Positions 1 to 64,000 of a stretch of 64,000 nt of DNA are shown piece after piece; within the stretch, counting starts at the first letter, position 1; every line of letters starts with the position of its first letter. Source of the stretch: Candidatus Levilactobacillus faecigallinarum (GTDB lineage: Bacteria > Bacillota > Bacilli > Lactobacillales > Lactobacillaceae); NCBI GenBank assembly GCA_019113985.1, contig DXGJ01000023.1:1-64000 (forward strand). The letters run 5' to 3'. A program made the position numbers and the translations under genes. The notes beneath the pieces were generated by a model. The model had not been told where the DNA came from. It searched no databases and saw only the letters and a program-made list of their open reading frames with translations.

Positions 1-42
1 CTCATTACTAGTGAGATGCTCTGCCAACTGAGCTAAGTCGGC
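1..42 (-). tRNA. tRNA-Thr, anticodon AGT (3' part truncated by window edge)
   Basis: Reverse complement GCCGACTTAGCTCAGTTGGCAGAGCATCTCACTAGTAATGAG has an intact D-arm and an anticodon arm TCTCA-CTAGTAA-TGAG; U33 is followed by AGT. Confidence 0.8.
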
Positions 43-83
43 AAAATACGATTAACATATTTTGCAATATTCAATTCTTGCAA

Positions 84-165
84 TGCAGGTGAAGGGACTC
101 GAACCCCCACGTCATAAGACACTAGAACCTAAATCTAGCGCGTCTGCCAGTTCCGCCACACCTGC
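84..165 (-). tRNA. tRNA-Leu (TAG)
   Basis: Reverse complement GCAGGTGTGGCGGAACTGGCAGACGCGCTAGATTTAGGTTCTAG...GGTTCGAGTCCCTTCACCTGCA; class II variable arm; anticodon loop TTTAGGT. Confidence 0.95.
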
Positions 166-201
166 ATGGTGACGATGGTTCCATAGGAACCGGAGTCCCG
201 A

Positions 202-274
202 TGGAGGATACAGGGCTCGAACCTGTGACCCTCTGCTTGTAAGGCAGACGCTCTCCCAACTGAGCTAATCCTCC
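202..274 (-). tRNA. tRNA-Val (TAC)
   Basis: Reverse complement GGAGGATTAGCTCAGTTGGGAGAGCGTCTGCCTTACAAGCAGAGGGTCACAGGTTCGAGCCCTGTATCCTCCA; full cloverleaf. Confidence 0.95.
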
Positions 275-614
275 ATATGTTCATCCGAATTAAGAATAAC
301 TCGTTTGAAACAACTATTATAATTTAACATTTCTTTCGAATACTGTCAAGAAGTATTTTGAAAACTTTTTGAATAAATATTCGATTGCAACGGCTCTTAT
401 TCATCACAATCAGTGAACGCCCGTGACAACTATTCTAATTTACCATGTTAGCAACAAGCTGTCAACAACTTTTTGCAATGGTTTTGAATAAATATCCGGT
501 AGTTGAATAAGTACTCCCTCAACAACATTTATTATTCTAGCGTAACCCCACCTAAAAATCCACCCTTTTTTGCACTTTTTCTCAAATTAATCTCAAATCA
601 CTGATTTATCCCGT

Positions 615-643
615 CAAAAAGGGCCCGGACAACCGTCCGGACC
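615..643 (-). terminator. Rho-independent terminator of serS
   Basis: GGTCCGGACGGTTGTCCGGGCCC followed by TTTTT on the minus strand. Confidence 0.85.
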
Positions 644-680
644 CCTACTGAGTGGTGCTGCATTCAGTTAATCATCGACG

Positions 681-1952
681 TTACTTGGTAATCTTGGTGA
701 CGCCACCCATGTATGGTACCAGAACTTCTGGGATGGTTACGGAACCGTCGGCATTTTGGTAGTTTTCCAAAATTGCTGCGACCGTCCGGCCAACGGCTAA
801 GCCAGACCCGTTCAACGCGTGCACGTACTGCAACTTGCCCTTTTCATCCCGGTACTGGATGTGGGCCCGTCGTGCTTGGAAGTCCGTGGTGTTCGAGCAG
901 CTGGAGATTTCCCGGTAAGTGTCTTGCTCTTGGAACCAAACCTCCAGGTCATGGGTCATTGCAGCCGTGAAGCTCATGTCACTAGTCGTCAGGGTAATCA
1001 CATGGTAAGCCAAGCCTAATTGCTGTAAGAGGTCCTCAGCGTGCTTGGTGAGGGACTCCAGCTCGTTCCAGGAGTTCTCTGGCTTACAGAACTTTACCAT
1101 TTCGACCTTGTTGAACTGATGCAGCCGAATCAAGCCCCGGGTATCGCGACCGGCACTCCCCGCTTCGGAACGGAAAGCTGGTGTCAACGCCGTGAACCAG
1201 ACCGGCAAGTCCTCTTCCGGAATGACCTCATCCCGGTAATAGTTGACCAATGGGACTTCCGCCGTTGGAATCAACGTCATTTCTTCGTCCTTCAACTGGT
1301 AAACGTCTTGCTTGAACTTGGGGAATTGTCCCGTCCCGTACATCGAATCATCGTTAACGATGTACGGTGGCAGTACTTCTTTAAAGCCCGCTTCCGTATT
1401 TTGATCCAGGAAGAAGTTGTACACGGCCCGTTCGAGACGCGCGCCCAGCCCCATGTAATACAGATAACGGCTTCCGGAAACCTTAGCACCACGTTCGAAG
1501 TCTAAAATGCCCAGGTTTTCACCAATTTCCCAGTGGGGCTTTGGCGTAAAGTCCAGGTTGGGCTTTTCACCCCACTTGCGAATTTCGACACTGCCATCTT
1601 CCGTTAAGCCCACCGGTACATTATCGTTGGGAATGTTGGGCAGGTGTGCCGCTGCATCGTGAACCTGTTCCTTCAGCGTATCCAGTTCAGCATCGATTTT
1701 CTTAATGTCGGCACTAACCTGCCGCATCTCAGTAATCTTGTCATCGGCGTCCTGCTTGTTCCGCTTCAGCTGAGAGATTTCGTCAGAGACCGTGTTCCGT
1801 TGTGCCTTCATGGTCTCACTCTTGACAATTAGGTCCCGACGCTTGGCATCCATGGCCAGCAAGTCATCAATATCGGCTGGGTCGACCCCGCGAGTGGCCA
1901 ACTTTTCCTTAATAAAATCTGGTTCTTGGCGAATCAACTTTAAATCTAGCAT
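681..1952 (-). CDS. serS: Seryl-tRNA synthetase (start reset to [13 protein letters not shown]; the ORF-track start is extended)
   Basis: Typical SerRS N-terminal coiled coil and class II motifs ([38 protein letters not shown]). Confidence 0.97.
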
Positions 1953-1984
1953 ATTATTTGCTCCCTTCTTTAGTCGGTGAGACC

Positions 1985-2205
1985 AAAAAAGGCCTCCGTC
2001 ACATGGGACGAAGACCTTCGCGGTACCACCCAAGTTCACCGTCAGTCACCCAACGATACCCTTGAACATGATAACGGTTTGCACCGTGCAGCATTACCTG
2101 CCCACTATTTTTCGTGCTGGAATGTTCGACGTTGCGGTTCACAGCTTACTCCGCTTCTCTGACCGTCTACTGGATAGGCACATACGTGTTTGATAAGATA
2201 CGCTC
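1985..2205 (-). promoter_or_regulatory. T-box leader upstream of serS
   Basis: Minus strand carries GGGTGGTACCGCG (T-box motif, ~2018-2031) followed by terminator GGTCTTCGTCCCATGTGACGGAGGCC-TTTTTT. Confidence 0.92.
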
Positions 2206-2236
2206 ATCATACCGCATTTTCTCTCGTGCGGCAACT

Positions 2237-2869
2237 CTAGAGCGAAGCAATTTTTTCGTCGATTAAGTGTAAGACTTGTTGACGGGCCGCCGTATCCTCG
2301 ACAAAGTCCAACTCATCCCCGTTGATCTGCATCTTCGGCGACTTGTCGTAGGCTGCGTACCAGTCGGTGTACCGTTGATCGAGTTCCTTATAGTAATCAT
2401 ATAGGGAAGGATCGTTAGCAATCTGTTCGTAGGACCGACCGCGCTTCTTGATCCGTTCCAGCATGGTCTCAAAGGAGATGTTAATGTGGATCAATAAGTC
2501 CGGGTTCTTCCGGTAAGTGGCTTCTGGTAATTCCTGCATCATGTTTTTCAACAGTGAATCGTAGATGTCCACTTCCGTGTTAGTGGCCCGACCTAAGTCA
2601 GCGTTCAAGTGAAAGAGTAAGGAGTCTTCAAAGATCGACCGATCCATGACGCTCTTATCATCCGCATTGGCTGCCTTGATACTGTCCAATCGCTTATTTA
2701 AGAAGTAGATTTGCAATAAGAAAGCATACTTCTGGGGATCCTTGTAGAATAATGGCAGAATTTGATTGTCATCCACCGATTCATAAAATGCTGGTTTGTG
2801 TAAGTGCTCCGCCAATAAACTCGTTAGACTAGTCTTGCCGGCCCCAATGGTTCCCGATAATACAAGCAT
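2237..2869 (-). CDS. Deoxynucleoside kinase (dAK/dGK family)
   Basis: P-loop MLVLSGTIGAGKTSLT; DRSIFEDSLLFH motif; 210 aa. Confidence 0.9.
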   Translation of the reverse strand: MLVLSGTIGAGKTSLTSLLAEHLHKPAFYESVDDNQILPLFYKDPQKYAFLLQIYFLNKRLDSIKAANADDKSVMDRSIFEDSLLFHLNADLGRATNTEVDIYDSLLKNMMQELPEATYRKNPDLLIHINISFETMLERIKKRGRSYEQIANDPSLYDYYKELDQRYTDWYAAYDKSPKMQINGDELDFVEDTAARQQVLHLIDEKIASL

Positions 2870-3085
2870 GCGATCTCTCCTTTATTTCTTCCCGTCGTGG
2901 CACCGTCCTGGTACCCGCGTAAAAACAACACCACATATTGTACCAACCCATCCTCTAAAAGACAACATGTCGTAGTGAATTTTCACCCGTCATTTTCTCT
3001 GCAATGGTCAGGTCCGTGGACGCAAAGAGTGGCCGCCCGGGCATTGACCCAGACAGCCACTCAGAAATGACACTTTTAAAATTCT

Positions 3086-4591
3086 TTAGTTCTGTTCAGC
3101 GGCAGCGTCATCCTTCAACGTCCCATCCCGGTGAACCGGCGAAACATCCACCTTGTCCAGGGGAATCAACTTGGTGTGCTTCTTGATCTTGTACCCAATG
3201 TAGAGGACTAAGACCAGTGGCACACTCATGTAGGTGACCAGCACTTGTTCCCAGTTACCGGTAAAGAAGGATTGTGGATCTTGTCCAACAATCACGGCGA
3301 TACACAGAACCAAGGCCAAGATTGGCCCAACCGGGAACCACTTTGCATGGTACTTTAATTCGGACAACTGGTGTCCCTGCTTGATGAAGGCTCGACGGAA
3401 TCGGTAGTGCGATAAGGCAATCCCGACCCAAGCGATGAACCCGGTCAACCCACTCGCGGCCACTAACCATAGGTAGATTTGTGGCCCAGCAATACTGCTG
3501 ACGAAGGTCAAGGCCGCCACGATGGTAGTCGCAATCAGTGCGAAGTAAGGAATCCCATTCTTCCCCGTCTTTTCAAGGAAGTGTGGTGCGTAGCCTTCCT
3601 TGGACAAGGAGTACAGCATCCGCGTCGAGGCGTACATCCCGGAGTTGGCAGCGGAGATAACGGACGTCAAGATAACGGCGTTCATGACACTGGCGGCAGC
3701 GGCTAAGCCGGCCCGACGGAAGACCAAGGTGAAGGGACTGATGGCCACGTCACTTGCAGAAGACCCTAACAGGTCCTTGCTGGTGTATGGCAAGACTGCG
3801 GCGATAACAAAGATAGCTAAAATGTAGAATAAAATGATTCGCCAGAAGACTTGATTGATGGCCTTAGGAACACTGTGCGATGGGTCCTTGGACTCACCAG
3901 CGGTAATCCCGACCAGTTCAGTTCCTTGGAAGGAGAACCCAGCAACCACGAAGACACTCAAGATTGCGGGGAACCCACCAACGAAGGGTGCTTGCTTGTA
4001 GGTGAAGTTGCTCAGGCCAGTTGCGTGGCCGCCCATGATACCAACGATGGTCATTAGTCCAACGGCCAAGAAGACGAAGATGGTCACGACCTTGATCAAC
4101 GACATCCAGAATTCGGTTTCCCCGAACGCTTGAACGGATAAGGCGTTGATGGTCACAATAATCAGTAACGCAATCAGGCTCCAAATCCAGCCGGGGACCC
4201 CTGGTAACCAGAACTTCATGACCAGGGCTGCCGTCGAGATATCCACGGCAACGGTAATTGCCCAGTTGAACCAGTAGTTCCAGCCCATGGCGAACCCTAA
4301 GGCTGGGTCAACGTACTTGGCAGAATAAGCGGCAAAGGACCCAGAAATTGGCATGTTGGTCGCCATTTCTCCGAGACTGGTCATCAGGAAGTACACCATC
4401 AACCCCATTGCGGTATAAGCAACTAACGCCCCACCAGGTCCGGCAGTTGAAATTGCCGACCCACTGGCGACGAATAACCCGGTTCCAATACATCCCCCTA
4501 AAGCGATCATCGAAACGTGCCGCGTCTTAAGTCCCCGCTTAACGGAATCCGAGGCCTTGCTCGTTGTTGCGTTTGTCATGCTCTGTTCCAT
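3086..4591 (-). CDS. lysP: Amino acid permease, probably lysine-specific (LysP-like)
   Basis: APC-family N-terminus (LKTRHVSMIALGGCIGTGLFVASGSAISTAGPGG); lysine riboswitch directly upstream; RBS AAGGAGG. Confidence 0.85.
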   Translation of the reverse strand: MEQSMTNATTSKASDSVKRGLKTRHVSMIALGGCIGTGLFVASGSAISTAGPGGALVAYTAMGLMVYFLMTSLGEMATNMPISGSFAAYSAKYVDPALGFAMGWNYWFNWAITVAVDISTAALVMKFWLPGVPGWIWSLIALLIIVTINALSVQAFGETEFWMSLIKVVTIFVFLAVGLMTIVGIMGGHATGLSNFTYKQAPFVGGFPAILSVFVVAGFSFQGTELVGITAGESKDPSHSVPKAINQVFWRIILFYILAIFVIAAVLPYTSKDLLGSSASDVAISPFTLVFRRAGLAAAASVMNAVILTSVISAANSGMYASTRMLYSLSKEGYAPHFLEKTGKNGIPYFALIATTIVAALTFVSSIAGPQIYLWLVAASGLTGFIAWVGIALSHYRFRRAFIKQGHQLSELKYHAKWFPVGPILALVLCIAVIVGQDPQSFFTGNWEQVLVTYMSVPLVLVLYIGYKIKKHTKLIPLDKVDVSPVHRDGTLKDDAAAEQN

Positions 4592-4645
4592 AAAATTTTC
4601 CTCCTTCTAGATATAGAAGGACCTTCTCGAAACGACTAGGGGTAC

Positions 4646-4688
4646 TAAAAAATCACTCGCACAAAGAATTAGCTTTGCGAGAGTGATT
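4646..4688 (-). terminator. Riboswitch expression-platform terminator
   Basis: AATCACTCTCGCAAAGCTAATTCTTTGTGCGAGTGATT-TTTTT on the minus strand. Confidence 0.85.
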
Positions 4689-4704
4689 GGAAGTTTTAGA
4701 TCCA

Positions 4705-4890
4705 AGTCAATATCGTTGAAAGCGCCCCGCACCCCATATATGGATGCGACAGTCCCTGATCTGTTGAACCAGGACCCAACCCACCGATTAGGTAACTCTC
4801 GGTGAATTTCGGCGGTCGCCCCTTTAACACGTCCTCTCCGGTGATACCCACCTCAGACATGCGACTCTTGTTGACCGCGCCTCTTCTATT
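4705..4890 (-). promoter_or_regulatory. Lysine riboswitch (L-box)
   Basis: Minus strand AGAGGCGCG ... AAGGGGCGACCGCCGAAA ... GGTTGGGTCCTGG ... GGGACTGTCGCATC matches the L-box conserved blocks. Confidence 0.9.
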
Positions 4891-4939
4891 CGATAAACGT
4901 AGTATACCATCCTAAGAAGACATTGCAAGGGTAAAAACG

Positions 4940-5494
4940 TCACTTACTCATTATTTTCTCATGTTTTAGAGTCAACCGATATAAAAATTGGCGCTGTAAT
5001 TCCCAACTACCGCCGATTGGCGCCATCATTTGGTCATCAATTAGTTCGAACGCTGACTTGATTAAAACCTGCTGAGAACGCCGGTTGGTCGCCAGGCTGG
5101 CCGCCCAGACCGTGGTTAGCGCCGGAAACGTCGTTGGTAACGTCGCCAGCCACCCTGCCAAGGCCTCCGGCATCAGGCCCTGACCCCAATACGCTGGTGC
5201 CAAGAGATATCCCAGGTCCAGGGCCGTCGCATCCGGTGCCCCGGTCGTATCACTGTGTTCGTACCCCATGACCGTTCCAATCAGGCGGTTGGTCGTCGGC
5301 CACACAACCGCATAACTCACGGGTTGTTGCCGGTCAGCCACCAGGCTCGCTAGGGCTTGCTGGTCCGTCAGCGGCTGGGTCAGCCCCGCTGGCACACTGA
5401 CTCGGGAATCCGTAATCAGGGCCTGGTAGGCGGGTAAATCACTCTCAGTCAGCGGTCGCAGCCGCAGCCGACGCGTGGTAATCAGTGGCAGCAT
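4940..5494 (-). CDS. GNAT family N-acetyltransferase (RimJ/RimL-like)
   Basis: MLPLITTRRLRLRPLTESDLPAYQAL...; AYWGQGLMPEAL motif; RBS AGGAG before MLPL. Confidence 0.85.
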   Translation of the reverse strand: MLPLITTRRLRLRPLTESDLPAYQALITDSRVSVPAGLTQPLTDQQALASLVADRQQPVSYAVVWPTTNRLIGTVMGYEHSDTTGAPDATALDLGYLLAPAYWGQGLMPEALAGWLATLPTTFPALTTVWAASLATNRRSQQVLIKSAFELIDDQMMAPIGGSWELQRQFLYRLTLKHEKIMSK

Positions 5495-5622
5495 GTTGGT
5501 CATCTCCTGTTCATCCGGTTTTCTTCTGCGGTACAATGATAGCATAACCGACGGTAATCTGACGTGAGAAGTCCCTCCAGATCACCGTCCTGGACCTGAA
5601 TTCTGCTTAGGAGGTTTACCAT

Positions 5623-6417
5623 ATGCAAATCATTAATCAAACACTAACGGCTGATTCCCCGGCTTACCTACGCGGGTACTTGCGGCAGGAGACCCCACAA
5701 CGCGCCTACCCGGCGATTATTATCGTTCCTGGTGGCTCCTACACCCACATCCCCGAACAACAGGCCGAAGACCTCGCATTAGCCTGGTCCGCTCGTGGTT
5801 ACCAGGCCTTTTTCCTTCGGTACAGTTTTGTCGGAGAAAAGCAGCCCCTGCTGCCCACACCGGTAATCGAATTGGCGAAAAGCGTCGCGACCCTGCGACA
5901 GCACGCCGCCGACTGGCACATCGACCCAGCCGAAATCGTGATTGCCGGCTTTTCAGTCGGTGGTCACATCACGGCCCTCTTCAACGATCTTTGGTCCGAC
6001 GAGGCCTTTAACCGGCTCGCCGGGACTTCCCCCGAACAGATTCATCCCCAAGCCGTCATCTTAGGCTACCCCGTGATCACACCCACCGCCGGCTTCCCAA
6101 CTGATACCGCAACTCTGGCACAATGGACAAGTGACCCGGCAAGTATCGCGGCTGACCAACGCGTGTCCGCCCAAAACGCCCCGACCTTCCTGTGGGCGAC
6201 CGGCAACGATCCCCTGGTCCCCGTCCAAAACACGTTGGCCTATGCGCAAGCCTTATTGGCCCATGGCGTGGATACCGAAGTCCACATCTTCCACAATGGT
6301 CCCCACGGCTTGGCCCTCGCCAACGCCGTGACTGCATGGAAACCGGGAACGGACCTGCCTCACGTTGCCCACTGGGTGCCACTAGCTGCTGAATGGTTGG
6401 CCGACCTACGTGCCTAG
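5623..6417 (+). CDS. Alpha/beta hydrolase, esterase/lipase-like
   Basis: PAIIIVPGGSYTHIPEQQAEDLA, GFSVGGH nucleophile motif; RBS AGGAGG. Confidence 0.85.
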   Translation: MQIINQTLTADSPAYLRGYLRQETPQRAYPAIIIVPGGSYTHIPEQQAEDLALAWSARGYQAFFLRYSFVGEKQPLLPTPVIELAKSVATLRQHAADWHIDPAEIVIAGFSVGGHITALFNDLWSDEAFNRLAGTSPEQIHPQAVILGYPVITPTAGFPTDTATLAQWTSDPASIAADQRVSAQNAPTFLWATGNDPLVPVQNTLAYAQALLAHGVDTEVHIFHNGPHGLALANAVTAWKPGTDLPHVAHWVPLAAEWLADLRA

Positions 6418-6435
6418 ACTAACCTATCGGCAAAA

Positions 6436-6487
6436 TAAAATGCACGACCCGCGGCGATTTTTCGGCCAGGGTCGTGCATTTTTTTAA
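6436..6487. terminator. Bidirectional terminator between convergent genes
   Basis: AAATGCACGACCC ... GGGTCGTGCATTT with A- and T-tracts on both sides. Confidence 0.85.
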
Positions 6488-7152
6488 ATTTCTGATTTTT
6501 TCAATAACGGCCACCGTTTCATCAGCGGTGCTAGCCAGATGTATAGCCCCTCGGCCACCTGTAACCACAGGTAAGCCAACAGAACGGACCCAATCACGTC
6601 GGTTGGGTAATGGGCGTTGACGTAGACCCGTGAGATCATGACCAAGACCATCCAGATAATCAGGATGATTCGGACCAACCAGGCCTTCCAAGACGTTGAG
6701 ATCATGGGAATCAGAATGAGCCAAATCATCCCGATCAACAAGAACGTTCCGAAGGTGTGCCCACTCGGAAAGCTAAACCCATCATCAATCGCCAAATGGG
6801 CGGACGGTCGAGCACGCTGCATCACGTTTTTGACTACGAAGGCAATGGCATCGCCCCCAATTAGCGTCAAGAGACACCACAGCGCCGGGATCTTGAACTT
6901 AAAGCCCCATAGCATAAAGGCCAGAATGAAGGTCCACACAATGAGCAACTTCGGCTCCACTAAAGTCGTAATCCCCCGGTACATTAACATCTTCCAGCCG
7001 GACTGGTCCTTCTGGATAATATCCACAATGGACGAGTCTAGAAAAGCGACGTAGGCGTTTTGGGCCTTAACGTACCCCGCCAAAATCAAAAAGAGAATCG
7101 TGGTCAAACCGAACTTCCAGGGCCGGTCACGATCCCGATTAAAAAGCATCAT
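6484..7152 (-). CDS. PAP2-family membrane phosphatase
   Basis: Signature KNVMQRARP...FSFPSGHTFGTF...SRVYVNAHYPTDVIGS. Confidence 0.92.
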   Translation of the reverse strand: MMLFNRDRDRPWKFGLTTILFLILAGYVKAQNAYVAFLDSSIVDIIQKDQSGWKMLMYRGITTLVEPKLLIVWTFILAFMLWGFKFKIPALWCLLTLIGGDAIAFVVKNVMQRARPSAHLAIDDGFSFPSGHTFGTFLLIGMIWLILIPMISTSWKAWLVRIILIIWMVLVMISRVYVNAHYPTDVIGSVLLAYLWLQVAEGLYIWLAPLMKRWPLLKKSEI

Positions 7153-7254
7153 GATATTAGATTCCTTTCGTCATTATCCCTATCAAAAAATCCCTCGGAA
7201 TTGAGTATACCACCCAATTGCTGATTTTCTAAGCGCTCAGCGATTAACAATTTG

Positions 7255-7710
7255 CTAAGAGTGGCGATTTGTCCGCCAGACTCGCTGTCGCAGGCGATTG
7301 ACCAGTTCCGACAGGAGGAACCCAAACGCAATGGCGCCGGAAATCATCACCACTTGCAGTAGGAAGACCATCGCCTGGCTATTTTGACCCAACGCAAAGT
7401 TCTTGACCATCTGGTACGCCTGACCACCCGGGACCAACGGGACCAACGCCGGGATGTTAAACAGGATCATGGGCATCTTTTTCCAACGCGCCGCCTGCAG
7501 CGACGCCACCCCAATCACGACCGCCCCTAAGAGGTTGCCGATGACGTAACCACCGCCCCACAGCACCGTGAACCGGTAAATCAGATACCCCAGCACCCCA
7601 ATCCAGCCCCCCATGTTCAGGGCCTTACGGGGAATGTTCAGTAAGATACCAAACGCGATGGTCGCAACGTAGGTTCCGGCGACCTCAATAATAAATTCAA
7701 TGACCGTCAT
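7255..7710 (-). CDS. ThrE-type threonine/serine exporter, C-terminal-domain subunit
   Basis: Small polytopic protein directly downstream of the partner subunit; NIPALVPLVPGGQAYQMV. Confidence 0.85.
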   Translation of the reverse strand: MTVIEFIIEVAGTYVATIAFGILLNIPRKALNMGGWIGVLGYLIYRFTVLWGGGYVIGNLLGAVVIGVASLQAARWKKMPMILFNIPALVPLVPGGQAYQMVKNFALGQNSQAMVFLLQVVMISGAIAFGFLLSELVNRLRQRVWRTNRHS

Positions 7711-7725
7711 GGCATCCGGCCTCCT

Positions 7726-8502
7726 CTAGAGAAATTGTAGAACCATTGCAATACCAAACCCGATAGCGGCCGCGCTGACCAGTGCTTCCACGCCCCGGGC
7801 AGGCCCGCTGACCAGGTTCCCCGCTAAAATATCGCGCACCGAGTTGGTGATAGGAACACCGGGGACCAGGGGCATGACGCTCCCGATAATAATATCATCG
7901 ACGTTGTTACCGAATCCCCAATGATGGCTTAGGACCGCCAACAGGCCAATCGCTACCGCGGCACTAAATTCGGATAAGAACCGAATCCGAACATACTTGT
8001 TGAGGGCGTAATAGACCCACCAGCCCAGCATCCCCACGACACAGGTAATCCAGAAATCCGGGAGGTTATGCCGGAAGACCACCTCCAGCGGGCCACTGAC
8101 CAGCGCTGCCGCTAGAAGTTGGAGCCAAAACGGGAAATACTTACTAACGCTGTCAAGGTGATCCAACTGATCTGAGAATTCCTGCAGGCTGATTTGATGG
8201 TCTGCAAAGGCTCGCGAGAGGCTATTGACCACCGCGATTTTCTCCAAGTCGAACGTCCGCCGCTTCACGGGCTCAATCTGAGCCCCGACTTCACCATTAA
8301 TGGCCATTAAGATTCCCGTAATCATCACAAATAGTTGGCTGGTCCGGGCACCCGCGTTGGTCGCAATCCGGGTCATGGTATCCTCGACCCGCTCAATTTC
8401 TGACCCGTTCTCAATCATGATACGTCCGGCGGTCAACGCCGTGTGCAGGATAAGTTGGTCGTGATCTTTTGGCGACTGCAAAACGGCCCCCTCCTTTACC
8501 AT
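7726..8502 (-). CDS. ThrE-type threonine/serine exporter, N-terminal-domain subunit
   Basis: TAGRIMIENGSEIERVEDTMTRIATNAGA; IIIGSVMPLVPGVPITNSVRDILAGNLVSG. Confidence 0.88.
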   Translation of the reverse strand: MVKEGAVLQSPKDHDQLILHTALTAGRIMIENGSEIERVEDTMTRIATNAGARTSQLFVMITGILMAINGEVGAQIEPVKRRTFDLEKIAVVNSLSRAFADHQISLQEFSDQLDHLDSVSKYFPFWLQLLAAALVSGPLEVVFRHNLPDFWITCVVGMLGWWVYYALNKYVRIRFLSEFSAAVAIGLLAVLSHHWGFGNNVDDIIIGSVMPLVPGVPITNSVRDILAGNLVSGPARGVEALVSAAAIGFGIAMVLQFL

Positions 8503-8603
8503 CGTTTTTATTCATTATACGCCGGGACACTCGTGGCGAAAATAACGAATCTAATAAAAAGGACCATTGGCGCCGATTAACAGCTGTTAGCAGCACCACA
8601 CCA

Positions 8604-8633
8604 AAAAACCGCCACCCAACTCCGGGTAGCGGT
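8604..8633 (-). terminator. Terminator of mntR-like gene
   Basis: CCGCTACCCGGAGTTGGGTGGCGG-TTTTTT on the minus strand. Confidence 0.8.
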
Positions 8634-8645
8634 CACTGTCTGGTG

Positions 8646-9293
8646 TTATTTCACAAAAATGTAGTGGGCGGCTTTATAGCTGATAATCAGTTCCGAATCG
8701 TCCGTCAGGTTTTGTACCGTAACGGGGCCCTCGAACGGATCGTGCTTGAGAATCTTTAACTGATCCCCAATATCAAGCTTCAAGTCACCCAGATAGGTCA
8801 GCAGGTCGTGGTTGTCAATAAACCGATCGACCGTGACCACGTCCCCATCCTTGGCGTCGTTCAACACGGTATGGCTATCTTCATGATAGTGCCCTAACCG
8901 ATCGGGGATGACCCCACCATGGGGACAATGCGTCGGGTGGCCCAACATGTCATCGAGTGCGTCCACCAGCTTAGGGCTGGTGACGTGTTCGAGCACCTCG
9001 GCCTCGTCATGAACATCGGGTAACGCGTAGCCCAGCTTCTCAATCAAGAAGTCTTCCCAGATCCGGTGCTTCCGGACCAGGTCCTCGGCCAGTCGAATAC
9101 CCTTATTCGTTAACGAAATGCCCGCGTACGGGGTGTGTTCCGCGAGCCCCTCTGCGGCCATCTTGTTGACCATTTCAGTCACCGAGCCCGCCGCAATATT
9201 CAAACTAATGGCGATTTGCTTGTTCGACACTTTTTTCTGCCGACCGCCAAGTTCGAAAATAATCTTTAAATAATCCTCCTTCATAGGAGTCAT
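8646..9293 (-). CDS. DtxR/MntR-family metal-dependent transcriptional regulator
   Basis: MTPMKEDYLKIIFELGG...; DEAEVLEHVTSPKLVDALDDMLGHPTHCPHGGVIP; C-terminal FeoA-like domain. Confidence 0.93.
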   Translation of the reverse strand: MTPMKEDYLKIIFELGGRQKKVSNKQIAISLNIAAGSVTEMVNKMAAEGLAEHTPYAGISLTNKGIRLAEDLVRKHRIWEDFLIEKLGYALPDVHDEAEVLEHVTSPKLVDALDDMLGHPTHCPHGGVIPDRLGHYHEDSHTVLNDAKDGDVVTVDRFIDNHDLLTYLGDLKLDIGDQLKILKHDPFEGPVTVQNLTDDSELIISYKAAHYIFVK

Positions 9294-9354
9294 AGGTCGT
9301 TCACCTCATCTAAATCGTGGTTCCAACAACAATTTGTCGGCAACGTGTGCCCCA

Positions 9355-10350
9355 TTAATTATGGCGCCAATCGTTTTGGTTATAAAAAAGAGATTCGTCC
9401 TTGCCACGATAGCATTCCGCCTGAATCGTCACGTGATTGACGTTGTACTTCTCGCACAACAGCCCCTCAATCTGACGATAAACGGGTTCCACCTCGCTTA
9501 ACGGTAAATCAACCATGTTGACGTGCACGGAGAAGACCAGGTTGTTTTCATCGATCTGCCAAGCATGCAGATGATGAACGCCCTTAATCTTAGGCAACGC
9601 ACAGATGTCCTGAGCAATTGCCTCGTAGTCCAAATGCGGCGCCCCTTCCATTAGAATCGAGAAGGTTTGCTTCACAATCGGCCATGACTCGTACACGATA
9701 TACGCAGCAACCAGAATCGTAATCAGCGGGTCGACCCAGCTGATCTGCCAAACGGTAATCAGCACCGCCCCGATAATCACGCCCACTGAAGCCAAGGCAT
9801 CGCTCAACAGGTGTAAGTAAGTCGCCCGAATGTTGAGGTTGTGCTTCGACCCGTGGTTTAGCAGGATCGTCGACAGGAGGTTGGCCACAAAGCTCACCAC
9901 CGCAACCAGTAGCATGATGTCCCCTTTGACCGGTTCCGGATGCATCAGCCGGCGGACGGCTTCGCCCGCCAGGATGACCGAAATCAGGATCAAAACACCC
10001 GCGTTCAACAGCGCCGTCAAGATTTCCACCCGACGGTAGCCAAACGTATTGCTACGCGTCTGACGCCGACACCCAATGCGGTGCGCAACGTAACTCAATA
10101 TGACTGAAACGGCATCTCCCAGGTTATGAAAAGCGTCGGATAATAATGAAAGGCTCCCCGATAGTAGCCCCCCTAATAACTCGAATACCGTAATCACGAC
10201 ATTCAAAACCGTTACTAGTAGGAATCGGCCACCTGCCAAACTTTTTTTCTCCAATTTAATCTCGCCCCCGTTACCGAACATATCCCCATTATGACAGAGT
10301 TTAGGTCGAAAGGAAAGGCGGTTTTGGGGCTCCCTGACTTCCTGAATCAC
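9355..10350 (-). CDS. Cation diffusion facilitator (CzcD-like) metal transporter
   Basis: SLSLLSDAFHNLGDAVSVILSYVAHRIG...; C-terminal HHLHAWQIDENN; actual start may be internal (MFGNGGEIKLEKK). Confidence 0.92.
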   Translation of the reverse strand: MIQEVREPQNRLSFRPKLCHNGDMFGNGGEIKLEKKSLAGGRFLLVTVLNVVITVFELLGGLLSGSLSLLSDAFHNLGDAVSVILSYVAHRIGCRRQTRSNTFGYRRVEILTALLNAGVLILISVILAGEAVRRLMHPEPVKGDIMLLVAVVSFVANLLSTILLNHGSKHNLNIRATYLHLLSDALASVGVIIGAVLITVWQISWVDPLITILVAAYIVYESWPIVKQTFSILMEGAPHLDYEAIAQDICALPKIKGVHHLHAWQIDENNLVFSVHVNMVDLPLSEVEPVYRQIEGLLCEKYNVNHVTIQAECYRGKDESLFYNQNDWRHN

Positions 10351-10414
10351 CGTTAAAATTAAAAAAAGGCCAGTCCAGTGACCGGTCTTTTTGCTTCATT
10401 AATATAGACTGCTT

Positions 10415-10993
10415 TTATGCTAACGTCTTTTGCACCAGATGTTCTGGTTTAACGTTAGCCGTAACCCGTTCGTAAGCGTAATCTTTCACGCCATCCAGCT
10501 CAGCACCTAAATCAGACAGATCAATCATCCCGGTCTCCGTGAAACCGTTCTTCTTGATAATGTGTTGCATCGCCATGTTGTGAGGATGCGTATCGATCCG
10601 AATGCTTTCCACATTTTCGGCGTGGTCAATCTGGGTGAAGAGCCGTTGGAACAGTTCGCCGGCCAGGCCGCGACCATGATGGTGGGCAGATACTGCTACG
10701 CGATGAATCGCCAAATATGGGGCTTGCTTGGTCAACCACTGACCATCAATTTGCTTATAGGTGGGGTCGACGCCGGGAATCAGCGCGGCCGTCCCTAAGA
10801 TTTCATTGTTCTCTTCCAGCACGACCGTCCACCCCTGGTGGATGTCGTCTACGAGAACCGCCGTGTTCGGGTAGGTTCCTTGCCACTGGTCAATAGATTG
10901 CGCCGCCAAGAGTTCACGGCCGTCCCGAATAATTGCTTCAATCTGTGGTAAATCTGCCATTGTAGCTTGTCGTAACAGCATGTTTAACACCAT
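10415..10993 (-). CDS. GNAT family N-acetyltransferase
   Basis: LLRQATMADLPQIEAIIRDGR; HRVAVSAHHHGRGLAGELFQRL. Confidence 0.88.
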   Translation of the reverse strand: MVLNMLLRQATMADLPQIEAIIRDGRELLAAQSIDQWQGTYPNTAVLVDDIHQGWTVVLEENNEILGTAALIPGVDPTYKQIDGQWLTKQAPYLAIHRVAVSAHHHGRGLAGELFQRLFTQIDHAENVESIRIDTHPHNMAMQHIIKKNGFTETGMIDLSDLGAELDGVKDYAYERVTANVKPEHLVQKTLA

Positions 10994-11177
10994 CCTTCGT
11001 GTTTTTGATTTAAACGATTTTGTAATCTTAACACGCTCGATTCAAAAAACAACCCACGCGAATCACTTTTTTTCGACTTATCATTTTAAAATCAATTGAA
11101 TTCAGGCGGCACAACGATTTTGGCGTCACATTATTTTCTCATATTCTTAATTGTCCCCGACCATTAAAAATGGCCAC

Positions 11178-11219
11178 ACAAAAATCCCCACCGAAGAACC
11201 TTCTAAACTTCGGTGGGGA
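11178..11219 (-). terminator. Rho-independent terminator
   Basis: Perfect 12-bp stem tccccaccgaag/cttcggtgggga with U-tract on the minus strand. Confidence 0.9.
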
Positions 11220-11463
11220 CCTACAGGGGCGGACACAGGCGAGTGAAAATCAAAACATGTTAATTTTCAAAAACACGTCGTTTCAGTTACGATCGCTTAC
11301 GCTAGCCTATGACTAGCGTAGTCCATGCGCAAGTTTACGCGCTATTACTCTTGGTTATTCGCCTGGTTTCACAACACGTCAAACAACATGATTGACTACC
11401 AATCCAGCCAGAAGATCGATTGGCATCGAAGGTCTTTACTGCCCGCGGCCGTCATTCCCCTAC
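11178..11463 (-). ncRNA. Orphan structured small RNA candidate with own promoter and terminator
   Basis: Minus strand: TTGTTA-17 nt-TAGGCT with extended -10, GGGG-starting transcript, several nested stems, strong terminator TCCCCACCGAAG...CTTCGGTGGGGA-TTTTT; no ORF. Confidence 0.65.
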
Positions 11464-11510
11464 ATTTTTAGCCTACCATTTTTGTGCGGGATTAACAACG
11501 AAAAGGGCCA

Positions 11511-11957
11511 TTATTCCACCGAATCCAGCCGAAAATGCCATTGTTCCTCCTGGCGGTAGGCAATTAAGCGTTTGGTCGGTTCCGGATCAAACACGCCCAG
11601 GTCAATAGTAGTCTGTTCCCCCGCCGTTAACGCCATGAAGCGCTCTTCGAAAAACGACCGTAAAACTTCCGCGTAAACTGAACGTTTCTGTGCCCGTTGC
11701 ACGGCACTACTTAGTGTATAACCCTCATCCAGGAACGTCTTGATTTGCCGAATCTCAATGACCGTTTTATAGGAGAATTTACGATTACCACCACCGGTAA
11801 CCTCCGCGCTGTGCACGTAGCCCTTACGCTCCCAGTACCGGAGTTGACTGGGCGACACCCCCGTCACCCGAGCAACGTCACCGATACCCAGAATCATTTC
11901 ATCAATCGGGACCTTTTTCATAAATTTTGCAATATCCGTTTTTTCCATTTCTACCAC
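11511..11957 (-). CDS. MerR-family transcriptional regulator
   Basis: MILGIGDVARVTGVSPSQLRYWERKGYVHSAEVTGGGNRKFSYKTV. Confidence 0.93.
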   Translation of the reverse strand: MVEMEKTDIAKFMKKVPIDEMILGIGDVARVTGVSPSQLRYWERKGYVHSAEVTGGGNRKFSYKTVIEIRQIKTFLDEGYTLSSAVQRAQKRSVYAEVLRSFFEERFMALTAGEQTTIDLGVFDPEPTKRLIAYRQEEQWHFRLDSVE

Positions 11958-12077
11958 CTAAATTCTTAATTCGGGGAATCGCGTACTATTCCCAAATGAA
12001 AGCGCTTGTGAATTTTGTTAAGCAACCTTATTAGCCTGTTCACTTTTCTCTAAATAGTATATATTTTCTAAAAAGCA

Positions 12078-12117
12078 TGTCAAGGTTCTTGACAAAGAAG
12101 TTTAATCTGCGTATATT
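12078..12117 (+). promoter_or_regulatory. Sigma-A promoter with palindromic operator over the -35 box
   Basis: TGTCAAG-GTT-CTTGACA perfect palindrome; TTGACA (12089-12094), 17-nt spacer, TATATT (12112-12117). Confidence 0.75.
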
Positions 12118-12158
12118 TATTCCAGAAATAATATTTAGGATAAAAGAGGGAATTTATA

Positions 12159-13649
12159 GTGGGTAAAGCAATTGATACCAACGGAAAGCCTTATAGCCGG
12201 AGCTTGCTAGTTGCGCTCCTGTTAATCGGGACATTCTGTACGGTTTTGAATCAAACGATTTTAAGTACCGCCTTTCCAACCTTAATGAAGGCGTTCGACG
12301 TCAACACGTCGACGGTTCAATGGTTGACGACGGGTTTCTTACTGGTCAATGGGATTATGATTCCCATCAGTGCTTGGCTGATTAACACCATCAGTTCCAA
12401 GTGGTTGTACATCGGCGCGATGTCGATTTTCTTAGTCGGGACCATCCTCTGCTGGTCCGCCATCAGCTTCCCAATGCTGCTGATTGGTCGGTTAGTTCAG
12501 GCCGTTGGGGTCGGGGTTTCGATGCCACTACTCCAAACCATGATGCTGACCATCTTCCCAGCGAACAAGCGGGGAACTGCCATGGGATTAGCCGGAATCG
12601 TTATCGGGTTAGCACCTGCCATTGGCCCAACCTTATCCGGGTGGGTCATCGATAACCTGAGCTGGCGAGACCTCTTTGGGATGATTATTCCTATCGTTAT
12701 TGTTGTCATCATTGCCAGTTTCTGGGTCATGCGGAGCGTCTTGGAGACCGAAAAGTCCCCATTGGACATCTGGTCCGTTCTCCTCTCCACGGTTGGTTTT
12801 GGGAGCATGCTCTACGGCTTCTCCTCCGTTGGGGACGATGGCTGGGGCAGTGCCAAGGTTCTGACCACCCTTATCGTTGGTCTGATCTTCGTGGTTCTCT
12901 TCATCTGGCGTCAACTGCGGATGGACGATCCATTCTTGAACTTCCGCGTTTACAAGTCTAAGGAATTTACGGTTGCCGCTATCCTGAGTTCCGTGGTCAT
13001 GATGGCCATGGTCGGGGTCGAAATGGTCATTCCACTGTATCTGCAAATGGTCAAGGGCATGTCCGCCTTCCATTCTGGGTTGACTCTGTTGGCTGGTGCC
13101 CTAATGATGGGGGTTATGAGCCCCATTACCGGTCGGGCGTTTGACCGCTTCGGCGCCAAGCGCTTAGCCATCATGGGGATGTTCCTTCTGACGGTTGGGA
13201 CGTTACCATTCGCCTGGATCACCAAGGATTCATCGACGCTGTACATCGTGATTCTCTATGCTATTCGGATGTTCGGGATTGCCATGGTCATGATGCCAGC
13301 CACCACGGCCGGGATGAACGCCCTGCCAATGAACCTGATCAGTCACGGGACCGCCGTCAACAACACGCAACGGCAAGTGGCTAGTTCCGTGGGGACGGCC
13401 ATCTTGGTCAGTGTCTTGACCAACGTAACCAAGAACCAGATGCCCGCTAAGCACGTGTTGACCTCTAACCCACTGGGGTACGCCAACGGCGCCATCAACG
13501 CCACCTTGTCCGGTTACCACGCCGCCTTCTGGATTGCCATTGGGTTCAGCGTCCTGGCACTGGTCGTTGCCTTCTTCTTAAAGGGCAGTAACCACTCCAC
13601 TCACGTGACCGACGTTCAACCGGAAACTGATAAGGGAGGTGCCGCATAA
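12159..13649 (+). CDS. MFS multidrug efflux transporter, DHA2 (EmrB/QacA) family; GTG start
   Basis: 14-TM-type DHA2 features: GTFCTVLNQTILSTAFPTLMKAF, GLVIGLAPAIGPTLSGW-like motif C. Confidence 0.93.
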   Translation: MGKAIDTNGKPYSRSLLVALLLIGTFCTVLNQTILSTAFPTLMKAFDVNTSTVQWLTTGFLLVNGIMIPISAWLINTISSKWLYIGAMSIFLVGTILCWSAISFPMLLIGRLVQAVGVGVSMPLLQTMMLTIFPANKRGTAMGLAGIVIGLAPAIGPTLSGWVIDNLSWRDLFGMIIPIVIVVIIASFWVMRSVLETEKSPLDIWSVLLSTVGFGSMLYGFSSVGDDGWGSAKVLTTLIVGLIFVVLFIWRQLRMDDPFLNFRVYKSKEFTVAAILSSVVMMAMVGVEMVIPLYLQMVKGMSAFHSGLTLLAGALMMGVMSPITGRAFDRFGAKRLAIMGMFLLTVGTLPFAWITKDSSTLYIVILYAIRMFGIAMVMMPATTAGMNALPMNLISHGTAVNNTQRQVASSVGTAILVSVLTNVTKNQMPAKHVLTSNPLGYANGAINATLSGYHAAFWIAIGFSVLALVVAFFLKGSNHSTHVTDVQPETDKGGAA

Positions 13650-14374
13650 TGATTATTATTACGCTCATTTTGTCGGTCGTCCTGGCATTCGTATTCTACG
13701 TTTACATGCACAACCGCGTTTTAAGCAACATCTTGACGGTCTTGATGATTGTCATCATGGGATTCAGTACCCTCTTCATCGTGAAAAACGACCACGACCA
13801 TTACGGCCTGCATAACGTTACCCAGACCACCACGCAAAAGATTTACTCAGCGTCGCCGTCGAAGCAGATGCCAATGGTGATCTACCAATCCGTCGGCACG
13901 GCAGACAAGCACCGGGTCTACGTTTACAAGACCAGCGCTGACGCCAAGAAGACGGCTCACACCAAGGCCAAGGTCACCACGACCAACGTGGTCAAGCGCA
14001 CGACGGGTAAGAACCGCATCGTGACCACCAAAACCTACCGTGAGTACAAGAACAGCACCTACAAGTTCTGGTTCGGTCTCGCGGGGAACGGTCACCAGTA
14101 CGTGAAGGAAACCAACACGATTTACCTGAACAAGAACTGGACCGTTCTAAGTGCCACCCAAGCCAAGCAACTTCAAAAGTTAGCGAAGTCCAAGAGCTTC
14201 CAAGCAAAACAAAAGACTGCCGCTAAAGCCTACGTTCAAAAGCAGGTCATGGCCGCTATGACCAAGAACCCTAGCATGAGCGCTGCCCAACGGCAACAAG
14301 TGATCAAGCAAGCTACGGCTGCTTACCAAGCCCAAGCCATGCAACAACTGATCAAGCAAGTTAAACAAAACTAG
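13649..14374 (+). CDS. DUF4811-like membrane-anchored protein
   Basis: Two N-terminal TM segments then a Lys/Gln-rich extracytoplasmic domain; start overlaps stop of the MFS gene. Confidence 0.7.
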   Translation: MIIITLILSVVLAFVFYVYMHNRVLSNILTVLMIVIMGFSTLFIVKNDHDHYGLHNVTQTTTQKIYSASPSKQMPMVIYQSVGTADKHRVYVYKTSADAKKTAHTKAKVTTTNVVKRTTGKNRIVTTKTYREYKNSTYKFWFGLAGNGHQYVKETNTIYLNKNWTVLSATQAKQLQKLAKSKSFQAKQKTAAKAYVQKQVMAAMTKNPSMSAAQRQQVIKQATAAYQAQAMQQLIKQVKQN

Positions 14375-14398
14375 TCGAATAGAAGCGATTTACCCCAA

Positions 14399-14438
14399 CA
14401 GGGCGCCCCACCATTTCCGGTGAGACGCCCTGTTTTTG
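14399..14438 (+). terminator. Terminator of MFS-DUF4811 operon
   Basis: CAGGGCGCCCCACC...GGTGAGACGCCCTG-TTTTTG. Confidence 0.85.
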
Positions 14439-14449
14439 AATTTATATTA

Positions 14450-14675
14450 CTTGTGGCACCGCCCACTCCACTGTACCGACCAATTGTCCTGACAGCTAGG
14501 TAGACCGGTAACCAACGCTACACGCCGCCGAGTATTGGTACCGTAGTGGGCACGACTCTGAAGCTACGCGAAAACCACGCGCATCTCCAGAGCTCGGCCT
14601 TGTTGTAACCCGACTGAGGAACGTCGGCTAACAGCAATTTCACCACGGTACCAAAGTCGGCTCTGTTTCGCTGAC
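14450..14675 (-). repeat. Structured intergenic repeat, copy 1 (inverted relative to copy 2)
   Basis: Minus-strand sequence aligns to copy 2 along most of its length; core three-way-junction fold at 14528-14660. Confidence 0.85.
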
Positions 14676-14966
14676 ACTGGTCTAAAGTTAAATGGTTGTG
14701 TTGTTTTTAAGCCACACTGACTAAACAGATTTGCAAAAATAATTTCTGAGACAAGTTTGAGAAAGTTAATGTCTAAAGCGTTTGTCAGTAAAACTGACAA
14801 GCAATTAATCATTAAATTGCATCAAGCACCTGTACCGCGGTTACTACTGGTTATTTGGTAACCCAATCAATAATTGCGCTAGGGCCGTTCGTTGAATTGA
14901 CCATATGATGTTAGAACGTTCAGTTATGGATGCCGATGGAAAATCCGTCGACTAGTAATCGGCTAT

Positions 14967-15140
14967 GTTAGCGGAGCGGAGACGACTTTGGCCCTGTGGT
15001 GAAATTGGTGTTGGCTGGCGTATTTTGCCAGCCTACAGCAAGGCCGAGCTTCGGAGACGCACGTGGGTTGCGCGTGGCTTCGAAGTCGTGCCCACTACAG
15101 GGGCAATTAGTCGGTGGAGTGGAGCGGGTGGTGCTACAAC
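14967..15140 (+). repeat. Structured intergenic repeat, copy 2
   Basis: GTTAGCGGAGCGGAGACGACTTTGG...AGTCGGTGGAGTGGAGCGGGTGGTGCTACAAC matches reverse complement of copy 1; core fold at 14983-15113. Confidence 0.85.
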
Positions 15141-15238
15141 CTTTCTTTAACCACTACCTTTATACCCGAAAAAAGTGCAAAAAAAATAGCGCAGGCCTAC
15201 AGCCTACCGCTATTAATGGTGTATCTTGTAACCGGGGC

Positions 15239-15481
15239 TTAAACCCGGGTCATCGTATCCTGAGCTTGCCGGCAACGAGGCATTAAGCTGGATAAGTCAC
15301 TCAAAGACGTTCCATTATCCTGAAAACACTGAATCATATCAATCCAGTACAGATCGGCATCATCGAATTCCGTCAGCGAATGCCCGGTCCCCAATAGTCC
15401 GTTCTCAACGTATTCCGCCACCCGCTGCTTGTCAACGTGCGCAGATTGCGCTAATTCAGTTAAGTTCATCTTCATCGTCAC
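15239..15481 (-). CDS. Short MerR-like regulator (80 aa)
   Basis: MNLTELAQSAHVDKQRVAEYVENGLLGTGHSLTEFDDADLYWIDMIQCF resembles a MerR HTH; divergent to azlCD. Confidence 0.65.
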   Translation of the reverse strand: MTMKMNLTELAQSAHVDKQRVAEYVENGLLGTGHSLTEFDDADLYWIDMIQCFQDNGTSLSDLSSLMPRCRQAQDTMTRV

Positions 15482-15658
15482 TACCCCACTTTCTTCTCTT
15501 CTTTTTTCTCAATGTGAGTATCATACAACCGCCCCTATCAAAAATCAACCTTTTGTTTGCGGCCCAAATTCGTGTCCCCTAAAAATTAGTTCTTTACCCC
15601 ACTGACGACACGGTTTACACTAACTTTATTACATTTTTTACGAAAGGAAGCTCTGCGC

Positions 15659-16363
15659 ATGAATGCTAATCTTAGCTTTAAAGCTGGGCTCAAAGACGTT
15701 CTCCCCACCGTTTTTGGCTACATCGGCGTTGGCTTGGCCTTTGGTATCGTGGCCCACACCAGCCACCTCAGTCTCCTCATGGTGGCCGCCATGTCCTTCA
15801 TTGTTTACGCCGGCTCGGCTCAGTTCATCATCACCAGCATGCTCCTGGCCGGCAACCCCGTCTCCGCCATTATTTTCTCCACCTTCCTGGTCAATTCCCG
15901 GATGATCCTAATGAGTACCAGCCTCGCACAATACTTTCGCCACGAATCCATGGGCAAGAACCTCTGGCTGGGGACCCTAGTGACCGACGAAACGTTCGCC
16001 CTAGCCATGAATAAACAAAATCTAACCAACGGTAAGCTCAGTTTCCACTGGCAAAATGCCGCCAACCTCGTGGCCTACCTAGTCTGGGGCATCTCCACCA
16101 TCGTCGGGGCCATCCTAGGCGGCTTCATCGCCAACCCCGAGCAGTTCGGCTTTGGCTTTGCGTTGACCGCGATGTTCATCGGCCTGGTCTACCTACAGCT
16201 GATCAGCGACAAACACCTGGGCATCCCCCGTCAGCTCACGGTCATGGCCTTCGTTGCCTTGGTCTACTACTTGTCTCTCCGCGTCCTCGACGCCAACTTT
16301 GCCCTACTAACCGCGACCATCCTGGGTTGCCTCTTCGGAATGGAGTTGAAAAAATGGCATTAA
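15659..16363 (+). CDS. azlC: AzlC-family branched-chain amino acid exporter subunit
   Basis: LPTVFGYIGVGLAFGIVAHTSHLS...; MSFIVYAGSAQFI; LVNSRMILMSTSLAQYF. Confidence 0.93.
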   Translation: MNANLSFKAGLKDVLPTVFGYIGVGLAFGIVAHTSHLSLLMVAAMSFIVYAGSAQFIITSMLLAGNPVSAIIFSTFLVNSRMILMSTSLAQYFRHESMGKNLWLGTLVTDETFALAMNKQNLTNGKLSFHWQNAANLVAYLVWGISTIVGAILGGFIANPEQFGFGFALTAMFIGLVYLQLISDKHLGIPRQLTVMAFVALVYYLSLRVLDANFALLTATILGCLFGMELKKWH

Positions 16364-16680
16364 CCAATCTCTGGGTCATCCTGGGCTGTGGCGCCGTCAC
16401 CCTGCTCTCCCGGGTCATTCCCTTCGCCCTCCTCAAAAAGTTTCACCTACCGGCTGTGGTCATCGACTTTCTCTCGTTTGTTCCGATTGCCATCATGACC
16501 GCCTTGTGTTGCCAAAGTCTCTTCGTGGCCCACGCCGGCCACTGGGCCACGCTCAATCTGGCCAATTGTTATGCCGCCATCCCCGCCACATTCGCGGGCA
16601 TTCTCTCCAAGAGTCTACTGGTCGTGGTGGTCGTCGGTATCATGGCGATGGCCGTGATTCGCTACTTCCAATGGGGATAA
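16354..16680 (+). CDS. azlD: AzlD-family branched-chain amino acid exporter subunit
   Basis: GCGAVTLLSRVIPFALLKKFHLP; overlaps azlC end. Confidence 0.9.
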   Translation: MALTNLWVILGCGAVTLLSRVIPFALLKKFHLPAVVIDFLSFVPIAIMTALCCQSLFVAHAGHWATLNLANCYAAIPATFAGILSKSLLVVVVVGIMAMAVIRYFQWG

Positions 16681-16693
16681 CGCCCCCACACCA

Positions 16694-16741
16694 AAAGACA
16701 GGTATCATCCCTAATCAACTGGATGATACCTGTCTTTTTAA
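16694..16741. terminator. Bidirectional terminator
   Basis: AAAAGACAGGTATCATCC...GGATGATACCTGTCTTTT. Confidence 0.85.
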
Positions 16742-16753
16742 CCGCCCCTAATT

Positions 16754-18175
16754 CTATTCAGCAATCAGCTTCCCGCCACCCGTTAAGGTGTAGGTCTTCC
16801 CGTTCAGCCACTTATTGGCACTGTTGCTCTTATCATAATAGACGTTATGCCCATTGGAATGGATGTGCTTCAATGCGCTCTTGGTGCTGACCAGCGCCGT
16901 AATATGGGAATCCTTGGTGACGGACCAGGTATTGTTCCCCTTGAGCGTCAGCGTGGTCTTCCCCGCGGTTGCAGCGTGGTTGATGGCCCCCGTTAGCTTG
17001 CTACCGGAGGTCAGGGCCAGTTTTAAGGTACTGCCCTTGGCCACTTCGACGTTGCCCTTTAGGGTTTGGTTCTTAGCGGTAAAGGTCAACTTACCCCCGT
17101 TACTCCCGCTAGTCCCCCAGCGATCACCGGCCAAACGAATCAAGACGTTCGACGCGTTGCTGAGTTTAACGTTGGTCAGGTTGATTTTTGCCGTGGTGTT
17201 GGTCACGTAAAATAGGGCGCCGGTGTGCGTAGAAGTCCCCTTCGACCCGTTCTTGACCGTTGACGTCAGGCTGCCATTGGTCATCGAGAAGACCGACGTA
17301 CCAACCTCGGCGTCCCCCGACATACTCTGGTATAGCATGACCCCATTATTTTTCTTTCCGGTCAGTTTCGAGTTCTTGACCGTAATACTGTTGGATCCTT
17401 CGATATCGGCGGCCTCGGCGCCCGTAGCGGTTCCGGTCACGTTAGTCGCCGTAATCTTCCCCGTCGAGTATAGGACCGGTGAGCCGTCGCCCGCAGTCTT
17501 TAGGGTCCCTTTATTCAGACTAACGGTCCCGCCGCCCCGGTCGGTCGCTAATGCGGCCGAATGACTGCCTTCAGTCGTAATGTTGGTATTGGTGGCGGTA
17601 ATCTTACCCTTATAGGTGGCGTCCAGTCCCCGCGAGGAACTCTTGGTGGTGTTGATGGTCGCATTCTTGACCGTCACGTTGGCCTGACTCCCAGTCGCGA
17701 AAATGGCGTTCGACCCAATCGACTTCGTGGTTTCGGTCAGCTTAGAAATGGTAGCTTTGCCGCCCTTGGTAACTAAGATACCGGCGTTTTGACCGAAGAA
17801 GTTACTGTTGTCCGTACTGGTGGTATTGCCCTGTTTGGTGACCTTGCTCCCGGTCAGGGTCAAGTTGCCGCCCTTTTTGACGTAAACCGCAGATTTGTTC
17901 GCGGTGGTTGACTGGATGGTCTGATTGCTCAGCTGCTTGGTCCCGGAAACGGTCGTGGTCCCCGAGAGCTTCGCGCTACTGCTGCTAGTCTGCCCCGGGG
18001 CACTGGTCCCGCTGGGCTTGCCACTGGGTTTCGTCCCACTCGGCTTGGTCTTGGCCATCGCCGGTTGGTCGGCTTGTTGCGATTGTTGCATGATTGTAGG
18101 GGCTGCTACTAAGCCCCCGAGAACCACGGCACTGGATAAAGCAATGGTAAGATTGCGTTTTGTGTTGGTTGTCAT
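16754..18175 (-). CDS. Secreted parallel-beta-helix-like protein
   Basis: Signal peptide (MTTNTKRNLTIALSSAVVLGGLVAAPTIMQ); Ser/Thr/Pro linker with PSG repeats; many N/T/G-rich rungs (NLTLTGSKV, ITATNTNITTEGS, ITVKNSKLTG). Confidence 0.75.
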   Translation of the reverse strand: MTTNTKRNLTIALSSAVVLGGLVAAPTIMQQSQQADQPAMAKTKPSGTKPSGKPSGTSAPGQTSSSSAKLSGTTTVSGTKQLSNQTIQSTTANKSAVYVKKGGNLTLTGSKVTKQGNTTSTDNSNFFGQNAGILVTKGGKATISKLTETTKSIGSNAIFATGSQANVTVKNATINTTKSSSRGLDATYKGKITATNTNITTEGSHSAALATDRGGGTVSLNKGTLKTAGDGSPVLYSTGKITATNVTGTATGAEAADIEGSNSITVKNSKLTGKKNNGVMLYQSMSGDAEVGTSVFSMTNGSLTSTVKNGSKGTSTHTGALFYVTNTTAKINLTNVKLSNASNVLIRLAGDRWGTSGSNGGKLTFTAKNQTLKGNVEVAKGSTLKLALTSGSKLTGAINHAATAGKTTLTLKGNNTWSVTKDSHITALVSTKSALKHIHSNGHNVYYDKSNSANKWLNGKTYTLTGGGKLIAE

Positions 18176-18362
18176 GAGAATACCCTCCCTTTGATCGTTC
18201 GGCATGACGATTGCTTTGCCTATCTTGGTTTTACCGTCCGAACCTTAAAACTAGCCGTGACTTAACCAAACCTTTGCAAACTTACCCCTTTCGCTCAAAA
18301 ATACTGCAGAAAAAAACGGACTGCCCAGCCAGGGGCAATCCGTTCATAAGTGTCGTTTGACG

Positions 18363-18755
18363 CTAATCAACCATCCGCCAATTGCCTTCATCGGCGCGCG
18401 AAATGTCGTTCAAGAATTTTAAAACCCGCTTAGCCCGGTCAGGCTGCTCCTGGTTCAGCCGGTTCAAGCCGGCTCCGGTTACCATCGGCGCACTCAGGCT
18501 GAAATTCTGGTCGTCCTGTTCACCGGTGGCAAAGGTCACGACGGTCTCGCCGGATTCAATCTTGGTGGTCACGAAGAACATGGTGAAATCGTCATCTTCT
18601 GTCATATAGGCAGGCATCGCCCAGATATCTGGTGCAATCTCCTGCATCTCACCATCTAAAAACTTAAATTCCTTATGATTGGCTTGGGTGACTGGTTGTT
18701 TCAGAACCAGGAGCATCTTGCCAAAATCGTCGTCACCTAACTGTAGTTGATCTTT
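18363..18755 (-). CDS. Conserved hypothetical protein
   Basis: ORF; likely start MKDQLQLGDDDFGK; no family recognised. Confidence 0.65.
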   Translation of the reverse strand, partial: KDQLQLGDDDFGKMLLVLKQPVTQANHKEFKFLDGEMQEIAPDIWAMPAYMTEDDDFTMFFVTTKIESGETVVTFATGEQDDQNFSLSAPMVTGAGLNRLNQEQPDRAKRVLKFLNDISRADEGNWRMVD

Positions 18756-18862
18756 CATGGATAAAAATCCCCCTTGAATGCTGGTTTGTCTGCCCATTAT
18801 ACCGCGGGAAGCAAAAAGACGCCACGGCCCATTGACCGTTGCGTCCCTATTTTAGATTAGCA

Positions 18863-19444
18863 TTAAACGCTGATTGGTTGTCCAATCTCCAGTTGCATGT
18901 GGTCGTAAACGTGATCACCGATCATCTGGGGCCCAGTCACCTGGTACCCCATCCGGTCATACAGCCGAAACGCCCCCGGGTTCTCCCGGTCGACGTTTAA
19001 GCCGATCACCGATTGCCGGTCACGCCGGGCATACAGTGGCAATGCTTGGAGCAATTGCCGACCAATCCCGTGACCCTGATAGGCCGGATCCACCGCCAGG
19101 GAGTCTAAGTACCACTCACCCGCGCTAGTCTCCGACTCAGCCTCATACGGCTCATCAAAGGCCGCACTCCGCGCTGTCAGGTCCGCCATTACATCATCCA
19201 CAATGTCTTCTCGTTCCCCGGGGTAGCCAAAGGCAACCCCGACAACTTGACCATTGGCCTCGGCCACCACCGTAGTTGCCGCTCCCGACAAGTATGTCGG
19301 GTTGCGGTACGCCGCCGTGATGACCTTCAGTAAGTCGGGGCCTGGAACGTCTTCCAGGTCGGTCAAAGCCATTTCATCGTAAATCAAGTTCATCAACGGC
19401 GCTATCTGAGGGGCGTCCGTTGGTCGAGCTTCTCGTATTATCAC
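18863..19444 (-). CDS. GNAT family N-acetyltransferase
   Basis: MIIREARPTDAPQIAPLMNLIY; LAVDPAYQGHGIGRQLLQAL. Confidence 0.9.
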   Translation of the reverse strand: MIIREARPTDAPQIAPLMNLIYDEMALTDLEDVPGPDLLKVITAAYRNPTYLSGAATTVVAEANGQVVGVAFGYPGEREDIVDDVMADLTARSAAFDEPYEAESETSAGEWYLDSLAVDPAYQGHGIGRQLLQALPLYARRDRQSVIGLNVDRENPGAFRLYDRMGYQVTGPQMIGDHVYDHMQLEIGQPISV

Positions 19445-19524
19445 AAAAAATCCTCCATTTCATCTAGTACATCACTAGATTAACGGAGGATTGAAAAATT
19501 GTCAACGGATTTGCCAAATAGCGA

Positions 19525-19608
19525 TTAATGCGCTATTTTGCCTGCTGCCCGGTGACCAAAAACTAAGCCAAGCACGAACAGGGTACTAGCCGTAACCCAA
19601 GTACGCAT
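19525..19608 (-). CDS. Small hydrophobic protein (27 aa), not in the ORF track
   Basis: RBS AAGGGAG 7 nt before ATG; MRTWVTASTLFVLGLVFGHRAAGKIAH; directly downstream of the DUF1003 gene. Confidence 0.45.
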   Translation of the reverse strand: MRTWVTASTLFVLGLVFGHRAAGKIAH

Positions 19609-19626
19609 GCTGAAACTCCCTTCGTG

Positions 19627-20376
19627 TTACCGTGTCGGTGGCGTCTTGTGTCCGGCCGCACGCAATTCTGCTAATTCTTGGCGAATCTCGCCAAGAATCT
19701 CCAACTGAAACCGTTCGATTTCCATGGTATGCGGGACCTGATTCTGCGCCAGGTGATCCACCTTGGCGTGTAATAGACGCAATTCGTGTTCGGATTTCAG
19801 GTTCACGTGATAGTCGTTCTCGGCCATCATGCGGTCCCGGTCCGCCGAACGGTTCTGGCTCATCATAATGATGGGCGCCTGAACCGCCGCCACACAACTA
19901 AGTACTAAATTTAACAGAATATAGGGGTAGTTGTCAAAGTTCACCCCAAAAAGGTGCAGGCCGTTGATGATCATCCAGCTTAGCAGGACGAACATAAACA
20001 CCAGGATAAAGCCCCAAGAACCGCCGAAACGGGCCACGTCGTCGGAGACCTTTTGGCCAAACGTCAAGTTATCGTTCAAGACCTCGTTCACATCAATAAT
20101 GTCATAATCATCGCTTTGTAGGGCCCGGGTCAGCTTCTGGTTGATCTTCTTGGTCTGCTTGAGGTCCGCGTTGATCATCGAATCCACCCGTTCCAAGCGA
20201 TACTTCAACAGATGATGGCCACAGATATAGTCGGTCGCCTTGGCCTGAGGATAATCCCGCTTAATGCGGTTCCGCAGTCCGGGGTCCAATTCCGTTAACT
20301 GTAAACTGGTCTCCATGGAAATGGATTCCCCATCGACCAGGCAGGTCAACCCGGCCGTCGTTGCTTGTTCCGCCAT
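19627..20376 (-). CDS. DUF1003 membrane protein
   Basis: ADDVARFGGSWGFILVFMFVLLSWMIING-like motif (VSDDVARFGGSWGFILVF...); APIIMMSQNRSADRDR. Confidence 0.88.
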   Translation of the reverse strand: MAEQATTAGLTCLVDGESISMETSLQLTELDPGLRNRIKRDYPQAKATDYICGHHLLKYRLERVDSMINADLKQTKKINQKLTRALQSDDYDIIDVNEVLNDNLTFGQKVSDDVARFGGSWGFILVFMFVLLSWMIINGLHLFGVNFDNYPYILLNLVLSCVAAVQAPIIMMSQNRSADRDRMMAENDYHVNLKSEHELRLLHAKVDHLAQNQVPHTMEIERFQLEILGEIRQELAELRAAGHKTPPTR

Positions 20377-20377
20377 C

Positions 20378-21277
20378 CTAATTGCCTCCTTGCTCCGCCC
20401 TCAAGGCGGTCACCAATGCTTGCCAGTCAGCAGGGACTGGACTGTTAAACGTCCGCTGTTCGTGGGTAAACGGGTCCTCAAACGTTAGGCTTGCCGCGTG
20501 CAGCGCCTGCCGCGTCATCCCCGCTAATTCTGGCCCCTGATACAGGCCATCCCCCACTAAGGGATGATCCAACCAGGCAAAGTGGGCCCGAATCTGGTGC
20601 GTCCGGCCCGTATGGAGTTTCACGCGCACCACCGTCGCCTGGGGAAAGCGTTCTTCGACCCAGTACTCGGTCTTGGCGGCCTTGCCATCAGGCGACACCA
20701 TCTGGTTATACCCGGTGGGGTCGGAAGCCAAGGGCTGGTCAATAATGCCGTGGTCGTCTGGGAGCTGGCCACTAACCACCGCTAGGTATCGCTTGTCCAC
20801 GGCATGTTCAGCCTGGAGTTGACTGGCCAGACTATTGGCTAGCCGGTGGCGGGCCACCCAGACCAAACCACTGGTGAAGCGGTCTAAGCGTGTGACGATG
20901 TGGGGAATCTGGTTCTCAGACTGTTCGGCGATTAGGTAGCCCTTGATGCGGTTGACTAGGGTATCCGTGCGATTTGCCGGTCCCGGAACCACATTGAGGC
21001 CCGCGGGCTTGTCGATCACTAACCAGTCGCGGTTGGCAAACAGGACGTTGATGGGCTGGTCGCTCACGGCTACGGCCGAATCGGCCTGTTCGGCGGGCAA
21101 GGTCACCCCGACGTGGTCGCCGACGGCCAGGTCGACCGCTGGCGTGACCACCTGGTCGTTGACCCGGATGATGCCCTGCTTCTTCAGGTCATTAAAGACC
21201 CGGTGACTGACCCCCTGTTGCGCCAGAAATCGTTTCAGACTGGTGACCGGCGTGGTCACGGTCCAGGTTAACTCCAT
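20378..21277 (-). CDS. RluA-family pseudouridine synthase
   Basis: VNRIKGYL...IPHIVTRLDRFTSGLVWVARH; LHTGRTHQIRAHFAWLDHPLVGD. Confidence 0.93.
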   Translation of the reverse strand: MELTWTVTTPVTSLKRFLAQQGVSHRVFNDLKKQGIIRVNDQVVTPAVDLAVGDHVGVTLPAEQADSAVAVSDQPINVLFANRDWLVIDKPAGLNVVPGPANRTDTLVNRIKGYLIAEQSENQIPHIVTRLDRFTSGLVWVARHRLANSLASQLQAEHAVDKRYLAVVSGQLPDDHGIIDQPLASDPTGYNQMVSPDGKAAKTEYWVEERFPQATVVRVKLHTGRTHQIRAHFAWLDHPLVGDGLYQGPELAGMTRQALHAASLTFEDPFTHEQRTFNSPVPADWQALVTALRAEQGGN

Positions 21278-21443
21278 TGAAAGTCTTCCTTTCCTGTTTC
21301 TACTATAATAATGACTATCTTTTGTAAACGTTGTCCGGATTGAATTTCCTCTATATTTTAACATAACGTAAAATTTGAAGGAAAACTTTTCCATTTACTA
21401 GGCGAAACTAGTTATAATGGAAGAAATAAAGGGGGAGTGCAGC

Positions 21444-21629
21444 ATGTTATTAAAGAATGTGGTACCCGGAACACTGATTGCCGTTATCGGCGTCGCCTTT
21501 TTGATTTTTGTTCTGGCCAAGTTACTGCCAAAGACCAAGGCCGACCATGACGCACACGTCTTGGCTTGGATCTACTTCGCGGTCAGTCTGGGAATCATCG
21601 GCATGGGGAGCTGGATTTTCGTGGCTTAA
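21444..21629 (+). CDS. Small two-TM membrane protein
   Basis: MLLKNVVPGTLIAVIGVAFLIFVLAKLLPKTKADHDAHVLAWIYFAVSLGIIGMGSWIFVA; RBS GGGGGAG. Confidence 0.75.
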   Translation: MLLKNVVPGTLIAVIGVAFLIFVLAKLLPKTKADHDAHVLAWIYFAVSLGIIGMGSWIFVA

Positions 21630-21637
21630 TCGCCTCT

Positions 21638-21672
21638 ACAAGGACACCGGTAACGCTACCGGGGCCTTTTTC
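21638..21672 (+). terminator. Terminator
   Basis: AAGGACACCGGTAACGCTACCGGGGCCTTTTT. Confidence 0.6.
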
Positions 21673-21719
21673 AAAAAACCGTCTCAGACACCCGTTAAGG
21701 TGTCCGGGACGGTTTTGCT

Positions 21720-22142
21720 TTATCCGGGATTAATCTGGTCGATGCCTTTGATTCGGAGGTCGGCTAAGCTGGTCAGGGGCGCCGGATAGCGCATGATCAG
21801 CCGCGTGAGACCCTGAACTTCCTTGACCTGGAGCATCTGGCACTGGACCAAAATGGCCACATCAGCGTCGAATTCAGCTCGGTCCGTGTTGTCCCAGTCA
21901 CGGGCGAAGGTGTCCTCGTGGACCACCGCATACGGCACGTGGGTCTTTTTGGTGGTCTTGTTGCCGTAGAGCGCGTGGAACAGGATAACGCCCCAGCGTT
22001 GCCCCGCCCGCGCCGTTAAGGTCGCAAACTTATCCGGGTCGGTCTTCTGAACGTTGGCTGGACTGACCATGATGAAGGAGGCATTGGGGTCGGGATTGAT
22101 GGTTTTCAGGTAGGCGAAATAATCGCGGTATTTTCGTTGCAT
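21720..22142 (-). CDS. Conserved hypothetical protein (start reset to MQRKYRDYF)
   Basis: RBS AGAGAGG before ATG at 22142; no family recognised. Confidence 0.65.
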   Translation of the reverse strand: MQRKYRDYFAYLKTINPDPNASFIMVSPANVQKTDPDKFATLTARAGQRWGVILFHALYGNKTTKKTHVPYAVVHEDTFARDWDNTDRAEFDADVAILVQCQMLQVKEVQGLTRLIMRYPAPLTSLADLRIKGIDQINPG

Positions 22143-22223
22143 GTCTAATATCCTCTCTTGACACAAAATAACGGTATCTTCTTTATACCCTATTTGGGCA
22201 AATCCTGCAAAGTCACTGCTAAC

Positions 22224-22267
22224 AAAAAGGGTTCCGGAAATCGTCATTGATCTCCGGAACCCCTTTA
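22224..22267. terminator. Bidirectional terminator, end of araBDA operon
   Basis: AAAAAGGGTTCCGGA...TCCGGAACCCCTTT. Confidence 0.85.
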
Positions 22268-22276
22268 ATTTTAAGC

Positions 22277-23701
22277 TTACTTGATGAAGGCCTTGTTCAT
22301 GTTAACCATGGTAGCAAAGTCTTCCATCTGTTCCAAAGTCAAGGCAAAGGACAGCATGGTGTGGTGACCACCACCGGCCTGCATCCAAGCCAAGGCACCG
22401 TTCTTCAAGCCAGCCTTTGGCGTCCAAAGTTGCTTAGCAACTGGCAGGTTAGGCGTTTCAGCTTCTGGCTTGTGGGCAGCAACTTCGTAGCCAATCATCT
22501 TGAAGTCGTCACGGAAGTCGGAAACCGTCACATCAATGGCGTCACCTTCGGAACCAGTGAAGACCAGCCGAGCTGGGTCAGCCTTACCACCAATGTCCAA
22601 TGGGTGAACTTCAACCCGTGGCTTGTCGCTGGCAATCGATGGGTCGACTTCGAGCATGTGGGAACCCAGGATGGCTTCGTGGCCCTTCCGCAGATCCAAC
22701 GTGTAGTCTTCCATGAAGGCCGTTTGCTTGTTGTGGGACATGATCTTCATGACCCGGCCCAAGGCAGCGGTCTTCCAGTCACCTTCGGCACCGAAGCCGT
22801 AGCCGTCGCGAATCAAGAGTTGGGCAGCTAAGCCGGGTAATTGTTCCATGCCGTAAAGGTCTTCGAAGTTGGTGGTAAAGGCCGTGTAACCGCCCTTTTC
22901 CAAGAAATGCTTGATACCTAAATATTGTTGTAATTGAACACGAACGGAATGCTTGTAGGTTTCGGCATCGTTGTCGCCCTGAACCATTTCGTAACGGGAT
23001 TCCAAGTCGGCGTATTCCTTGTCAACGTCGGCGTCATTGACGGCGTTGATCTCCTTGACCAGGTCACCGATACCGTAGTAGTCGACCGTCCAGCCCATTT
23101 GAATCTGTGCTTGGACCTTGTCGCCTTCGGTAACGGCCACGTTCCGCATGGTATCACCAAAGCGGGCAACCTTGACCTTGAAGCTTTCGTTGTACGCAAC
23201 GGCAACGTCTTCCCAACGCGCGATTTCGTCTTGGACTTCAGCGTCACCCCAGTAACCGTAAACAATCTTGTTGTTCTTCTGGAGACGGGCGTTGATGTAG
23301 GCGTATTCGCGGTCACCATGGGCACTTTGGTTCAAGTTCATGTAGTCAAAGTCAATGGTATCGTAAGGGATGTTGTTTAAGTATTGGGTTGCTAAGTGCA
23401 ACAATGGCTTTTGCAGTAATTCCGTCCCACGGATCCAGTTTTTGGCTGGGGAGAAGGTGTGCATCCAGGTAATCACACCGGCAACCTTGTCGTTGTAGTT
23501 AACTTCCTTCATGAACTTGGTGATGCCGTCGGCCGTGGTCATAACGTCCTTGAAGACCACCTTGTAAGGTAACTTGCCACTAGCGTTTAACTTGTCGGCG
23601 ATGTCTTGGGCATCCTTGGCAACTGACTTTAATTGTTCTTCACCGTACAGGTGTTGACTACCGGTGACAAACCAAAATTCGTAATCTGGAACTGATAACA
23701 T
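22277..23701 (-). CDS. araA: L-arabinose isomerase
   Basis: [31 protein letters not shown]; 474 aa. Confidence 0.98.
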
Positions 23702-23746
23702 AACAGAAACACTCCTTTTAAATGTGGTTGTTAGATTTAAGAAACG

Positions 23747-24475
23747 TTATTCGCGCACCGCGTGGTCTTGCGACTTCGCGTTGTTTTGCCCGTAGTAAGC
23801 GTTGGCCCCGTGCTTACGGTAGTAATGCTTGTCGAGCAGGTATTGTGGTAATTCGGAGTTGGCCCGCGTCAATTGCAACGTGTGGTAATCCTCACCCGCA
23901 ACGACCTCCAAGACCTTGGCATTGTACACGGCCTTGTGTGGCGTTGGGCCCCAAGCAAAGGGACCGTGTTGGCTGACCAGAGCGGCCGGCGTTGCTTCGT
24001 AGTCCAGACCGCGTTCCTTGAAGGTCTTGACGATGGTCTTCCCAGTGTTGCCTTCGTAGTCCTCTTCGATCTCTTCCTTAGTCAGGGCGTCCGCAGCGGG
24101 TACGTCGGTGAAGAAGGTGTCGGCGTGGGTGGTGTTCATCGCGGGGATGTCCATCTTCGCAGCCGCGAAGGAGACGGCCCAAGGCGAGTGGGTGTGCACG
24201 ATGCCCCCGATGTTTGGGAAGGCGTTGTACAGGACCGTGTGGGTTGGGGTGTCGCTGGACGGGTTCATGTTCCCTTCAACCACTTCACCCTTCAGGTTCA
24301 CAACCACCATGTCGCTAGGCTTTAGGTCGTTGTAGTCCACCCCGGAAGGCTTGATGACGAAGAGGCCCTTGTCCCGGTCGATACCGGAAACGTTGCCCCA
24401 GGTGAAGGTCACCAGGTCCAGTTGTGGTAATTCCATGTTGGCATCGTAAACCTCTGCCTTTAACTTATCTAACAT
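23747..24475 (-). CDS. araD: L-ribulose-5-phosphate 4-epimerase
   Basis: LVTFTWGNVSGIDRDKGLFVIKPSGV; class II aldolase fold; 242 aa. Confidence 0.97.
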   Translation of the reverse strand: MLDKLKAEVYDANMELPQLDLVTFTWGNVSGIDRDKGLFVIKPSGVDYNDLKPSDMVVVNLKGEVVEGNMNPSSDTPTHTVLYNAFPNIGGIVHTHSPWAVSFAAAKMDIPAMNTTHADTFFTDVPAADALTKEEIEEDYEGNTGKTIVKTFKERGLDYEATPAALVSQHGPFAWGPTPHKAVYNAKVLEVVAGEDYHTLQLTRANSELPQYLLDKHYYRKHGANAYYGQNNAKSQDHAVRE

Positions 24476-26102
24476 TCTCTAGGTTCTCCTTTGCTTGATA
24501 ATCGGTTAAGCTGTCAACGGCCTGGCCTTCAACGGCTAAGCCTTGCTTGTAAGCTTCAATGAAGGCGTTTGAGCCCGCCACACCCGCGGCGTTCGGTTCA
24601 AGCGTGGTGCTTTCGGAATCCGCGAAGACCTTGTTATCCAGGAAGTCTTCCAGCGTTTCGTCAGCTGCCTTATCCGTGACGTAGAAGCCTAAGACGGCCA
24701 TCCCCCACGGGCCACCCTCACTCGCCGTGCTCATGACGGTGATTGGGGTGTTCAAGGAATCAGCTAAGACCTGCTGGCCAACCTTAGGGGTCCGGAACAG
24801 ACCGCCCTGGGCAATCAAGGAACCCATGTGAATGTGTTCCTCGTTGGCCAGGATGTCCATCCCAATCTTCAACGGGGCAAACGCCGCGTAGAGCTGCGTC
24901 TTCACGAAGTTGGCCAGGTTGAAGTGGCTATTCGGCGTCCGGACAAACATAGGCCGGCCGGCGGTCATTTTGGTGATGTTTTCACCAGAGAGGTAACTGT
25001 AGTTTAGTAAGCCGCCGGCATCGGCATCACTCTCGGTGGACTTGTTGAACAAGGCACCGTAAAGTTCGTCGGGCTTCAGGTCAACACCAATCGTTTGGGC
25101 GAATTCCTTAAACAGGTTGACCCAGGCGTTGATGTCGGAAGAGCAGTTGTTGGTATGGACCATGGCAACTGGTAACCCGGTTGGCGTGGTCACTAAGTCG
25201 ATGTCCCGGTGAACGGCCTTCATGGGTTGGTCCAAGACCACCATGGAGAAGGCGGACGTACCGGCCGAGATATTCCCGGTCCGTTCACGAACAGCGTCGG
25301 TGCCGACCATCCCGGTCCCGGCATCCCCTTCAGGCGGTGCCATGACGCTACCAGCGGTCAGGTTGCCATTAACATCCAACAACTTGGCCCCTTGTGCGGT
25401 CAGGTTGCCGGCAGATTGGCCCGCAACTAAGACCTTAGGTAAGATGGCGTTGATGTCCCAGAGATATTGGCGGACGGACTTCAGGCTGCCAAACTGCTTC
25501 AAGAAGTCGGCATTGTAAGTCTTGGTTGCACTATCGATTGGGAAGATACCAGAAGCATCACCAATACCCACAACCTTTTCGCCGGACAACTGCCAGTGCA
25601 CGTAGCCAGCCAAGGTGGTCAGGAAAGAAACGTCCTTCACGTGATCCTCTTGGTTCAGAATGGCCTGGTACAGGTGAGCGATGCTCCATCGTTGCGGAAT
25701 GTTGAAGTCGAACAAGTCGGTCAACTCGTCGGCCGCCTGTTCCGTTATGTTGTTCCGCCAAGTCCGGAAAGGTACTAATAACTGGTCGTTCTTATCAAAG
25801 GCCATGTACCCGTGCATCATGGCACTAACACCAATCGACCCAATCTTGGTCAGGGCGACACCGTACTTGTCGTGTACCTGGTTGGCCATCTCCTGGTAAC
25901 TGGCTTGAATCCCGGTCCAGACCTTCTCCAAAGAATAGGTCCAGATACCGTTCTTCAACTCGTTTTCCCAGACATAGCTGCCGGAAGCAATGGTTTTAAA
26001 ATCAGGCGTTACCAGAACGGCCTTGATCCGCGTTGAGCCTAATTCGATGCCCAATGAGATGTTACCGCTTTCAACGGCCTGAGTAATTTTTTCCGCACTC
26101 AT
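24465..26102 (-). CDS. araB: Ribulokinase (FGGY family); start reset to MSAEKITQ
   Basis: SLGIELGSTRIKAVLV; overlaps araD start; RBS GGAGG before ATG at 26102. Confidence 0.97.
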   Translation of the reverse strand: MSAEKITQAVESGNISLGIELGSTRIKAVLVTPDFKTIASGSYVWENELKNGIWTYSLEKVWTGIQASYQEMANQVHDKYGVALTKIGSIGVSAMMHGYMAFDKNDQLLVPFRTWRNNITEQAADELTDLFDFNIPQRWSIAHLYQAILNQEDHVKDVSFLTTLAGYVHWQLSGEKVVGIGDASGIFPIDSATKTYNADFLKQFGSLKSVRQYLWDINAILPKVLVAGQSAGNLTAQGAKLLDVNGNLTAGSVMAPPEGDAGTGMVGTDAVRERTGNISAGTSAFSMVVLDQPMKAVHRDIDLVTTPTGLPVAMVHTNNCSSDINAWVNLFKEFAQTIGVDLKPDELYGALFNKSTESDADAGGLLNYSYLSGENITKMTAGRPMFVRTPNSHFNLANFVKTQLYAAFAPLKIGMDILANEEHIHMGSLIAQGGLFRTPKVGQQVLADSLNTPITVMSTASEGGPWGMAVLGFYVTDKAADETLEDFLDNKVFADSESTTLEPNAAGVAGSNAFIEAYKQGLAVEGQAVDSLTDYQAKENLENVR

Positions 26103-26227
26103 CTGCGTATCCTCCAATAACTCTTTTGTCAGATGTTCCTAAAGACTTGATTTGTCTTTCAATGGTTCAAGTGTATATTTTTTATTCGCATAAATCAAGC
26201 TATTTTTATATTTGTACGTATTATTTT

Positions 26228-26266
26228 CAAATGTATTCGTTTGCTGTTTGAACATGTATCCGTTAT
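26228..26266 (-). promoter_or_regulatory. Repeated motif upstream of araB, candidate AraR operator
   Basis: ATGTATTCGTT (26231-26241) and ATGTATCCGTT (26254-26264), direct repeat 23 nt apart; TTTGTACGTATTA just upstream. Confidence 0.45.
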
Positions 26267-26448
26267 CTATTTACAAATAATCAATGAATTACGCTTTATT
26301 TTTCGCAACCATTAGCATGAATTTAAGCCAATCAAATCAAGTGTTTGTCGTCAATTCATGTCAATCTTCAGGCTAAGCTGGTCATCTAGTTATCCGTACA
26401 AATAAAAACGGATTCCTCGTTCATCACCAGGAATCCGCTTAATTAATC

Positions 26449-28830
26449 CTATTCTGTTGGTTGCGCCGTGGGGGTCAAGAACCCCTGACGCGTGTCATAG
26501 ACCACCGTGGACGCTGTCGTCTGACAAGATTGGTTACGGTGCACAAACTTGATGCCATGAGGATACGGTGCCAAGCTGGTCACTTGATACTGGGTATCAG
26601 ACAATTGCTGTAAGCGACCATTGACCACGGCAAGCTGACCATCGGGCTGTTCGTAAAGGTAGGCCGTTTGGCCAAATCCCGTCAGGTACGCGGCCAACTC
26701 CTCCCCCATGTCCCAGTCGGACTGGCCGGTATCGCCATCCGGGAAGAGCCGAGCGTAGATGCCACCATCCGGGGCAAACGTGGATTGACCGAACCGGTTC
26801 CGTGAGAGGTCCGGTCGGTTCAAGTTAGGACCGGCAATGCTGTAAGTTGAAGCCGCTTCACCAGGTGCCATCGGATTGGTAATGGTCGTCGCGTTACTAT
26901 CGTACATATACAAAACGCCGACGAAGGCCCGGTAAGCTCCCAATAACAACTCATTATCGTCCAAGACCTCGTACGCGTCGAGCGCTGAAGCCGCGGTAAT
27001 GCCGCCCCACAGGGAATGAATCATGTAGGATTGGGCTTCCCACCAGCGATCCGGTGCTTGACTCCGGAAGTCATTACTGAAGCCGATATTGGCTTTGAGA
27101 AGCTCCGCGTAGCGCTTGGCTTCGGTCACGTAGCCCGCATTTGCCAGTGCCCCGGTCGCGGGACCAAAACCAGCGTTGTCGTAGAAGTGCTCCGTGATGG
27201 CCGCCCGGTAATCCGCACTGTGGGCGGCTACCCGGGCCGTCGCCTCCTCCCAGCAGGTCTTAATCTGCTGATACTCCGTGGTCAGACCATTTTCCTTCAG
27301 TGCGGCCAAGAGGTCGTTAATGTAGAGGAAGTAGACCCCCAACATGTGCGCCTCTTCCTTGGCTCGAACCGAGGTATGCAGGGCCGCGTTGACCCGGAGA
27401 TTGAAGACCTGGGCCGCCCACTTCAGGTAAGTTGCCGGTGCGTTCAGGGTCAGAGTCTGCGCATCGAACTGGGCCAACAAGTAATAGACGTGACCGATGT
27501 ATTCGAAGTCCATATCCCGGTAGAAGTCGCCGTATAAGTTGACCGGACGTTGAAAGTCACCGTCCGTGAACCACTTGGTTCTGACGTAGTTGACCGCACT
27601 CGCTTCGACCTTTTGGACCTGTTCGGCGGTCTTCGCCGTCCGGTTCAGTAAGTTGGCCTGGAGAATTAGGCTTAATTTTCCTAGCGATTCCCCTTGATTG
27701 GAGATGGGGGTAAAGGCGTCCTGTGGCGTATGCTGTTTACCATTGTAGGCGTTAGTGGTCAGCCAATCGACCCGGGTCTCGATTAGGTCACGGACTGAGT
27801 CCATCACGTTAAAGACGACGAGGTCCCGGCGACCATCGGTTAAGTCGACGCGTAAACAATGCTCACCAACTCCACTAAGCTGGGTTCGGAGCTGACCATC
27901 GCGGTAGTCCCCGGTGACGTCATGGACGACTTGTCGTCCGTTCGTCCGATGTTCCAGCGTGAGCTTCTTCAGGTGTTGACCGGTCGGAAGCTGAATCTGG
28001 ATGTTGGTCATCTGTCCCGTAAACAGCAAGGGATCATAGGTGATTTCGGGATGCCCGTTAGCCGCCGCGACGTCCTTAAAGTTGGTTGGCGTGGTGAACG
28101 GCTGCAGCGTGAAGGCCCAATGCTGGGTCTCCCCAGCTAAGAGCGACAGACTATCATCCGAATAAATCCAGTCGTTCGTGGGCGCCTGGTTGGGGACATA
28201 CCCCCCCGCCAAGATAAGTTGATGGAAGAGTAACCCGTCGAGTGATGGTGAGACGTTCTCGAAGAAGCGGTTGGTCCACTGATTATAGGTACCGACCGAC
28301 TGAACCGTACCGGCGGTCTGATACAGTCCCAGGTTTGGCCCCTGATTATCACGCCGGACACCAGCTAACTTGGTGAAGCTTGGCGAGATGCTGGGAAAAA
28401 CGGCTGCGGAGTCGGACATGTTACGGTGGACGTTCTTGTCACGGAACATCACGTACGCTAACGACGCCCACATTCCCAGATTGGTGATGATCACCGGCTG
28501 TGTTGTCGGGTTCTGAACATCGATCGTCCAGTCGACGTGGTCCGCCACTAGCCGATAGGTCTCGGTCAGGGTAAGCTCGGCGACCCGGTAAGTGACCGTT
28601 GTTACCGTATCCGTCCCCTGTACGGTGGGGGTAACATCATAACTGTTATAGACCTGGCCGCCGACCGTCAGGGTAAACTCACCGAAGAGTTTATCACGGT
28701 CAGCATAACCAACCTGGTCGAGGTAGTCCGGGGTGATGACCCAATTCATGTGGTGCTCATCGGCGTGGTTTTGTAAGTTCACGATGTCGCCCCGTGGGTT
28801 GACATCAAGTGTAAACGCGGTTGATTCCAA
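26449..28830 (-). CDS. Large cytosolic putative glycosidase (DUF5695-like), no signal peptide
   Basis: 793 aa; N-terminal beta-rich and C-terminal alpha-rich region; in operon with AraC and GPH genes in the ara locus. Confidence 0.6.
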   Translation of the reverse strand: MESTAFTLDVNPRGDIVNLQNHADEHHMNWVITPDYLDQVGYADRDKLFGEFTLTVGGQVYNSYDVTPTVQGTDTVTTVTYRVAELTLTETYRLVADHVDWTIDVQNPTTQPVIITNLGMWASLAYVMFRDKNVHRNMSDSAAVFPSISPSFTKLAGVRRDNQGPNLGLYQTAGTVQSVGTYNQWTNRFFENVSPSLDGLLFHQLILAGGYVPNQAPTNDWIYSDDSLSLLAGETQHWAFTLQPFTTPTNFKDVAAANGHPEITYDPLLFTGQMTNIQIQLPTGQHLKKLTLEHRTNGRQVVHDVTGDYRDGQLRTQLSGVGEHCLRVDLTDGRRDLVVFNVMDSVRDLIETRVDWLTTNAYNGKQHTPQDAFTPISNQGESLGKLSLILQANLLNRTAKTAEQVQKVEASAVNYVRTKWFTDGDFQRPVNLYGDFYRDMDFEYIGHVYYLLAQFDAQTLTLNAPATYLKWAAQVFNLRVNAALHTSVRAKEEAHMLGVYFLYINDLLAALKENGLTTEYQQIKTCWEEATARVAAHSADYRAAITEHFYDNAGFGPATGALANAGYVTEAKRYAELLKANIGFSNDFRSQAPDRWWEAQSYMIHSLWGGITAASALDAYEVLDDNELLLGAYRAFVGVLYMYDSNATTITNPMAPGEAASTYSIAGPNLNRPDLSRNRFGQSTFAPDGGIYARLFPDGDTGQSDWDMGEELAAYLTGFGQTAYLYEQPDGQLAVVNGRLQQLSDTQYQVTSLAPYPHGIKFVHRNQSCQTTASTVVYDTRQGFLTPTAQPTE

Positions 28831-28831
28831 A

Positions 28832-29728
28832 TTAGTTCAGCTCCTCTTTTTCAGCGACAATCTGACGCGTCTGGGCTTGCCGATATTGTGTCGGCGCTAC
28901 GCCCATGTACTGTTTGAAGACGGTCGAGAAATAATAGATGTTCTGGAACCCCACGGCCGCCGCAATTTCGGTCTCGGACATACTGGTGTTTAAGAGCCGC
29001 TTACTGGCCTCCTCCATCCGATACTGCCGCAAGTATTCCGTGGGGGTTAAGCCCGTAGTCGCCTTCAAAGTCCGAATCAGGTGGTTCGGGTGAAAGTGAA
29101 ACTCCTGGCTTAACGTGGTACTGGTGATTTTTTCATTAAAGTGATCTCGTAGATAACGCTGGAGTTGATTAGAAAGTTGCACCATCGCCGACTCCTGCTG
29201 TGACTGAACTTGAATCTCCTGCAGGACATCGATAAAAATCTGCTGGGCCTGCCAAAAGCCGTAGCCGTCGCTGGCCTCGCTATTTTTAAAGATTTGACGA
29301 GTCATTTGCACCAGGCGCTTGGGATGCTGCATCTTGGCGTGCTTCGCCAGGTACAGGGTCTCGACCGGCGTGTAATGGTGCAGGGTCGGCACGTTGATCA
29401 CCGACCCCATAGGTGTCAGGCCCGACGCCTGTTCCCAGCGTCCCATCACGTAGAAGTGCAACCAGTAATAGGTCGTGTCCTCCGTGATTACGTGCCAGGA
29501 ATAGTGGTGGTGGCGGGGCCGGAGCAGGAACATCTCCCCGGCCTTAATCGTATAGTTCACCCCGTCCTCGGCAATGTAGAGCTCCCCCTTCTCCATCAGC
29601 ATCAAAATGAAAAACTGCAGATGGTTCCGGTTCGGATGCCGTTCGCCGGCATGAAAGGTCTTATGCCCGCCTTCAATGAAGGTCGGCAGTGGTAAACACG
29701 ATATTGAGATATAGGCTGGTTGCCCCAT
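28832..29728 (-). CDS. AraC-family transcriptional regulator
   Basis: Cupin-like N-terminus; C-terminal double HTH FHFHPNHLIRTLKATTGLTPTEYLRQYRMEEASKRLLNTSMSETEIAAAVGFQNIYYFSTVFKQYMG. Confidence 0.93.
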   Translation of the reverse strand: MGQPAYISISCLPLPTFIEGGHKTFHAGERHPNRNHLQFFILMLMEKGELYIAEDGVNYTIKAGEMFLLRPRHHHYSWHVITEDTTYYWLHFYVMGRWEQASGLTPMGSVINVPTLHHYTPVETLYLAKHAKMQHPKRLVQMTRQIFKNSEASDGYGFWQAQQIFIDVLQEIQVQSQQESAMVQLSNQLQRYLRDHFNEKITSTTLSQEFHFHPNHLIRTLKATTGLTPTEYLRQYRMEEASKRLLNTSMSETEIAAAVGFQNIYYFSTVFKQYMGVAPTQYRQAQTRQIVAEKEELN

Positions 29729-29755
29729 CCAATCACCCCTCTAGCTTAACTCGTC

Positions 29756-31129
29756 CTAGTCTTCGACCTCGCCCCGGTTAGCGGCTAACGTGGCCCGAAT
29801 TTCGGTTTCTTTCTTTTCGTAACGAACATACATCAACATAATAATGGCACCAATAACGAAGAAAATGGCTGGTAAATAACTGATACAGAAACGAATAGCG
29901 CTTAAAGCCGCGTCCGTTTGGGTCGCACCGGCCTTGTAACCAGCATTACTCAGAATCATGGATGGTGCCCAACCACCGAAGCCGGACCCCATCTTGATAG
30001 CGAAGGAACTCCCGATGGCTGTTAAGAAACCACTAGCCCGGATACCGTTCTTCCACTCCCCGTAGTCAACCGTATCGGATAACATCGCGAATGGCATGGA
30101 TACGGAGATCCCGGTCCCGACGGAAGCAATCGCCCAGGCAATCCCTAAGCCGACCAGGGAGGTTCCAGTAAAGGCAATCAGGACTTGACCGAAGGCGGCT
30201 AAGCACAACCCAAACATCAGGACGTGGGCCTTGCGGAACTTCTTAACTAAGAACGGAATCAATAACATCCCGATGATTTGGAACATCACCAGTCCGTTCA
30301 AGACGGAGGCAAATCCCTTTGCACCTAAGTTATATTGAGTGTAATAAACGACAACGGCGGAACGAGAGGCGTTGCCCAACCAGTAGAAGATAAAGGCAAC
30401 TACCAGGATGAACCAAGGCCAGTTGCTCTTGGCGGCCCGGATACTGTCCATGATAGGTAACGACTTCTGACTGGCGGTGTTGATTTCTTTGGTATCGAAG
30501 AAGGCAAACATCAGGAGGGCTAACCCGACGACAGCTAACGCAATCGCCGTATTCCGCCAACCAGCCGTCTCATTGCCGCCGCCCAGGACAGCAACGAAGG
30601 TCAACGTAAAGCTAGCGGTGATGAAGTACCCAATGTTCCCACCAATCATCCGCACACTGTTTAACTTGATCCGTTCATCTGAATCGTTACTTAGGTTCGG
30701 TAAGATTGAGCTGATGGGCGTACCGACCCCCGTGTAGGAGATTCCGAAGAGCAGGTACGTGACTAATGCCCACCAGAACTTCCCACCCTGACTCAGGTTC
30801 GGGCTCAGGAACATCAAGACGAAGAAGATGGCAAACGGGAAGGCCATCCACAGGAAGTACGGTCGACTTTGGCCCCACCGGGTGTGCGTGTGGTCGATGA
30901 TGAAGCCCCAGACCGGTGCGTCAAAGGCATCCAGGACCCGGGCGGCCAGCAGAATGGTCCCGGCGGCGGCAACGGTCAGACCGAAGACGTCGGTGTAGTA
31001 ATACAGAATGAAGGTCGTGACCGTGGTGTACAACAGGTTTCCGGCCGTATCCGTGCTGGCGAAGGCCAGCATCCGATGAAACGGTACTTTTTCGTCAGAC
31101 TTCATGGCAGCAGCTACTTGGCTTTTCAC
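29756..31129 (-). CDS. GPH-family glycoside/pentoside:cation symporter
   Basis: FASTDTAGNLLYTTVTTFILYYYTDVFGLTVAAAGTILL; 457 aa, 12 TM. Confidence 0.92.
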   Translation of the reverse strand: MKSQVAAAMKSDEKVPFHRMLAFASTDTAGNLLYTTVTTFILYYYTDVFGLTVAAAGTILLAARVLDAFDAPVWGFIIDHTHTRWGQSRPYFLWMAFPFAIFFVLMFLSPNLSQGGKFWWALVTYLLFGISYTGVGTPISSILPNLSNDSDERIKLNSVRMIGGNIGYFITASFTLTFVAVLGGGNETAGWRNTAIALAVVGLALLMFAFFDTKEINTASQKSLPIMDSIRAAKSNWPWFILVVAFIFYWLGNASRSAVVVYYTQYNLGAKGFASVLNGLVMFQIIGMLLIPFLVKKFRKAHVLMFGLCLAAFGQVLIAFTGTSLVGLGIAWAIASVGTGISVSMPFAMLSDTVDYGEWKNGIRASGFLTAIGSSFAIKMGSGFGGWAPSMILSNAGYKAGATQTDAALSAIRFCISYLPAIFFVIGAIIMLMYVRYEKKETEIRATLAANRGEVED

Positions 31130-31197
31130 AATAAATTCCTCCTCAATAATAGTTGTTTATAAAAACAGACTTTAAGAAGAGTTGACCGGGTCACGTA

Positions 31198-31243
31198 TGA
31201 AACCGATTACATCTAAGATAGCGAAAACTGGTGATTTGGTCAA
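31198..31243 (-). promoter_or_regulatory. Promoter of GPH-AraC-glycosidase operon with downstream operator-like palindrome
   Basis: TTGACC (31238-31243)-17 nt-TATCTT (31215-31220); TGTAATCGGTTTCA at 31198-31211. Confidence 0.6.
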
Positions 31244-31392
31244 ATCAGCTTACCGTCGCTTTTATTTACCCCTAATATAGCTTGAATTATTAGCGCTGCC
31301 AATCCGATAGTCAACAAGCTATTTACAATATTTAACATAGGATGATTATCATCTAATTTATCTATTGTGTATAACTTCACGAAAAAACGAAA

Positions 31393-31435
31393 CCGAAAAA
31401 TGCCCAGAACCCGGTAATTATCCCGGCTTCTGGGC
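31393..31435 (-). terminator. Terminator of araR-like gene
   Basis: GATGCCCAGAAGCCGGGATAATTACCGGGTTCTGGGCATTTTT. Confidence 0.85.
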
Positions 31436-31446
31436 ATCGTGATCAG

Positions 31447-32538
31447 TTATTTTTCGCGTTTGATAGCAGAGTTCCGTTTAACGATTTCGGGTTGGTACGT
31501 AATCGGCTCAACCGCTTCACGGTTCAATAGCTTGATTAACATCCCGGCGGCGTCCGCTCCCATCCGTTCCTTTTCGTGGTTCAGCGTGGTGAGGCTGGGC
31601 GTGAAGTACTCGCCCATCTTGTAATTATCGAAGCCCACCACCGAGATATCCTCGGGAACTCGTAACTTCTGGGACTTCAGAAAATCGATGACCTCGATGG
31701 CCAGCTGGTCGTTGTAACAGGCGATGGCCGTTGGCGCATCCGTCTGTTGCAGATAGCTGGTGATTCGTTCGAATAGCTTCTGGGAGTTCTCGCCAGACTG
31801 GTACATGATAATGTTACTCATATAGGAGAGTTCGGGGCGCTGTTGATAAGCCCGCACGAACCCGTTCATTCGGTCGACGCCCTGGATATCATCGACTTGA
31901 AAAATCCCCAAGATGCTCTGGTGACCCAGGTCAAACAGATAATCAACAATGGTCTGTTCGGCTTCCAGGTCATTGGTATCCACGTACGGAAAATCATATG
32001 TGGGGTAGTGCGCGTTGATGAACAACATTGGGAGTTCATCATCCTTAATTTCTTGGTACAAGTCTTGGTTCGGATTGGGCAACGCACTCTGCGTTGGTTC
32101 AATAATCAGTCCCGCAACCTTACTGTCGAGCATGTTGATCAGACTCTTGCGTTCCTTCTCGTGCGTGTTGTGGGTGTTACTCAACAGAATGGAATATCCC
32201 GCTTGTGAGAGGACCTGATCGATGCCGGAAATGATGTTGGGAAAAATGTAATCGGCAATATGCGTGGTAATGACCCCAATCAGCTTGGTATCGGTTGGTG
32301 TTGACCAGTCCTTATGCCAATCCTGAACGAACATCCCCCCACCCTGTATCCGGTAAATGAAATGATCACTTTCCAAGTCCCCCACGGCCCGCCGAACGGT
32401 GTACCGGCTGACCGCGTATTGTTTCATGAGTTCTGATTCTGTGGGAAGTTTATCGTTGACCTTAAACTTCCCCGAAATAATGTCTTCTTTTAAGCCATCT
32501 TTGACTTTTTGATATTTATTCTCCATAGCGCACCTCAT
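31447..32538 (-). CDS. araR: GntR-type HTH / LacI-type sensor regulator, AraR-like
   Basis: N-terminal GntR wHTH (KVNDKLPTESELMKQYAVSRYTVRRAVGDLES) fused to LacI-like periplasmic-binding domain; next to ara genes. Confidence 0.88.
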   Translation of the reverse strand: MRCAMENKYQKVKDGLKEDIISGKFKVNDKLPTESELMKQYAVSRYTVRRAVGDLESDHFIYRIQGGGMFVQDWHKDWSTPTDTKLIGVITTHIADYIFPNIISGIDQVLSQAGYSILLSNTHNTHEKERKSLINMLDSKVAGLIIEPTQSALPNPNQDLYQEIKDDELPMLFINAHYPTYDFPYVDTNDLEAEQTIVDYLFDLGHQSILGIFQVDDIQGVDRMNGFVRAYQQRPELSYMSNIIMYQSGENSQKLFERITSYLQQTDAPTAIACYNDQLAIEVIDFLKSQKLRVPEDISVVGFDNYKMGEYFTPSLTTLNHEKERMGADAAGMLIKLLNREAVEPITYQPEIVKRNSAIKREK

Positions 32539-32689
32539 TAATGCCCTAATTCTACCGGTTTTATAAAATCATTTCAAATAAATCTAATCACCTTACAAAT
32601 TCGTCGCATAATTACAAAAACGTTCTACAACAAATATTTGAAGAAAAAAGAACCCTGTAAATAATACAGGACTCTTCTACTCAGAAAAA

Positions 32690-34201
32690 TTAATCCTGAT
32701 AAGTGATAACACTCCAGGAGTAGGCTGGTAATGTGCAAGTCTGTGAAGTCTTTCCAGCTTCCACAGAAAGCGCTACTTCTTGAGGAACCAACGTTTCCGG
32801 GTGTTCTCGTGTGTTCTCGTCCGTTAAGTTCCCCGTTAGAACACGGTGTACCCCCGTTTGAACTGCTGTCGGTAATTGAACTGTCAACGTCTTAGCGTGT
32901 CCTCCACGATTTACCGCATACACCGTATAAGCATCCTTCGTCTTCAAAACAACCTGATCAATGACTGGAACATCTTGATAACGTTGCGTTGAATAGACGT
33001 CACCATCGACAATCGACGAAGCAATTACTTGTGAATTATCAGAAAGATTCTGTAAAAGCGATTGTAGAATATAATAGGTTGGATTGGCCCAAGCATTTCC
33101 ACCTTCATCAGTAAGGATCAGTGGAATCGTGTTAACAAGTAACGCCTGGCACGACAGCTTAACTCGGTCCCCATGCCGTAGAATTGCCAGCGCCATTGAG
33201 CCAAATAGTAGCGTATCCGCCAAATTAAAATAACACCAATCCACTGGATTATGCGTTGTCCAAGGCTGCGGTTCTTTCAGTGAACTTCGATGAACATTCC
33301 ATTCGTCAAATGAAATGTTCATCGTTTTATCGCTACGTTTCAAAGCCTTTACCGCATCGGCAATTGCCTCAATTTCTTCTATTTGATGATCAAACTCTCG
33401 CGACCGTGCGAGATAAGTTGGCAAATCATCTGGTTCGCGTGGATCTGGTTGGTCCAACCTTTCAGATTGCCGACGATCCACGTAATCATGCATTGCGATG
33501 AAATCAACGTTATCATAGGCTTCCATAAGGGCTTTAAAATCCCATTCTGGATAAGTCCCTAGTCGTGGCGTTGAGCTACCAACTAAAATCGTTTGGATTG
33601 TCGGATCCATTAATTTCATTGCTTTCGATGTTTCATTCGCCAGACGACCGTACTCTTGAGCAGTCTTCTTTGCAACCTGCCAAGGTCCGTCTAATTCATT
33701 ACCCAGACACCAATATTTCACATTGTACGGATCGGTGTGTCCATTCAATCGGCGTTGGTTCGCCCAGTCAGTATCATACCGACCATTAACGTACTCTAAT
33801 TCATGTAATGCATCATCAATTCCTCGCGTACCCAAGTTTACCGTTAGAATGGGATTCGTTACCCCTGCATCCTGACACCATTTAAAAAACTCATCAAGAC
33901 CAAATTCATTTGTTTCAAGTGATTGCCAAGCCAAATTCATGCGTTTGGGACGTTTTTTACCCACGGTATCTTCCCAATGATAGCTTGACGTATAGTTGCC
34001 TCCAGGATATCGCAATGTTTTTAGACCTAGTTCTTGAACTAACTTTAAAACGTCCCCCCGGGAACCACGTGCATTCGCCGTTGGATGAGTCGGTTCATAT
34101 ACACCAGTGTAGACAACGGTTCCCATATGCTCTAAAAACGAGCCAAATAACTGTGGACGAACATCGAATTGGCGCTCTGAATATAACTTTAACTCTGTCA
34201 T
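32690..34201 (-). CDS. GH51 alpha-L-arabinofuranosidase (A)
   Basis: LFGSFLEHMGTVVYTGVYEP; LRYPGGNYTSSYHWED; KYWCLGNELDGPWQ; SFDEWNVH. Confidence 0.95.
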   Translation of the reverse strand: MTELKLYSERQFDVRPQLFGSFLEHMGTVVYTGVYEPTHPTANARGSRGDVLKLVQELGLKTLRYPGGNYTSSYHWEDTVGKKRPKRMNLAWQSLETNEFGLDEFFKWCQDAGVTNPILTVNLGTRGIDDALHELEYVNGRYDTDWANQRRLNGHTDPYNVKYWCLGNELDGPWQVAKKTAQEYGRLANETSKAMKLMDPTIQTILVGSSTPRLGTYPEWDFKALMEAYDNVDFIAMHDYVDRRQSERLDQPDPREPDDLPTYLARSREFDHQIEEIEAIADAVKALKRSDKTMNISFDEWNVHRSSLKEPQPWTTHNPVDWCYFNLADTLLFGSMALAILRHGDRVKLSCQALLVNTIPLILTDEGGNAWANPTYYILQSLLQNLSDNSQVIASSIVDGDVYSTQRYQDVPVIDQVVLKTKDAYTVYAVNRGGHAKTLTVQLPTAVQTGVHRVLTGNLTDENTREHPETLVPQEVALSVEAGKTSQTCTLPAYSWSVITYQD

Positions 34202-34296
34202 ATAACACGAAACTCCTTTACAATTGCCTTTTCGTCTTCACAAATTGATCAACCGTCATACTTTTTCGATTACAATGCCATTTTCTCAATAAAAAA

Positions 34297-34352
34297 GACT
34301 AAATCACATGACCAGGTACTCGAAAGTAAAAATGGTCAGTATCAATTTAGTC
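34297..34352 (-). terminator. Stem-loop with U-tract (terminator-like) between ArsR gene and GH51-A
   Basis: GACTAAAT..TGACCA ... TGGTCA..ATTTAGTC; minus strand followed by TTTTTT. Confidence 0.65.
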
Positions 34353-34368
34353 AAATTCTAGCTCTTTT

Positions 34369-34382
34369 TGTTAGCGCTTTCA
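34369..34382 (-). promoter_or_regulatory. CcpA cre site
   Basis: TGAAAGCGCTAACA, 14/14 to TGWAARCGYTWNCW. Confidence 0.8.
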
Positions 34383-34419
34383 AACAAATATTTTTAATTT
34401 TTCAACAGTTATCAGATAA

Positions 34420-35310
34420 CTAACTATAGTAGGCAGATAATTCGATATTTTGATCATAATTACCAAATCCCTTGCCAAATATCGTGCAACCACCAGACTT
34501 TTTTGCACCTGGCTTGATTTCAAAACGGACTGTCCATAAGTTACTATCTGCCGGAAGATCTTCTAAACAAACATCTGTAAATGGTTGTCCATCAAGGTAC
34601 GTACCATGATCGGTAATCCGTAAAATCTTGAGGATACCATACTGGTTAACGTTATCCGGCACCCAATCCGGCGTATACTTTCCTCGGATGTCCGAAAAGT
34701 CCCCCGGACTACGCCAAGTCCCAATTTCTTTACCATTAATTGAGAAGGTAATGTCTGACGGCCATGTATTATTTGAAAAGGGAAATTCAGAACCCAACTC
34801 CATGGAGAGATCAAGCATTTCCAAATGTTCATCTTCTCCAATAAAATTCGGTGTTTGGTATTCTACAAAACCATTATTAAACCAAATCATTCCCGCCTCA
34901 ACACGTTCTGGCAGCATGAAGTACTTAGGGTTATCAACCTTACCAATATAGCCATCTGATCCGGCTAGGCCACAAGAAGGCTCAACACTGTATTCCGTAT
35001 AATGCCCCGCCGGGATGGCCGTCTTATGAACCTTGAACTTCGGATAGATTTCACGAGGAAATTTAATTGCAATCGTATCAACTTTCAGTGATGAGACCTT
35101 TTGATGACCCACTCGCTTACTCTGAATAAGCTCTGCTTCTGCTAACTTATTCAGGTGTTTCGTAACAATTGGACTACTCAAGTTTAAGTGTTCGGCCAAT
35201 TCCTTCACGCTCATCGGCTTTTCGGATAATAAGCGAATTATTTTTAATCGGACCGGGCTTGCCAAGGATTCATAAACGTTTAATGACGCATCTGAAATAT
35301 CAAGTTGCAT
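34420..35310 (-). CDS. ArsR-type HTH regulator with large C-terminal beta-rich domain (paralog 1)
   Basis: ESLASPVRLKIIRLLSEKPMSVKELAEHLNLSSPIVTKHLNKL; ~200-aa C-terminal domain shared with 39666-40568. Confidence 0.85.
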   Translation of the reverse strand: MQLDISDASLNVYESLASPVRLKIIRLLSEKPMSVKELAEHLNLSSPIVTKHLNKLAEAELIQSKRVGHQKVSSLKVDTIAIKFPREIYPKFKVHKTAIPAGHYTEYSVEPSCGLAGSDGYIGKVDNPKYFMLPERVEAGMIWFNNGFVEYQTPNFIGEDEHLEMLDLSMELGSEFPFSNNTWPSDITFSINGKEIGTWRSPGDFSDIRGKYTPDWVPDNVNQYGILKILRITDHGTYLDGQPFTDVCLEDLPADSNLWTVRFEIKPGAKKSGGCTIFGKGFGNYDQNIELSAYYS

Positions 35311-35462
35311 GTTTCAGCCTCTTTTCAAATTTATTAACTGCTTACATTTCTATATACATTAATACAAAAGAATTAAATTAGACTATATCCACCATTAAAT
35401 TAACATTATCATTAATCCACATCATATTTGTCAACTATTTATACAAAAGATTAACAAAAAGG

Positions 35463-35491
35463 TTGACAACGTTTTCATGCGGTCGTATATT
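35463..35491 (+). promoter_or_regulatory. Sigma-A promoter overlapped by cre-like site
   Basis: TTGACA-17 nt-TATATT; TGACAACGTTTTCA 13/14 to cre consensus at 35464-35477. Confidence 0.75.
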
Positions 35492-35575
35492 GCAATTGTA
35501 CTTATTTATTAGGATTTATTGGTTTTTGAAATTATTAAGTCCTTACAAATTATTTTCAAAGGAGAGACGACTTCT

Positions 35576-36556
35576 ATGGTACAAGCATCAGATTACGTCA
35601 ACCCACTAATCGTACAACGGGCTGACCCATACATTTACAAGCATACTGACGGTTATTACTACTTCACTGCATCTGTACCGGCTTATAACTTGATTGAGAT
35701 TCGGCGAGCTAAAACACTCAATGGTTTAGCGAACGCAGCTCCCCGGACTATCTGGCGTAAGCACCCAGATGGTAGCGGTGCCATGAGCCAGTTGATTTGG
35801 GCACCAGAACTGCACTACATTGACGGTAAGTGGTTCATCTACTTCGCCGCCTCACATACCAAGGAATTCGATCACAACGGGATGTTCCAACACCGGATGT
35901 ACTGCATTGAATGCGACAATCCGGACCCGATGCGTGACGAAGCCGATTGGATCGAACATGGTCAAATTGAAACGCCACTCGATACCTTCGCCTTGGACGC
36001 AACGGTCTTCGAAGCCCAAAACAAGCTCTATTACGTCTGGGCGCAAAAGGATCCTGCAATCAAAGGAAACTCCAACATCTACATCGCTGAAATGGAAAAC
36101 CCCTGGACGTTAAAGACCAAGCCAGTTATGCTGACCAAGCCTGAATACGACTGGGAAACCAAGATTTTCTGGGTAAACGAAGGTCCCGCAGTTCTGCACC
36201 GAAACGGTCGCTTCTTCCTGACCTACTCCGCTAGTGCCACTGATGAGAACTACGCCATGGGAATGCTGACTGTTGACGAAAACGCCGACTTACTGGACCC
36301 CGCTAACTGGCACAAATCCCCAACGCCCGTTTTCCAAAGCAACATGCCCATCCAACAATATGGTCCCGGCCACAATTCCTTTACGGTCGCCGAAGACGAT
36401 AAGACTGACATCCTGGTTTACCATTGCCGGAATTACACCGACATCAAGGGTGATCCACTTTATGATCCAAACCGTCACACCATGGTGCAACCCTTCACCT
36501 GGAATGACGATGGCACGCCTAACTTTGGCAAACCAGTTCCATATAACTACAAATAG
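35576..36556 (+). CDS. GH43 glycosidase (intracellular; arabinofuranosidase/xylosidase-like)
   Basis: NPLIVQRADPYIYKHTDGYYYFTASVP...; SQLIWAPELHYIDGKWFIYFAAS; start reset to MVQASDY after RBS AAAGGAGAG. Confidence 0.93.
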   Translation: MVQASDYVNPLIVQRADPYIYKHTDGYYYFTASVPAYNLIEIRRAKTLNGLANAAPRTIWRKHPDGSGAMSQLIWAPELHYIDGKWFIYFAASHTKEFDHNGMFQHRMYCIECDNPDPMRDEADWIEHGQIETPLDTFALDATVFEAQNKLYYVWAQKDPAIKGNSNIYIAEMENPWTLKTKPVMLTKPEYDWETKIFWVNEGPAVLHRNGRFFLTYSASATDENYAMGMLTVDENADLLDPANWHKSPTPVFQSNMPIQQYGPGHNSFTVAEDDKTDILVYHCRNYTDIKGDPLYDPNRHTMVQPFTWNDDGTPNFGKPVPYNYK

Positions 36557-36603
36557 GCTCGGCAGGCCTAATATCATCTGATAATGATAGGAGAGAATCA
36601 AAA

Positions 36604-37884
36604 TTGAATACAGCAAAAGCTGAATCAAAGCACTTCTGGGGTTTCCCAGTCACCCACTTTAGTTATTTCTTCATTTGGGCGGTCGTTAACGGTTATCTGA
36701 CCCTCTGGATGGAACAAGTCGCTCACCTGAACGGGACCGAATCCGGAGCCGTTTTCTCCATGATGGCCGGAATTTCGCTGATCTTCCAACCCATCTTTGG
36801 GGTACTTTCCGATAAATTACTGTTCAAAAAGAACCTGATTTTAACGATTTCCATCGTTGGTATCTTCATCGGCCCGTACTTCCAATGGGCCTTCATGCCA
36901 ATCCTGCACGTTAACGCCTTCCTGGTTGCCATCGTCACTGGGACGTTCTTGAGTTTCATCTTAAACGGTGGTGTGTCCGTTATTGAACAATACGTTCAAC
37001 GGGCTAGCCTGGCCAACGGCTTCGAATACGCCCACTCTCGGGTTGGTGGTTCCGTTGCCGGGGTCGTTGCATCGTTAGTTGCCGGTCGCATTTTCCTCTG
37101 GCAACCCAACTCAATCTTCTGGGCCTGCACGATTGCCGCAATTATCTTAACTGGTTTATTACTCTTCTCCGATAAGGTTGACTTGGATAACGCCGCCGCT
37201 GCCGGTGACACGTCCAACTCCCTGGATATGAAGACTGTTATGTCCGTGTTTAAGCTTAAGAACCTCTGGGTCCTGGCAATCTTCTACATGGGTGCTTCAG
37301 CTTTGTTTGATGTTTTTGACCAACAATTCATCATCTTCTTCAAGACCTTCTTTAACACCGCAGCCCAAGGGACGTTAGTTTACAGTTACATGAGTTCCGC
37401 GCAAACCGCAATTGAATTCTGCCTGATGTTCCCAATGCCTTGGATTATCAACAAGATTGGTTCTCGGAATGGGTTACTGATTTACGGGTTCATTACTTGT
37501 ATCCGAATCTTAGGGTCTGCTTTATCCCCTAACTGGATCTGGGTCGTTGGGTTCCGTCTGTTGGCCGGACTCGAAATGCCACTGCTCTTGACTTCCATCA
37601 TGAAGTACATCGCTGGGGCCTTCGATATCCGTCTGTACGCGACAATCTATGCCCTTGCGTCGAACTTCGCTAAGCAAGTCTCGGTCTTCATCTTCTCCTC
37701 AGTTGCTGGGAAAATGTACGATGTGATTGGTTACCAACACACTTACATCATCATGGGGATCGTTGTCTTCTTCATCACCCTGTTCGCTGTCTTCTTCTTG
37801 AAGAAGGAAGACCCCGTTCAAGCCGGTGAAGTGGAAGCACCTGCTACCGCAACAGCATCATCAACTAATAATACTCGTGATTGA
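36604..37884 (+). CDS. LacY-type oligosaccharide:H+ symporter (MFS); TTG start
   Basis: FFIWAVVNGYLTLWM...; FEYAHSRVGGSVAGVVASLVAGRIF; RBS AGGAG before TTG. Confidence 0.85.
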   Translation: MNTAKAESKHFWGFPVTHFSYFFIWAVVNGYLTLWMEQVAHLNGTESGAVFSMMAGISLIFQPIFGVLSDKLLFKKNLILTISIVGIFIGPYFQWAFMPILHVNAFLVAIVTGTFLSFILNGGVSVIEQYVQRASLANGFEYAHSRVGGSVAGVVASLVAGRIFLWQPNSIFWACTIAAIILTGLLLFSDKVDLDNAAAAGDTSNSLDMKTVMSVFKLKNLWVLAIFYMGASALFDVFDQQFIIFFKTFFNTAAQGTLVYSYMSSAQTAIEFCLMFPMPWIINKIGSRNGLLIYGFITCIRILGSALSPNWIWVVGFRLLAGLEMPLLLTSIMKYIAGAFDIRLYATIYALASNFAKQVSVFIFSSVAGKMYDVIGYQHTYIIMGIVVFFITLFAVFFLKKEDPVQAGEVEAPATATASSTNNTRD

Positions 37885-37914
37885 TAGCGCTTCATTAGGT
37901 CGTTAATCACTCAC

Positions 37915-37955
37915 GGTGACAAGGGGGGAACCAAGCCTAATGGTTCCCCCCTTTC
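37915..37955 (+). terminator. Stem-loop between symporter and GH51-B
   Basis: AGGGGGGAACCA...TGGTTCCCCCCTTTC. Confidence 0.7.
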
Positions 37956-37985
37956 GCTTATCTAAATCAACATGGAGGTTATCTT

Positions 37986-39476
37986 ATGCAAGGAAAATTA
38001 ACCATTGACCCTAGCAACCAAATCGCTAAGGTTGACGATCGACTTTACAGCTCACTTATTGAACACCTTGGTCGAGCAGTTTACGACGGTCTTTACGACC
38101 CTGAAAACCCTAACTCTGACAAAAACGGCTTTCGTCAAGACGTGGTCAATGCTATTAAAGACTTGAATATCGACCTGGTACGCTATCCCGGTGGTAACTT
38201 TGTCTCCGGATTCAATTGGGAAGACAGCATCGGCCCCAAGGACCAACGTCCGACTCGCTTAGACCTGGCTTGGCGCAGTATCGAAACCAATCAGTTCGGT
38301 CTACACGAGTTCATGAAGTGGACCAAGCAGAGCGGTACCCGTCCCGATATGGCCGTTAACTTGGGAAGCCGGGGCATTGACGCCGCCCGGAACCTCATCG
38401 AATACTGCAACTTCCCTGGCGGTACCTATTGGAGTGATCTCAGAAAGAAGAATGGTGCCGAGGAACCTTTCAACATCAAGACCTGGTGCCTGGGTAATGA
38501 AATGGACGGCGATTGGCAGATTGGTCACAAGACCGCCGAGGAATACGGTCGCTTAGCTCACGAAACGGCCAAGGTCATGCGTCTAGTTGATCCCGACATC
38601 GACTTGGTCGTGAGTGGGAGCTCTACCCGCGAAATGGCGACGTTTGGTAGCTGGGAAGAGACGGTTCTCGACCACACCTACGATGACGTCGATTACCTGT
38701 CCCTCCACCGGTACTACGACAACGAAGAAAACGACCTGCATAACTTCTTGGCCAAGTCGATTGACTTCGACGAGTTCATCGGGGGGATTGTGGCCGTCTG
38801 TGACGCCGTTAAGGCCCGCAAACACAGTAATAAGACGCTTAGCCTCGCGTTGGACGAATGGAACGTTTGGTATCACTCCCACAAACAGGATGATGAAACC
38901 GCTCCATGGCAACAAGCTCCGCACCTGCTAGAGGACCACTACAACTTCGAGGATGCACTGATGGTCGGCACTATGTTGATTACCCTATTGAAGCACGCCG
39001 ACCGGGTCAAAATTGCCTGTCTCGCCCAATTGGTCAACGTGATTGCTCCCATCATGACCACCGAACAAGGCATCTGGCTCCAATCCATCTTCTTCCCGTT
39101 CATGCAGGTCTCCAAGTACGGCCGCGGCATCGCCTTACAGCCAAAGCAGACGTCTGATACCTATGATAGTAAGGACTTCAAAGATGTCCCTTATCTCGAT
39201 AGTATCGCCGTTTATAACACCGACACCCACGAAGTTGTGGTCTTTGCCGAAAACAAGGGTGAAGAAGCCATGGACTTCAGCATGAATCTTCAAGATTTCA
39301 ACGCTCAGAACCTCGTGGAAGCCACTCAATTTTATGGCTACGGCATTAAACAAACAAATGAAAACCAACAGATGAAAATTCAACCTAATGATCAGGTGAC
39401 GCTAGCCGATAATTCGTTAAAAACCAAGCTCGCCCCACTTTCATGGAACATGTTCCGTATTAAAGTAACTGATTAA
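37986..39476 (+). CDS. GH51 alpha-L-arabinofuranosidase (B)
   Basis: RLYSSLIEHLGRAVYDGLYDPENPN; VRYPGGNFVSGFNWED; TWCLGNEMDGDWQ; LDEWNVWY. Confidence 0.95.
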   Translation: MQGKLTIDPSNQIAKVDDRLYSSLIEHLGRAVYDGLYDPENPNSDKNGFRQDVVNAIKDLNIDLVRYPGGNFVSGFNWEDSIGPKDQRPTRLDLAWRSIETNQFGLHEFMKWTKQSGTRPDMAVNLGSRGIDAARNLIEYCNFPGGTYWSDLRKKNGAEEPFNIKTWCLGNEMDGDWQIGHKTAEEYGRLAHETAKVMRLVDPDIDLVVSGSSTREMATFGSWEETVLDHTYDDVDYLSLHRYYDNEENDLHNFLAKSIDFDEFIGGIVAVCDAVKARKHSNKTLSLALDEWNVWYHSHKQDDETAPWQQAPHLLEDHYNFEDALMVGTMLITLLKHADRVKIACLAQLVNVIAPIMTTEQGIWLQSIFFPFMQVSKYGRGIALQPKQTSDTYDSKDFKDVPYLDSIAVYNTDTHEVVVFAENKGEEAMDFSMNLQDFNAQNLVEATQFYGYGIKQTNENQQMKIQPNDQVTLADNSLKTKLAPLSWNMFRIKVTD

Positions 39477-39631
39477 AACATCTAGGCGTGACCCTTATGG
39501 GTTACGTCTTTTTTAATTAAAGCAACTCCATCCGTCTCCTGTAAGACCATCTGGCTCGCTACTAAGCAGTAAATCGGCTAACTAATGGACATGTACTCAT
39601 TATCTCACAAAGCGTCTATAATCGACGAGAA

Positions 39632-39670
39632 AGGTGGCCCGAATCTCCCTTCAGGCCACCTTTTCTTACT
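39632..39670. terminator. Bidirectional terminator
   Basis: GAAAGGTGGCC...GGCCACCTTTTC. Confidence 0.8.
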
Positions 39671-40568
39671 CGTTTTCGTTACTATAATAAATTTTACACT
39701 TAATTCCCTGATCATGGTTTCCAAACTGACGGCCATAAATAGTACAGCCCCCAACGTAATCAGCATTGGGTTTCACACCAATCCGCAAGGTCCACGAATC
39801 ACCAGAGAGGTCTAAGTCAGAGACCTGGGTATCACTTGCATAGTGCCCGTCGATGAATGACCCATGCTTTGAAACGCGAAAAAGCTTTAGGATGCCATAT
39901 CGATTCATATCATCATAAACCCAACTTGGTGTTAATCGCCCACGTGTATCTGAAAAATCCCCTGGACTTTGCCAAGAACCAATCTCAGTACCGTTTAGGG
40001 TAAGGAAAAGATCTGATTTCCAATTATTATTTGAGAATGGAAATTCGGAGCTTAATTCAAGCGAGATTTCTATCATTTCAATGTTCTGATCATCCTCAAT
40101 GTAGTTAGGGATTTGATATTCAATATACCCTTTTGAAAACCAAACCATACCAGCTTTGTCACGCTCTGGTGTCATGAAATATTTTGGATCATCAACTTTT
40201 CCAATAAAACCATGCTGTCCGGCAAGTCCACAAGATGGCGTTACGTCGTAATCGGTATACTGACCGACTGGCAACTCAATATCCTTAGAATCGTACGGTA
40301 CGTACAGTTGTTTAGGAAAACCGATATTAATGGTATCCACACGAAGGCTGGAGATACGTTGTGTTCCCTGCTTTTCGGTTCGAATAATATTAGCAGCCTC
40401 AAGTTTATTCAGATGCATAATTGTAATCGTGCTACTAAGATTAAGTGCATGTGATATTTCTTTTACATTCATTTTATTCTTAGACAACAAATTAATAATT
40501 TTTACCCGTACCGGACTGTCTAGTGCTGTAAATACCGGAATTGATTTTTCAGATATATCTACGTCCAT
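39666..40568 (-). CDS. ArsR-type HTH regulator with large C-terminal beta-rich domain (paralog 2)
   Basis: TALDSPVRVKIINLLSKNKMNVKEISHALNLSSTITIMHLNKL; C-terminal PSCGLAGQHGFIGKVDDPKYFMTPER... Confidence 0.85.
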   Translation of the reverse strand: MDVDISEKSIPVFTALDSPVRVKIINLLSKNKMNVKEISHALNLSSTITIMHLNKLEAANIIRTEKQGTQRISSLRVDTINIGFPKQLYVPYDSKDIELPVGQYTDYDVTPSCGLAGQHGFIGKVDDPKYFMTPERDKAGMVWFSKGYIEYQIPNYIEDDQNIEMIEISLELSSEFPFSNNNWKSDLFLTLNGTEIGSWQSPGDFSDTRGRLTPSWVYDDMNRYGILKLFRVSKHGSFIDGHYASDTQVSDLDLSGDSWTLRIGVKPNADYVGGCTIYGRQFGNHDQGIKCKIYYSNENE

Positions 40569-40774
40569 TGCAAAAATCCCCTTACCGTCTTTTCTTTTCC
40601 ATGTTTGATTGATAGCTTTTCAATTGAAGGCCAATAAAACTAGGTTCTTCACTCTCGATAAATACCGAAAATAAATCGCCTAGTTTTGTTTTTGGCTTCT
40701 ACCTGTTAGTTGTAATCCTATCTAATTATCCTTATGGTACCATCATCCTATTCTAAGACCTACTTATTTATTAA

Positions 40775-41386
40775 CTAAGCAATAATTCTACGTGCATGAG
40801 CAATATACGCCCACGCAGATCCTAAAAAGCGTTTCCAAACAAAATCAAGTAAAATTAAGTCTATTGGAAAACTCAGTGGTAAAACCAGCAACACATAGCA
40901 TAACGCAATCGTTAATAAGAGCATTCCTAGATTCTTAGGTAGGTTTAAAACAAAGAAGACTAACGCCGTTTTGATTGTTTCCAGAGGCGTTACGCGTTCA
41001 TACACGCCAATCACCTGAATGCAGAACCAGATTCCCGAAACTAAGATAGCCAAGACCAGCATCAAACTGCCCATTACGACGTTCATTAGATTCCCTGAAG
41101 AGAGATTCTGTAGATTAACCAGGCTAGTTGTCACGGAGAGCGCGCCCACAGTAAACGTCACCGTATACCAAATCCATTGTTCTCGTAAATACCGAAAGAA
41201 CATTGGACTAACATTCTCGCCGTGCCCATTTACCCGAAAATCATTAATGACTCGTAAAGTTGCGTGGAAGGTACATCCAATTGTAATGATCGGTAAACTG
41301 ATAATTATCAGCATCGCGGTTAAAACCACGTAATCCCATAAGTTCCCCAATGACGTTGCAATAGGGCCATTTGAATACTTCATCAT
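40775..41386 (-). CDS. YesL-family (DUF624) membrane protein
   Basis: NLWDYVVLTAMLIIISLPIITIGCTFHATLRVI; end of ABC importer operon. Confidence 0.85.
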   Translation of the reverse strand: MMKYSNGPIATSLGNLWDYVVLTAMLIIISLPIITIGCTFHATLRVINDFRVNGHGENVSPMFFRYLREQWIWYTVTFTVGALSVTTSLVNLQNLSSGNLMNVVMGSLMLVLAILVSGIWFCIQVIGVYERVTPLETIKTALVFFVLNLPKNLGMLLLTIALCYVLLVLPLSFPIDLILLDFVWKRFLGSAWAYIAHARRIIA

Positions 41387-41389
41387 AAA

Positions 41390-42214
41390 CTATTCCTTCA
41401 TTCCTGACATAGCCGATCCTTGAATAAAGTACTTCTGTGCAAACATGTAAATGATAAACAGTGGCAACATGGAAATGATTGTCCCAGCCATAACTGGACC
41501 ATAGTACGTGATATGTTGACCACCAATTAGAGCTAATCCAGCTGCCAAGGTCCGCATACTTTGGTCAGTCGTCATTAACATTGGGTATAGAAGGTCATTC
41601 CAGCTACCCATTAAGCTAAAGATCGCTAAGGTAATCAGCTGTGGTTTAGCTAGCGGTAACATAATTCTAAAGTAAATTTGGAATTCGTTTAAACCGTCTA
41701 ACCGTGCCGCTTCCGCCAAATCTTCGGGTAATCCCACGAAGAACGATCGCATCATAAATATCCCAAAAGCTGTCGTCGCATGAGGAATAATTAACCCCGC
41801 ATAGGTGTTAATCATCCCAAACTTACTTAATTCCATGAACAGAGGAATCATCGTAATCGCGAATGGAATAAACATGGTGACCATAATAACGTAGTAGAAG
41901 AATGTCCGGCCACGGAAACGCATCCGAGCTAAGGCATATCCGGTAAAGGAGTCCAAAGTAACAGAGATAACACAGACCCCAACCGCGTAAATCACCGTAT
42001 TAACGATGTAGCGCGTCATTGGAATGGTTTTCCAAATATCCGTATAGTTACTAAATGTGTAATGACCAGCGAATAATTTTGGTGGATAGTTAATGATATC
42101 CGCTTCGTTTTTAAAGGAACTCAGTAGCACCCACAAGAATGGGAAGACAACTGAAATCAAGACAATAATGAGTAAAATATTTGATAAGACTGAATGCTTA
42201 TTCGTTCGTTTCAT
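41390..42214 (-). CDS. Sugar ABC transporter permease (MalG-like)
   Basis: EAARLDGLNEFQIYFRIMLPLAKPQL (EAA loop). Confidence 0.94.
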   Translation of the reverse strand: MKRTNKHSVLSNILLIIVLISVVFPFLWVLLSSFKNEADIINYPPKLFAGHYTFSNYTDIWKTIPMTRYIVNTVIYAVGVCVISVTLDSFTGYALARMRFRGRTFFYYVIMVTMFIPFAITMIPLFMELSKFGMINTYAGLIIPHATTAFGIFMMRSFFVGLPEDLAEAARLDGLNEFQIYFRIMLPLAKPQLITLAIFSLMGSWNDLLYPMLMTTDQSMRTLAAGLALIGGQHITYYGPVMAGTIISMLPLFIIYMFAQKYFIQGSAMSGMKE

Positions 42215-42230
42215 AATGATCGTCGCCCTC

Positions 42231-43145
42231 CTATCTCATTTGTTGTTCTTTATGGCTCATGTACAAGTTTGAGCCAACCGCTAAGACTGCAATAATTACA
42301 AACAATACAGTGGCAACGGTAGATGCGTATCCAAGCTCATACGGAGCCGCAAACCCACGATTATAAATGTATTGCACCGTGGATTCAGTCTTGAAGTTAG
42401 GGCCACCACCAGTGGTAACAAAGATTTGGTCAAAGACTTGCATGGAACCCGTTAAGTTCGTTAAGACACAGAATCCAAGTGCTGGAATACATTGTGGAAT
42501 CGTTACGTGGAAGAATTGTTGCATCCGGTTCGCACCATCCATTTCAGCAGACTCATATAAGCTTGGTGAAATGGCTTGAACGGCCGTCAGCATGATAATC
42601 ATGGTAACCCCGAAGCTCTTCCAAACCGTCAAGAAGGCAATTGTAGGCATTGCCCAATGGGCATTTCCAAAGAAGTCTGGTGCCGTCATCCCGATCTTCG
42701 TCAGCATGTGTGGGAATAAGCCAATGTTTGGATCAAGTAACATGTTAAAGACCAACCCAATGGCAGTTAACGAACAAACAACAGGAATGTAGAAGGTTGA
42801 CCGGCAAAACCGGTTAAACCGCGTATTCCGGGATAAGGCCGCCGCACAGAGAACCCCAACCAACACTTGTACTGGCGTTTCAAGTACCGTGAAGTAAACG
42901 GTATGCCAGATAGAGTTAATGGCCCGTGAATCTGAGAAGAAGCGGACAAAGTTGTGTAATCCAACGAATTTCGTTCCATTAAAGAAAATATTAACGTTGA
43001 AGAAACTCATCCCTAGACCGATGACAACCGGGATAAACGCGAAGAGGACCAAGGCAATTATCGAAGGTAAGATAAAGAGATAACCAACGTGACCTGGCTG
43101 ATTCCAATACGTTTTAATCCGGGACCATCTGGATGTATTTTCCAT
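42231..43145 (-). CDS. Sugar ABC transporter permease (MalF/UgpA-like)
   Basis: YESAEMDGANRMQQFFHVTIPQCIPA (EAA loop). Confidence 0.94.
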   Translation of the reverse strand: MENTSRWSRIKTYWNQPGHVGYLFILPSIIALVLFAFIPVVIGLGMSFFNVNIFFNGTKFVGLHNFVRFFSDSRAINSIWHTVYFTVLETPVQVLVGVLCAAALSRNTRFNRFCRSTFYIPVVCSLTAIGLVFNMLLDPNIGLFPHMLTKIGMTAPDFFGNAHWAMPTIAFLTVWKSFGVTMIIMLTAVQAISPSLYESAEMDGANRMQQFFHVTIPQCIPALGFCVLTNLTGSMQVFDQIFVTTGGGPNFKTESTVQYIYNRGFAAPYELGYASTVATVLFVIIAVLAVGSNLYMSHKEQQMR

Positions 43146-43177
43146 AGTAATAACTTCCCTCCAAAATAGTTCGGTAT

Positions 43178-43223
43178 AATTTTATACACTGATAACCAGT
43201 AAGCGGCATCAGTGTATAAAATT
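43178..43223 (-). other. Perfect 16-bp intra-operon stem-loop
   Basis: AATTTTATACACTGAT (43178-43193) / ATCAGTGTATAAAATT (43208-43223), 14-nt loop, no U-tract. Confidence 0.9.
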
Positions 43224-43259
43224 GGTCAATTCAACTAGATAGACTTAGACGCGATGCGT

Positions 43260-44528
43260 TTAGTCGTCGCCCTTCAGAATCTTATTAATCTTCTGATCGG
43301 CTAACTTCAACTGCGTATTCACATCACTACCCGTAACAACCTTGTTACACATTGGTGTAATGACATTGGTTTGAATATCAGATGCGTGAACGTTACCAGA
43401 CCACATAACCTTTGAGTAGCTAGTTTGCTTAGCTAATTCAGAAATGACTGGATCGTTCTTGATACTCTTGTCAGCAGCAACATCCTTCAAGTAAGGTGCA
43501 CACTTGTTTTCTTGACTCCACTTCATGCTAGTCTTCTTGGTGTTCCAGTACTTAACAAAGGAGTAGATAGCTTTCGTCTTACTGTCGTCAGTACTTGTTG
43601 GAATACCGAAACCAACACCGGCTAACCAAGCTTGCTTCTTACCATTTTTAGTCAAAGATGGGAATTGCGTAACACCGTAGTTAATCTTGTTCTTGATCAT
43701 TCCTTCGTTCAGCCATGGACCACTGACTTCAAGACCCAACTTACCAGCGAACATCAGGTTATCAACGGCAACCCCTTGGGTACTTGGATTACCCAGCTTT
43801 TGAACATACATCATTTGACGGAATTGGTTCAAAACTTTACGGTTAGCAGCATTATTGATGGTTGACTTATTTTCAGCCTTGTTTAAGATAGTCCCACCGT
43901 AAACCAATGACCATTGTGCAAAGTCAGACCAGTAAGTCCCTTGAACACCGTTACCCAGTGCTTTAATCTTCTTGGCGTAGTCCATGTATTGCGAGATAGT
44001 CTTAACTTTACTGTTAGGGTCGATGCCAGCCTTCTTGTAAAGATCCTTGTTCCAGTAGAGATAGTTTCCTTGAACTTGCATTGGGATAAAGTAAGACTTA
44101 CCCTTAATCTTCCCCATGTTGATTGCTGATTGCTGGAAGTTAGACTTGTCAACGCCTTTATAGTTGTAGAAGTTTGACATGTCCTTCATGGTTCCGTTAT
44201 GTACGTAACCAGCCATATCACCATAGTTCATGGCAACAAAGTCAGGAGCCTTCCGTGCCGTAATGGCAGTTGGCAACTTTTCATTGAAGTTGTCCCAACT
44301 CATTTGGTCCATCTTAACCTTAACGTGGTCCTTGTTGGTCTTGTTATATTCCGCAACAATCTTCTTCAGGTTAGTCCCATCAGACGCAGTAAACCCATTC
44401 CAGAAGGTAATGGTCGTCGTCTTGGATGAACTGCTGCTAGCACTCTTATTGCCACATGCGGCAAGGGAAAGCGCTGCCAATCCTGTTAAAGCTAAAACGG
44501 ATAACTTTTTCCAACTATGTTTATTCAT
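43260..44528 (-). CDS. Sugar ABC transporter substrate-binding lipoprotein
   Basis: Lipobox LAALSLAACGNK; TITFWNGFTASDGTNLKKIVAEYNK. Confidence 0.95.
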   Translation of the reverse strand: MNKHSWKKLSVLALTGLAALSLAACGNKSASSSSSKTTTITFWNGFTASDGTNLKKIVAEYNKTNKDHVKVKMDQMSWDNFNEKLPTAITARKAPDFVAMNYGDMAGYVHNGTMKDMSNFYNYKGVDKSNFQQSAINMGKIKGKSYFIPMQVQGNYLYWNKDLYKKAGIDPNSKVKTISQYMDYAKKIKALGNGVQGTYWSDFAQWSLVYGGTILNKAENKSTINNAANRKVLNQFRQMMYVQKLGNPSTQGVAVDNLMFAGKLGLEVSGPWLNEGMIKNKINYGVTQFPSLTKNGKKQAWLAGVGFGIPTSTDDSKTKAIYSFVKYWNTKKTSMKWSQENKCAPYLKDVAADKSIKNDPVISELAKQTSYSKVMWSGNVHASDIQTNVITPMCNKVVTGSDVNTQLKLADQKINKILKGDD

Positions 44529-44550
44529 AATGTTGTTTCTCCCCTTTGAG

Positions 44551-45657
44551 TTATTTAAGAACTAATTCAGTGGTTGGATCAAAGAAATGCACTGTATCTA
44601 AATCTAAACTAGCTGTTTTTTTAGTGCCCGGGGCCTCATGATCGCGGGCATTAACCTTCGCAATATAATTATGTTTATTTACCTTGCAGTAAAGCTGTGA
44701 TTCGTTCCCCAATAATTCAGAAACGACAATTTCACCATTAAGCACCGTATCTGGATGTGCTTCTACGAATGCTTGATCCACGTGAATGTTTTCCGGACGG
44801 ATTCCTAGAATAATCTGCTTACCATCATAACCCGCCTCATCGAGTTTCGTGGCTTGCTCCGGTTTCAGTAGTAAGCTGATTCCGTTATCTGCATCCGTCA
44901 GGTACTTACCGTCAAAGTCTAATGTAAAGAAGTTCATCGGTGGTGCCCCGATAAATCCACCAACGAAGACGTTAGCGGGCTTATCATAAACCTCAGCGGG
45001 CGTTCCAATTTGTTGGACTTTTCCATCCTTCATAATGACAATCCGATCAGCCATGGTCATCGCTTCGGTCTGATCATGGGTCACGTAGATGGTCGTGGTG
45101 TCCAATGAACGGTGCAAACGTGCGATTTCGGTCCGCATGGAGACCCGTAACTTAGCATCCAAGTTAGACAAGGGTTCATCCATTAGGAAGATTGGCGCAT
45201 CCCGCACGATTGCCCGGCCTAAGGCAACCCGTTGACGTTGCCCACCGGACAAGGCACTTGGCCGTTTAGGTAAGAACTCTGTTAATCCTAGAATATCAGC
45301 GGCATGTTTTACCCGCTTGTCAATCTCATCCTTGTCATACTTCCGCATCTTTAATCCAAAAGCCATGTTTTGGTAAACGGTCATATGGGGGTAGAGTGCA
45401 TAGTTTTGGAAAACCATTGCGATATCCCGATCCTTGGGAGCCTTTGTATTGGCAACCTCACCATTGATTTTCAAAGTACCCTTGGTAATTTCCTCCAACC
45501 CTGAAATCATTCGGAGCGTGGTTGACTTCCCACACCCTGACGGTCCAACAAACACGATAAATTCCTTATCCTTAACTTCCAAATTGAAGTCGGTCACGCT
45601 GTATTCGTCGGCGCCATCATACTGCTTATAAATATGTTCTAGCGATACACTTGACAT
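44551..45657 (-). CDS. Sugar ABC transporter ATPase (MsmK/UgpC family)
   Basis: GPSGCGKSTTLRMISGLEEI; LSGGQRQRVALGRAIVRDAPIFLMDEPLSNLDAKLR. Confidence 0.96.
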   Translation of the reverse strand: MSSVSLEHIYKQYDGADEYSVTDFNLEVKDKEFIVFVGPSGCGKSTTLRMISGLEEITKGTLKINGEVANTKAPKDRDIAMVFQNYALYPHMTVYQNMAFGLKMRKYDKDEIDKRVKHAADILGLTEFLPKRPSALSGGQRQRVALGRAIVRDAPIFLMDEPLSNLDAKLRVSMRTEIARLHRSLDTTTIYVTHDQTEAMTMADRIVIMKDGKVQQIGTPAEVYDKPANVFVGGFIGAPPMNFFTLDFDGKYLTDADNGISLLLKPEQATKLDEAGYDGKQIILGIRPENIHVDQAFVEAHPDTVLNGEIVVSELLGNESQLYCKVNKHNYIAKVNARDHEAPGTKKTASLDLDTVHFFDPTTELVLK

Positions 45658-45693
45658 GTCTGACCACCTTTTCGCTTATAAATTCAATTGTGC

Positions 45694-47145
45694 CTACTGC
45701 TTCTGAATCTTAATGGTTACCACACTCATCTTCGGCAACTGGAATCGAACTGCTTGGCCTTCAACATGAACCTGGTCAAATGATTTTAGTTGAACTCGCT
45801 CTGGATCATCAAACGTATTATGTGCATTTGCAACATCCTCATGAAGCGTTTGTGCATACGTTGTTTTTCCCAGAGCAGTTGGCATTTCAATCTCAAGGTT
45901 CTCATCAGCCGTTAAACTAGTATTACAGAAAGAAAGAATATATTCATCGTCTTTCTCAGATACCGTGTAGTTAAGGTCACTGCCTTGACTGCAGGCCGCT
46001 GCAATTCGCGTTGCATCTTGATGGAATTGATACATCAGGAAAACAAAGTAGGTTGGGGTTAACAACATCTTTGAACCATCGGTTAAGACCATTGATTGTA
46101 AGACGTTAACCATCTGTGCAATGTTAGCCATGTGGACTCGATCAGCATGCTTGTAGAAGATGTTTAAGGTCGTCGCAGCAACCATCGCATCTCGCAACGT
46201 ATTTTGTTGGTATAAGAATGCTGGATTCGTACCCGCTTGTTCCTTCAGCCAAGATCCCCATTCATCAACGATTAAGTCGACATGATGTTCTGGGTCGTAC
46301 CGATCCATTCGAATGGCATGTTCATGAATTAAGTAGTCCATCTTCTTTGCACTATTAAGCAGCGATTGCCATTCTTCGTCACTGAAGTCAACTGCATCCC
46401 CCTTGTGTTCCCACAAGTCCGTCAACGCATAATGATGTAAACTAAGTCCATTCATATAAGGGGCTGCACTTTCCATGACAACGTTTGTCCAATTAAAGTC
46501 ATCAATATTTGGACCACACGCAATTTTATAAATTGGCTCCTTACCGTACTGTCGAACAAACGTCTGAAATTGTCGATAAAGGTCTGCATAGTATTCGGGC
46601 CGCATATTACCGCCGCCACCCCAGGTTTCATTCCCAATTCCTAAGAACTTTACATCCCAAGGTTCTGGGTGACCATTTTCAGCACGCAGGTTTGCCATTG
46701 TCGAATCGCCAGACGCCGTCATGTACTCAACCCAATCAGCCATCTCTTGAACCGTTCCGCTACCGACGTTGCAATTTATGTAGGCCTCACTACCTAGTTG
46801 TTGGCAAAGTTCGAAAAACTCGTGGGTTCCAAACGAATTGTCTTCAGTCGTGCCGCCCCAGTTATTATTAACAATTTTACGACGATTAGCAGGATCACCA
46901 ATTCCATCGCGCCAGTGGTATTCATCGGCGAAACAGCCTCCCGGCCAACGAAGTACCGGAACGTGAAGTTTCTTTAAGGCATCAATAACATCTGAACGTA
47001 AACCATTTACATTCGGAATATCACTATCTTTACCGACCCATAAGCCTTCGTAAATCCCTCGACCCAAATGTTCGGAAAATTGGCCTTGAAGGTACTTACT
47101 TAATTGAACTGGCTTTTGTGCATCAGTTTTAAGATTAATCTTCAT
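45694..47145 (-). CDS. GH51 alpha-L-arabinofuranosidase (C), distinct subclade
   Basis: YLQGQFSEHLGRGIYEGLWVG; LRWPGGCFADEYHWRDGIG; GIGNETWGGGG; VDEWGSW. Confidence 0.94.
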   Translation of the reverse strand: MKINLKTDAQKPVQLSKYLQGQFSEHLGRGIYEGLWVGKDSDIPNVNGLRSDVIDALKKLHVPVLRWPGGCFADEYHWRDGIGDPANRRKIVNNNWGGTTEDNSFGTHEFFELCQQLGSEAYINCNVGSGTVQEMADWVEYMTASGDSTMANLRAENGHPEPWDVKFLGIGNETWGGGGNMRPEYYADLYRQFQTFVRQYGKEPIYKIACGPNIDDFNWTNVVMESAAPYMNGLSLHHYALTDLWEHKGDAVDFSDEEWQSLLNSAKKMDYLIHEHAIRMDRYDPEHHVDLIVDEWGSWLKEQAGTNPAFLYQQNTLRDAMVAATTLNIFYKHADRVHMANIAQMVNVLQSMVLTDGSKMLLTPTYFVFLMYQFHQDATRIAAACSQGSDLNYTVSEKDDEYILSFCNTSLTADENLEIEMPTALGKTTYAQTLHEDVANAHNTFDDPERVQLKSFDQVHVEGQAVRFQLPKMSVVTIKIQKQ

Positions 47146-47181
47146 GTTGTTCCTCCTTAGTTGCTTACTTAACAATATCTA

Positions 47182-47195
47182 AGATAGCGCTTACA
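47182..47195 (-). promoter_or_regulatory. CcpA cre site upstream of GH51-C/ABC operon
   Basis: TGTAAGCGCTATCT, 14/14 to TGWAARCGYTWNCW. Confidence 0.8.
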
Positions 47196-47447
47196 TTAAC
47201 ATTCGTCAATAGCATTTTGGTTACTTTTTGAGTTTTTTGGGGCTAATATTAACCTAAATACAGTCTATTGGCGATTATAATCCGTCATTTCCGATTAAAG
47301 ATAACATATTCGTTATTTTTGAAGCAACTCATATAGATTGATGTTGTCGTTAAAAGCTATTAGTAAATCAATAAAAAGGTAAACGCAGTTTTAACATTGT
47401 GATTTTGTTAACAATGAATAAAACCATATATCCGCCTATAAATTCAA

Positions 47448-47490
47448 AAAAAGTTTCAGATACAAGCAACATATCTGAAACTTTTTTTAA
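47448..47490. terminator. Terminator of recQ
   Basis: AAAAAAAGTTTCAGATA...TATCTGAAACTTTTTTT. Confidence 0.85.
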
Positions 47491-47514
47491 TGTATTGTTC
47501 GTAAAACCTTATAC

Positions 47515-49284
47515 TTAATCTTTATTCTCGAGAATAACGTTCATAAACGCCTCGCCATATTTCTCCAATTTACTCTGGCCCACACCCTTAACTTCTAGGA
47601 ATTCAGCTTCAGTCGTGGGTTGATCGGCGCTCATCTCATGTAACGCCTTATCGGAAAAGATGACGAACGGTGGCACGTGTTGTTCCTCAGCAAGTTGCCG
47701 GCGTAATTCACGCAATTGACCAAATAAAGCATCGTCTTCCGGTGCCAAGCGCGCCGCTTTGCGGGCCATTTTCCGAAAAACCTGTTGCTCACCCTTTAAC
47801 ACGGTCACGCCCAAGGACGTCACCTGTAAGGTCGGGTATTGCCCCCCGACGGCCTGTAAATAGCCGGTCGCCGTCAAGAAGTCGATCAACTCCCCCACAC
47901 TCTTCTGGCGCTGGTTGCGCATAATTCCATAGGTTGGTAGCTGGTCCAGTTGCTGGTCCAATACCCGCTTGTTATGGGCACCCGTCAGAACCTGGGCCAC
48001 AATGCCCTTCCCGAACCGCGCCCGCAGACGAACCACACAGGACAGCACCTTCTGCACATCCGTAGTAATATCCTGGGCCTCCCGGTCATCGCGACAGTTA
48101 CTGCATCGCCCACAGGGATCCGATTGCTCCCCGAAGTAGGTCAAAATGAACTGCTGCAAGCACCCCTGCGTATTGGCGTACTGGTTCATCACCTGAAGCT
48201 TATGGTAGGCATGTTGCTTGTGTTGCTCGTCCATTTCCGATTGATCAATAAAAAAGTGCTGAATCTGTAAGTCCTGCGACCGATATAACAGGATGGCCTC
48301 ACTGGGCAACCCATCCCGACCGGCCCGACCAGCCTCCTGATAATAGGCCTCCAACGTCCCCGGGACCTGCGCGTGAATCACGAATCGCACGTTGCTCTTG
48401 TCGATGCCCATCCCAAAGGCGTTGGTCGCAACCATTACCTGAACCCGGTCATATAGGAAGTCTTCTTGGTTCTGGCGTCGTTCCTCATCGGGTAACCCGG
48501 CATGGTAAGGCGCCGCATTGATATGATGCTTAGTCAGTAACGTGGTCAGCCGGGTGACCTCCTTACGGGTACTGGCGTAAATGATGCCCGACGCATCGGC
48601 GTTGACCTTTAGGTAGTCCAAGATGTACCGGTCGGTGTCCTGGTCCTTAACTACCGCCAAGTTCAGGTTATCTCGGGCGAAACCAGTATTGACTTCGTCA
48701 TCAGCGGGAATCTGGAGCCGTTCACGAATATCACTGGCGACTTGTTGGGTCGCTGTCGCCGTTAGTGCTAACACCCGCGGGTGCGTGGGCAACTGTTCGA
48801 TGGCGGTGCTTAATTCGAGGTAGCTCGGACGAAAGTCATGCCCCCACTGCGAAATACAGTGCGCTTCATCAACCGCCAATAGGTCAATGGGCAATCGTCC
48901 CAACGCCGTCAAGAAGGCCCCAGAATCCAGCCGCTCAGGGGCCACGTAGAGTAGCTTATAATCCCCTTGGTGTAAGCCCGCCAACCGATCCTGGATCTCG
49001 GGCCACTCCAAGGTACTGTTGATGTAGGTCGCTGGAATCCCACTGTCGTTCAGGGCATCGACCTGGTCCTTCATTAAGGAGATCAAGGGCGAGACCACGA
49101 CTGTGATACCATCAAAAAGTAATGCCGGAATCTGATAACACAGGGACTTCCCTCCACCGGTCGGCATAATCGCCAGCGTGTTGTCTCCCGCCATGACGTG
49201 TTCAATTACGGTGCGCTGACCGGGACGAAAATCATCGTACCCAAAGGTCGTTTTTAAGACCTGTTGTGCCGCCGTTAAGTCCAT
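47515..49284 (-). CDS. recQ: ATP-dependent DNA helicase RecQ
   Basis: FRPGQRTVIEHVMAGDNTLAIMPTGGGKSLCYQIPAL; DEAHCISQWGHDFRP; CGRCSNC zinc motif; HRDC domain. Confidence 0.97.
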   Translation of the reverse strand: MDLTAAQQVLKTTFGYDDFRPGQRTVIEHVMAGDNTLAIMPTGGGKSLCYQIPALLFDGITVVVSPLISLMKDQVDALNDSGIPATYINSTLEWPEIQDRLAGLHQGDYKLLYVAPERLDSGAFLTALGRLPIDLLAVDEAHCISQWGHDFRPSYLELSTAIEQLPTHPRVLALTATATQQVASDIRERLQIPADDEVNTGFARDNLNLAVVKDQDTDRYILDYLKVNADASGIIYASTRKEVTRLTTLLTKHHINAAPYHAGLPDEERRQNQEDFLYDRVQVMVATNAFGMGIDKSNVRFVIHAQVPGTLEAYYQEAGRAGRDGLPSEAILLYRSQDLQIQHFFIDQSEMDEQHKQHAYHKLQVMNQYANTQGCLQQFILTYFGEQSDPCGRCSNCRDDREAQDITTDVQKVLSCVVRLRARFGKGIVAQVLTGAHNKRVLDQQLDQLPTYGIMRNQRQKSVGELIDFLTATGYLQAVGGQYPTLQVTSLGVTVLKGEQQVFRKMARKAARLAPEDDALFGQLRELRRQLAEEQHVPPFVIFSDKALHEMSADQPTTEAEFLEVKGVGQSKLEKYGEAFMNVILENKD

Positions 49285-49632
49285 CTGACTAATCTCCTTC
49301 TCTAAAAGTTCAATGCCTCTATTTTACCGGCAATGGACAGGGAGCACAACCGAACACCCCTTCTCACCGTAGCCGACGGTCATTTTGCTGTGGCTCCCTC
49401 GTTACAGGGTCGTGTATCTGTTAACATTCTATCGATAAACGAACAATCTCCAACTGTCTCAGACATCCTAACTTCCGTGTCATCGCTGATATTAATAGTC
49501 CTAACTAGTTAACTGATGGTGATGGTTGTGAAAATTTTATTGTGAAAAAGATTGCAATGTGTCATTGATTTCCGTATACTTATTATTTGTAAAGAGATAA
49601 CTTAACGGTTTCAAGAAAGGGAGTTTCTGAAG

Positions 49633-50421
49633 ATGAGTGAAGAAAAACGCGTTGCAGTTGTTACCGGTTCTGGCCGGGGAATTGGTAAAGGAATCGCCGA
49701 ACAATTAGCCAAGGATGGTTATAGCCTGGTCATCGCCGACTTCGACGCGACGACCGCTGCCGCCACTGCCGCCGAACTCAAGGACAACGGTTTCGACGCC
49801 GTTAGCATTGCCGGTGACGTTTCCGACCCAGAAGCTCACAAGGCCTTCGTCCAGGCTGCCGTTGATAACTTCGGCCGTCTAGACACCTACGTTAACAATG
49901 CCGGGATCGCCCAAATCAAGATGCTGCAAGACGAAACGCCAGAAGATATGCAAAAAATCTTTAGCGTCAACGTCTTCGGTGACCTTTACGGGATTCAGGC
50001 AGCTACCGCACAATTCGAAAAACAAGACGACGGTGACAAGATTCGGAAGATTATCAACGCCTCCAGTATTGCCGGCCACGTGGCCTTTGACCTCTTGGGT
50101 GCCTACTCCGCAACCAAGTTTGCCGTTCGGGGCTTGACCCAAGCTGCTGCCAAGGAACTTGGTAAGAAGCACATCACGGTTAACGCCTACTGCCCCGGCA
50201 TCGTGGGGACCAGCATGTGGAGCCTGATCGACGAAGAGATGGTCAAGCAACTCGGCGGGACTAAGGGTGAATACCTGAAGAAGTACTCCGAATCCATCAC
50301 CTTGGGTCGGGTTGAAACGCCTGAAGACGTGGCCAACTACGTTTCCTTCTTGGGCTCAACCAAGTCTGACTACATGACCGGTCAATCCGTTCAGATTGAC
50401 GGTGGGATTCAATTTATCTAA
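49633..50421 (+). CDS. Acetoin/diacetyl reductase, SDR family (copy A)
   Basis: [51 protein letters not shown]. Confidence 0.9.
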
Positions 50422-50518
50422 TAGTTCTAATGGCGTTCGACATACCCTGTTGAACGTCTTTTTTAATCCCAATAGAACGCCGATATGCAACTATTTAAGC
50501 GACATAGGTAATTGACGT

Positions 50519-50532
50519 TGTAAACGCTTGCA
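50519..50532 (+). promoter_or_regulatory. CcpA cre site upstream of SDR copy B only
   Basis: TGTAAACGCTTGCA, 14/14 to TGWAARCGYTWNCW, overlapping -35 TTGCAA. Confidence 0.8.
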
Positions 50533-50604
50533 AATACAATCGTTCGTCCAGTATACTTAGCTTGTTGTTGGTTAACTTAGGTTTGTGAAGGGAGTTTTTC
50601 TGAT

Positions 50605-51393
50605 ATGAGTGAAGCAAAACGTGTCGCTGTCGTTACTGGATCTGGTCGTGGAATTGGTAAGGGTATCGCGGAACGATTAGCTAAGGACGGTTATGCCGTT
50701 GTCATTGCGGACTTTGATCCAAAGACAGCCGCCGCAACCGCAGAAGAACTAAAGAGCAATGGCTTCGAAGCCGTTAGTGTCGAGGGCGACGTTTCCGACC
50801 CGGAAGCCCACAAACGGTTTGTTCAGGCCGCTGTCGATAACTTCGGCCGGTTAGATACTTACGTGAACAACGCTGGAATCGCCCAAATCAAGTTACTCCA
50901 AGACGAAACCCCAGAAGATATGGAAAAAATTTTTGGAATTAACGTCTACGGTGACCTCTACGGGATTCAAGCCGCAACTGCTCAATTTGAGAAGCAAGAC
51001 GATGGTGACTTGATTCGAAAGATTATCAACGCTTCCAGTATTGCCGGCCACATCGCCTTCGACCTCTTAGGTGCCTACTCCGCAACCAAGTTTGCCGTTC
51101 GAGGCTTGACCCAAGCTGCCGCAAAGGAACTCGGTAAGAAGCACATTACCGTTAACGCCTATTGCCCCGGCATCGTCGGGACCAGCATGTGGAGCCTGAT
51201 CGATGAAGAAATGGTTAAGCAACTCGGCGGAACCAAGGGTGAGTACCTCAAGAAGTACTCCGAATCCATTACTTTAGGCCGGGTTCAAACGCCTGAAGAT
51301 GTCGCCAACTACGTCTCCTACTTAGGCTCCCACGACTCCGACTACATGACCGGTCAAGCCGTTCAGATCGATGGTGGGATTCAATTTATCTAG
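50605..51393 (+). CDS. Acetoin/diacetyl reductase, SDR family (copy B)
   Basis: About 90% identical to copy A by eye; identical from ~position 150 to ~225. Confidence 0.9.
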
Positions 51394-51416
51394 ACTTATT
51401 TCCCTGCGATAACGTA

Positions 51417-51460
51417 AAGCACCGCTCGTCATCTCCGACGAACGGTGTTTTTTGCGTTAT
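51417..51460. terminator. Terminator
   Basis: AAAGCACCGCTCGTC...GACGAACGGTGTTTTTT. Confidence 0.75.
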
Positions 51461-53157
51461 AAGTCAAAATGATAAGCAGTCACGATTGGCTCGCGGTCAG
51501 TGGTCATGTCGCGGAAGTATTCGTACTCACACAACGCGTTGAACGATCCGGCAACGTTGACCACGTTGGTGTACCCCAGGTTCTGTAGGGCCCGGGTCAC
51601 GTTGTAGCTACGTTTCCCAGTGGCACAGTGGAGATACACCGGATGGTCACGGCTGATTTCCGTTAATCGCTCGCGGAACTGACTCATGGGGATGTTCCGC
51701 GCCGTCACGATGTGGCCACGTTGGTATTCATCCGGTTCCCGGACGTCAATAATGTCGGCCTGATGCGTAACTAGCGGCCGAACCGCGGAAACCGCAACTT
51801 GTCGGTACTCATTATTCAGGAGATTCGTTGCGACTAGCCCCGCGAAGTTCACCGCATTTTTGGTGGTGCTAAATTCCGGTTGGTAACACAATTCCAGGTC
51901 ACCTAAGTCCTCGACAGTGCCGTGCGTCTTCATCAGGGTCGCGATGATATCAATCTGCTTATCTACATCCCCCCTGCCAATGGCTTGGGCACCCAGGATT
52001 TCACCGCTGGGGTCACTAAACACTACTTTTAAATACAGCGGGTGTGCGTCCGGCATCAACCCTACCTTATCGTCAGGAATCACCAGCGCGCTCTTGACCG
52101 GCCAGTGGTTGGCCGCACAGACCGTCACCGGGTAGCCAACCGTCGCTACGTTCAAATCAAATACCGGCAAACACTGCGCGCCGTATAGCCCAGAGTGCCG
52201 CGTTGGTCGCCCATAAACGTGATCGACCGCACGCCGGGCTGCCATCTGCGCCGGCCATGCCAAGCCCATTAAGGTCGCCTGCCGGGTCAGGGCATCGGTC
52301 ACCTCAATGGCATCCCCCACCGCGTAGATGTGTGGCTGATTGGTCTGATAGTTATGGTCGACCCGAAAACCGCCGGTCAGTCCCAGATGAAGGTCGGCCG
52401 TTTGGGCCAAGTCCGTATTCGGCGTGCCACCTGCGGCCATCACAACTGCGGTAGCTGGTACAGTCGTCCCATCCGCCAGCGTAACACCTGACTTGGTGAT
52501 GCCGGTCACCTTAGCGCCCAAATGAACCTTAACATGGTGGTCATGCAATTGCTTATGAACCAACTGAACCAGGTCATCGTCAAGGGTGGTCAACACCTGC
52601 TCATTTTGCTCAATCAAGGTGACCCGATAGCCTGCCCGAGTCAGATTTTCAGCGGTTTCAATCCCAATGAAGCCGCCACCAATCACGGCGACGTGGGTGG
52701 CCTGGTGCTGACGCAAGTAGGTGTCCAAGGCAACAACATCTGTTACGTTTCGCAGAGTAAAAACCTGTTGCCCATCGACGCCCGCAATGCTCTGCGGTCG
52801 GTTAGCCCGGGTGCCCGGTGAGAGGAACAGCTCATCATAGTGGTCCGTGGTCAAATCCCCGGTCTGAACGTTTTGGACTTGAACCGTCTGGGCCTGCGCA
52901 TCAATAGCCACGACCCGATGATTGACGACGGCATCGATGTTATATTGGGCCTTGAACTTTTCGGGCGTCATCATCACCAATTTCGATGCAGACTGCACCG
53001 TGCGCGACAGGTAGTACGGCAATGCGCAGTTCGAGAATCCCACGTCGGGACCCTGTTCATAAATCGTAATCTGTGCTGATTCGTCTAAACGCCGCGCCCG
53101 CGTCGCCACGGAAGCTCCGCCAGCAACACCGCCAACAATTACAATCTTTTTTCCCAT
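51457..53157 (-). CDS. FAD-dependent CoA-disulfide reductase-like oxidoreductase with C-terminal rhodanese domain
   Basis: IVIVGGVAGGASVATRARRLDESAQITIYEQGPDVGFSNCALPYYLSR; C-terminal DIIDVREPDEYQRGHIVTARNIPMSQF...VYLHCATGKRSYN. Confidence 0.93.
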   Translation of the reverse strand: MGKKIVIVGGVAGGASVATRARRLDESAQITIYEQGPDVGFSNCALPYYLSRTVQSASKLVMMTPEKFKAQYNIDAVVNHRVVAIDAQAQTVQVQNVQTGDLTTDHYDELFLSPGTRANRPQSIAGVDGQQVFTLRNVTDVVALDTYLRQHQATHVAVIGGGFIGIETAENLTRAGYRVTLIEQNEQVLTTLDDDLVQLVHKQLHDHHVKVHLGAKVTGITKSGVTLADGTTVPATAVVMAAGGTPNTDLAQTADLHLGLTGGFRVDHNYQTNQPHIYAVGDAIEVTDALTRQATLMGLAWPAQMAARRAVDHVYGRPTRHSGLYGAQCLPVFDLNVATVGYPVTVCAANHWPVKSALVIPDDKVGLMPDAHPLYLKVVFSDPSGEILGAQAIGRGDVDKQIDIIATLMKTHGTVEDLGDLELCYQPEFSTTKNAVNFAGLVATNLLNNEYRQVAVSAVRPLVTHQADIIDVREPDEYQRGHIVTARNIPMSQFRERLTEISRDHPVYLHCATGKRSYNVTRALQNLGYTNVVNVAGSFNALCEYEYFRDMTTDREPIVTAYHFDL

Positions 53158-53294
53158 CTTCCACCACTCCTTCGGTTGATTTGTAACCGATTACTTATTG
53201 CCTTCAGTGTACTTGATGAGCCGTTCTGCCCGCAAGTATTCTGATACACCAAAAGACGCCAGAAAATTACTTCTGACGCCTCAACTACATTTAA

Positions 53295-55277
53295 TTAGTG
53301 ATACTGTCGATTCAGCCAAACGCTCATCTGACCATTCAGCCGGTTCGCCCAAGCATAGTAAGGAACCAAGGTTAACTCGGTCTCCGAATTCTCTACACCT
53401 GTACTAACCGGTGCGTAAAGTACTTGTTGATCACTCATCGCGGCTTGCTTATTAGCAGCTACCGTGATGACCCCCACACCGTTTAGTAAAGACTGCTCAT
53501 AATGGTAAGTGGTTTTTGCGTCTGCGGCCACTTGGTATTGCCAAAGTGGCGCTGGATTATCGGCCTCTTCAGCCGCATAGACTATCGGTCCACGCTGAAT
53601 AGCGACCTTGCCAAAATCCGCATTAACACGATTATTAGCTTGCATGAGTTTAACCTGCATGTCTAGTACCAGATCGATATCAGTTGTAGCCGCTTGAATG
53701 TCCAAGTAAATGAACCCATCTTGTACCACTTCAGTACGTACCTGGCCATTGACCGTTAACGTAAACTTCGGTGACCACCCCGGAATTCGAAGCCCCAACT
53801 TAACCGCCTTTTCTTGCGGATTCTTCACAGCATAATGAATGTTACCTTCCCAAGGAAAGTTGTTTGTTTGTGTAATCTGCAACTCATCGGCAAAGGTTGC
53901 TTGATTGGCAATGAACTGATGTGACAGAATCGTTTGACCATCAACTGTGTACAGATATTGATCAACTGATGTAATTAAACGCGCCAAGTTGGCGGGACAG
54001 CAGGCACAACCAAACCAATCGGCCCGGTGGGTCAAAACATGTGATTTATCCGGATTTAATTGACTCTCTACCGGATCAGCCTCCAGCGGATTCACGTAGA
54101 AGAAATGCTTACCGTCCAAGGACATCCCACTTAACGCACCATTAAAGAGTTCCTTTTCAAGAACATCGGCATACTCCCCTTTTGCGTCCAAATGAAGCAT
54201 CTGCCGAGCAAAGAAAGCCATTCCAACCGAAGCACAGGTCTCACCATACATAGTGTCGTTCGGCAAGTCGTAAGCGTAGGTCAACGCCTCACCCTGAGTC
54301 GTTGAACCAATGTTCCCGGTAATGTACATCTGCCGACGAACTAAGTCAGTCCAGAAACGATGACAGGCGTCTAGTAAGTCCTGGTCACCCGTATAGCGCG
54401 CAACATATGCCATCCCCGTGCAGAGATAAACGACCCGAACTGCATGGCCTTGAGGTACCTTTTGATTTTTGATAGGCTCTGCAGCAAGAAAGTAGGTTAA
54501 ATCGGGTTCTCGCATCCCCCGAATGATGTCACGTTCATCGCTGTTCCCATCAATCGCAATCTGCTTGTCAAAGAATTCTGGATCCTGACCACGTTGATTT
54601 AAGAAGTAATGTGCCAACTTCAAGTACTTGTCATTCTGAGTCGCCTCATATAACCGGGTTAGGGCCAATTCAATCTCAGGATGCCCATCAAGCCCCGGAA
54701 TTTTTCCATCTTCGAGGCCAAAATTGCGGTCGATACAATCTGCCATTCTCGTTGCAACATCCAGGGCCTTTTGATTCCCCGTTGCTTGATAATAAGCGAC
54801 CCCGGCTTCGATATAGTGCCCCATCGTATAAAGTTCATGGGACTGCTGGAGCCGTTTAAACTTCCGCTCTGGTGCATCAATTTGGAAATAAGTGGATAAA
54901 TAGCCATCGTCTTCTTGCGCATCGGCAATGAGATTGATCAAATTATCAGTGATTTTTTGCAAGTCAGCATCGGGATGGTAATTAAACGAGTAGGCTGCGG
55001 CTTCCAGCCACTTATACACATCAGTATCCTGGAAGGGAAAACCGTAGTGGTGCCCTTCTTGCTGACCAGCGGCGATTTTTAAGTTAGCGACCGCATGACT
55101 GTTCTTATCCTGGCCATTATTTTGGGGGTCAACCGAGATTGAAATATCCGCTTCGTCGTTCATAACCTGCCATTGGTAGGGTAAAACTTCTTTCACAACC
55201 AGATCTCGGTAACGTTGCCAGAACCCGGATGTGATTTCAACGTGTTTAAGGTGCAGTTTGTTTTCTGTCATTTGCAT
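53295..55277 (-). CDS. GH127 beta-L-arabinofuranosidase-like
   Basis: LKHVEITSGFWQRYRDLVVKEVLPYQWQVMND; GEAL TYAYDLPNDTMYGETCASVGMAFFARQML; DWFGCACCPANLARLI zinc/catalytic Cys motif. Confidence 0.93.
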   Translation of the reverse strand: MQMTENKLHLKHVEITSGFWQRYRDLVVKEVLPYQWQVMNDEADISISVDPQNNGQDKNSHAVANLKIAAGQQEGHHYGFPFQDTDVYKWLEAAAYSFNYHPDADLQKITDNLINLIADAQEDDGYLSTYFQIDAPERKFKRLQQSHELYTMGHYIEAGVAYYQATGNQKALDVATRMADCIDRNFGLEDGKIPGLDGHPEIELALTRLYEATQNDKYLKLAHYFLNQRGQDPEFFDKQIAIDGNSDERDIIRGMREPDLTYFLAAEPIKNQKVPQGHAVRVVYLCTGMAYVARYTGDQDLLDACHRFWTDLVRRQMYITGNIGSTTQGEALTYAYDLPNDTMYGETCASVGMAFFARQMLHLDAKGEYADVLEKELFNGALSGMSLDGKHFFYVNPLEADPVESQLNPDKSHVLTHRADWFGCACCPANLARLITSVDQYLYTVDGQTILSHQFIANQATFADELQITQTNNFPWEGNIHYAVKNPQEKAVKLGLRIPGWSPKFTLTVNGQVRTEVVQDGFIYLDIQAATTDIDLVLDMQVKLMQANNRVNADFGKVAIQRGPIVYAAEEADNPAPLWQYQVAADAKTTYHYEQSLLNGVGVITVAANKQAAMSDQQVLYAPVSTGVENSETELTLVPYYAWANRLNGQMSVWLNRQYH

Positions 55278-55384
55278 AGTCCTTGCTTCCTTTCAGTCTT
55301 TCAGTCTTAATTTTAGTTTCAAAACCAAGAATCCCAAGGATAGAAGTAATCGTGCCCTAATCCTAATTTTATCTGCTTTTCAGA

Positions 55385-56800
55385 TTAGTTATTATCAGCA
55401 ACCGTAGCTTCTTCCTGAGCCCGCCGTTCTGCCAATTCTTCGGTAACAACCGGTTCATGCTTTTCCCACTTACGATAGAAAACCATGCACAGAGCACTAA
55501 GCGCGTAAATGATAACGGGAACCCAGACAAACGTGAAACTGATAGCTGACAAGCTTTCACCAGTTTGAACAGCCTTAGCCGCCGTAAACCCAAACGCAGC
55601 TAAGATTCTTGCAGCAATAAATGAACCAATCCCAGATCCCATCTGGATACAGAATGATGCACCCATCGCGGTTAAGAAGCCATTCGCACGAATACCATTT
55701 TTCCATTCCCCAAAGTCAACGGTATCACCGACCATTGAGAAAAACATCGTCATGGCCGAGCCAGAACCGATGCAGGCTAAGCACCAGCCAACTAACGCTG
55801 AGGTCACGTTGGCACCGGCCAGTCCAATCCAAACTTGACCAACCATAGTCATTGCTAACATCAGGATAGTGGTTCCCCATTTATGTAAGTACTTTACGAC
55901 AAAGGGCACCGAGGCCATCCCAATGATTTGAATAATGGAAAAACCATTAAAGATTGAAATCAAACTCTTGTTATCTAAATTGTATTGGAAGTAGTATGGC
56001 AGTGCTGCGTTACGAGCGGAGTAAGCCGTCCACAAAAGCAGGTTAGCCAAAACAATCAAGACCCACGGCCAATTATTCTTAGTTGCCCTAACACTTTCAC
56101 GAATCGTAATAATCTTTTCTTCGCCAATATTCTTTTCTCGCATATCCAGAAAGGCAATCATTAGGACAATGAACGCAATGACTGCATACAACCCTACGGC
56201 CAAAGACCAACCGCGGCGTTCATTCCCATTCCCCAGCACAGACGCTAATGGCATAACAAACGTAACAGCAAAGAAATTCCCAACGTTCCCTAGAACCATC
56301 CGAATGGAGTTCGCAGAGGTTCGTTCGTCCGAGTTAGCCGAGAGGTTTGGCAATACCGACGTAATCGGTGTTGATAATGCCGTGTAAGTTAATTCAGCAA
56401 TGATGTACATAGCACCAGCATAGATGATCTTTGCCGTGCTACCTAACGCCGGCGTGGTGAACAGTAACCAAACCGAAATCGTAAATGGCAAGGCCATCCA
56501 GAGGAACCATGGTCGGTTCTTCCCATACTTACTATGAGTATGATCCACCAGAACCCCCATAACTGGTGCTCCTAGCGCATCAATAAACCGTCCCAGAAGT
56601 AGCAAGGCACCAGCGGTCCCAACATCTAGACCAAAGACGTTGGTGAAGAAATACAACATGTAAGAGCCAATCAAAGTATACAGCAGATTCCCTGCCATAT
56701 CGGTGAACCCATACGTTAACTTTCTATGAAACGGTAGTTTGTCACCGGCAAGCATTGCTTGAGCAGCGGCAACATTTTGGTCTGTATTGTTCGAACTCAT
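55385..56800 (-). CDS. GPH-family glycoside/pentoside:cation symporter
   Basis: PFHRKLTYGFTDMAGNLLYTLIGSYMLYFFTNVFGL; 12 TM. Confidence 0.92.
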   Translation of the reverse strand: MSSNNTDQNVAAAQAMLAGDKLPFHRKLTYGFTDMAGNLLYTLIGSYMLYFFTNVFGLDVGTAGALLLLGRFIDALGAPVMGVLVDHTHSKYGKNRPWFLWMALPFTISVWLLFTTPALGSTAKIIYAGAMYIIAELTYTALSTPITSVLPNLSANSDERTSANSIRMVLGNVGNFFAVTFVMPLASVLGNGNERRGWSLAVGLYAVIAFIVLMIAFLDMREKNIGEEKIITIRESVRATKNNWPWVLIVLANLLLWTAYSARNAALPYYFQYNLDNKSLISIFNGFSIIQIIGMASVPFVVKYLHKWGTTILMLAMTMVGQVWIGLAGANVTSALVGWCLACIGSGSAMTMFFSMVGDTVDFGEWKNGIRANGFLTAMGASFCIQMGSGIGSFIAARILAAFGFTAAKAVQTGESLSAISFTFVWVPVIIYALSALCMVFYRKWEKHEPVVTEELAERRAQEEATVADNN

Positions 56801-56845
56801 TTTAAAAACCCTCCATCCATAATATAGAATTAAAACGATGCACCG

Positions 56846-57046
56846 TTATTTATCCGAAATTCTTTTTTTACTATCGTGGGCGAGACTCACATAAATAATA
56901 ATCATAAGTAGCGTTCCCCCGATAATCGTCATGAGATTATTGGGAATTGTATGATCAGCAACCTTCCAGGCTAACCCGATAAAAATAATCTGTAGAATCC
57001 ACGTAATCAGCGATTGACTAGCAAATAACTTTCCAAATAACTTCAT
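56846..57046 (-). CDS. Small two-TM membrane protein
   Basis: MKLFGKLFASQSLITWILQIIFIGLAWKVADHTIPNNLMTIIGGTLLMIIIYVSLAHDSKKRISDK; between GPH and GH31 genes. Confidence 0.7.
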   Translation of the reverse strand: MKLFGKLFASQSLITWILQIIFIGLAWKVADHTIPNNLMTIIGGTLLMIIIYVSLAHDSKKRISDK

Positions 57047-57130
57047 TTTTAACGCTCCTCCCAATAACTCAACACAAGTCCACCTTTATGAACACCCTAA
57101 CAACTGATTTTAATTCCGGGAGCACTCGTC

Positions 57131-59191
57131 TTATTTCAGGGCCTCAAAAGCTGACATCAACGTTTCGGCGTCAGACTGACGAATATAAACTGGAAGTTTA
57201 TCAATTGGCGTTTGTGCATTGATGGTTTGACCACCCGGTAATACCGCACCAGTCATCGCATCAACCCAACTATTTCCAGCAGGCAAATAAACTTGTCGCT
57301 GAACCGATTTTTCATGTAACACAGGGGCTACCAGAATTGCATCACCAAACAGGAATTCATCTTCAACCGTCCAAGCGGTTTCATCATGACTGTAGTTATA
57401 AAATAGTGGGCGGATCACCGGCGTTCCCTTTTCATGTGCTGCTTGCATTTGAACCCGAATATAGTCTTTTAGGTTTTCTCGCAGGACCATGTATTTCTTC
57501 ATAATCGCATACGTTTGTTCCCCATACGCCCATGGTTCAGTCGGTCCACCCGATGGCATCTTGCCGCCACCCGTTTGACTGAGTGGTACTGTATGTGGCT
57601 CACGATCACCGTGCATCCGCATAACCGGACAAAATGTTGCAAATTCAAACCAGCGCGTTACTAATTCTCGGAAATCTTCGTTATCATCAACACCACCATG
57701 AAACCCGCCAATATCAGTCGTCCACCAAGGAATACCAGCAATTCCCATGTTTAGTCCAATTGCCAATTGATTTCGAAGTGACTGAAAACTTGAATCAATA
57801 TCACCAGACCATACTAATGCACCGTACTTTTGGCTGCCCGCCCAAGCACACCGGACGAGGTTGATGACATCCTGCTTCCCACTTTCCTTCTGCCCATCGT
57901 AAATGGCTTTGGCATAACCAACTGGATAAGTATTACCAACTTGGAGATTACTACCATTGGTATAACGATAGTTGTCAAAATCGTAGACCGTGTATTCTGG
58001 CTCGGCTTCATCTAACCAGAATAGGTCAACTCCTTTATCCTGATAATTTTTCTTCAGTAATTGCCAAATATATTTCTGCGCGTCTGGATTGGTAAAATCA
58101 ACAAACCCATTATTTCCCAGGAAATTCATCGTAATGGGTACACCTCGCTCGGTTTGAACTAAGTAACCCTTTTCTTGCATTTCTTGATAATGTGAACTGG
58201 TCTCATCAATCGTTGGCCAAACCGATACCATCAGTTTGATGCCCATACCATGAAGCTCTTTAATCATCTGTTCTGGATTTGGCCAGTACTCTTTATCAAA
58301 CGTGAACTCACCAGACCTCGGCCAATGGAAGTAGTCAATCACGATAACGCTAATTGGCAGGTGCCGGCGTTTGAATTCCCGGGCGGCTTCCAGCAATTCT
58401 GTTTGCGTTCGATACCGTAATTTACATTGCCAATACCCCATGGCAAAATCTGGCATCATGGGTACTTTCCCGGTCACAGCGGCATATTGTTCCTCAATAT
58501 CACTTGGCTGATCACCACATGTTACCCAATAATCCAGCTCTTTCGTCGACAGTGCATGCCATTCCGTCACGTTCTTAGCGAAATCAACATCGCCAATAGC
58601 TGGGTTGTTCCAAAGCAGACCATAGCCTTTATTCGAGAGGACAAAGGGCACACTAGCTTGTGAGTTACGATGAGCTAGTTCTAGTTTGGCATTCTTCAAA
58701 TTTAAGAAATCCTGTTGGTACTGGCCCATCCCAAACAACTTCTCATGAGGGTCGGATTCAAATCTCGCCTTAAGTTCAAAATCGCCACCCATTATTGGCC
58801 TGAATTCTCGCGAGTCAATGTTCAAGGCACTATTGAAGTGCTCAACGGTTTCTTTATCAATCCCCGCAGACATATCGCTAATCCGATTCCGCTGATATCC
58901 CTTCAAGAGTAATTCACCATTTTGATTATAAAAACTAAGATTCTTGAAAGCATCAATTTTGGCAGTTAACTTCCCATTAGTGATTGTGCCCTTGCGTTGC
59001 CCTTCATCTACTGCCACAACCGCTTGCTGTGTCGCCACGGGTTCGCTTAAAGCATTGTTTCGTCCGGTGTATGCCGCATACTTGCTACTTCTGACCCGAA
59101 AACTGTTTTCCCCCCAGGGTCTAACTTCTAACAGTTCATGCCCATTTCTCAAATACAAGCAATTATTATCTTCATAAATCATCATGCTCAC
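57131..59191 (-). CDS. GH31 glycosidase, alpha-xylosidase-like
   Basis: MGYWQCKLRYRTQTELLEAAREFKRRHLPISVIVIDYFHWP; DLFWLDEAEPEY; no signal peptide. Confidence 0.93.
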   Translation of the reverse strand: MSMMIYEDNNCLYLRNGHELLEVRPWGENSFRVRSSKYAAYTGRNNALSEPVATQQAVVAVDEGQRKGTITNGKLTAKIDAFKNLSFYNQNGELLLKGYQRNRISDMSAGIDKETVEHFNSALNIDSREFRPIMGGDFELKARFESDPHEKLFGMGQYQQDFLNLKNAKLELAHRNSQASVPFVLSNKGYGLLWNNPAIGDVDFAKNVTEWHALSTKELDYWVTCGDQPSDIEEQYAAVTGKVPMMPDFAMGYWQCKLRYRTQTELLEAAREFKRRHLPISVIVIDYFHWPRSGEFTFDKEYWPNPEQMIKELHGMGIKLMVSVWPTIDETSSHYQEMQEKGYLVQTERGVPITMNFLGNNGFVDFTNPDAQKYIWQLLKKNYQDKGVDLFWLDEAEPEYTVYDFDNYRYTNGSNLQVGNTYPVGYAKAIYDGQKESGKQDVINLVRCAWAGSQKYGALVWSGDIDSSFQSLRNQLAIGLNMGIAGIPWWTTDIGGFHGGVDDNEDFRELVTRWFEFATFCPVMRMHGDREPHTVPLSQTGGGKMPSGGPTEPWAYGEQTYAIMKKYMVLRENLKDYIRVQMQAAHEKGTPVIRPLFYNYSHDETAWTVEDEFLFGDAILVAPVLHEKSVQRQVYLPAGNSWVDAMTGAVLPGGQTINAQTPIDKLPVYIRQSDAETLMSAFEALK

Positions 59192-59244
59192 TCCTTTTTT
59201 TATATACCTACGAATACCTTTATCGGCGATCCGTCCAGACTGCA

Positions 59245-59258
59245 GGTAAGCGCTTACA
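59245..59258 (-). promoter_or_regulatory. cre-like site in divergent GH31/AraC promoter region
   Basis: TGTAAGCGCTTACC, 13/14 to cre consensus. Confidence 0.7.
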
Positions 59259-59344
59259 ACTATTAATACTAACGCTTTACAGGCCTTCCAGAAACTAATA
59301 AAATGAGCATAAAGGTATCCATATTAAAAGTGGGGGTATCCATT

Positions 59345-60226
59345 ATGAATGAAAAAGTATACAAATTTTTATTATACGAACCCGTTACATTTTTTAAGGC
59401 CGGCCAGTACTTTGCTGATGCTGGTTGGCGCCACAAAGACATCACAAATGATGGCGATTATGAACTATTTATTATGCTATCCGGAAACGCTTTTATTCAG
59501 ATTGGTGACGTCAAGTACGCCTTATCCGAACATGATTGTCTCCTCATTCCACCGCATATTCGGCACATTGGTTATCAAGGTTCTTCGAACGGGACAGTCT
59601 ACTACTGGATGCACTTCTTCCCTAGTGGTACAGTCACAACCGCCTACACCGTTAACTTAGCGGGAAAAGCTGCTGAAATTACACTACCTCAGAAATTTAA
59701 GCCAACGAATTTTGAACGGTTAGCACTTCTCATTCGTCAGCTACTCGATAGTGCTAATGATAAAAATTCATCAGCATTGGCAACGAACTACTTTATTTCA
59801 AGCATTCTGATTGAGTTGTCCCATCAGTTTATTATGACTACTCGACCTACTTCCAAGTCCTCCAGTCGATTTGAACTGATAAAGAATTGGATTCGAATCC
59901 ATAGCCACGAAAACTTAACAGTTGCCCGAACCGCAGCTGAGTTTCAAATGACACCCGTCTATCTGACGCAGTTATTCAAAACGTACGAGGGAATAACGAC
60001 TATTCACTTTATTAATTCAATCAAAATCAATCAAGCTCAGGAACTATTGTTAACTACGGATAAATCAGTAAAAACTGTCGCACTCGAACTAGGTTTTCGT
60101 AACGAGAAGTACTTTCTCCGAGTCTTTAAAAATATGACGTCATTGACGCCTACCCAGTTCAGAAACTCCTATGCGAAAACCTACCTCAATAACAGTGAAG
60201 TTGATCCAAGCATTCCTAAGCCTTAA
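59345..60226 (+). CDS. AraC-family transcriptional regulator (1)
   Basis: Cupin-like N-terminus; C-terminal FQMTPVYLTQLFKTYEGITTIHFINSIKINQAQELLLTTDKSVKTVALELGFRNEKYFLRVFKNMTSLTPTQFR. Confidence 0.92.
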   Translation: MNEKVYKFLLYEPVTFFKAGQYFADAGWRHKDITNDGDYELFIMLSGNAFIQIGDVKYALSEHDCLLIPPHIRHIGYQGSSNGTVYYWMHFFPSGTVTTAYTVNLAGKAAEITLPQKFKPTNFERLALLIRQLLDSANDKNSSALATNYFISSILIELSHQFIMTTRPTSKSSSRFELIKNWIRIHSHENLTVARTAAEFQMTPVYLTQLFKTYEGITTIHFINSIKINQAQELLLTTDKSVKTVALELGFRNEKYFLRVFKNMTSLTPTQFRNSYAKTYLNNSEVDPSIPKP

Positions 60227-60506
60227 ACTCTCAATTGCTGGCCAGTGAGAAGTCCTGAAATCAGTCGAATTTGCAATGTACTGCTAAATCCATCTGTAAC
60301 GGTTGACGCTTTAGCGAGATACTCAGCTGCTACTCATTTCTAACAACTGATTACATTGAGATGAATTCTGTATTCTGCCTAAGCTTATAAGTAAGACCCC
60401 CAATTTAAAACGACGAGTAACCTTTATCACCGGTAATACAAACACGCACGTCAACCATCAAAATATAGACTCAATGGCTTTTAATTCTTGTTTATGGCTT
60501 TTATAG

Positions 60507-60520
60507 TAAGCGTTTCCAGA
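60507..60520 (+). promoter_or_regulatory. cre-like site upstream of AraC (2)
   Basis: AGTAAGCGTTTCCA, 13/14 to cre consensus. Confidence 0.55.
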
Positions 60521-60717
60521 TACGGATAAAAGGTCTATAATAGCAAAAGAAGTGTTGATATCCGACTATTTCTGTTTCTGATATTGTATTATTCAGAATT
60601 TTTCAAAGCTTACATAGTAGTTATTGTATATTTAGTGTTCATATCCGACCTGTCAAATCCAACTTAACAATCGATTATAGGGTGTCATTTTCCGACATCA
60701 GATTGGAGGCATACCGT

Positions 60718-61668
60718 ATGCTATTTACGACTTTTTCGGTCGAAAAATCCTTGCTGTACTATAAAGGTGGCGAGTTCTCCGCTCATAATTCTTGGTGTCA
60801 CCGTCGCATGTTCCATAAGGGGGACTACGAGCTCATTTTATGTCTTAAAGGGCCTATTTACCTGCAAGTTGGCGATAAGCAGCTCACCCTGCAGGCTAAC
60901 GAGATTGCAATCATCCCCCCTTTCACGCAAATGTTTGGTTACCGTGACTCAACATCCCCGGTAGATTTTTACTGGCTCCACTTCTTCTCACAAACAAAAG
61001 AAAGTATTTTCGAAGCGGACGAGGCCGCCATGTTATCGGAAATTAAAACCAATAAGAATTCGAAACATCGACTATCGCTTCCCCTCCACTTTGAATTGCG
61101 GGACTACGAAGGCGCCACCATCCTAATCCACCAGATTCTTTCGATTCATAATGAACTTTCATCCATTGAAGAACGCGATTATTTGGTCTCCGCGTTGCTG
61201 ATCCAACTCTACAAGTCCTACTTCAACCGACTAGACGTTCAAGGCAATAGTTCTAAAATTGACGATATGAAAGAATGGATCCGTGCAAATATGGCAAGTG
61301 ACCTGACCGTCGCCAAAATTGCCACGAACATGCATCTAAACGTGGATTACCTAACTCGTCTCTTCAAAAAGTGTACCGGGATGACAACCCTACAGTACCT
61401 AAATCATGTTAAAATTGAAGTCGCTATTCTCCTTTTAATTCGAACCGAGATGCCCATCAAACAGGTGGCCGATGCTGCCTATTTCAACGACCCTAAGGTC
61501 TTCATGCACCGCTTCAAAAGTTCAACCGGGCTCTCTCCCAGCGAATACCGGAAAGCCTACAACCTAATTCATCTTAATAATCCCCACGTTGACCCTCAGA
61601 TTCCCATTCCAAAAAGAATTGCGGACTCTATTGATTACATTCCTGAAAATGGCAACGTCCCTGAGTAA
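60718..61668 (+). CDS. AraC-family transcriptional regulator (2)
   Basis: Start reset to MLFTTFSVEKSLLYYKGG after RBS GGAGG; C-terminal double HTH. Confidence 0.92.
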   Translation: MLFTTFSVEKSLLYYKGGEFSAHNSWCHRRMFHKGDYELILCLKGPIYLQVGDKQLTLQANEIAIIPPFTQMFGYRDSTSPVDFYWLHFFSQTKESIFEADEAAMLSEIKTNKNSKHRLSLPLHFELRDYEGATILIHQILSIHNELSSIEERDYLVSALLIQLYKSYFNRLDVQGNSSKIDDMKEWIRANMASDLTVAKIATNMHLNVDYLTRLFKKCTGMTTLQYLNHVKIEVAILLLIRTEMPIKQVADAAYFNDPKVFMHRFKSSTGLSPSEYRKAYNLIHLNNPHVDPQIPIPKRIADSIDYIPENGNVPE

Positions 61669-61741
61669 CTTAAAAACTGCTGGCTAACATATCCTTAATC
61701 TTCCCATAATTCGTTATAGCCACTAATACCAAACAAAACGA

Positions 61742-61790
61742 AAGAACGACCGGTGCCCTACACTTGAGTATCGGTCGTTCTTTCATTCTG
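61742..61790 (+). terminator. Terminator
   Basis: AAAGAACGACCGGT...ATCGGTCGTTCTTT. Confidence 0.8.
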
Positions 61791-61862
61791 ACGCCTCAGT
61801 TCTTTTCCCCGCGCATGAATGCTATAATGTTGATTAAATGAACAAAGGAGTGTCGATAGTCT

Positions 61863-63269
61863 ATGACTAAGAGAATTAAAGGTTCATGTACCACGATTTT
61901 AGTGGGGAAAAAGGCCTCCATCGACGGATCCACGATTATTTCGCGTAACGACGACGGACACGAAGCCCTCGACCCTGAACGGTTTGTGGTGGTTAATCCC
62001 GACGAACAACCCCGCGATTATCAATCCGTTATCAGCAAGGTGCAAATCAAGCTGCCTGATAACCCCTTGCGCTACACTTCAATTCCAAACTCAATCCTGA
62101 CCAACGGTATCTGGCCAGCTGCTGGCATCAACAGTGAAAACATTGCGATGTCCGCAACCGAAACCATTACCACCAACTCCCGCGTCCTGGGCATCGACCC
62201 CTACGTCGACGGCGGGATTGGCGAAGAAGACCTGGTCACCTTGGTCCTGCCTTACATCCACAGTGCTAAGGAAGGGGTTCAACGCCTGGGCGCCCTGCTC
62301 GAAGAGTTCGGAACCTATGAACCCAATGGCATCGCCTTCTCTGACAATGACGAAATCTGGTGGTTAGAAACCATCGGTGGCCATCACTGGGCCGCTAAGC
62401 GGATTCCGGATGACGCCTACGTGGTTGCCCCCAATCGGATGAACATCGACGATTTCGACTTTAACGCCGCCGACACCCTGAGTTCCACTGACCTGGAAGA
62501 CCTGATTGCCACCTACAGCCTGAACCCAGACTTCGACCAAGTAAACCTGCGTCACATCTTCGGGAGTGCCACCATTAAGGACACGGTCTACAACAACCCC
62601 CGTGCCTGGTTCGGCCAGAAATACTTCAACCCCGAAATCGAACACGACCCCATGGAACAGGACTTACCATTCATTTGCCACGCCAACCGCAAGATTTCCA
62701 TCGAAGACGTGAAGTTTGTCCTGAGTTCTCACTTCGAAAACACCAAATACGATGTCTACGGCAGTGGCTCTGAAGCCGACAAGACCGTTTTCCGGCCAAT
62801 CGGGATCAACCGGAACCACGACGTCCACATCCTGCAGATTCGCAACAACGTCCCGAAGGAAATCGCCGGGATCCACTGGATGGCCTTCGGTGCCAACACC
62901 TTCAACACGGTGGTGCCTTTCTACGCCAACGTCAACGATACGCCGGCCGTTTACAAAGATGCCGATGGCGAATTCAACTTGAACCACATGTACTGGTTGA
63001 GCTGCACCACCGCCCTCTTGGGTGACACGGACTACGACCTGTACGTTGACCTGCGGAACACCTTCGCCTTGGAAGCCATGGGCTCTTACCGCAAGATTCA
63101 AAACGATACCGATGCTGCGCTGGCCGACCAGACCGACGTTACGGCTTACTTACAAGCCGCTAACGACAAACTGGCCAACGATTCCTTCAAGCGCCAGACC
63201 AAGCTCTTGGGTGACATGGTCATCACGGGCTCCGAGCACATGAAGTTACGCTACAACTTGAACGACTAA
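61863..63269 (+). CDS. C69-family dipeptidase (PepD-like)
   Basis: [35 protein letters not shown]; 468 aa. Confidence 0.93.
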
Positions 63270-63282
63270 TTTAGAAATAACT

Positions 63283-63322
63283 AAAAACCGCCACGACGTT
63301 TGCCGTGACGGTTTTTACTTAC
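63283..63322. terminator. Bidirectional terminator
   Basis: AAAAACCGCCACGAC...GCCGTGACGGTTTTT. Confidence 0.8.
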
Positions 63323-63330
63323 GATGAATT

Positions 63331-64000
63331 TCAATGTAGTGTGACGAACGCCGTTGCCAGCACTCCCATCAAGTTGTTCAACATGTGGAGACTCCAGGTA
63401 AAGGCAATATTCTCCCCGTTCAGGACGTAAGCGGCGGTGAAAATGATGCCTAAGGGGACGTACGAGATGATGTCCTGCGGCGCATTGACGTGAATCAGGA
63501 CGAACGCACACCCGGAAATCGTGATGGCCAACCAGCGCGGAATCACCTGTGATAGGTCACTTAACAGGACCCGCCGAAAGACGTTTTCCTCTAGAAGCGG
63601 CCCTAAAATCACCAGCAAAAGCGTCGTCGCCCACAACGGGGTCGCGTCAGCCATCTGGGTGATTCCTGCCTGGTTGCTGGTAGTCTTACCAACACCAACT
63701 AACAAATTAGCAAGCAGGTTACCGAACAGCAACGCCACAAACCATAACAGGACCCGACCACTTTTGCGCCAGGGATGGTCTTGAAAATAGTGAAAGTTCT
63801 GAAGTGTCGATCGCCCATAAAACACCACCGCCACCAGAATCGGCACGGCGTACATACTGGCATTCAACGCAAAGTTACTGCTCCACGCCTTGGGCAACTG
63901 GGCCTCAATCACCCGCTGGGTTGGTGGAAAAATCATAAACACGACGTAGACCAGCAGCAATATCCCCGCTTTGAGCCCTTCTTGTCGCGATAATCGTTTG
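63331..64000 (-). CDS. CPBP-family intramembrane metalloprotease (5' end beyond the window)
   Basis: PLLEENVFRRVLLSDL; FVLIHVNAPQDIISYVPLGIIFTAAYVLNGENIAFTWSLHMLNNLMG; reading frame stays open to 64000 (KRLSRQEGLKAGILLL), so the ORF-track TTG start at 63960 is probably not the true start. Confidence 0.88.
   Translation of the reverse strand, partial: KRLSRQEGLKAGILLLVYVVFMIFPPTQRVIEAQLPKAWSSNFALNASMYAVPILVAVVFYGRSTLQNFHYFQDHPWRKSGRVLLWFVALLFGNLLANLLVGVGKTTSNQAGITQMADATPLWATTLLLVILGPLLEENVFRRVLLSDLSQVIPRWLAITISGCAFVLIHVNAPQDIISYVPLGIIFTAAYVLNGENIAFTWSLHMLNNLMGVLATAFVTLH

Follow-up and report, generated by a model that had tools for sequence, protein, structure and literature searches.

A stand-alone structured RNA gene, apparently of a new family, conserved in part of the Lactobacillaceae

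What is encoded between the MerR-family regulator gene and the GNAT gene of Levilactobacillus? We addressed this question in a 64,000-nt stretch of DNA (hereafter the window) from a Levilactobacillus genome that was 72% complete. Between the end of the MerR gene at 11511 and the start codon of GNAT at 10993 is a non-coding gap of 517 bp (10994-11510), as an initial annotation of the window had noted. That annotation had placed an orphan structured RNA of ~280 nt on the minus strand of this gap, with a start near 11460. Its start, end and length were right, our own predicted start being ~11463 (Table 1). The locus almost certainly holds a real and independent RNA gene, with covarying helices, its own promoter and terminator, and a copy in every genome of the genus that we searched. 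It ranks among the stand-alone structured RNAs of bacteria, and its family appears to be new.

Table 1. Features of the RNA locus in the window. Pairings are written on the minus strand.
Feature	Position	Strand	Sequence or pairing	Remarks
RNA gene	11178-11463	minus	predicted transcript ~284 nt; 5' end ~11463; 3' end in T-tract ~11180-11178	conserved in the genus; covariance-model matches in five named genera
Promoter	11470-11498	minus	-35 TTGTTA 11498-11493; 17-nt spacer; extended -10 TGG-TAGGCT, hexamer 11475-11470	
P0, outermost short pairing	11225-11461	minus	AGGGG 11461-11457 with CCCCT 11229-11225	in MFE fold
P1, closing stem	11232-11449	minus	GCCGCGGGCAG 11449-11439 with CTCGCCTGTGTC 11243-11232	
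P2 hairpin	11397-11425	minus	TGCCAATC 11425-11418 with GATTGGTA 11404-11397	near-invariant loop GATCTTCTGGCTG 11417-11405
P3	11274-11390	minus	CATGTTGTTT 11390-11381 with AACGACGTG 11282-11274	closes inner multi-branch domain
P4 (alternative A)	11337-11379	minus	ACGTGTTGT 11379-11371 with ATAGCGCGT 11345-11337	
P4b (alternative B)	11327-11342	minus	GCGCG 11342-11338 with TGCGC 11331-11327	
P5 hairpin	11298-11320	minus	TACGCTAGT 11320-11312 with GCTAGCGTA 11306-11298	
Junction 3' of P5	11284-11296	minus	consensus AGnn(A/G)ATCGT, then A-rich stretch	conserved in five named genera
P6 hairpin, A/T-rich	11244-11269	minus	TGAAAATT...GATTTTCA	arms visible in aligned homologs
Intrinsic terminator	11178-11221	minus	GTCCCCACCGAAG 11220-11208 with CTTCGGTGGGGAT 11196-11184, T-tract	conserved loop TTTAGAAGGTT
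MerR-family regulator	11511-11957	minus		neighbour outside the RNA; Pfam MerR_1 3.5e-16
GNAT gene	10415-10993	minus		downstream neighbour

A single copy of the RNA was found in 36/36 Levilactobacillus genomes, with 78-86% identity. The mean pairwise identity was 86% for the RNA core, 65% over 400 bases towards MerR and 25% over the 150 bases past the terminator. Given that the RNA was better conserved than the adjacent protein gene and was present in every genome of the genus searched, its loss is probably costly to the cell.

The gene is bounded by an extended -10 promoter, described earlier as TTGTTA-17-TAGGCT and having its TG one base 5' of the hexamer, and by an intrinsic terminator. Taken on its own the promoter is weak: TAGGCT matches 3/6 consensus positions, and a consensus scan missed it. 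The terminator, with its 11-nt loop, was likewise missed by a simple scan whose loop limit was 8. We took both elements as real because they are conserved. At the sequence level, all 22 representatives from five genera (RNA lengths 273-304 nt) kept the promoter form TTGTnn-17-TGnTAnnnT. In the genus alignment, the 13-pair terminator stem was 94.8% paired and 11/13 pairs had changed on both sides, in agreement with the strong terminator first described. No operator shared near the promoter was noticed among the genera compared, which makes constitutive expression the simplest guess.

Within the genus, the terminator loop TTTAGAAGGTT (11197-11207, minus strand) was near-invariant, and it could still be recognised in Secundilactobacillus and Pediococcus. 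Such conservation is uncommon for a plain terminator, and the loop could be an interaction site.

The promoter also bears on the idea that the RNA is part of the MerR transcript, as a 3' UTR element or a remnant of MerR control. The RNA promoter begins 12 nt after the MerR stop codon, the same MerR gene lay upstream in the Levilactobacillus loci examined, and in Lactiplantibacillus and Furfurilactobacillus, too, the RNA follows MerR immediately and on the same strand. However, a conserved promoter separates the two genes, the RNA is conserved more strongly than MerR, and the Pediococcus copy has another upstream gene and no MerR, so that we give this idea only a very slight chance. The original description of the RNA as downstream of MerR therefore holds here and in three genera, but the Pediococcus locus shows that it is not defining. 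Divergent from the MerR gene, at 12159-14374 (plus strand), are an MFS transporter gene and then a DUF4811 gene; the MFS-MerR pair is retained in Lactiplantibacillus and Furfurilactobacillus.

To which bacteria is the RNA confined? A DNA search of the family gave short matches in other genera, and a covariance model (R1) gave full-length matches in five genera. A GTDB-wide pattern scan located homologs in Levilactobacillus, Lactiplantibacillus (including L. plantarum EGD-AQ4), Furfurilactobacillus, Secundilactobacillus and Pediococcus (P. cellicola, P. ethanolidurans, P. parvulus and P. damnosus). The refitted model (R2) scored 47 such records with E values from 3e-31 to 3e-20. The search with a locally built covariance model that the initial annotation had proposed thus extended the RNA from the whole genus sample to at least four further genera. 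Pattern matches outside the lactobacilli scored as noise with R2 (best E 0.026), and weak family-level matches (L129-L133), all partial alignments, were discarded as chance or coding sequence.

A sixth genus (g14) gave a weak, divergent match at locus L144 (~1501-1644, minus strand; E 5.8e-6). Immediately downstream of it are the same cation-efflux and MntR-type genes, and above it lie genes shared with the surroundings of the Pediococcus copy; this synteny makes it probably an ortholog. Next to the L144 candidate is a very short MerR-like gene, of a kind also seen before the RNA of Secundilactobacillus.

Most other Lactobacillaceae genera, represented by one genome each, gave no match, and no homolog was found in samples from the rest of the order (398 genomes) or the class (400 genomes) under strict filters that may lose weak matches. 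No genuine homolog was found outside the Lactobacillaceae and, at the sensitivity used, the RNA family is confined to part of this family. The plasmid and phage collections searched contained no similar DNA, and an origin from either was rejected.

Folding energy gave an ambiguous picture of the RNA. The minus-strand fold had a z-score of -5.3, with 0/200 dinucleotide shuffles as stable, but the plus strand also beat all shuffles (z = -4.4). With the terminator removed, z-scores of the homologs ranged from -0.6 to -6.4, being modest in most and about -0.6 to -2 in several. As folding energy was not decisive, we placed the weight on conservation and covariation. Covariation was counted over 36 distinct aligned sequences and 59 pairs in six helices. 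We found that 97.3% of the cells paired, compared to 36-46% when the partners were slid by 1-3 columns, and that 24 pairs (219 cells) had changed on both sides. None of 500 shuffles was as good on any of five measures. Over six genera, P2 and P3 together were 98.8% paired. Non-Watson-Crick pairs comprised 263 G-U and 24 A-C pairs, indicating that the minus strand is the RNA strand.

The outer helices P0 and P1 join the ends of the RNA, and their letters are quite unlike from genus to genus. P0 has the genus consensus CGGGAG/CTCCCG, with equivalent pairings of other letters in other genera. For P1, 6/11 pairs had changed on both sides and 93.9% of cells were paired within the genus. P2 was 99.7% paired in the genus, and over six genera 6/7 of its pairs had changed on both sides. 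P3 was 99.4-99.5% paired both in the genus and across genera; its changes were mostly one-sided because its sequence (CATGTTG with CAACGTG or CGACGTG) hardly varies. Three of the nine P5 pairs had changed on both sides in the genus and three more on one side, and other genera keep the hairpin with different letters. P6 was left out of the covariation scoring owing to gaps. The least variable letters were those of the P2 loop, both P3 strands, the GCGC words and the AGnnATCGT junction. A pseudoknot between the P2 loop and the AUCGU junction, looked for by eye, had only three consistent pairs (GAU/AUC) and is not claimed.

Several of these helices had been proposed from the window sequence. P5 corresponds to the TACGCTAG/CTAGCGTA stem, which covaries, P4b to the GCGC hairpin, P6 to TGAAAAT/ATTTTCA and the P2 hairpin to CAATC/GATTG. 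The CAGGCGA/TCGCCTG pairing, which had been thought to close a domain, was abandoned: three Levilactobacillus species have GGCTA there, the GGCGA segment is absent from Lactiplantibacillus and the other genera checked, and the conserved closing stem is GCCGCGGGCAG/CTCGCCTGTGTC. One arm of that pairing was also placed one base off, its position being 11359-11365 (minus strand). A TCGAT/ATCGA stem competes with P2 and found no support.

P4 and P4b are mutually exclusive. Pairing of the 5' GCGC word with the preceding ACGTGTTGT gives P4, and its pairing with a second GCGC further on gives P4b, never both together. P4 was nearly invariant and 100% paired in the genus; Lactiplantibacillus and Secundilactobacillus build it from different letters, and it is weak in Furfurilactobacillus and Pediococcus. 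In Levilactobacillus, Lactiplantibacillus and Secundilactobacillus it comprised 8-12 pairs, with an energy of about -9 to -13 kcal/mol. P4b was 97.8% paired in the genus; its energy was about -5 to -9 kcal/mol across the five genera, and its Pediococcus form, GCGTA/TACGC, is a both-sided change. The conservation of both pairings hints at a two-state RNA. Instead of a switch, they could also be a by-product of the words GCGC and ACGTG, which recur in the sequence.

We then asked whether the RNA belongs to a known class. A cmscan of the window and of homologs from three genera against 4,227 Rfam families gave no match at this locus or in the homologs at the gathering threshold, and relaxing the cut-off to E values of up to 10 added only chance matches to miRNA and RgsA models. 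The novelty check suggested at the outset therefore returned no confident match to a known RNA, and the view that this is not tmRNA, RNase P RNA, SRP RNA or a common riboswitch was upheld. The Rfam covariance models for these three RNAs and for raiA, OLE, ROOL and GOLLD gave no match. The initial annotation had left 6S and raiA open, and both are now excluded at the locus: 6S is encoded elsewhere in 33/36 genomes of the genus and its model does not match here. The size and style of the RNA resemble those of 6S or raiA RNA, but a divergent member of a known family (6S, raiA, tmRNA, SRP RNA, RNase P RNA or any other in Rfam) is highly improbable given these results for both the locus and its homologs. 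A search of the main texts of published papers yielded no description and no transcript that could be tied to the RNA; an unnamed entry in an RNA-seq table is possible.

A peptide-coding role was also rejected. The ORF from the conserved ATG spans 2-33 codons among the 22 representatives with no common frame, in line with the earlier remark that no convincing ORF is present.

A multi-branch fold followed immediately by an intrinsic terminator is also what a cis-acting riboswitch or attenuator would look like, with the terminator controlling the next gene, and GNAT lies downstream in two genera (Levilactobacillus and Secundilactobacillus). However, the downstream gene varies among genera. Lactiplantibacillus has an opposite-strand ORF and then an MntR-type repressor, Furfurilactobacillus a beta-galactosidase and Pediococcus an RNase Y-like gene (the last three named by eye from sequence). 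The nearest downstream ORF in L. plantarum lies on the other strand, and the spacer past the terminator is unconserved (25%). The RNA is therefore not a riboswitch for one gene, and we consider cis-acting control very unlikely. Sequence comparison shows the independence from the downstream gene and the lack of a conserved ORF, just as it shows the gene boundaries, fold, strand and conservation.

Behind the RNA, at 7726-10350 (minus strand), lies a syntenic block that encodes a cation-efflux (CDF) transporter, a DtxR/MntR-type repressor carrying a FeoA domain and an exporter of the ThrE type. Secundilactobacillus, Lactiplantibacillus and the g14 candidate also have all or part of this block behind the RNA. 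Elsewhere, the window carries a full-length lysine riboswitch aptamer (4712-4893, minus strand; 113.9 bits against a cut-off of 30) and, at its edge, two tRNA genes (84-165 and 202-274, both minus strand).

How might such an RNA work? For its level of transcription, its binding to a partner and a P4/P4b switch, we infer the following. The ~280-nt RNA would be transcribed constitutively from its own extended -10 promoter, stop at its own terminator and act in trans as an RNA, not through a peptide or the next gene. Its body forms a closed multi-branch fold in which P0 and P1 bring the ends together, P2 presents its near-invariant 13-nt loop, and P3 encloses P4/P4b and P5, with P6 next. The parts of fixed sequence (P2 loop, P3 strands and AGnnAUCGU junction) may form the surface that a partner binds, with a protein or RNP the likeliest candidate, and the change between P4 and P4b may belong to the working cycle. 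The RNA would then be a regulatory or scaffold RNA of a house-keeping type, of the 6S or OLE sort. With modest confidence, we regard a constitutive, trans-acting, folded non-coding RNA with a protein or RNP partner as the best explanation as a whole, the partner being its conjectural step. Since the near-invariant letters span a loop, a helix and a junction and not one seed, a protein or RNP partner is favoured; whether the partner is mainly of this type rather than mRNAs is, to judge from sequence, an evenly balanced matter.

The main rival is a trans-acting base-pairing sRNA that would bind mRNAs through an exposed segment (the P2 loop, the loop of the terminator or a P3 strand that has opened) and so alter their translation or decay. 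The gene's own promoter and terminator and the near-invariant exposed loop are as expected of such an sRNA, and the terminator loop is conserved within the genus. However, the conservation extends over the whole 200-nt fold, beyond the needs of a seed. A 12-nt complement of the P2 loop occurred at 52 further sites in the 36 genomes; the 19 sites that were read, for this P2-loop 12-mer only, did not recur at one gene start, and most were antisense to membrane-protein-like codons (Ile-Phe-Trp-Leu) of protein genes. A backwards-pattern control gave 7 matches and was unfair, as it contains a stop codon. On the sites read we rejected a P2-loop antisense target, and that no conserved mRNA site emerged among them tilts the balance somewhat to a protein as partner. 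An sRNA might also act by a short seed or by a different segment, and we hold the base-pairing sRNA to be rather unlikely.

A bolder version of the protein- or RNP-bound RNA would place it in a new class, found in part of the Lactobacillaceae, as a regulatory RNA of house-keeping type whose fold switches between P4 and P4b upon partner binding to the invariant P2 loop. We put this forward as a speculative and doubtful proposal.

L. plantarum, L. brevis and Pediococcus matter as models, in food and in the spoilage of beer, and Rfam has no family for this RNA. Because its gene could be deleted in tractable species, it makes a concrete target, and it joins the few orphan structured RNAs listed from bacteria.

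Compared to known systems, the RNA shares with riboswitches and attenuators, of which the lysine riboswitch is a true example in the window, a structured domain followed by a terminator, but it has no constant downstream gene across genera. Like 6S RNA (RF00013, SsrS), it is stand-alone, single-copy and chromosomal, with a closed long fold that is widely kept in its lineage. It differs from 6S RNA in being ~100 nt longer and multi-branched, in not matching the 6S model, and in occurring in genomes with a separate 6S gene. The raiA, OLE, ROOL and GOLLD RNAs are likewise stand-alone, strongly conserved and covarying, with neighbours that are uninformative on function; the present RNA has no Rfam match, is shorter than OLE, ROOL and GOLLD, and is found in only part of the Lactobacillaceae. 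Among Gram-positive base-pairing sRNAs, rss03 of Streptococcus suis (303 nt; PMC12005413) resembles it in length and in being an independent chromosomal sRNA gene, a likeness by description. Unlike such sRNAs, the present RNA showed no conserved mRNA complement to its P2 loop among the sites read, and its conservation spans the whole fold.

What the first reader, a model, noticed from the sequence alone, without database searches (positions are those of the whole stretch)
14450..15140. Two inverted copies of a structured repeat whose helices are preserved by compensatory changes
Seen directly: the minus strand of 14528-14660 and the plus strand of 14983-15113 are diverged copies of one ~130-nt element. 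Both fold by hand into an outer stem with two inner hairpins. Outer stem: copy 1 TTGGTACCGTGGTG/CACTACGGTACCAA, copy 2 TTGGCCCTGTGGTG/CACTACAGGGGCAA. Inner hairpin 1: copy 1 CCGAC/GTCGG, copy 2 GGCTGGC/GCCAGCC. Inner hairpin 2: copy 1 CTCTG/CAGAG, copy 2 CTTCG/CGAAG. Bases differ between copies but mostly still pair, which implies selection on structure (RNA or DNA hairpin). Flanking homology extends to ~225 and ~175 bp. I do not recognise a named family and there is no ORF in common.
Basis: seen in the sequence. Interest (0 to 1): 0.85.

Follow-up and report, generated by a model that had tools for sequence, protein, structure and literature searches.

The report
Paired folded repeats of Lactobacillaceae genomes
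The two mirrored copies are the ends of one of dozens of roughly 600-700-base insertions scattered through Levilactobacillus and many related lactic acid bacteria; each end folds into a T-shaped structure that evolution keeps while the letters change, which points to an undescribed family of mobile DNA that spreads as folded single strands.

Summary
The repeat (E) is a three-way junction of about 160 nt: an outer stem with two inner hairpins. A covariance model finds 71 copies in this genome, at least 90 in L. brevis and 157 in 1.2 Mb of L. spicheri. It occurs in 13 of 40 Lactobacillaceae genera sampled and in 0 of 300 other genomes of the class.

Covariation is overwhelming: 35 of 41 core pairs change on both sides. 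The constraint lies on one strand. G-U outnumbers A-C about 10 to 1, and the sense strand folds better in 37 of 37 copies.

New here is an orientation law. Neighbouring copies almost always point outward (<-E spacer E->): 88 against 1 in three genomes, even when the two ends belong to different sequence classes. Units are intergenic, spacers mostly unrelated, and the window site is empty in L. spicheri (40 nt left, 42 expected).

Best reading: a family-specific, non-autonomous mobile unit whose two folded ends are recognised as single strands. Its architecture resembles REPINs, but the ends are much larger and it is not tied to a Y1 transposase. I found no Rfam family and no paper describing it. 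The mobilising enzyme is unknown; an RNA role is not excluded.

The parts
14440..15172 (.). the whole inserted unit (approximate limits), lying between the facing 3' ends of two convergent genes
   Evidence: Removing it leaves 42 nt between the aligned flanks, against 40 nt at the same place in L. spicheri (sequences)
14516..14676 (-). left terminal element E: outer stem plus two hairpins, sense strand pointing left (outward)
   Evidence: fold; alignment A1; pairs; model hit 14542-14647 minus, 95.7 bits
14966..15126 (+). right terminal element E: same fold, sense strand pointing right (outward)
   Evidence: fold (RNA; DNA); model hit 14995-15099 plus, 101.2 bits
14677..14965 (.). spacer between the two ends; no conserved sequence or ORF, no excess of promoter-like sites in spacers as a class
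14451..14489 (-). fragment of a second outer tail, left of the left E
   Evidence: blast cluster; sequence
14397..14434 (.). terminator-like hairpin of the upstream gene, outside the unit
   Evidence: inverted repeat I3; a terminator-like hairpin occupies the same place in L. spicheri
15177..15219 (.). terminator-like hairpin (AAAAAAAATAGCGCAGG...CCGCTATT) of the convergent downstream gene, outside the unit and alignable with L. spicheri
13649..14374 (+). flanking gene, DUF4811 protein
   Evidence: PF16069, 1e-54
15239..15481 (-). flanking gene, small MerR-type regulator
   Evidence: PF13411, 8e-8

Best explanation
The window holds one copy of a non-autonomous mobile DNA unit of Lactobacillaceae. 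The unit is two large folded ends (E, about 160 nt, three-way junction) facing outward around a 150-600 nt spacer of little or no sequence constraint. SHOWN: high copy number, intergenic placement, an empty orthologous site, whole-unit dispersal in one genus, covariation, single-strand polarity, and the outward-pair law even when the two ends are of different sequence classes. INFERRED: the ends are recognised as folded single strands (so selection keeps pairing, mismatches and polarity, not letters) by an enzyme acting in trans; unlike ends can work together because they share the core fold; loss of one end gives dead solo copies. The enzyme is not identified.
For: Copies: 71 in own genome, 10-97 in 23 of 24 congeners (counting capped), 157 in 1.2 Mb of L. 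spicheri, 90 in L. brevis CD0817, all on its largest contig, the chromosome. Orientation within about 1 kb, outward:inward: own 20:0, L. spicheri 48:0, L. brevis 20:1. In L. brevis, 9 of 10 copies inspected that looked solo to the model have a partner of another class on the 5' side. Window site empty in L. spicheri, 40 nt against 42 expected. In two genomes of another genus (g29) the complete ~730-bp unit recurs many times at 77-86% identity with unrelated flanks. Covariation. Strand polarity: G-U:A-C 113:11 and 320:44; sense folds better in 37/37 and 137/146. Units avoid divergent gene pairs: 4 of 46, against 70 of 289 long intergenic gaps. Spacers: 28 of 48 units in L. spicheri... most units share no spacer similarity with any other.
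Against: No transposase or autonomous copy was found; two wide pairs inspected enclose ordinary genes. No target-site duplication was found in 25 g29 copies. About a third of L. spicheri copies (56 of 157) are solo to the model, and most of these show no obvious folded partner. At sites occupied in both own genome and L. spicheri the spacers are not homologous, so insertion of intact units is not directly shown there. No movement between strains of one species was tested.
Confidence: 0.6

Rival explanations
1. E is a structured RNA (or a pair of divergent RNAs) with a function in the cell, for example regulation or stability of neighbouring transcripts; the repeats are gene-like copies.
For: The constraint is single-stranded with frequent G-U pairs. 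Mismatched and bulged positions in the helices are conserved. RNA and ssDNA cannot be told apart from the sequence.
Against: No excess of outward promoter-like sites in 62 spacers (Wilcoxon P 0.95 and 0.60), T-runs 3' of E in only 8%, no fixed relation to neighbouring gene direction, loci not conserved between species. Apical loops are T-rich (59% and 54%), which does not point to common stable RNA tetraloops.
Confidence: 0.2
2. A chromosome-architecture element like BIMEs: inverted palindromes at gene ends that bind gyrase or a nucleoid protein, kept for that use.
For: Intergenic, enriched between convergent genes (15 of 46 units against 55 of 289 long gaps), inverted pairs.
Against: Double-strand protein binding does not predict compensatory change or a preferred strand. 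No positional trend relative to replication halves was found in L. brevis (P 0.40 with the origin taken at base 1).
Confidence: 0.07
3. A retro-element like a SINE: the RNA is copied back by a reverse transcriptase supplied in trans.
For: No target-site duplication, a single-strand constraint, E always at the 3' side of the sense strand.
Against: Two outward RNAs in one unit are hard to copy as one molecule; the ~730-bp unit with both ends disperses whole in g29. No reverse transcriptase was looked for.
Confidence: 0.08

Closest known systems
REPINs / BIMEs (inverted REP doublets, RAYT-associated; PMC3116915)
   Same: High-copy, extragenic, inverted pairs of imperfect palindromes around a spacer; doublets are the unit and singlets occur; predicted to fold in ssDNA or mRNA.
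   Different: Each end is about 160 nt with a three-way junction rather than a REP of about 20-60 bp with an imperfect palindromic core; spacers of 150-600 nt; ends of one unit may be of different classes; carriers without any Y1 transposase (RAYT superfamily) exist; Lactobacillaceae only as far as sampled.
MITEs (miniature inverted-repeat elements of DDE transposons)
   Same: Short, non-coding, dispersed, inverted ends.
   Different: No target-site duplication found; the ends are conserved in structure and strand polarity, not in sequence. One relative (G099, genus g26) does sit between possible short terminal inverted repeats.
bcr1 repeat of the Bacillus cereus group (cited in PMC2267715)
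   Same: A mobile, intergenic, stem-loop-forming repeat of about 150 nt in a low-GC Gram-positive group.
   Different: Not compared by sequence here; no outward-pair law is known to me for bcr1 (from memory).
AAV inverted terminal repeats (analogy only, from memory)
   Same: A T-shaped outer stem with two arms at both ends of a unit, each 3' end of the duplex carrying the folding strand.
   Different: No Rep protein and no virus here; an architectural likeness only.

Membership tests
REPIN / REP-RAYT system | inverted doublets of an imperfect palindrome, extragenic, high copy | tested here: met
REPIN / REP-RAYT system | associated RAYT (Y1 transposase, PF01797) in the genome | tested here: not met
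   No Y1 domain in E-rich G003, G006, G012, G017, G023 (against copy numbers). The single Y1 gene of L. spicheri (G005:C14:71708) is 2.2 kb from the nearest model hit.
REPIN / REP-RAYT system | short REP (about 20-60 bp), hairpin with a GTAG or CGTC tag | tested here: not met
   E is about 160 nt with a three-way junction; a terminal tag was not searched for separately
MITE of a DDE transposon | terminal inverted repeats of fixed sequence | tested here: inconclusive
   Own-genome outer tails share GCCANCAACGACCAA; G099 copies show possible TIRs; other classes have different tails
MITE of a DDE transposon | target-site duplication | tested here: inconclusive
   None found in 25 g29 copies, but the exact ends are uncertain and copies are 77-86% diverged
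Known Rfam RNA family | covariance-model score above the gathering cut-off | tested here: not met
bcr1-like repeat | sequence or structure homology to bcr1 | not tested

The most novel reading that the evidence does not exclude
A new kind of bacterial mobile DNA: a unit with two interchangeable T-shaped ends, moved as folded single strands by an enzyme other than a Y1 transposase, possibly by priming or resolution at the folded 3' ends much as parvovirus terminal repeats work.
Probability: 0.3. Interest if true: 0.85.

Novelty: new variant of a known kind. Interest (0 to 1): 0.62.

Why it matters
If right, many food-fermenting lactobacilli carry tens to more than a hundred copies of an undescribed mobile element whose ends are under strong structural selection and obey a strict orientation law. 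It offers a natural library of structure variants of a single-strand-recognised DNA or RNA end, and a clear search target (an enzyme present in carriers). It also explains assembly breaks and long non-coding gaps in these genomes, and warns that structural-RNA screens will pick it up as an apparent new RNA.

Tried and rejected
Rfam at gathering and at permissive thresholds: nothing. Y1 transposase as mobiliser: patchy, absent from several E-rich genomes. Phage and plasmid collections by distant blastn with the window copy: no match; divergent classes could be missed. Viral contigs pattern search: the server gave no answer twice. Autonomous version: wide outward pairs in L. brevis (L220) and L. 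spicheri (L095) enclose ordinary genes. Target-site duplications: none. Replication-strand bias in L. brevis: none. Promoters in spacers: no excess. Spacer homology at shared sites: none. Hidden folded partners of L. spicheri solo copies: few (for example L101). Literature: no description found in the held library, which lacks most subscription papers.

Full report
OBSERVATION. Copy 1 (minus strand, 14516-14676) and copy 2 (plus strand, 14966-15126) are 75% identical inverted copies. Each folds into an outer stem with two inner hairpins (DNA parameters give the same fold for copy 2). Rfam has no match. The finding is confirmed.

FAMILY. A DNA search of the window's own assembly (65 contigs, 72% complete) gave 126 matches, 74 clusters after local analysis. 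Alignment A1 of 37 full copies gives a consensus with 54 pairs, 36 of them with two-sided compensatory change. A covariance model of the 103-nt core (R1) finds 71 copies in the own genome. The genus is Levilactobacillus, from named orthologues of the neighbouring gene. G005 is L. spicheri DSM 15429 and G004 is L. brevis CD0817, both judged by matching contig lengths. R1 finds 10-97 copies in 23 of 24 congeners and none in 16 genomes of other families of the order. It hits 70 of 251 genomes and 13 of 40 genera of the family, with only 15 candidates scored per genome, so these counts are floors. In a sample of 301 genomes of the class it hits only the own genome. The model was built on one species, so absence means absence at its sensitivity.

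STRUCTURE UNDER SELECTION. In 150 L. spicheri copies, 95.6% of cells pair (79.0% after shuffling), 35 of 41 pairs have two-sided changes, and sliding the partner destroys the signal. That alignment was fitted to the model; A1 was aligned by sequence only and shows the same. The strand matters: G-U pairs outnumber A-C 113:11 in A1 (39:11 after leaving out the pairs where G-U is the rule) and 320:44 in A3, and the sense strand folds better in 37 of 37 and 137 of 146 copies. A double-stranded cruciform would not show this. Helix mismatches are conserved. In the outer stem, by my reading, two 3-by-3 internal loops of the form GNA/GNA are separated by two covarying pairs. Apical loops are T-rich.

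ORIENTATION LAW. In L. spicheri, neighbouring model hits on opposite strands within 1 kb point outward in 48 cases and inward in none; own genome 20 and 0; L. brevis 20 and 1, the single inward case being the 893-nt gap between two successive units. Same-strand neighbours exist (3, 10 and 5), so arrays such as - - + + occur, with minus copies on the left and plus copies on the right. The two ends of a unit are often of different classes that share the core but have unlike outer stems. In L. brevis, copies that looked solo to the model had a partner of another class on the 5' side in 9 of 10 inspected loci. In L. spicheri 56 copies remain solo to the model, and a scan for hidden folded partners found few, so solo copies do exist there.

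MOBILITY. At the window site L. spicheri has 40 nt where 42 are expected without the unit. In the own genome the unit lies between terminator-like hairpins of two convergent genes. Two further own-genome sites (L013, and less exactly L022) also look empty in L. spicheri, while several others are occupied in both species but with no spacer homology, so those are either independent insertions or spacers that turn over fast. Spacers of most units share no similarity with any other unit. In genus g29 the full ~730-bp unit occurs in many copies at 77-86% identity with unrelated flanks. No target-site duplication was seen in 25 copies. Units avoid divergent gene pairs.

MECHANISM. Shown: repeat family, covariation, strand polarity, orientation law, empty site. 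Inferred: ends are recognised as folded single strands by a factor in trans. Y1 transposases are patchy and absent from several E-rich genomes (against 28), so the RAYT route known for REPINs (PMC3116915) is not supported. No autonomous copy was found. RNA roles remain possible; promoter-like sites are not enriched in spacers.

NOVELTY. Nothing in the held literature describes this family, with the caveat that many journals are not held. It works most like REPINs but fails the RAYT and size criteria, so it is reported as a new variant of that general kind rather than as a member.

Noticed in passing
window 4712-4893 (-): Lysine riboswitch (RF00168, 113.9 bits).
   Followed up: no
window 84-274 (-): Two tRNA genes (RF00005).
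   Followed up: no
window 16754-18205 (-): 483-aa secreted-looking protein rich in repeats, with no Pfam match.
   Followed up: no
G000 contigs C5, C6, C16, C39 (starts), C19, C20, C60 (ends): Several contigs of this assembly begin or end inside an E copy, so the repeat probably breaks short-read assemblies.
   Followed up: partly
L174-L177 (G099, genus g26): Solo E copies inside a roughly 400-bp element with possible terminal inverted repeats GTTAGTGTAAAGTTTCTC / GAGAAAAAGTTGACACTTAC, unlike the paired units.
   Followed up: partly
L208-L227 (L. brevis): The L. brevis form of E carries additional sequence forming a third hairpin on the 3' side of the core.
   Followed up: partly
L137 13033-13133 (-) and L101 about 967: A chimera of two E classes and a degenerate partner, suggesting that solo copies arise by deletion between ends.
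   Followed up: no
G022 (same genus): A congener with no hit by the model in 97 scored candidates: useful as a negative control for finding the enzyme.
   Followed up: no
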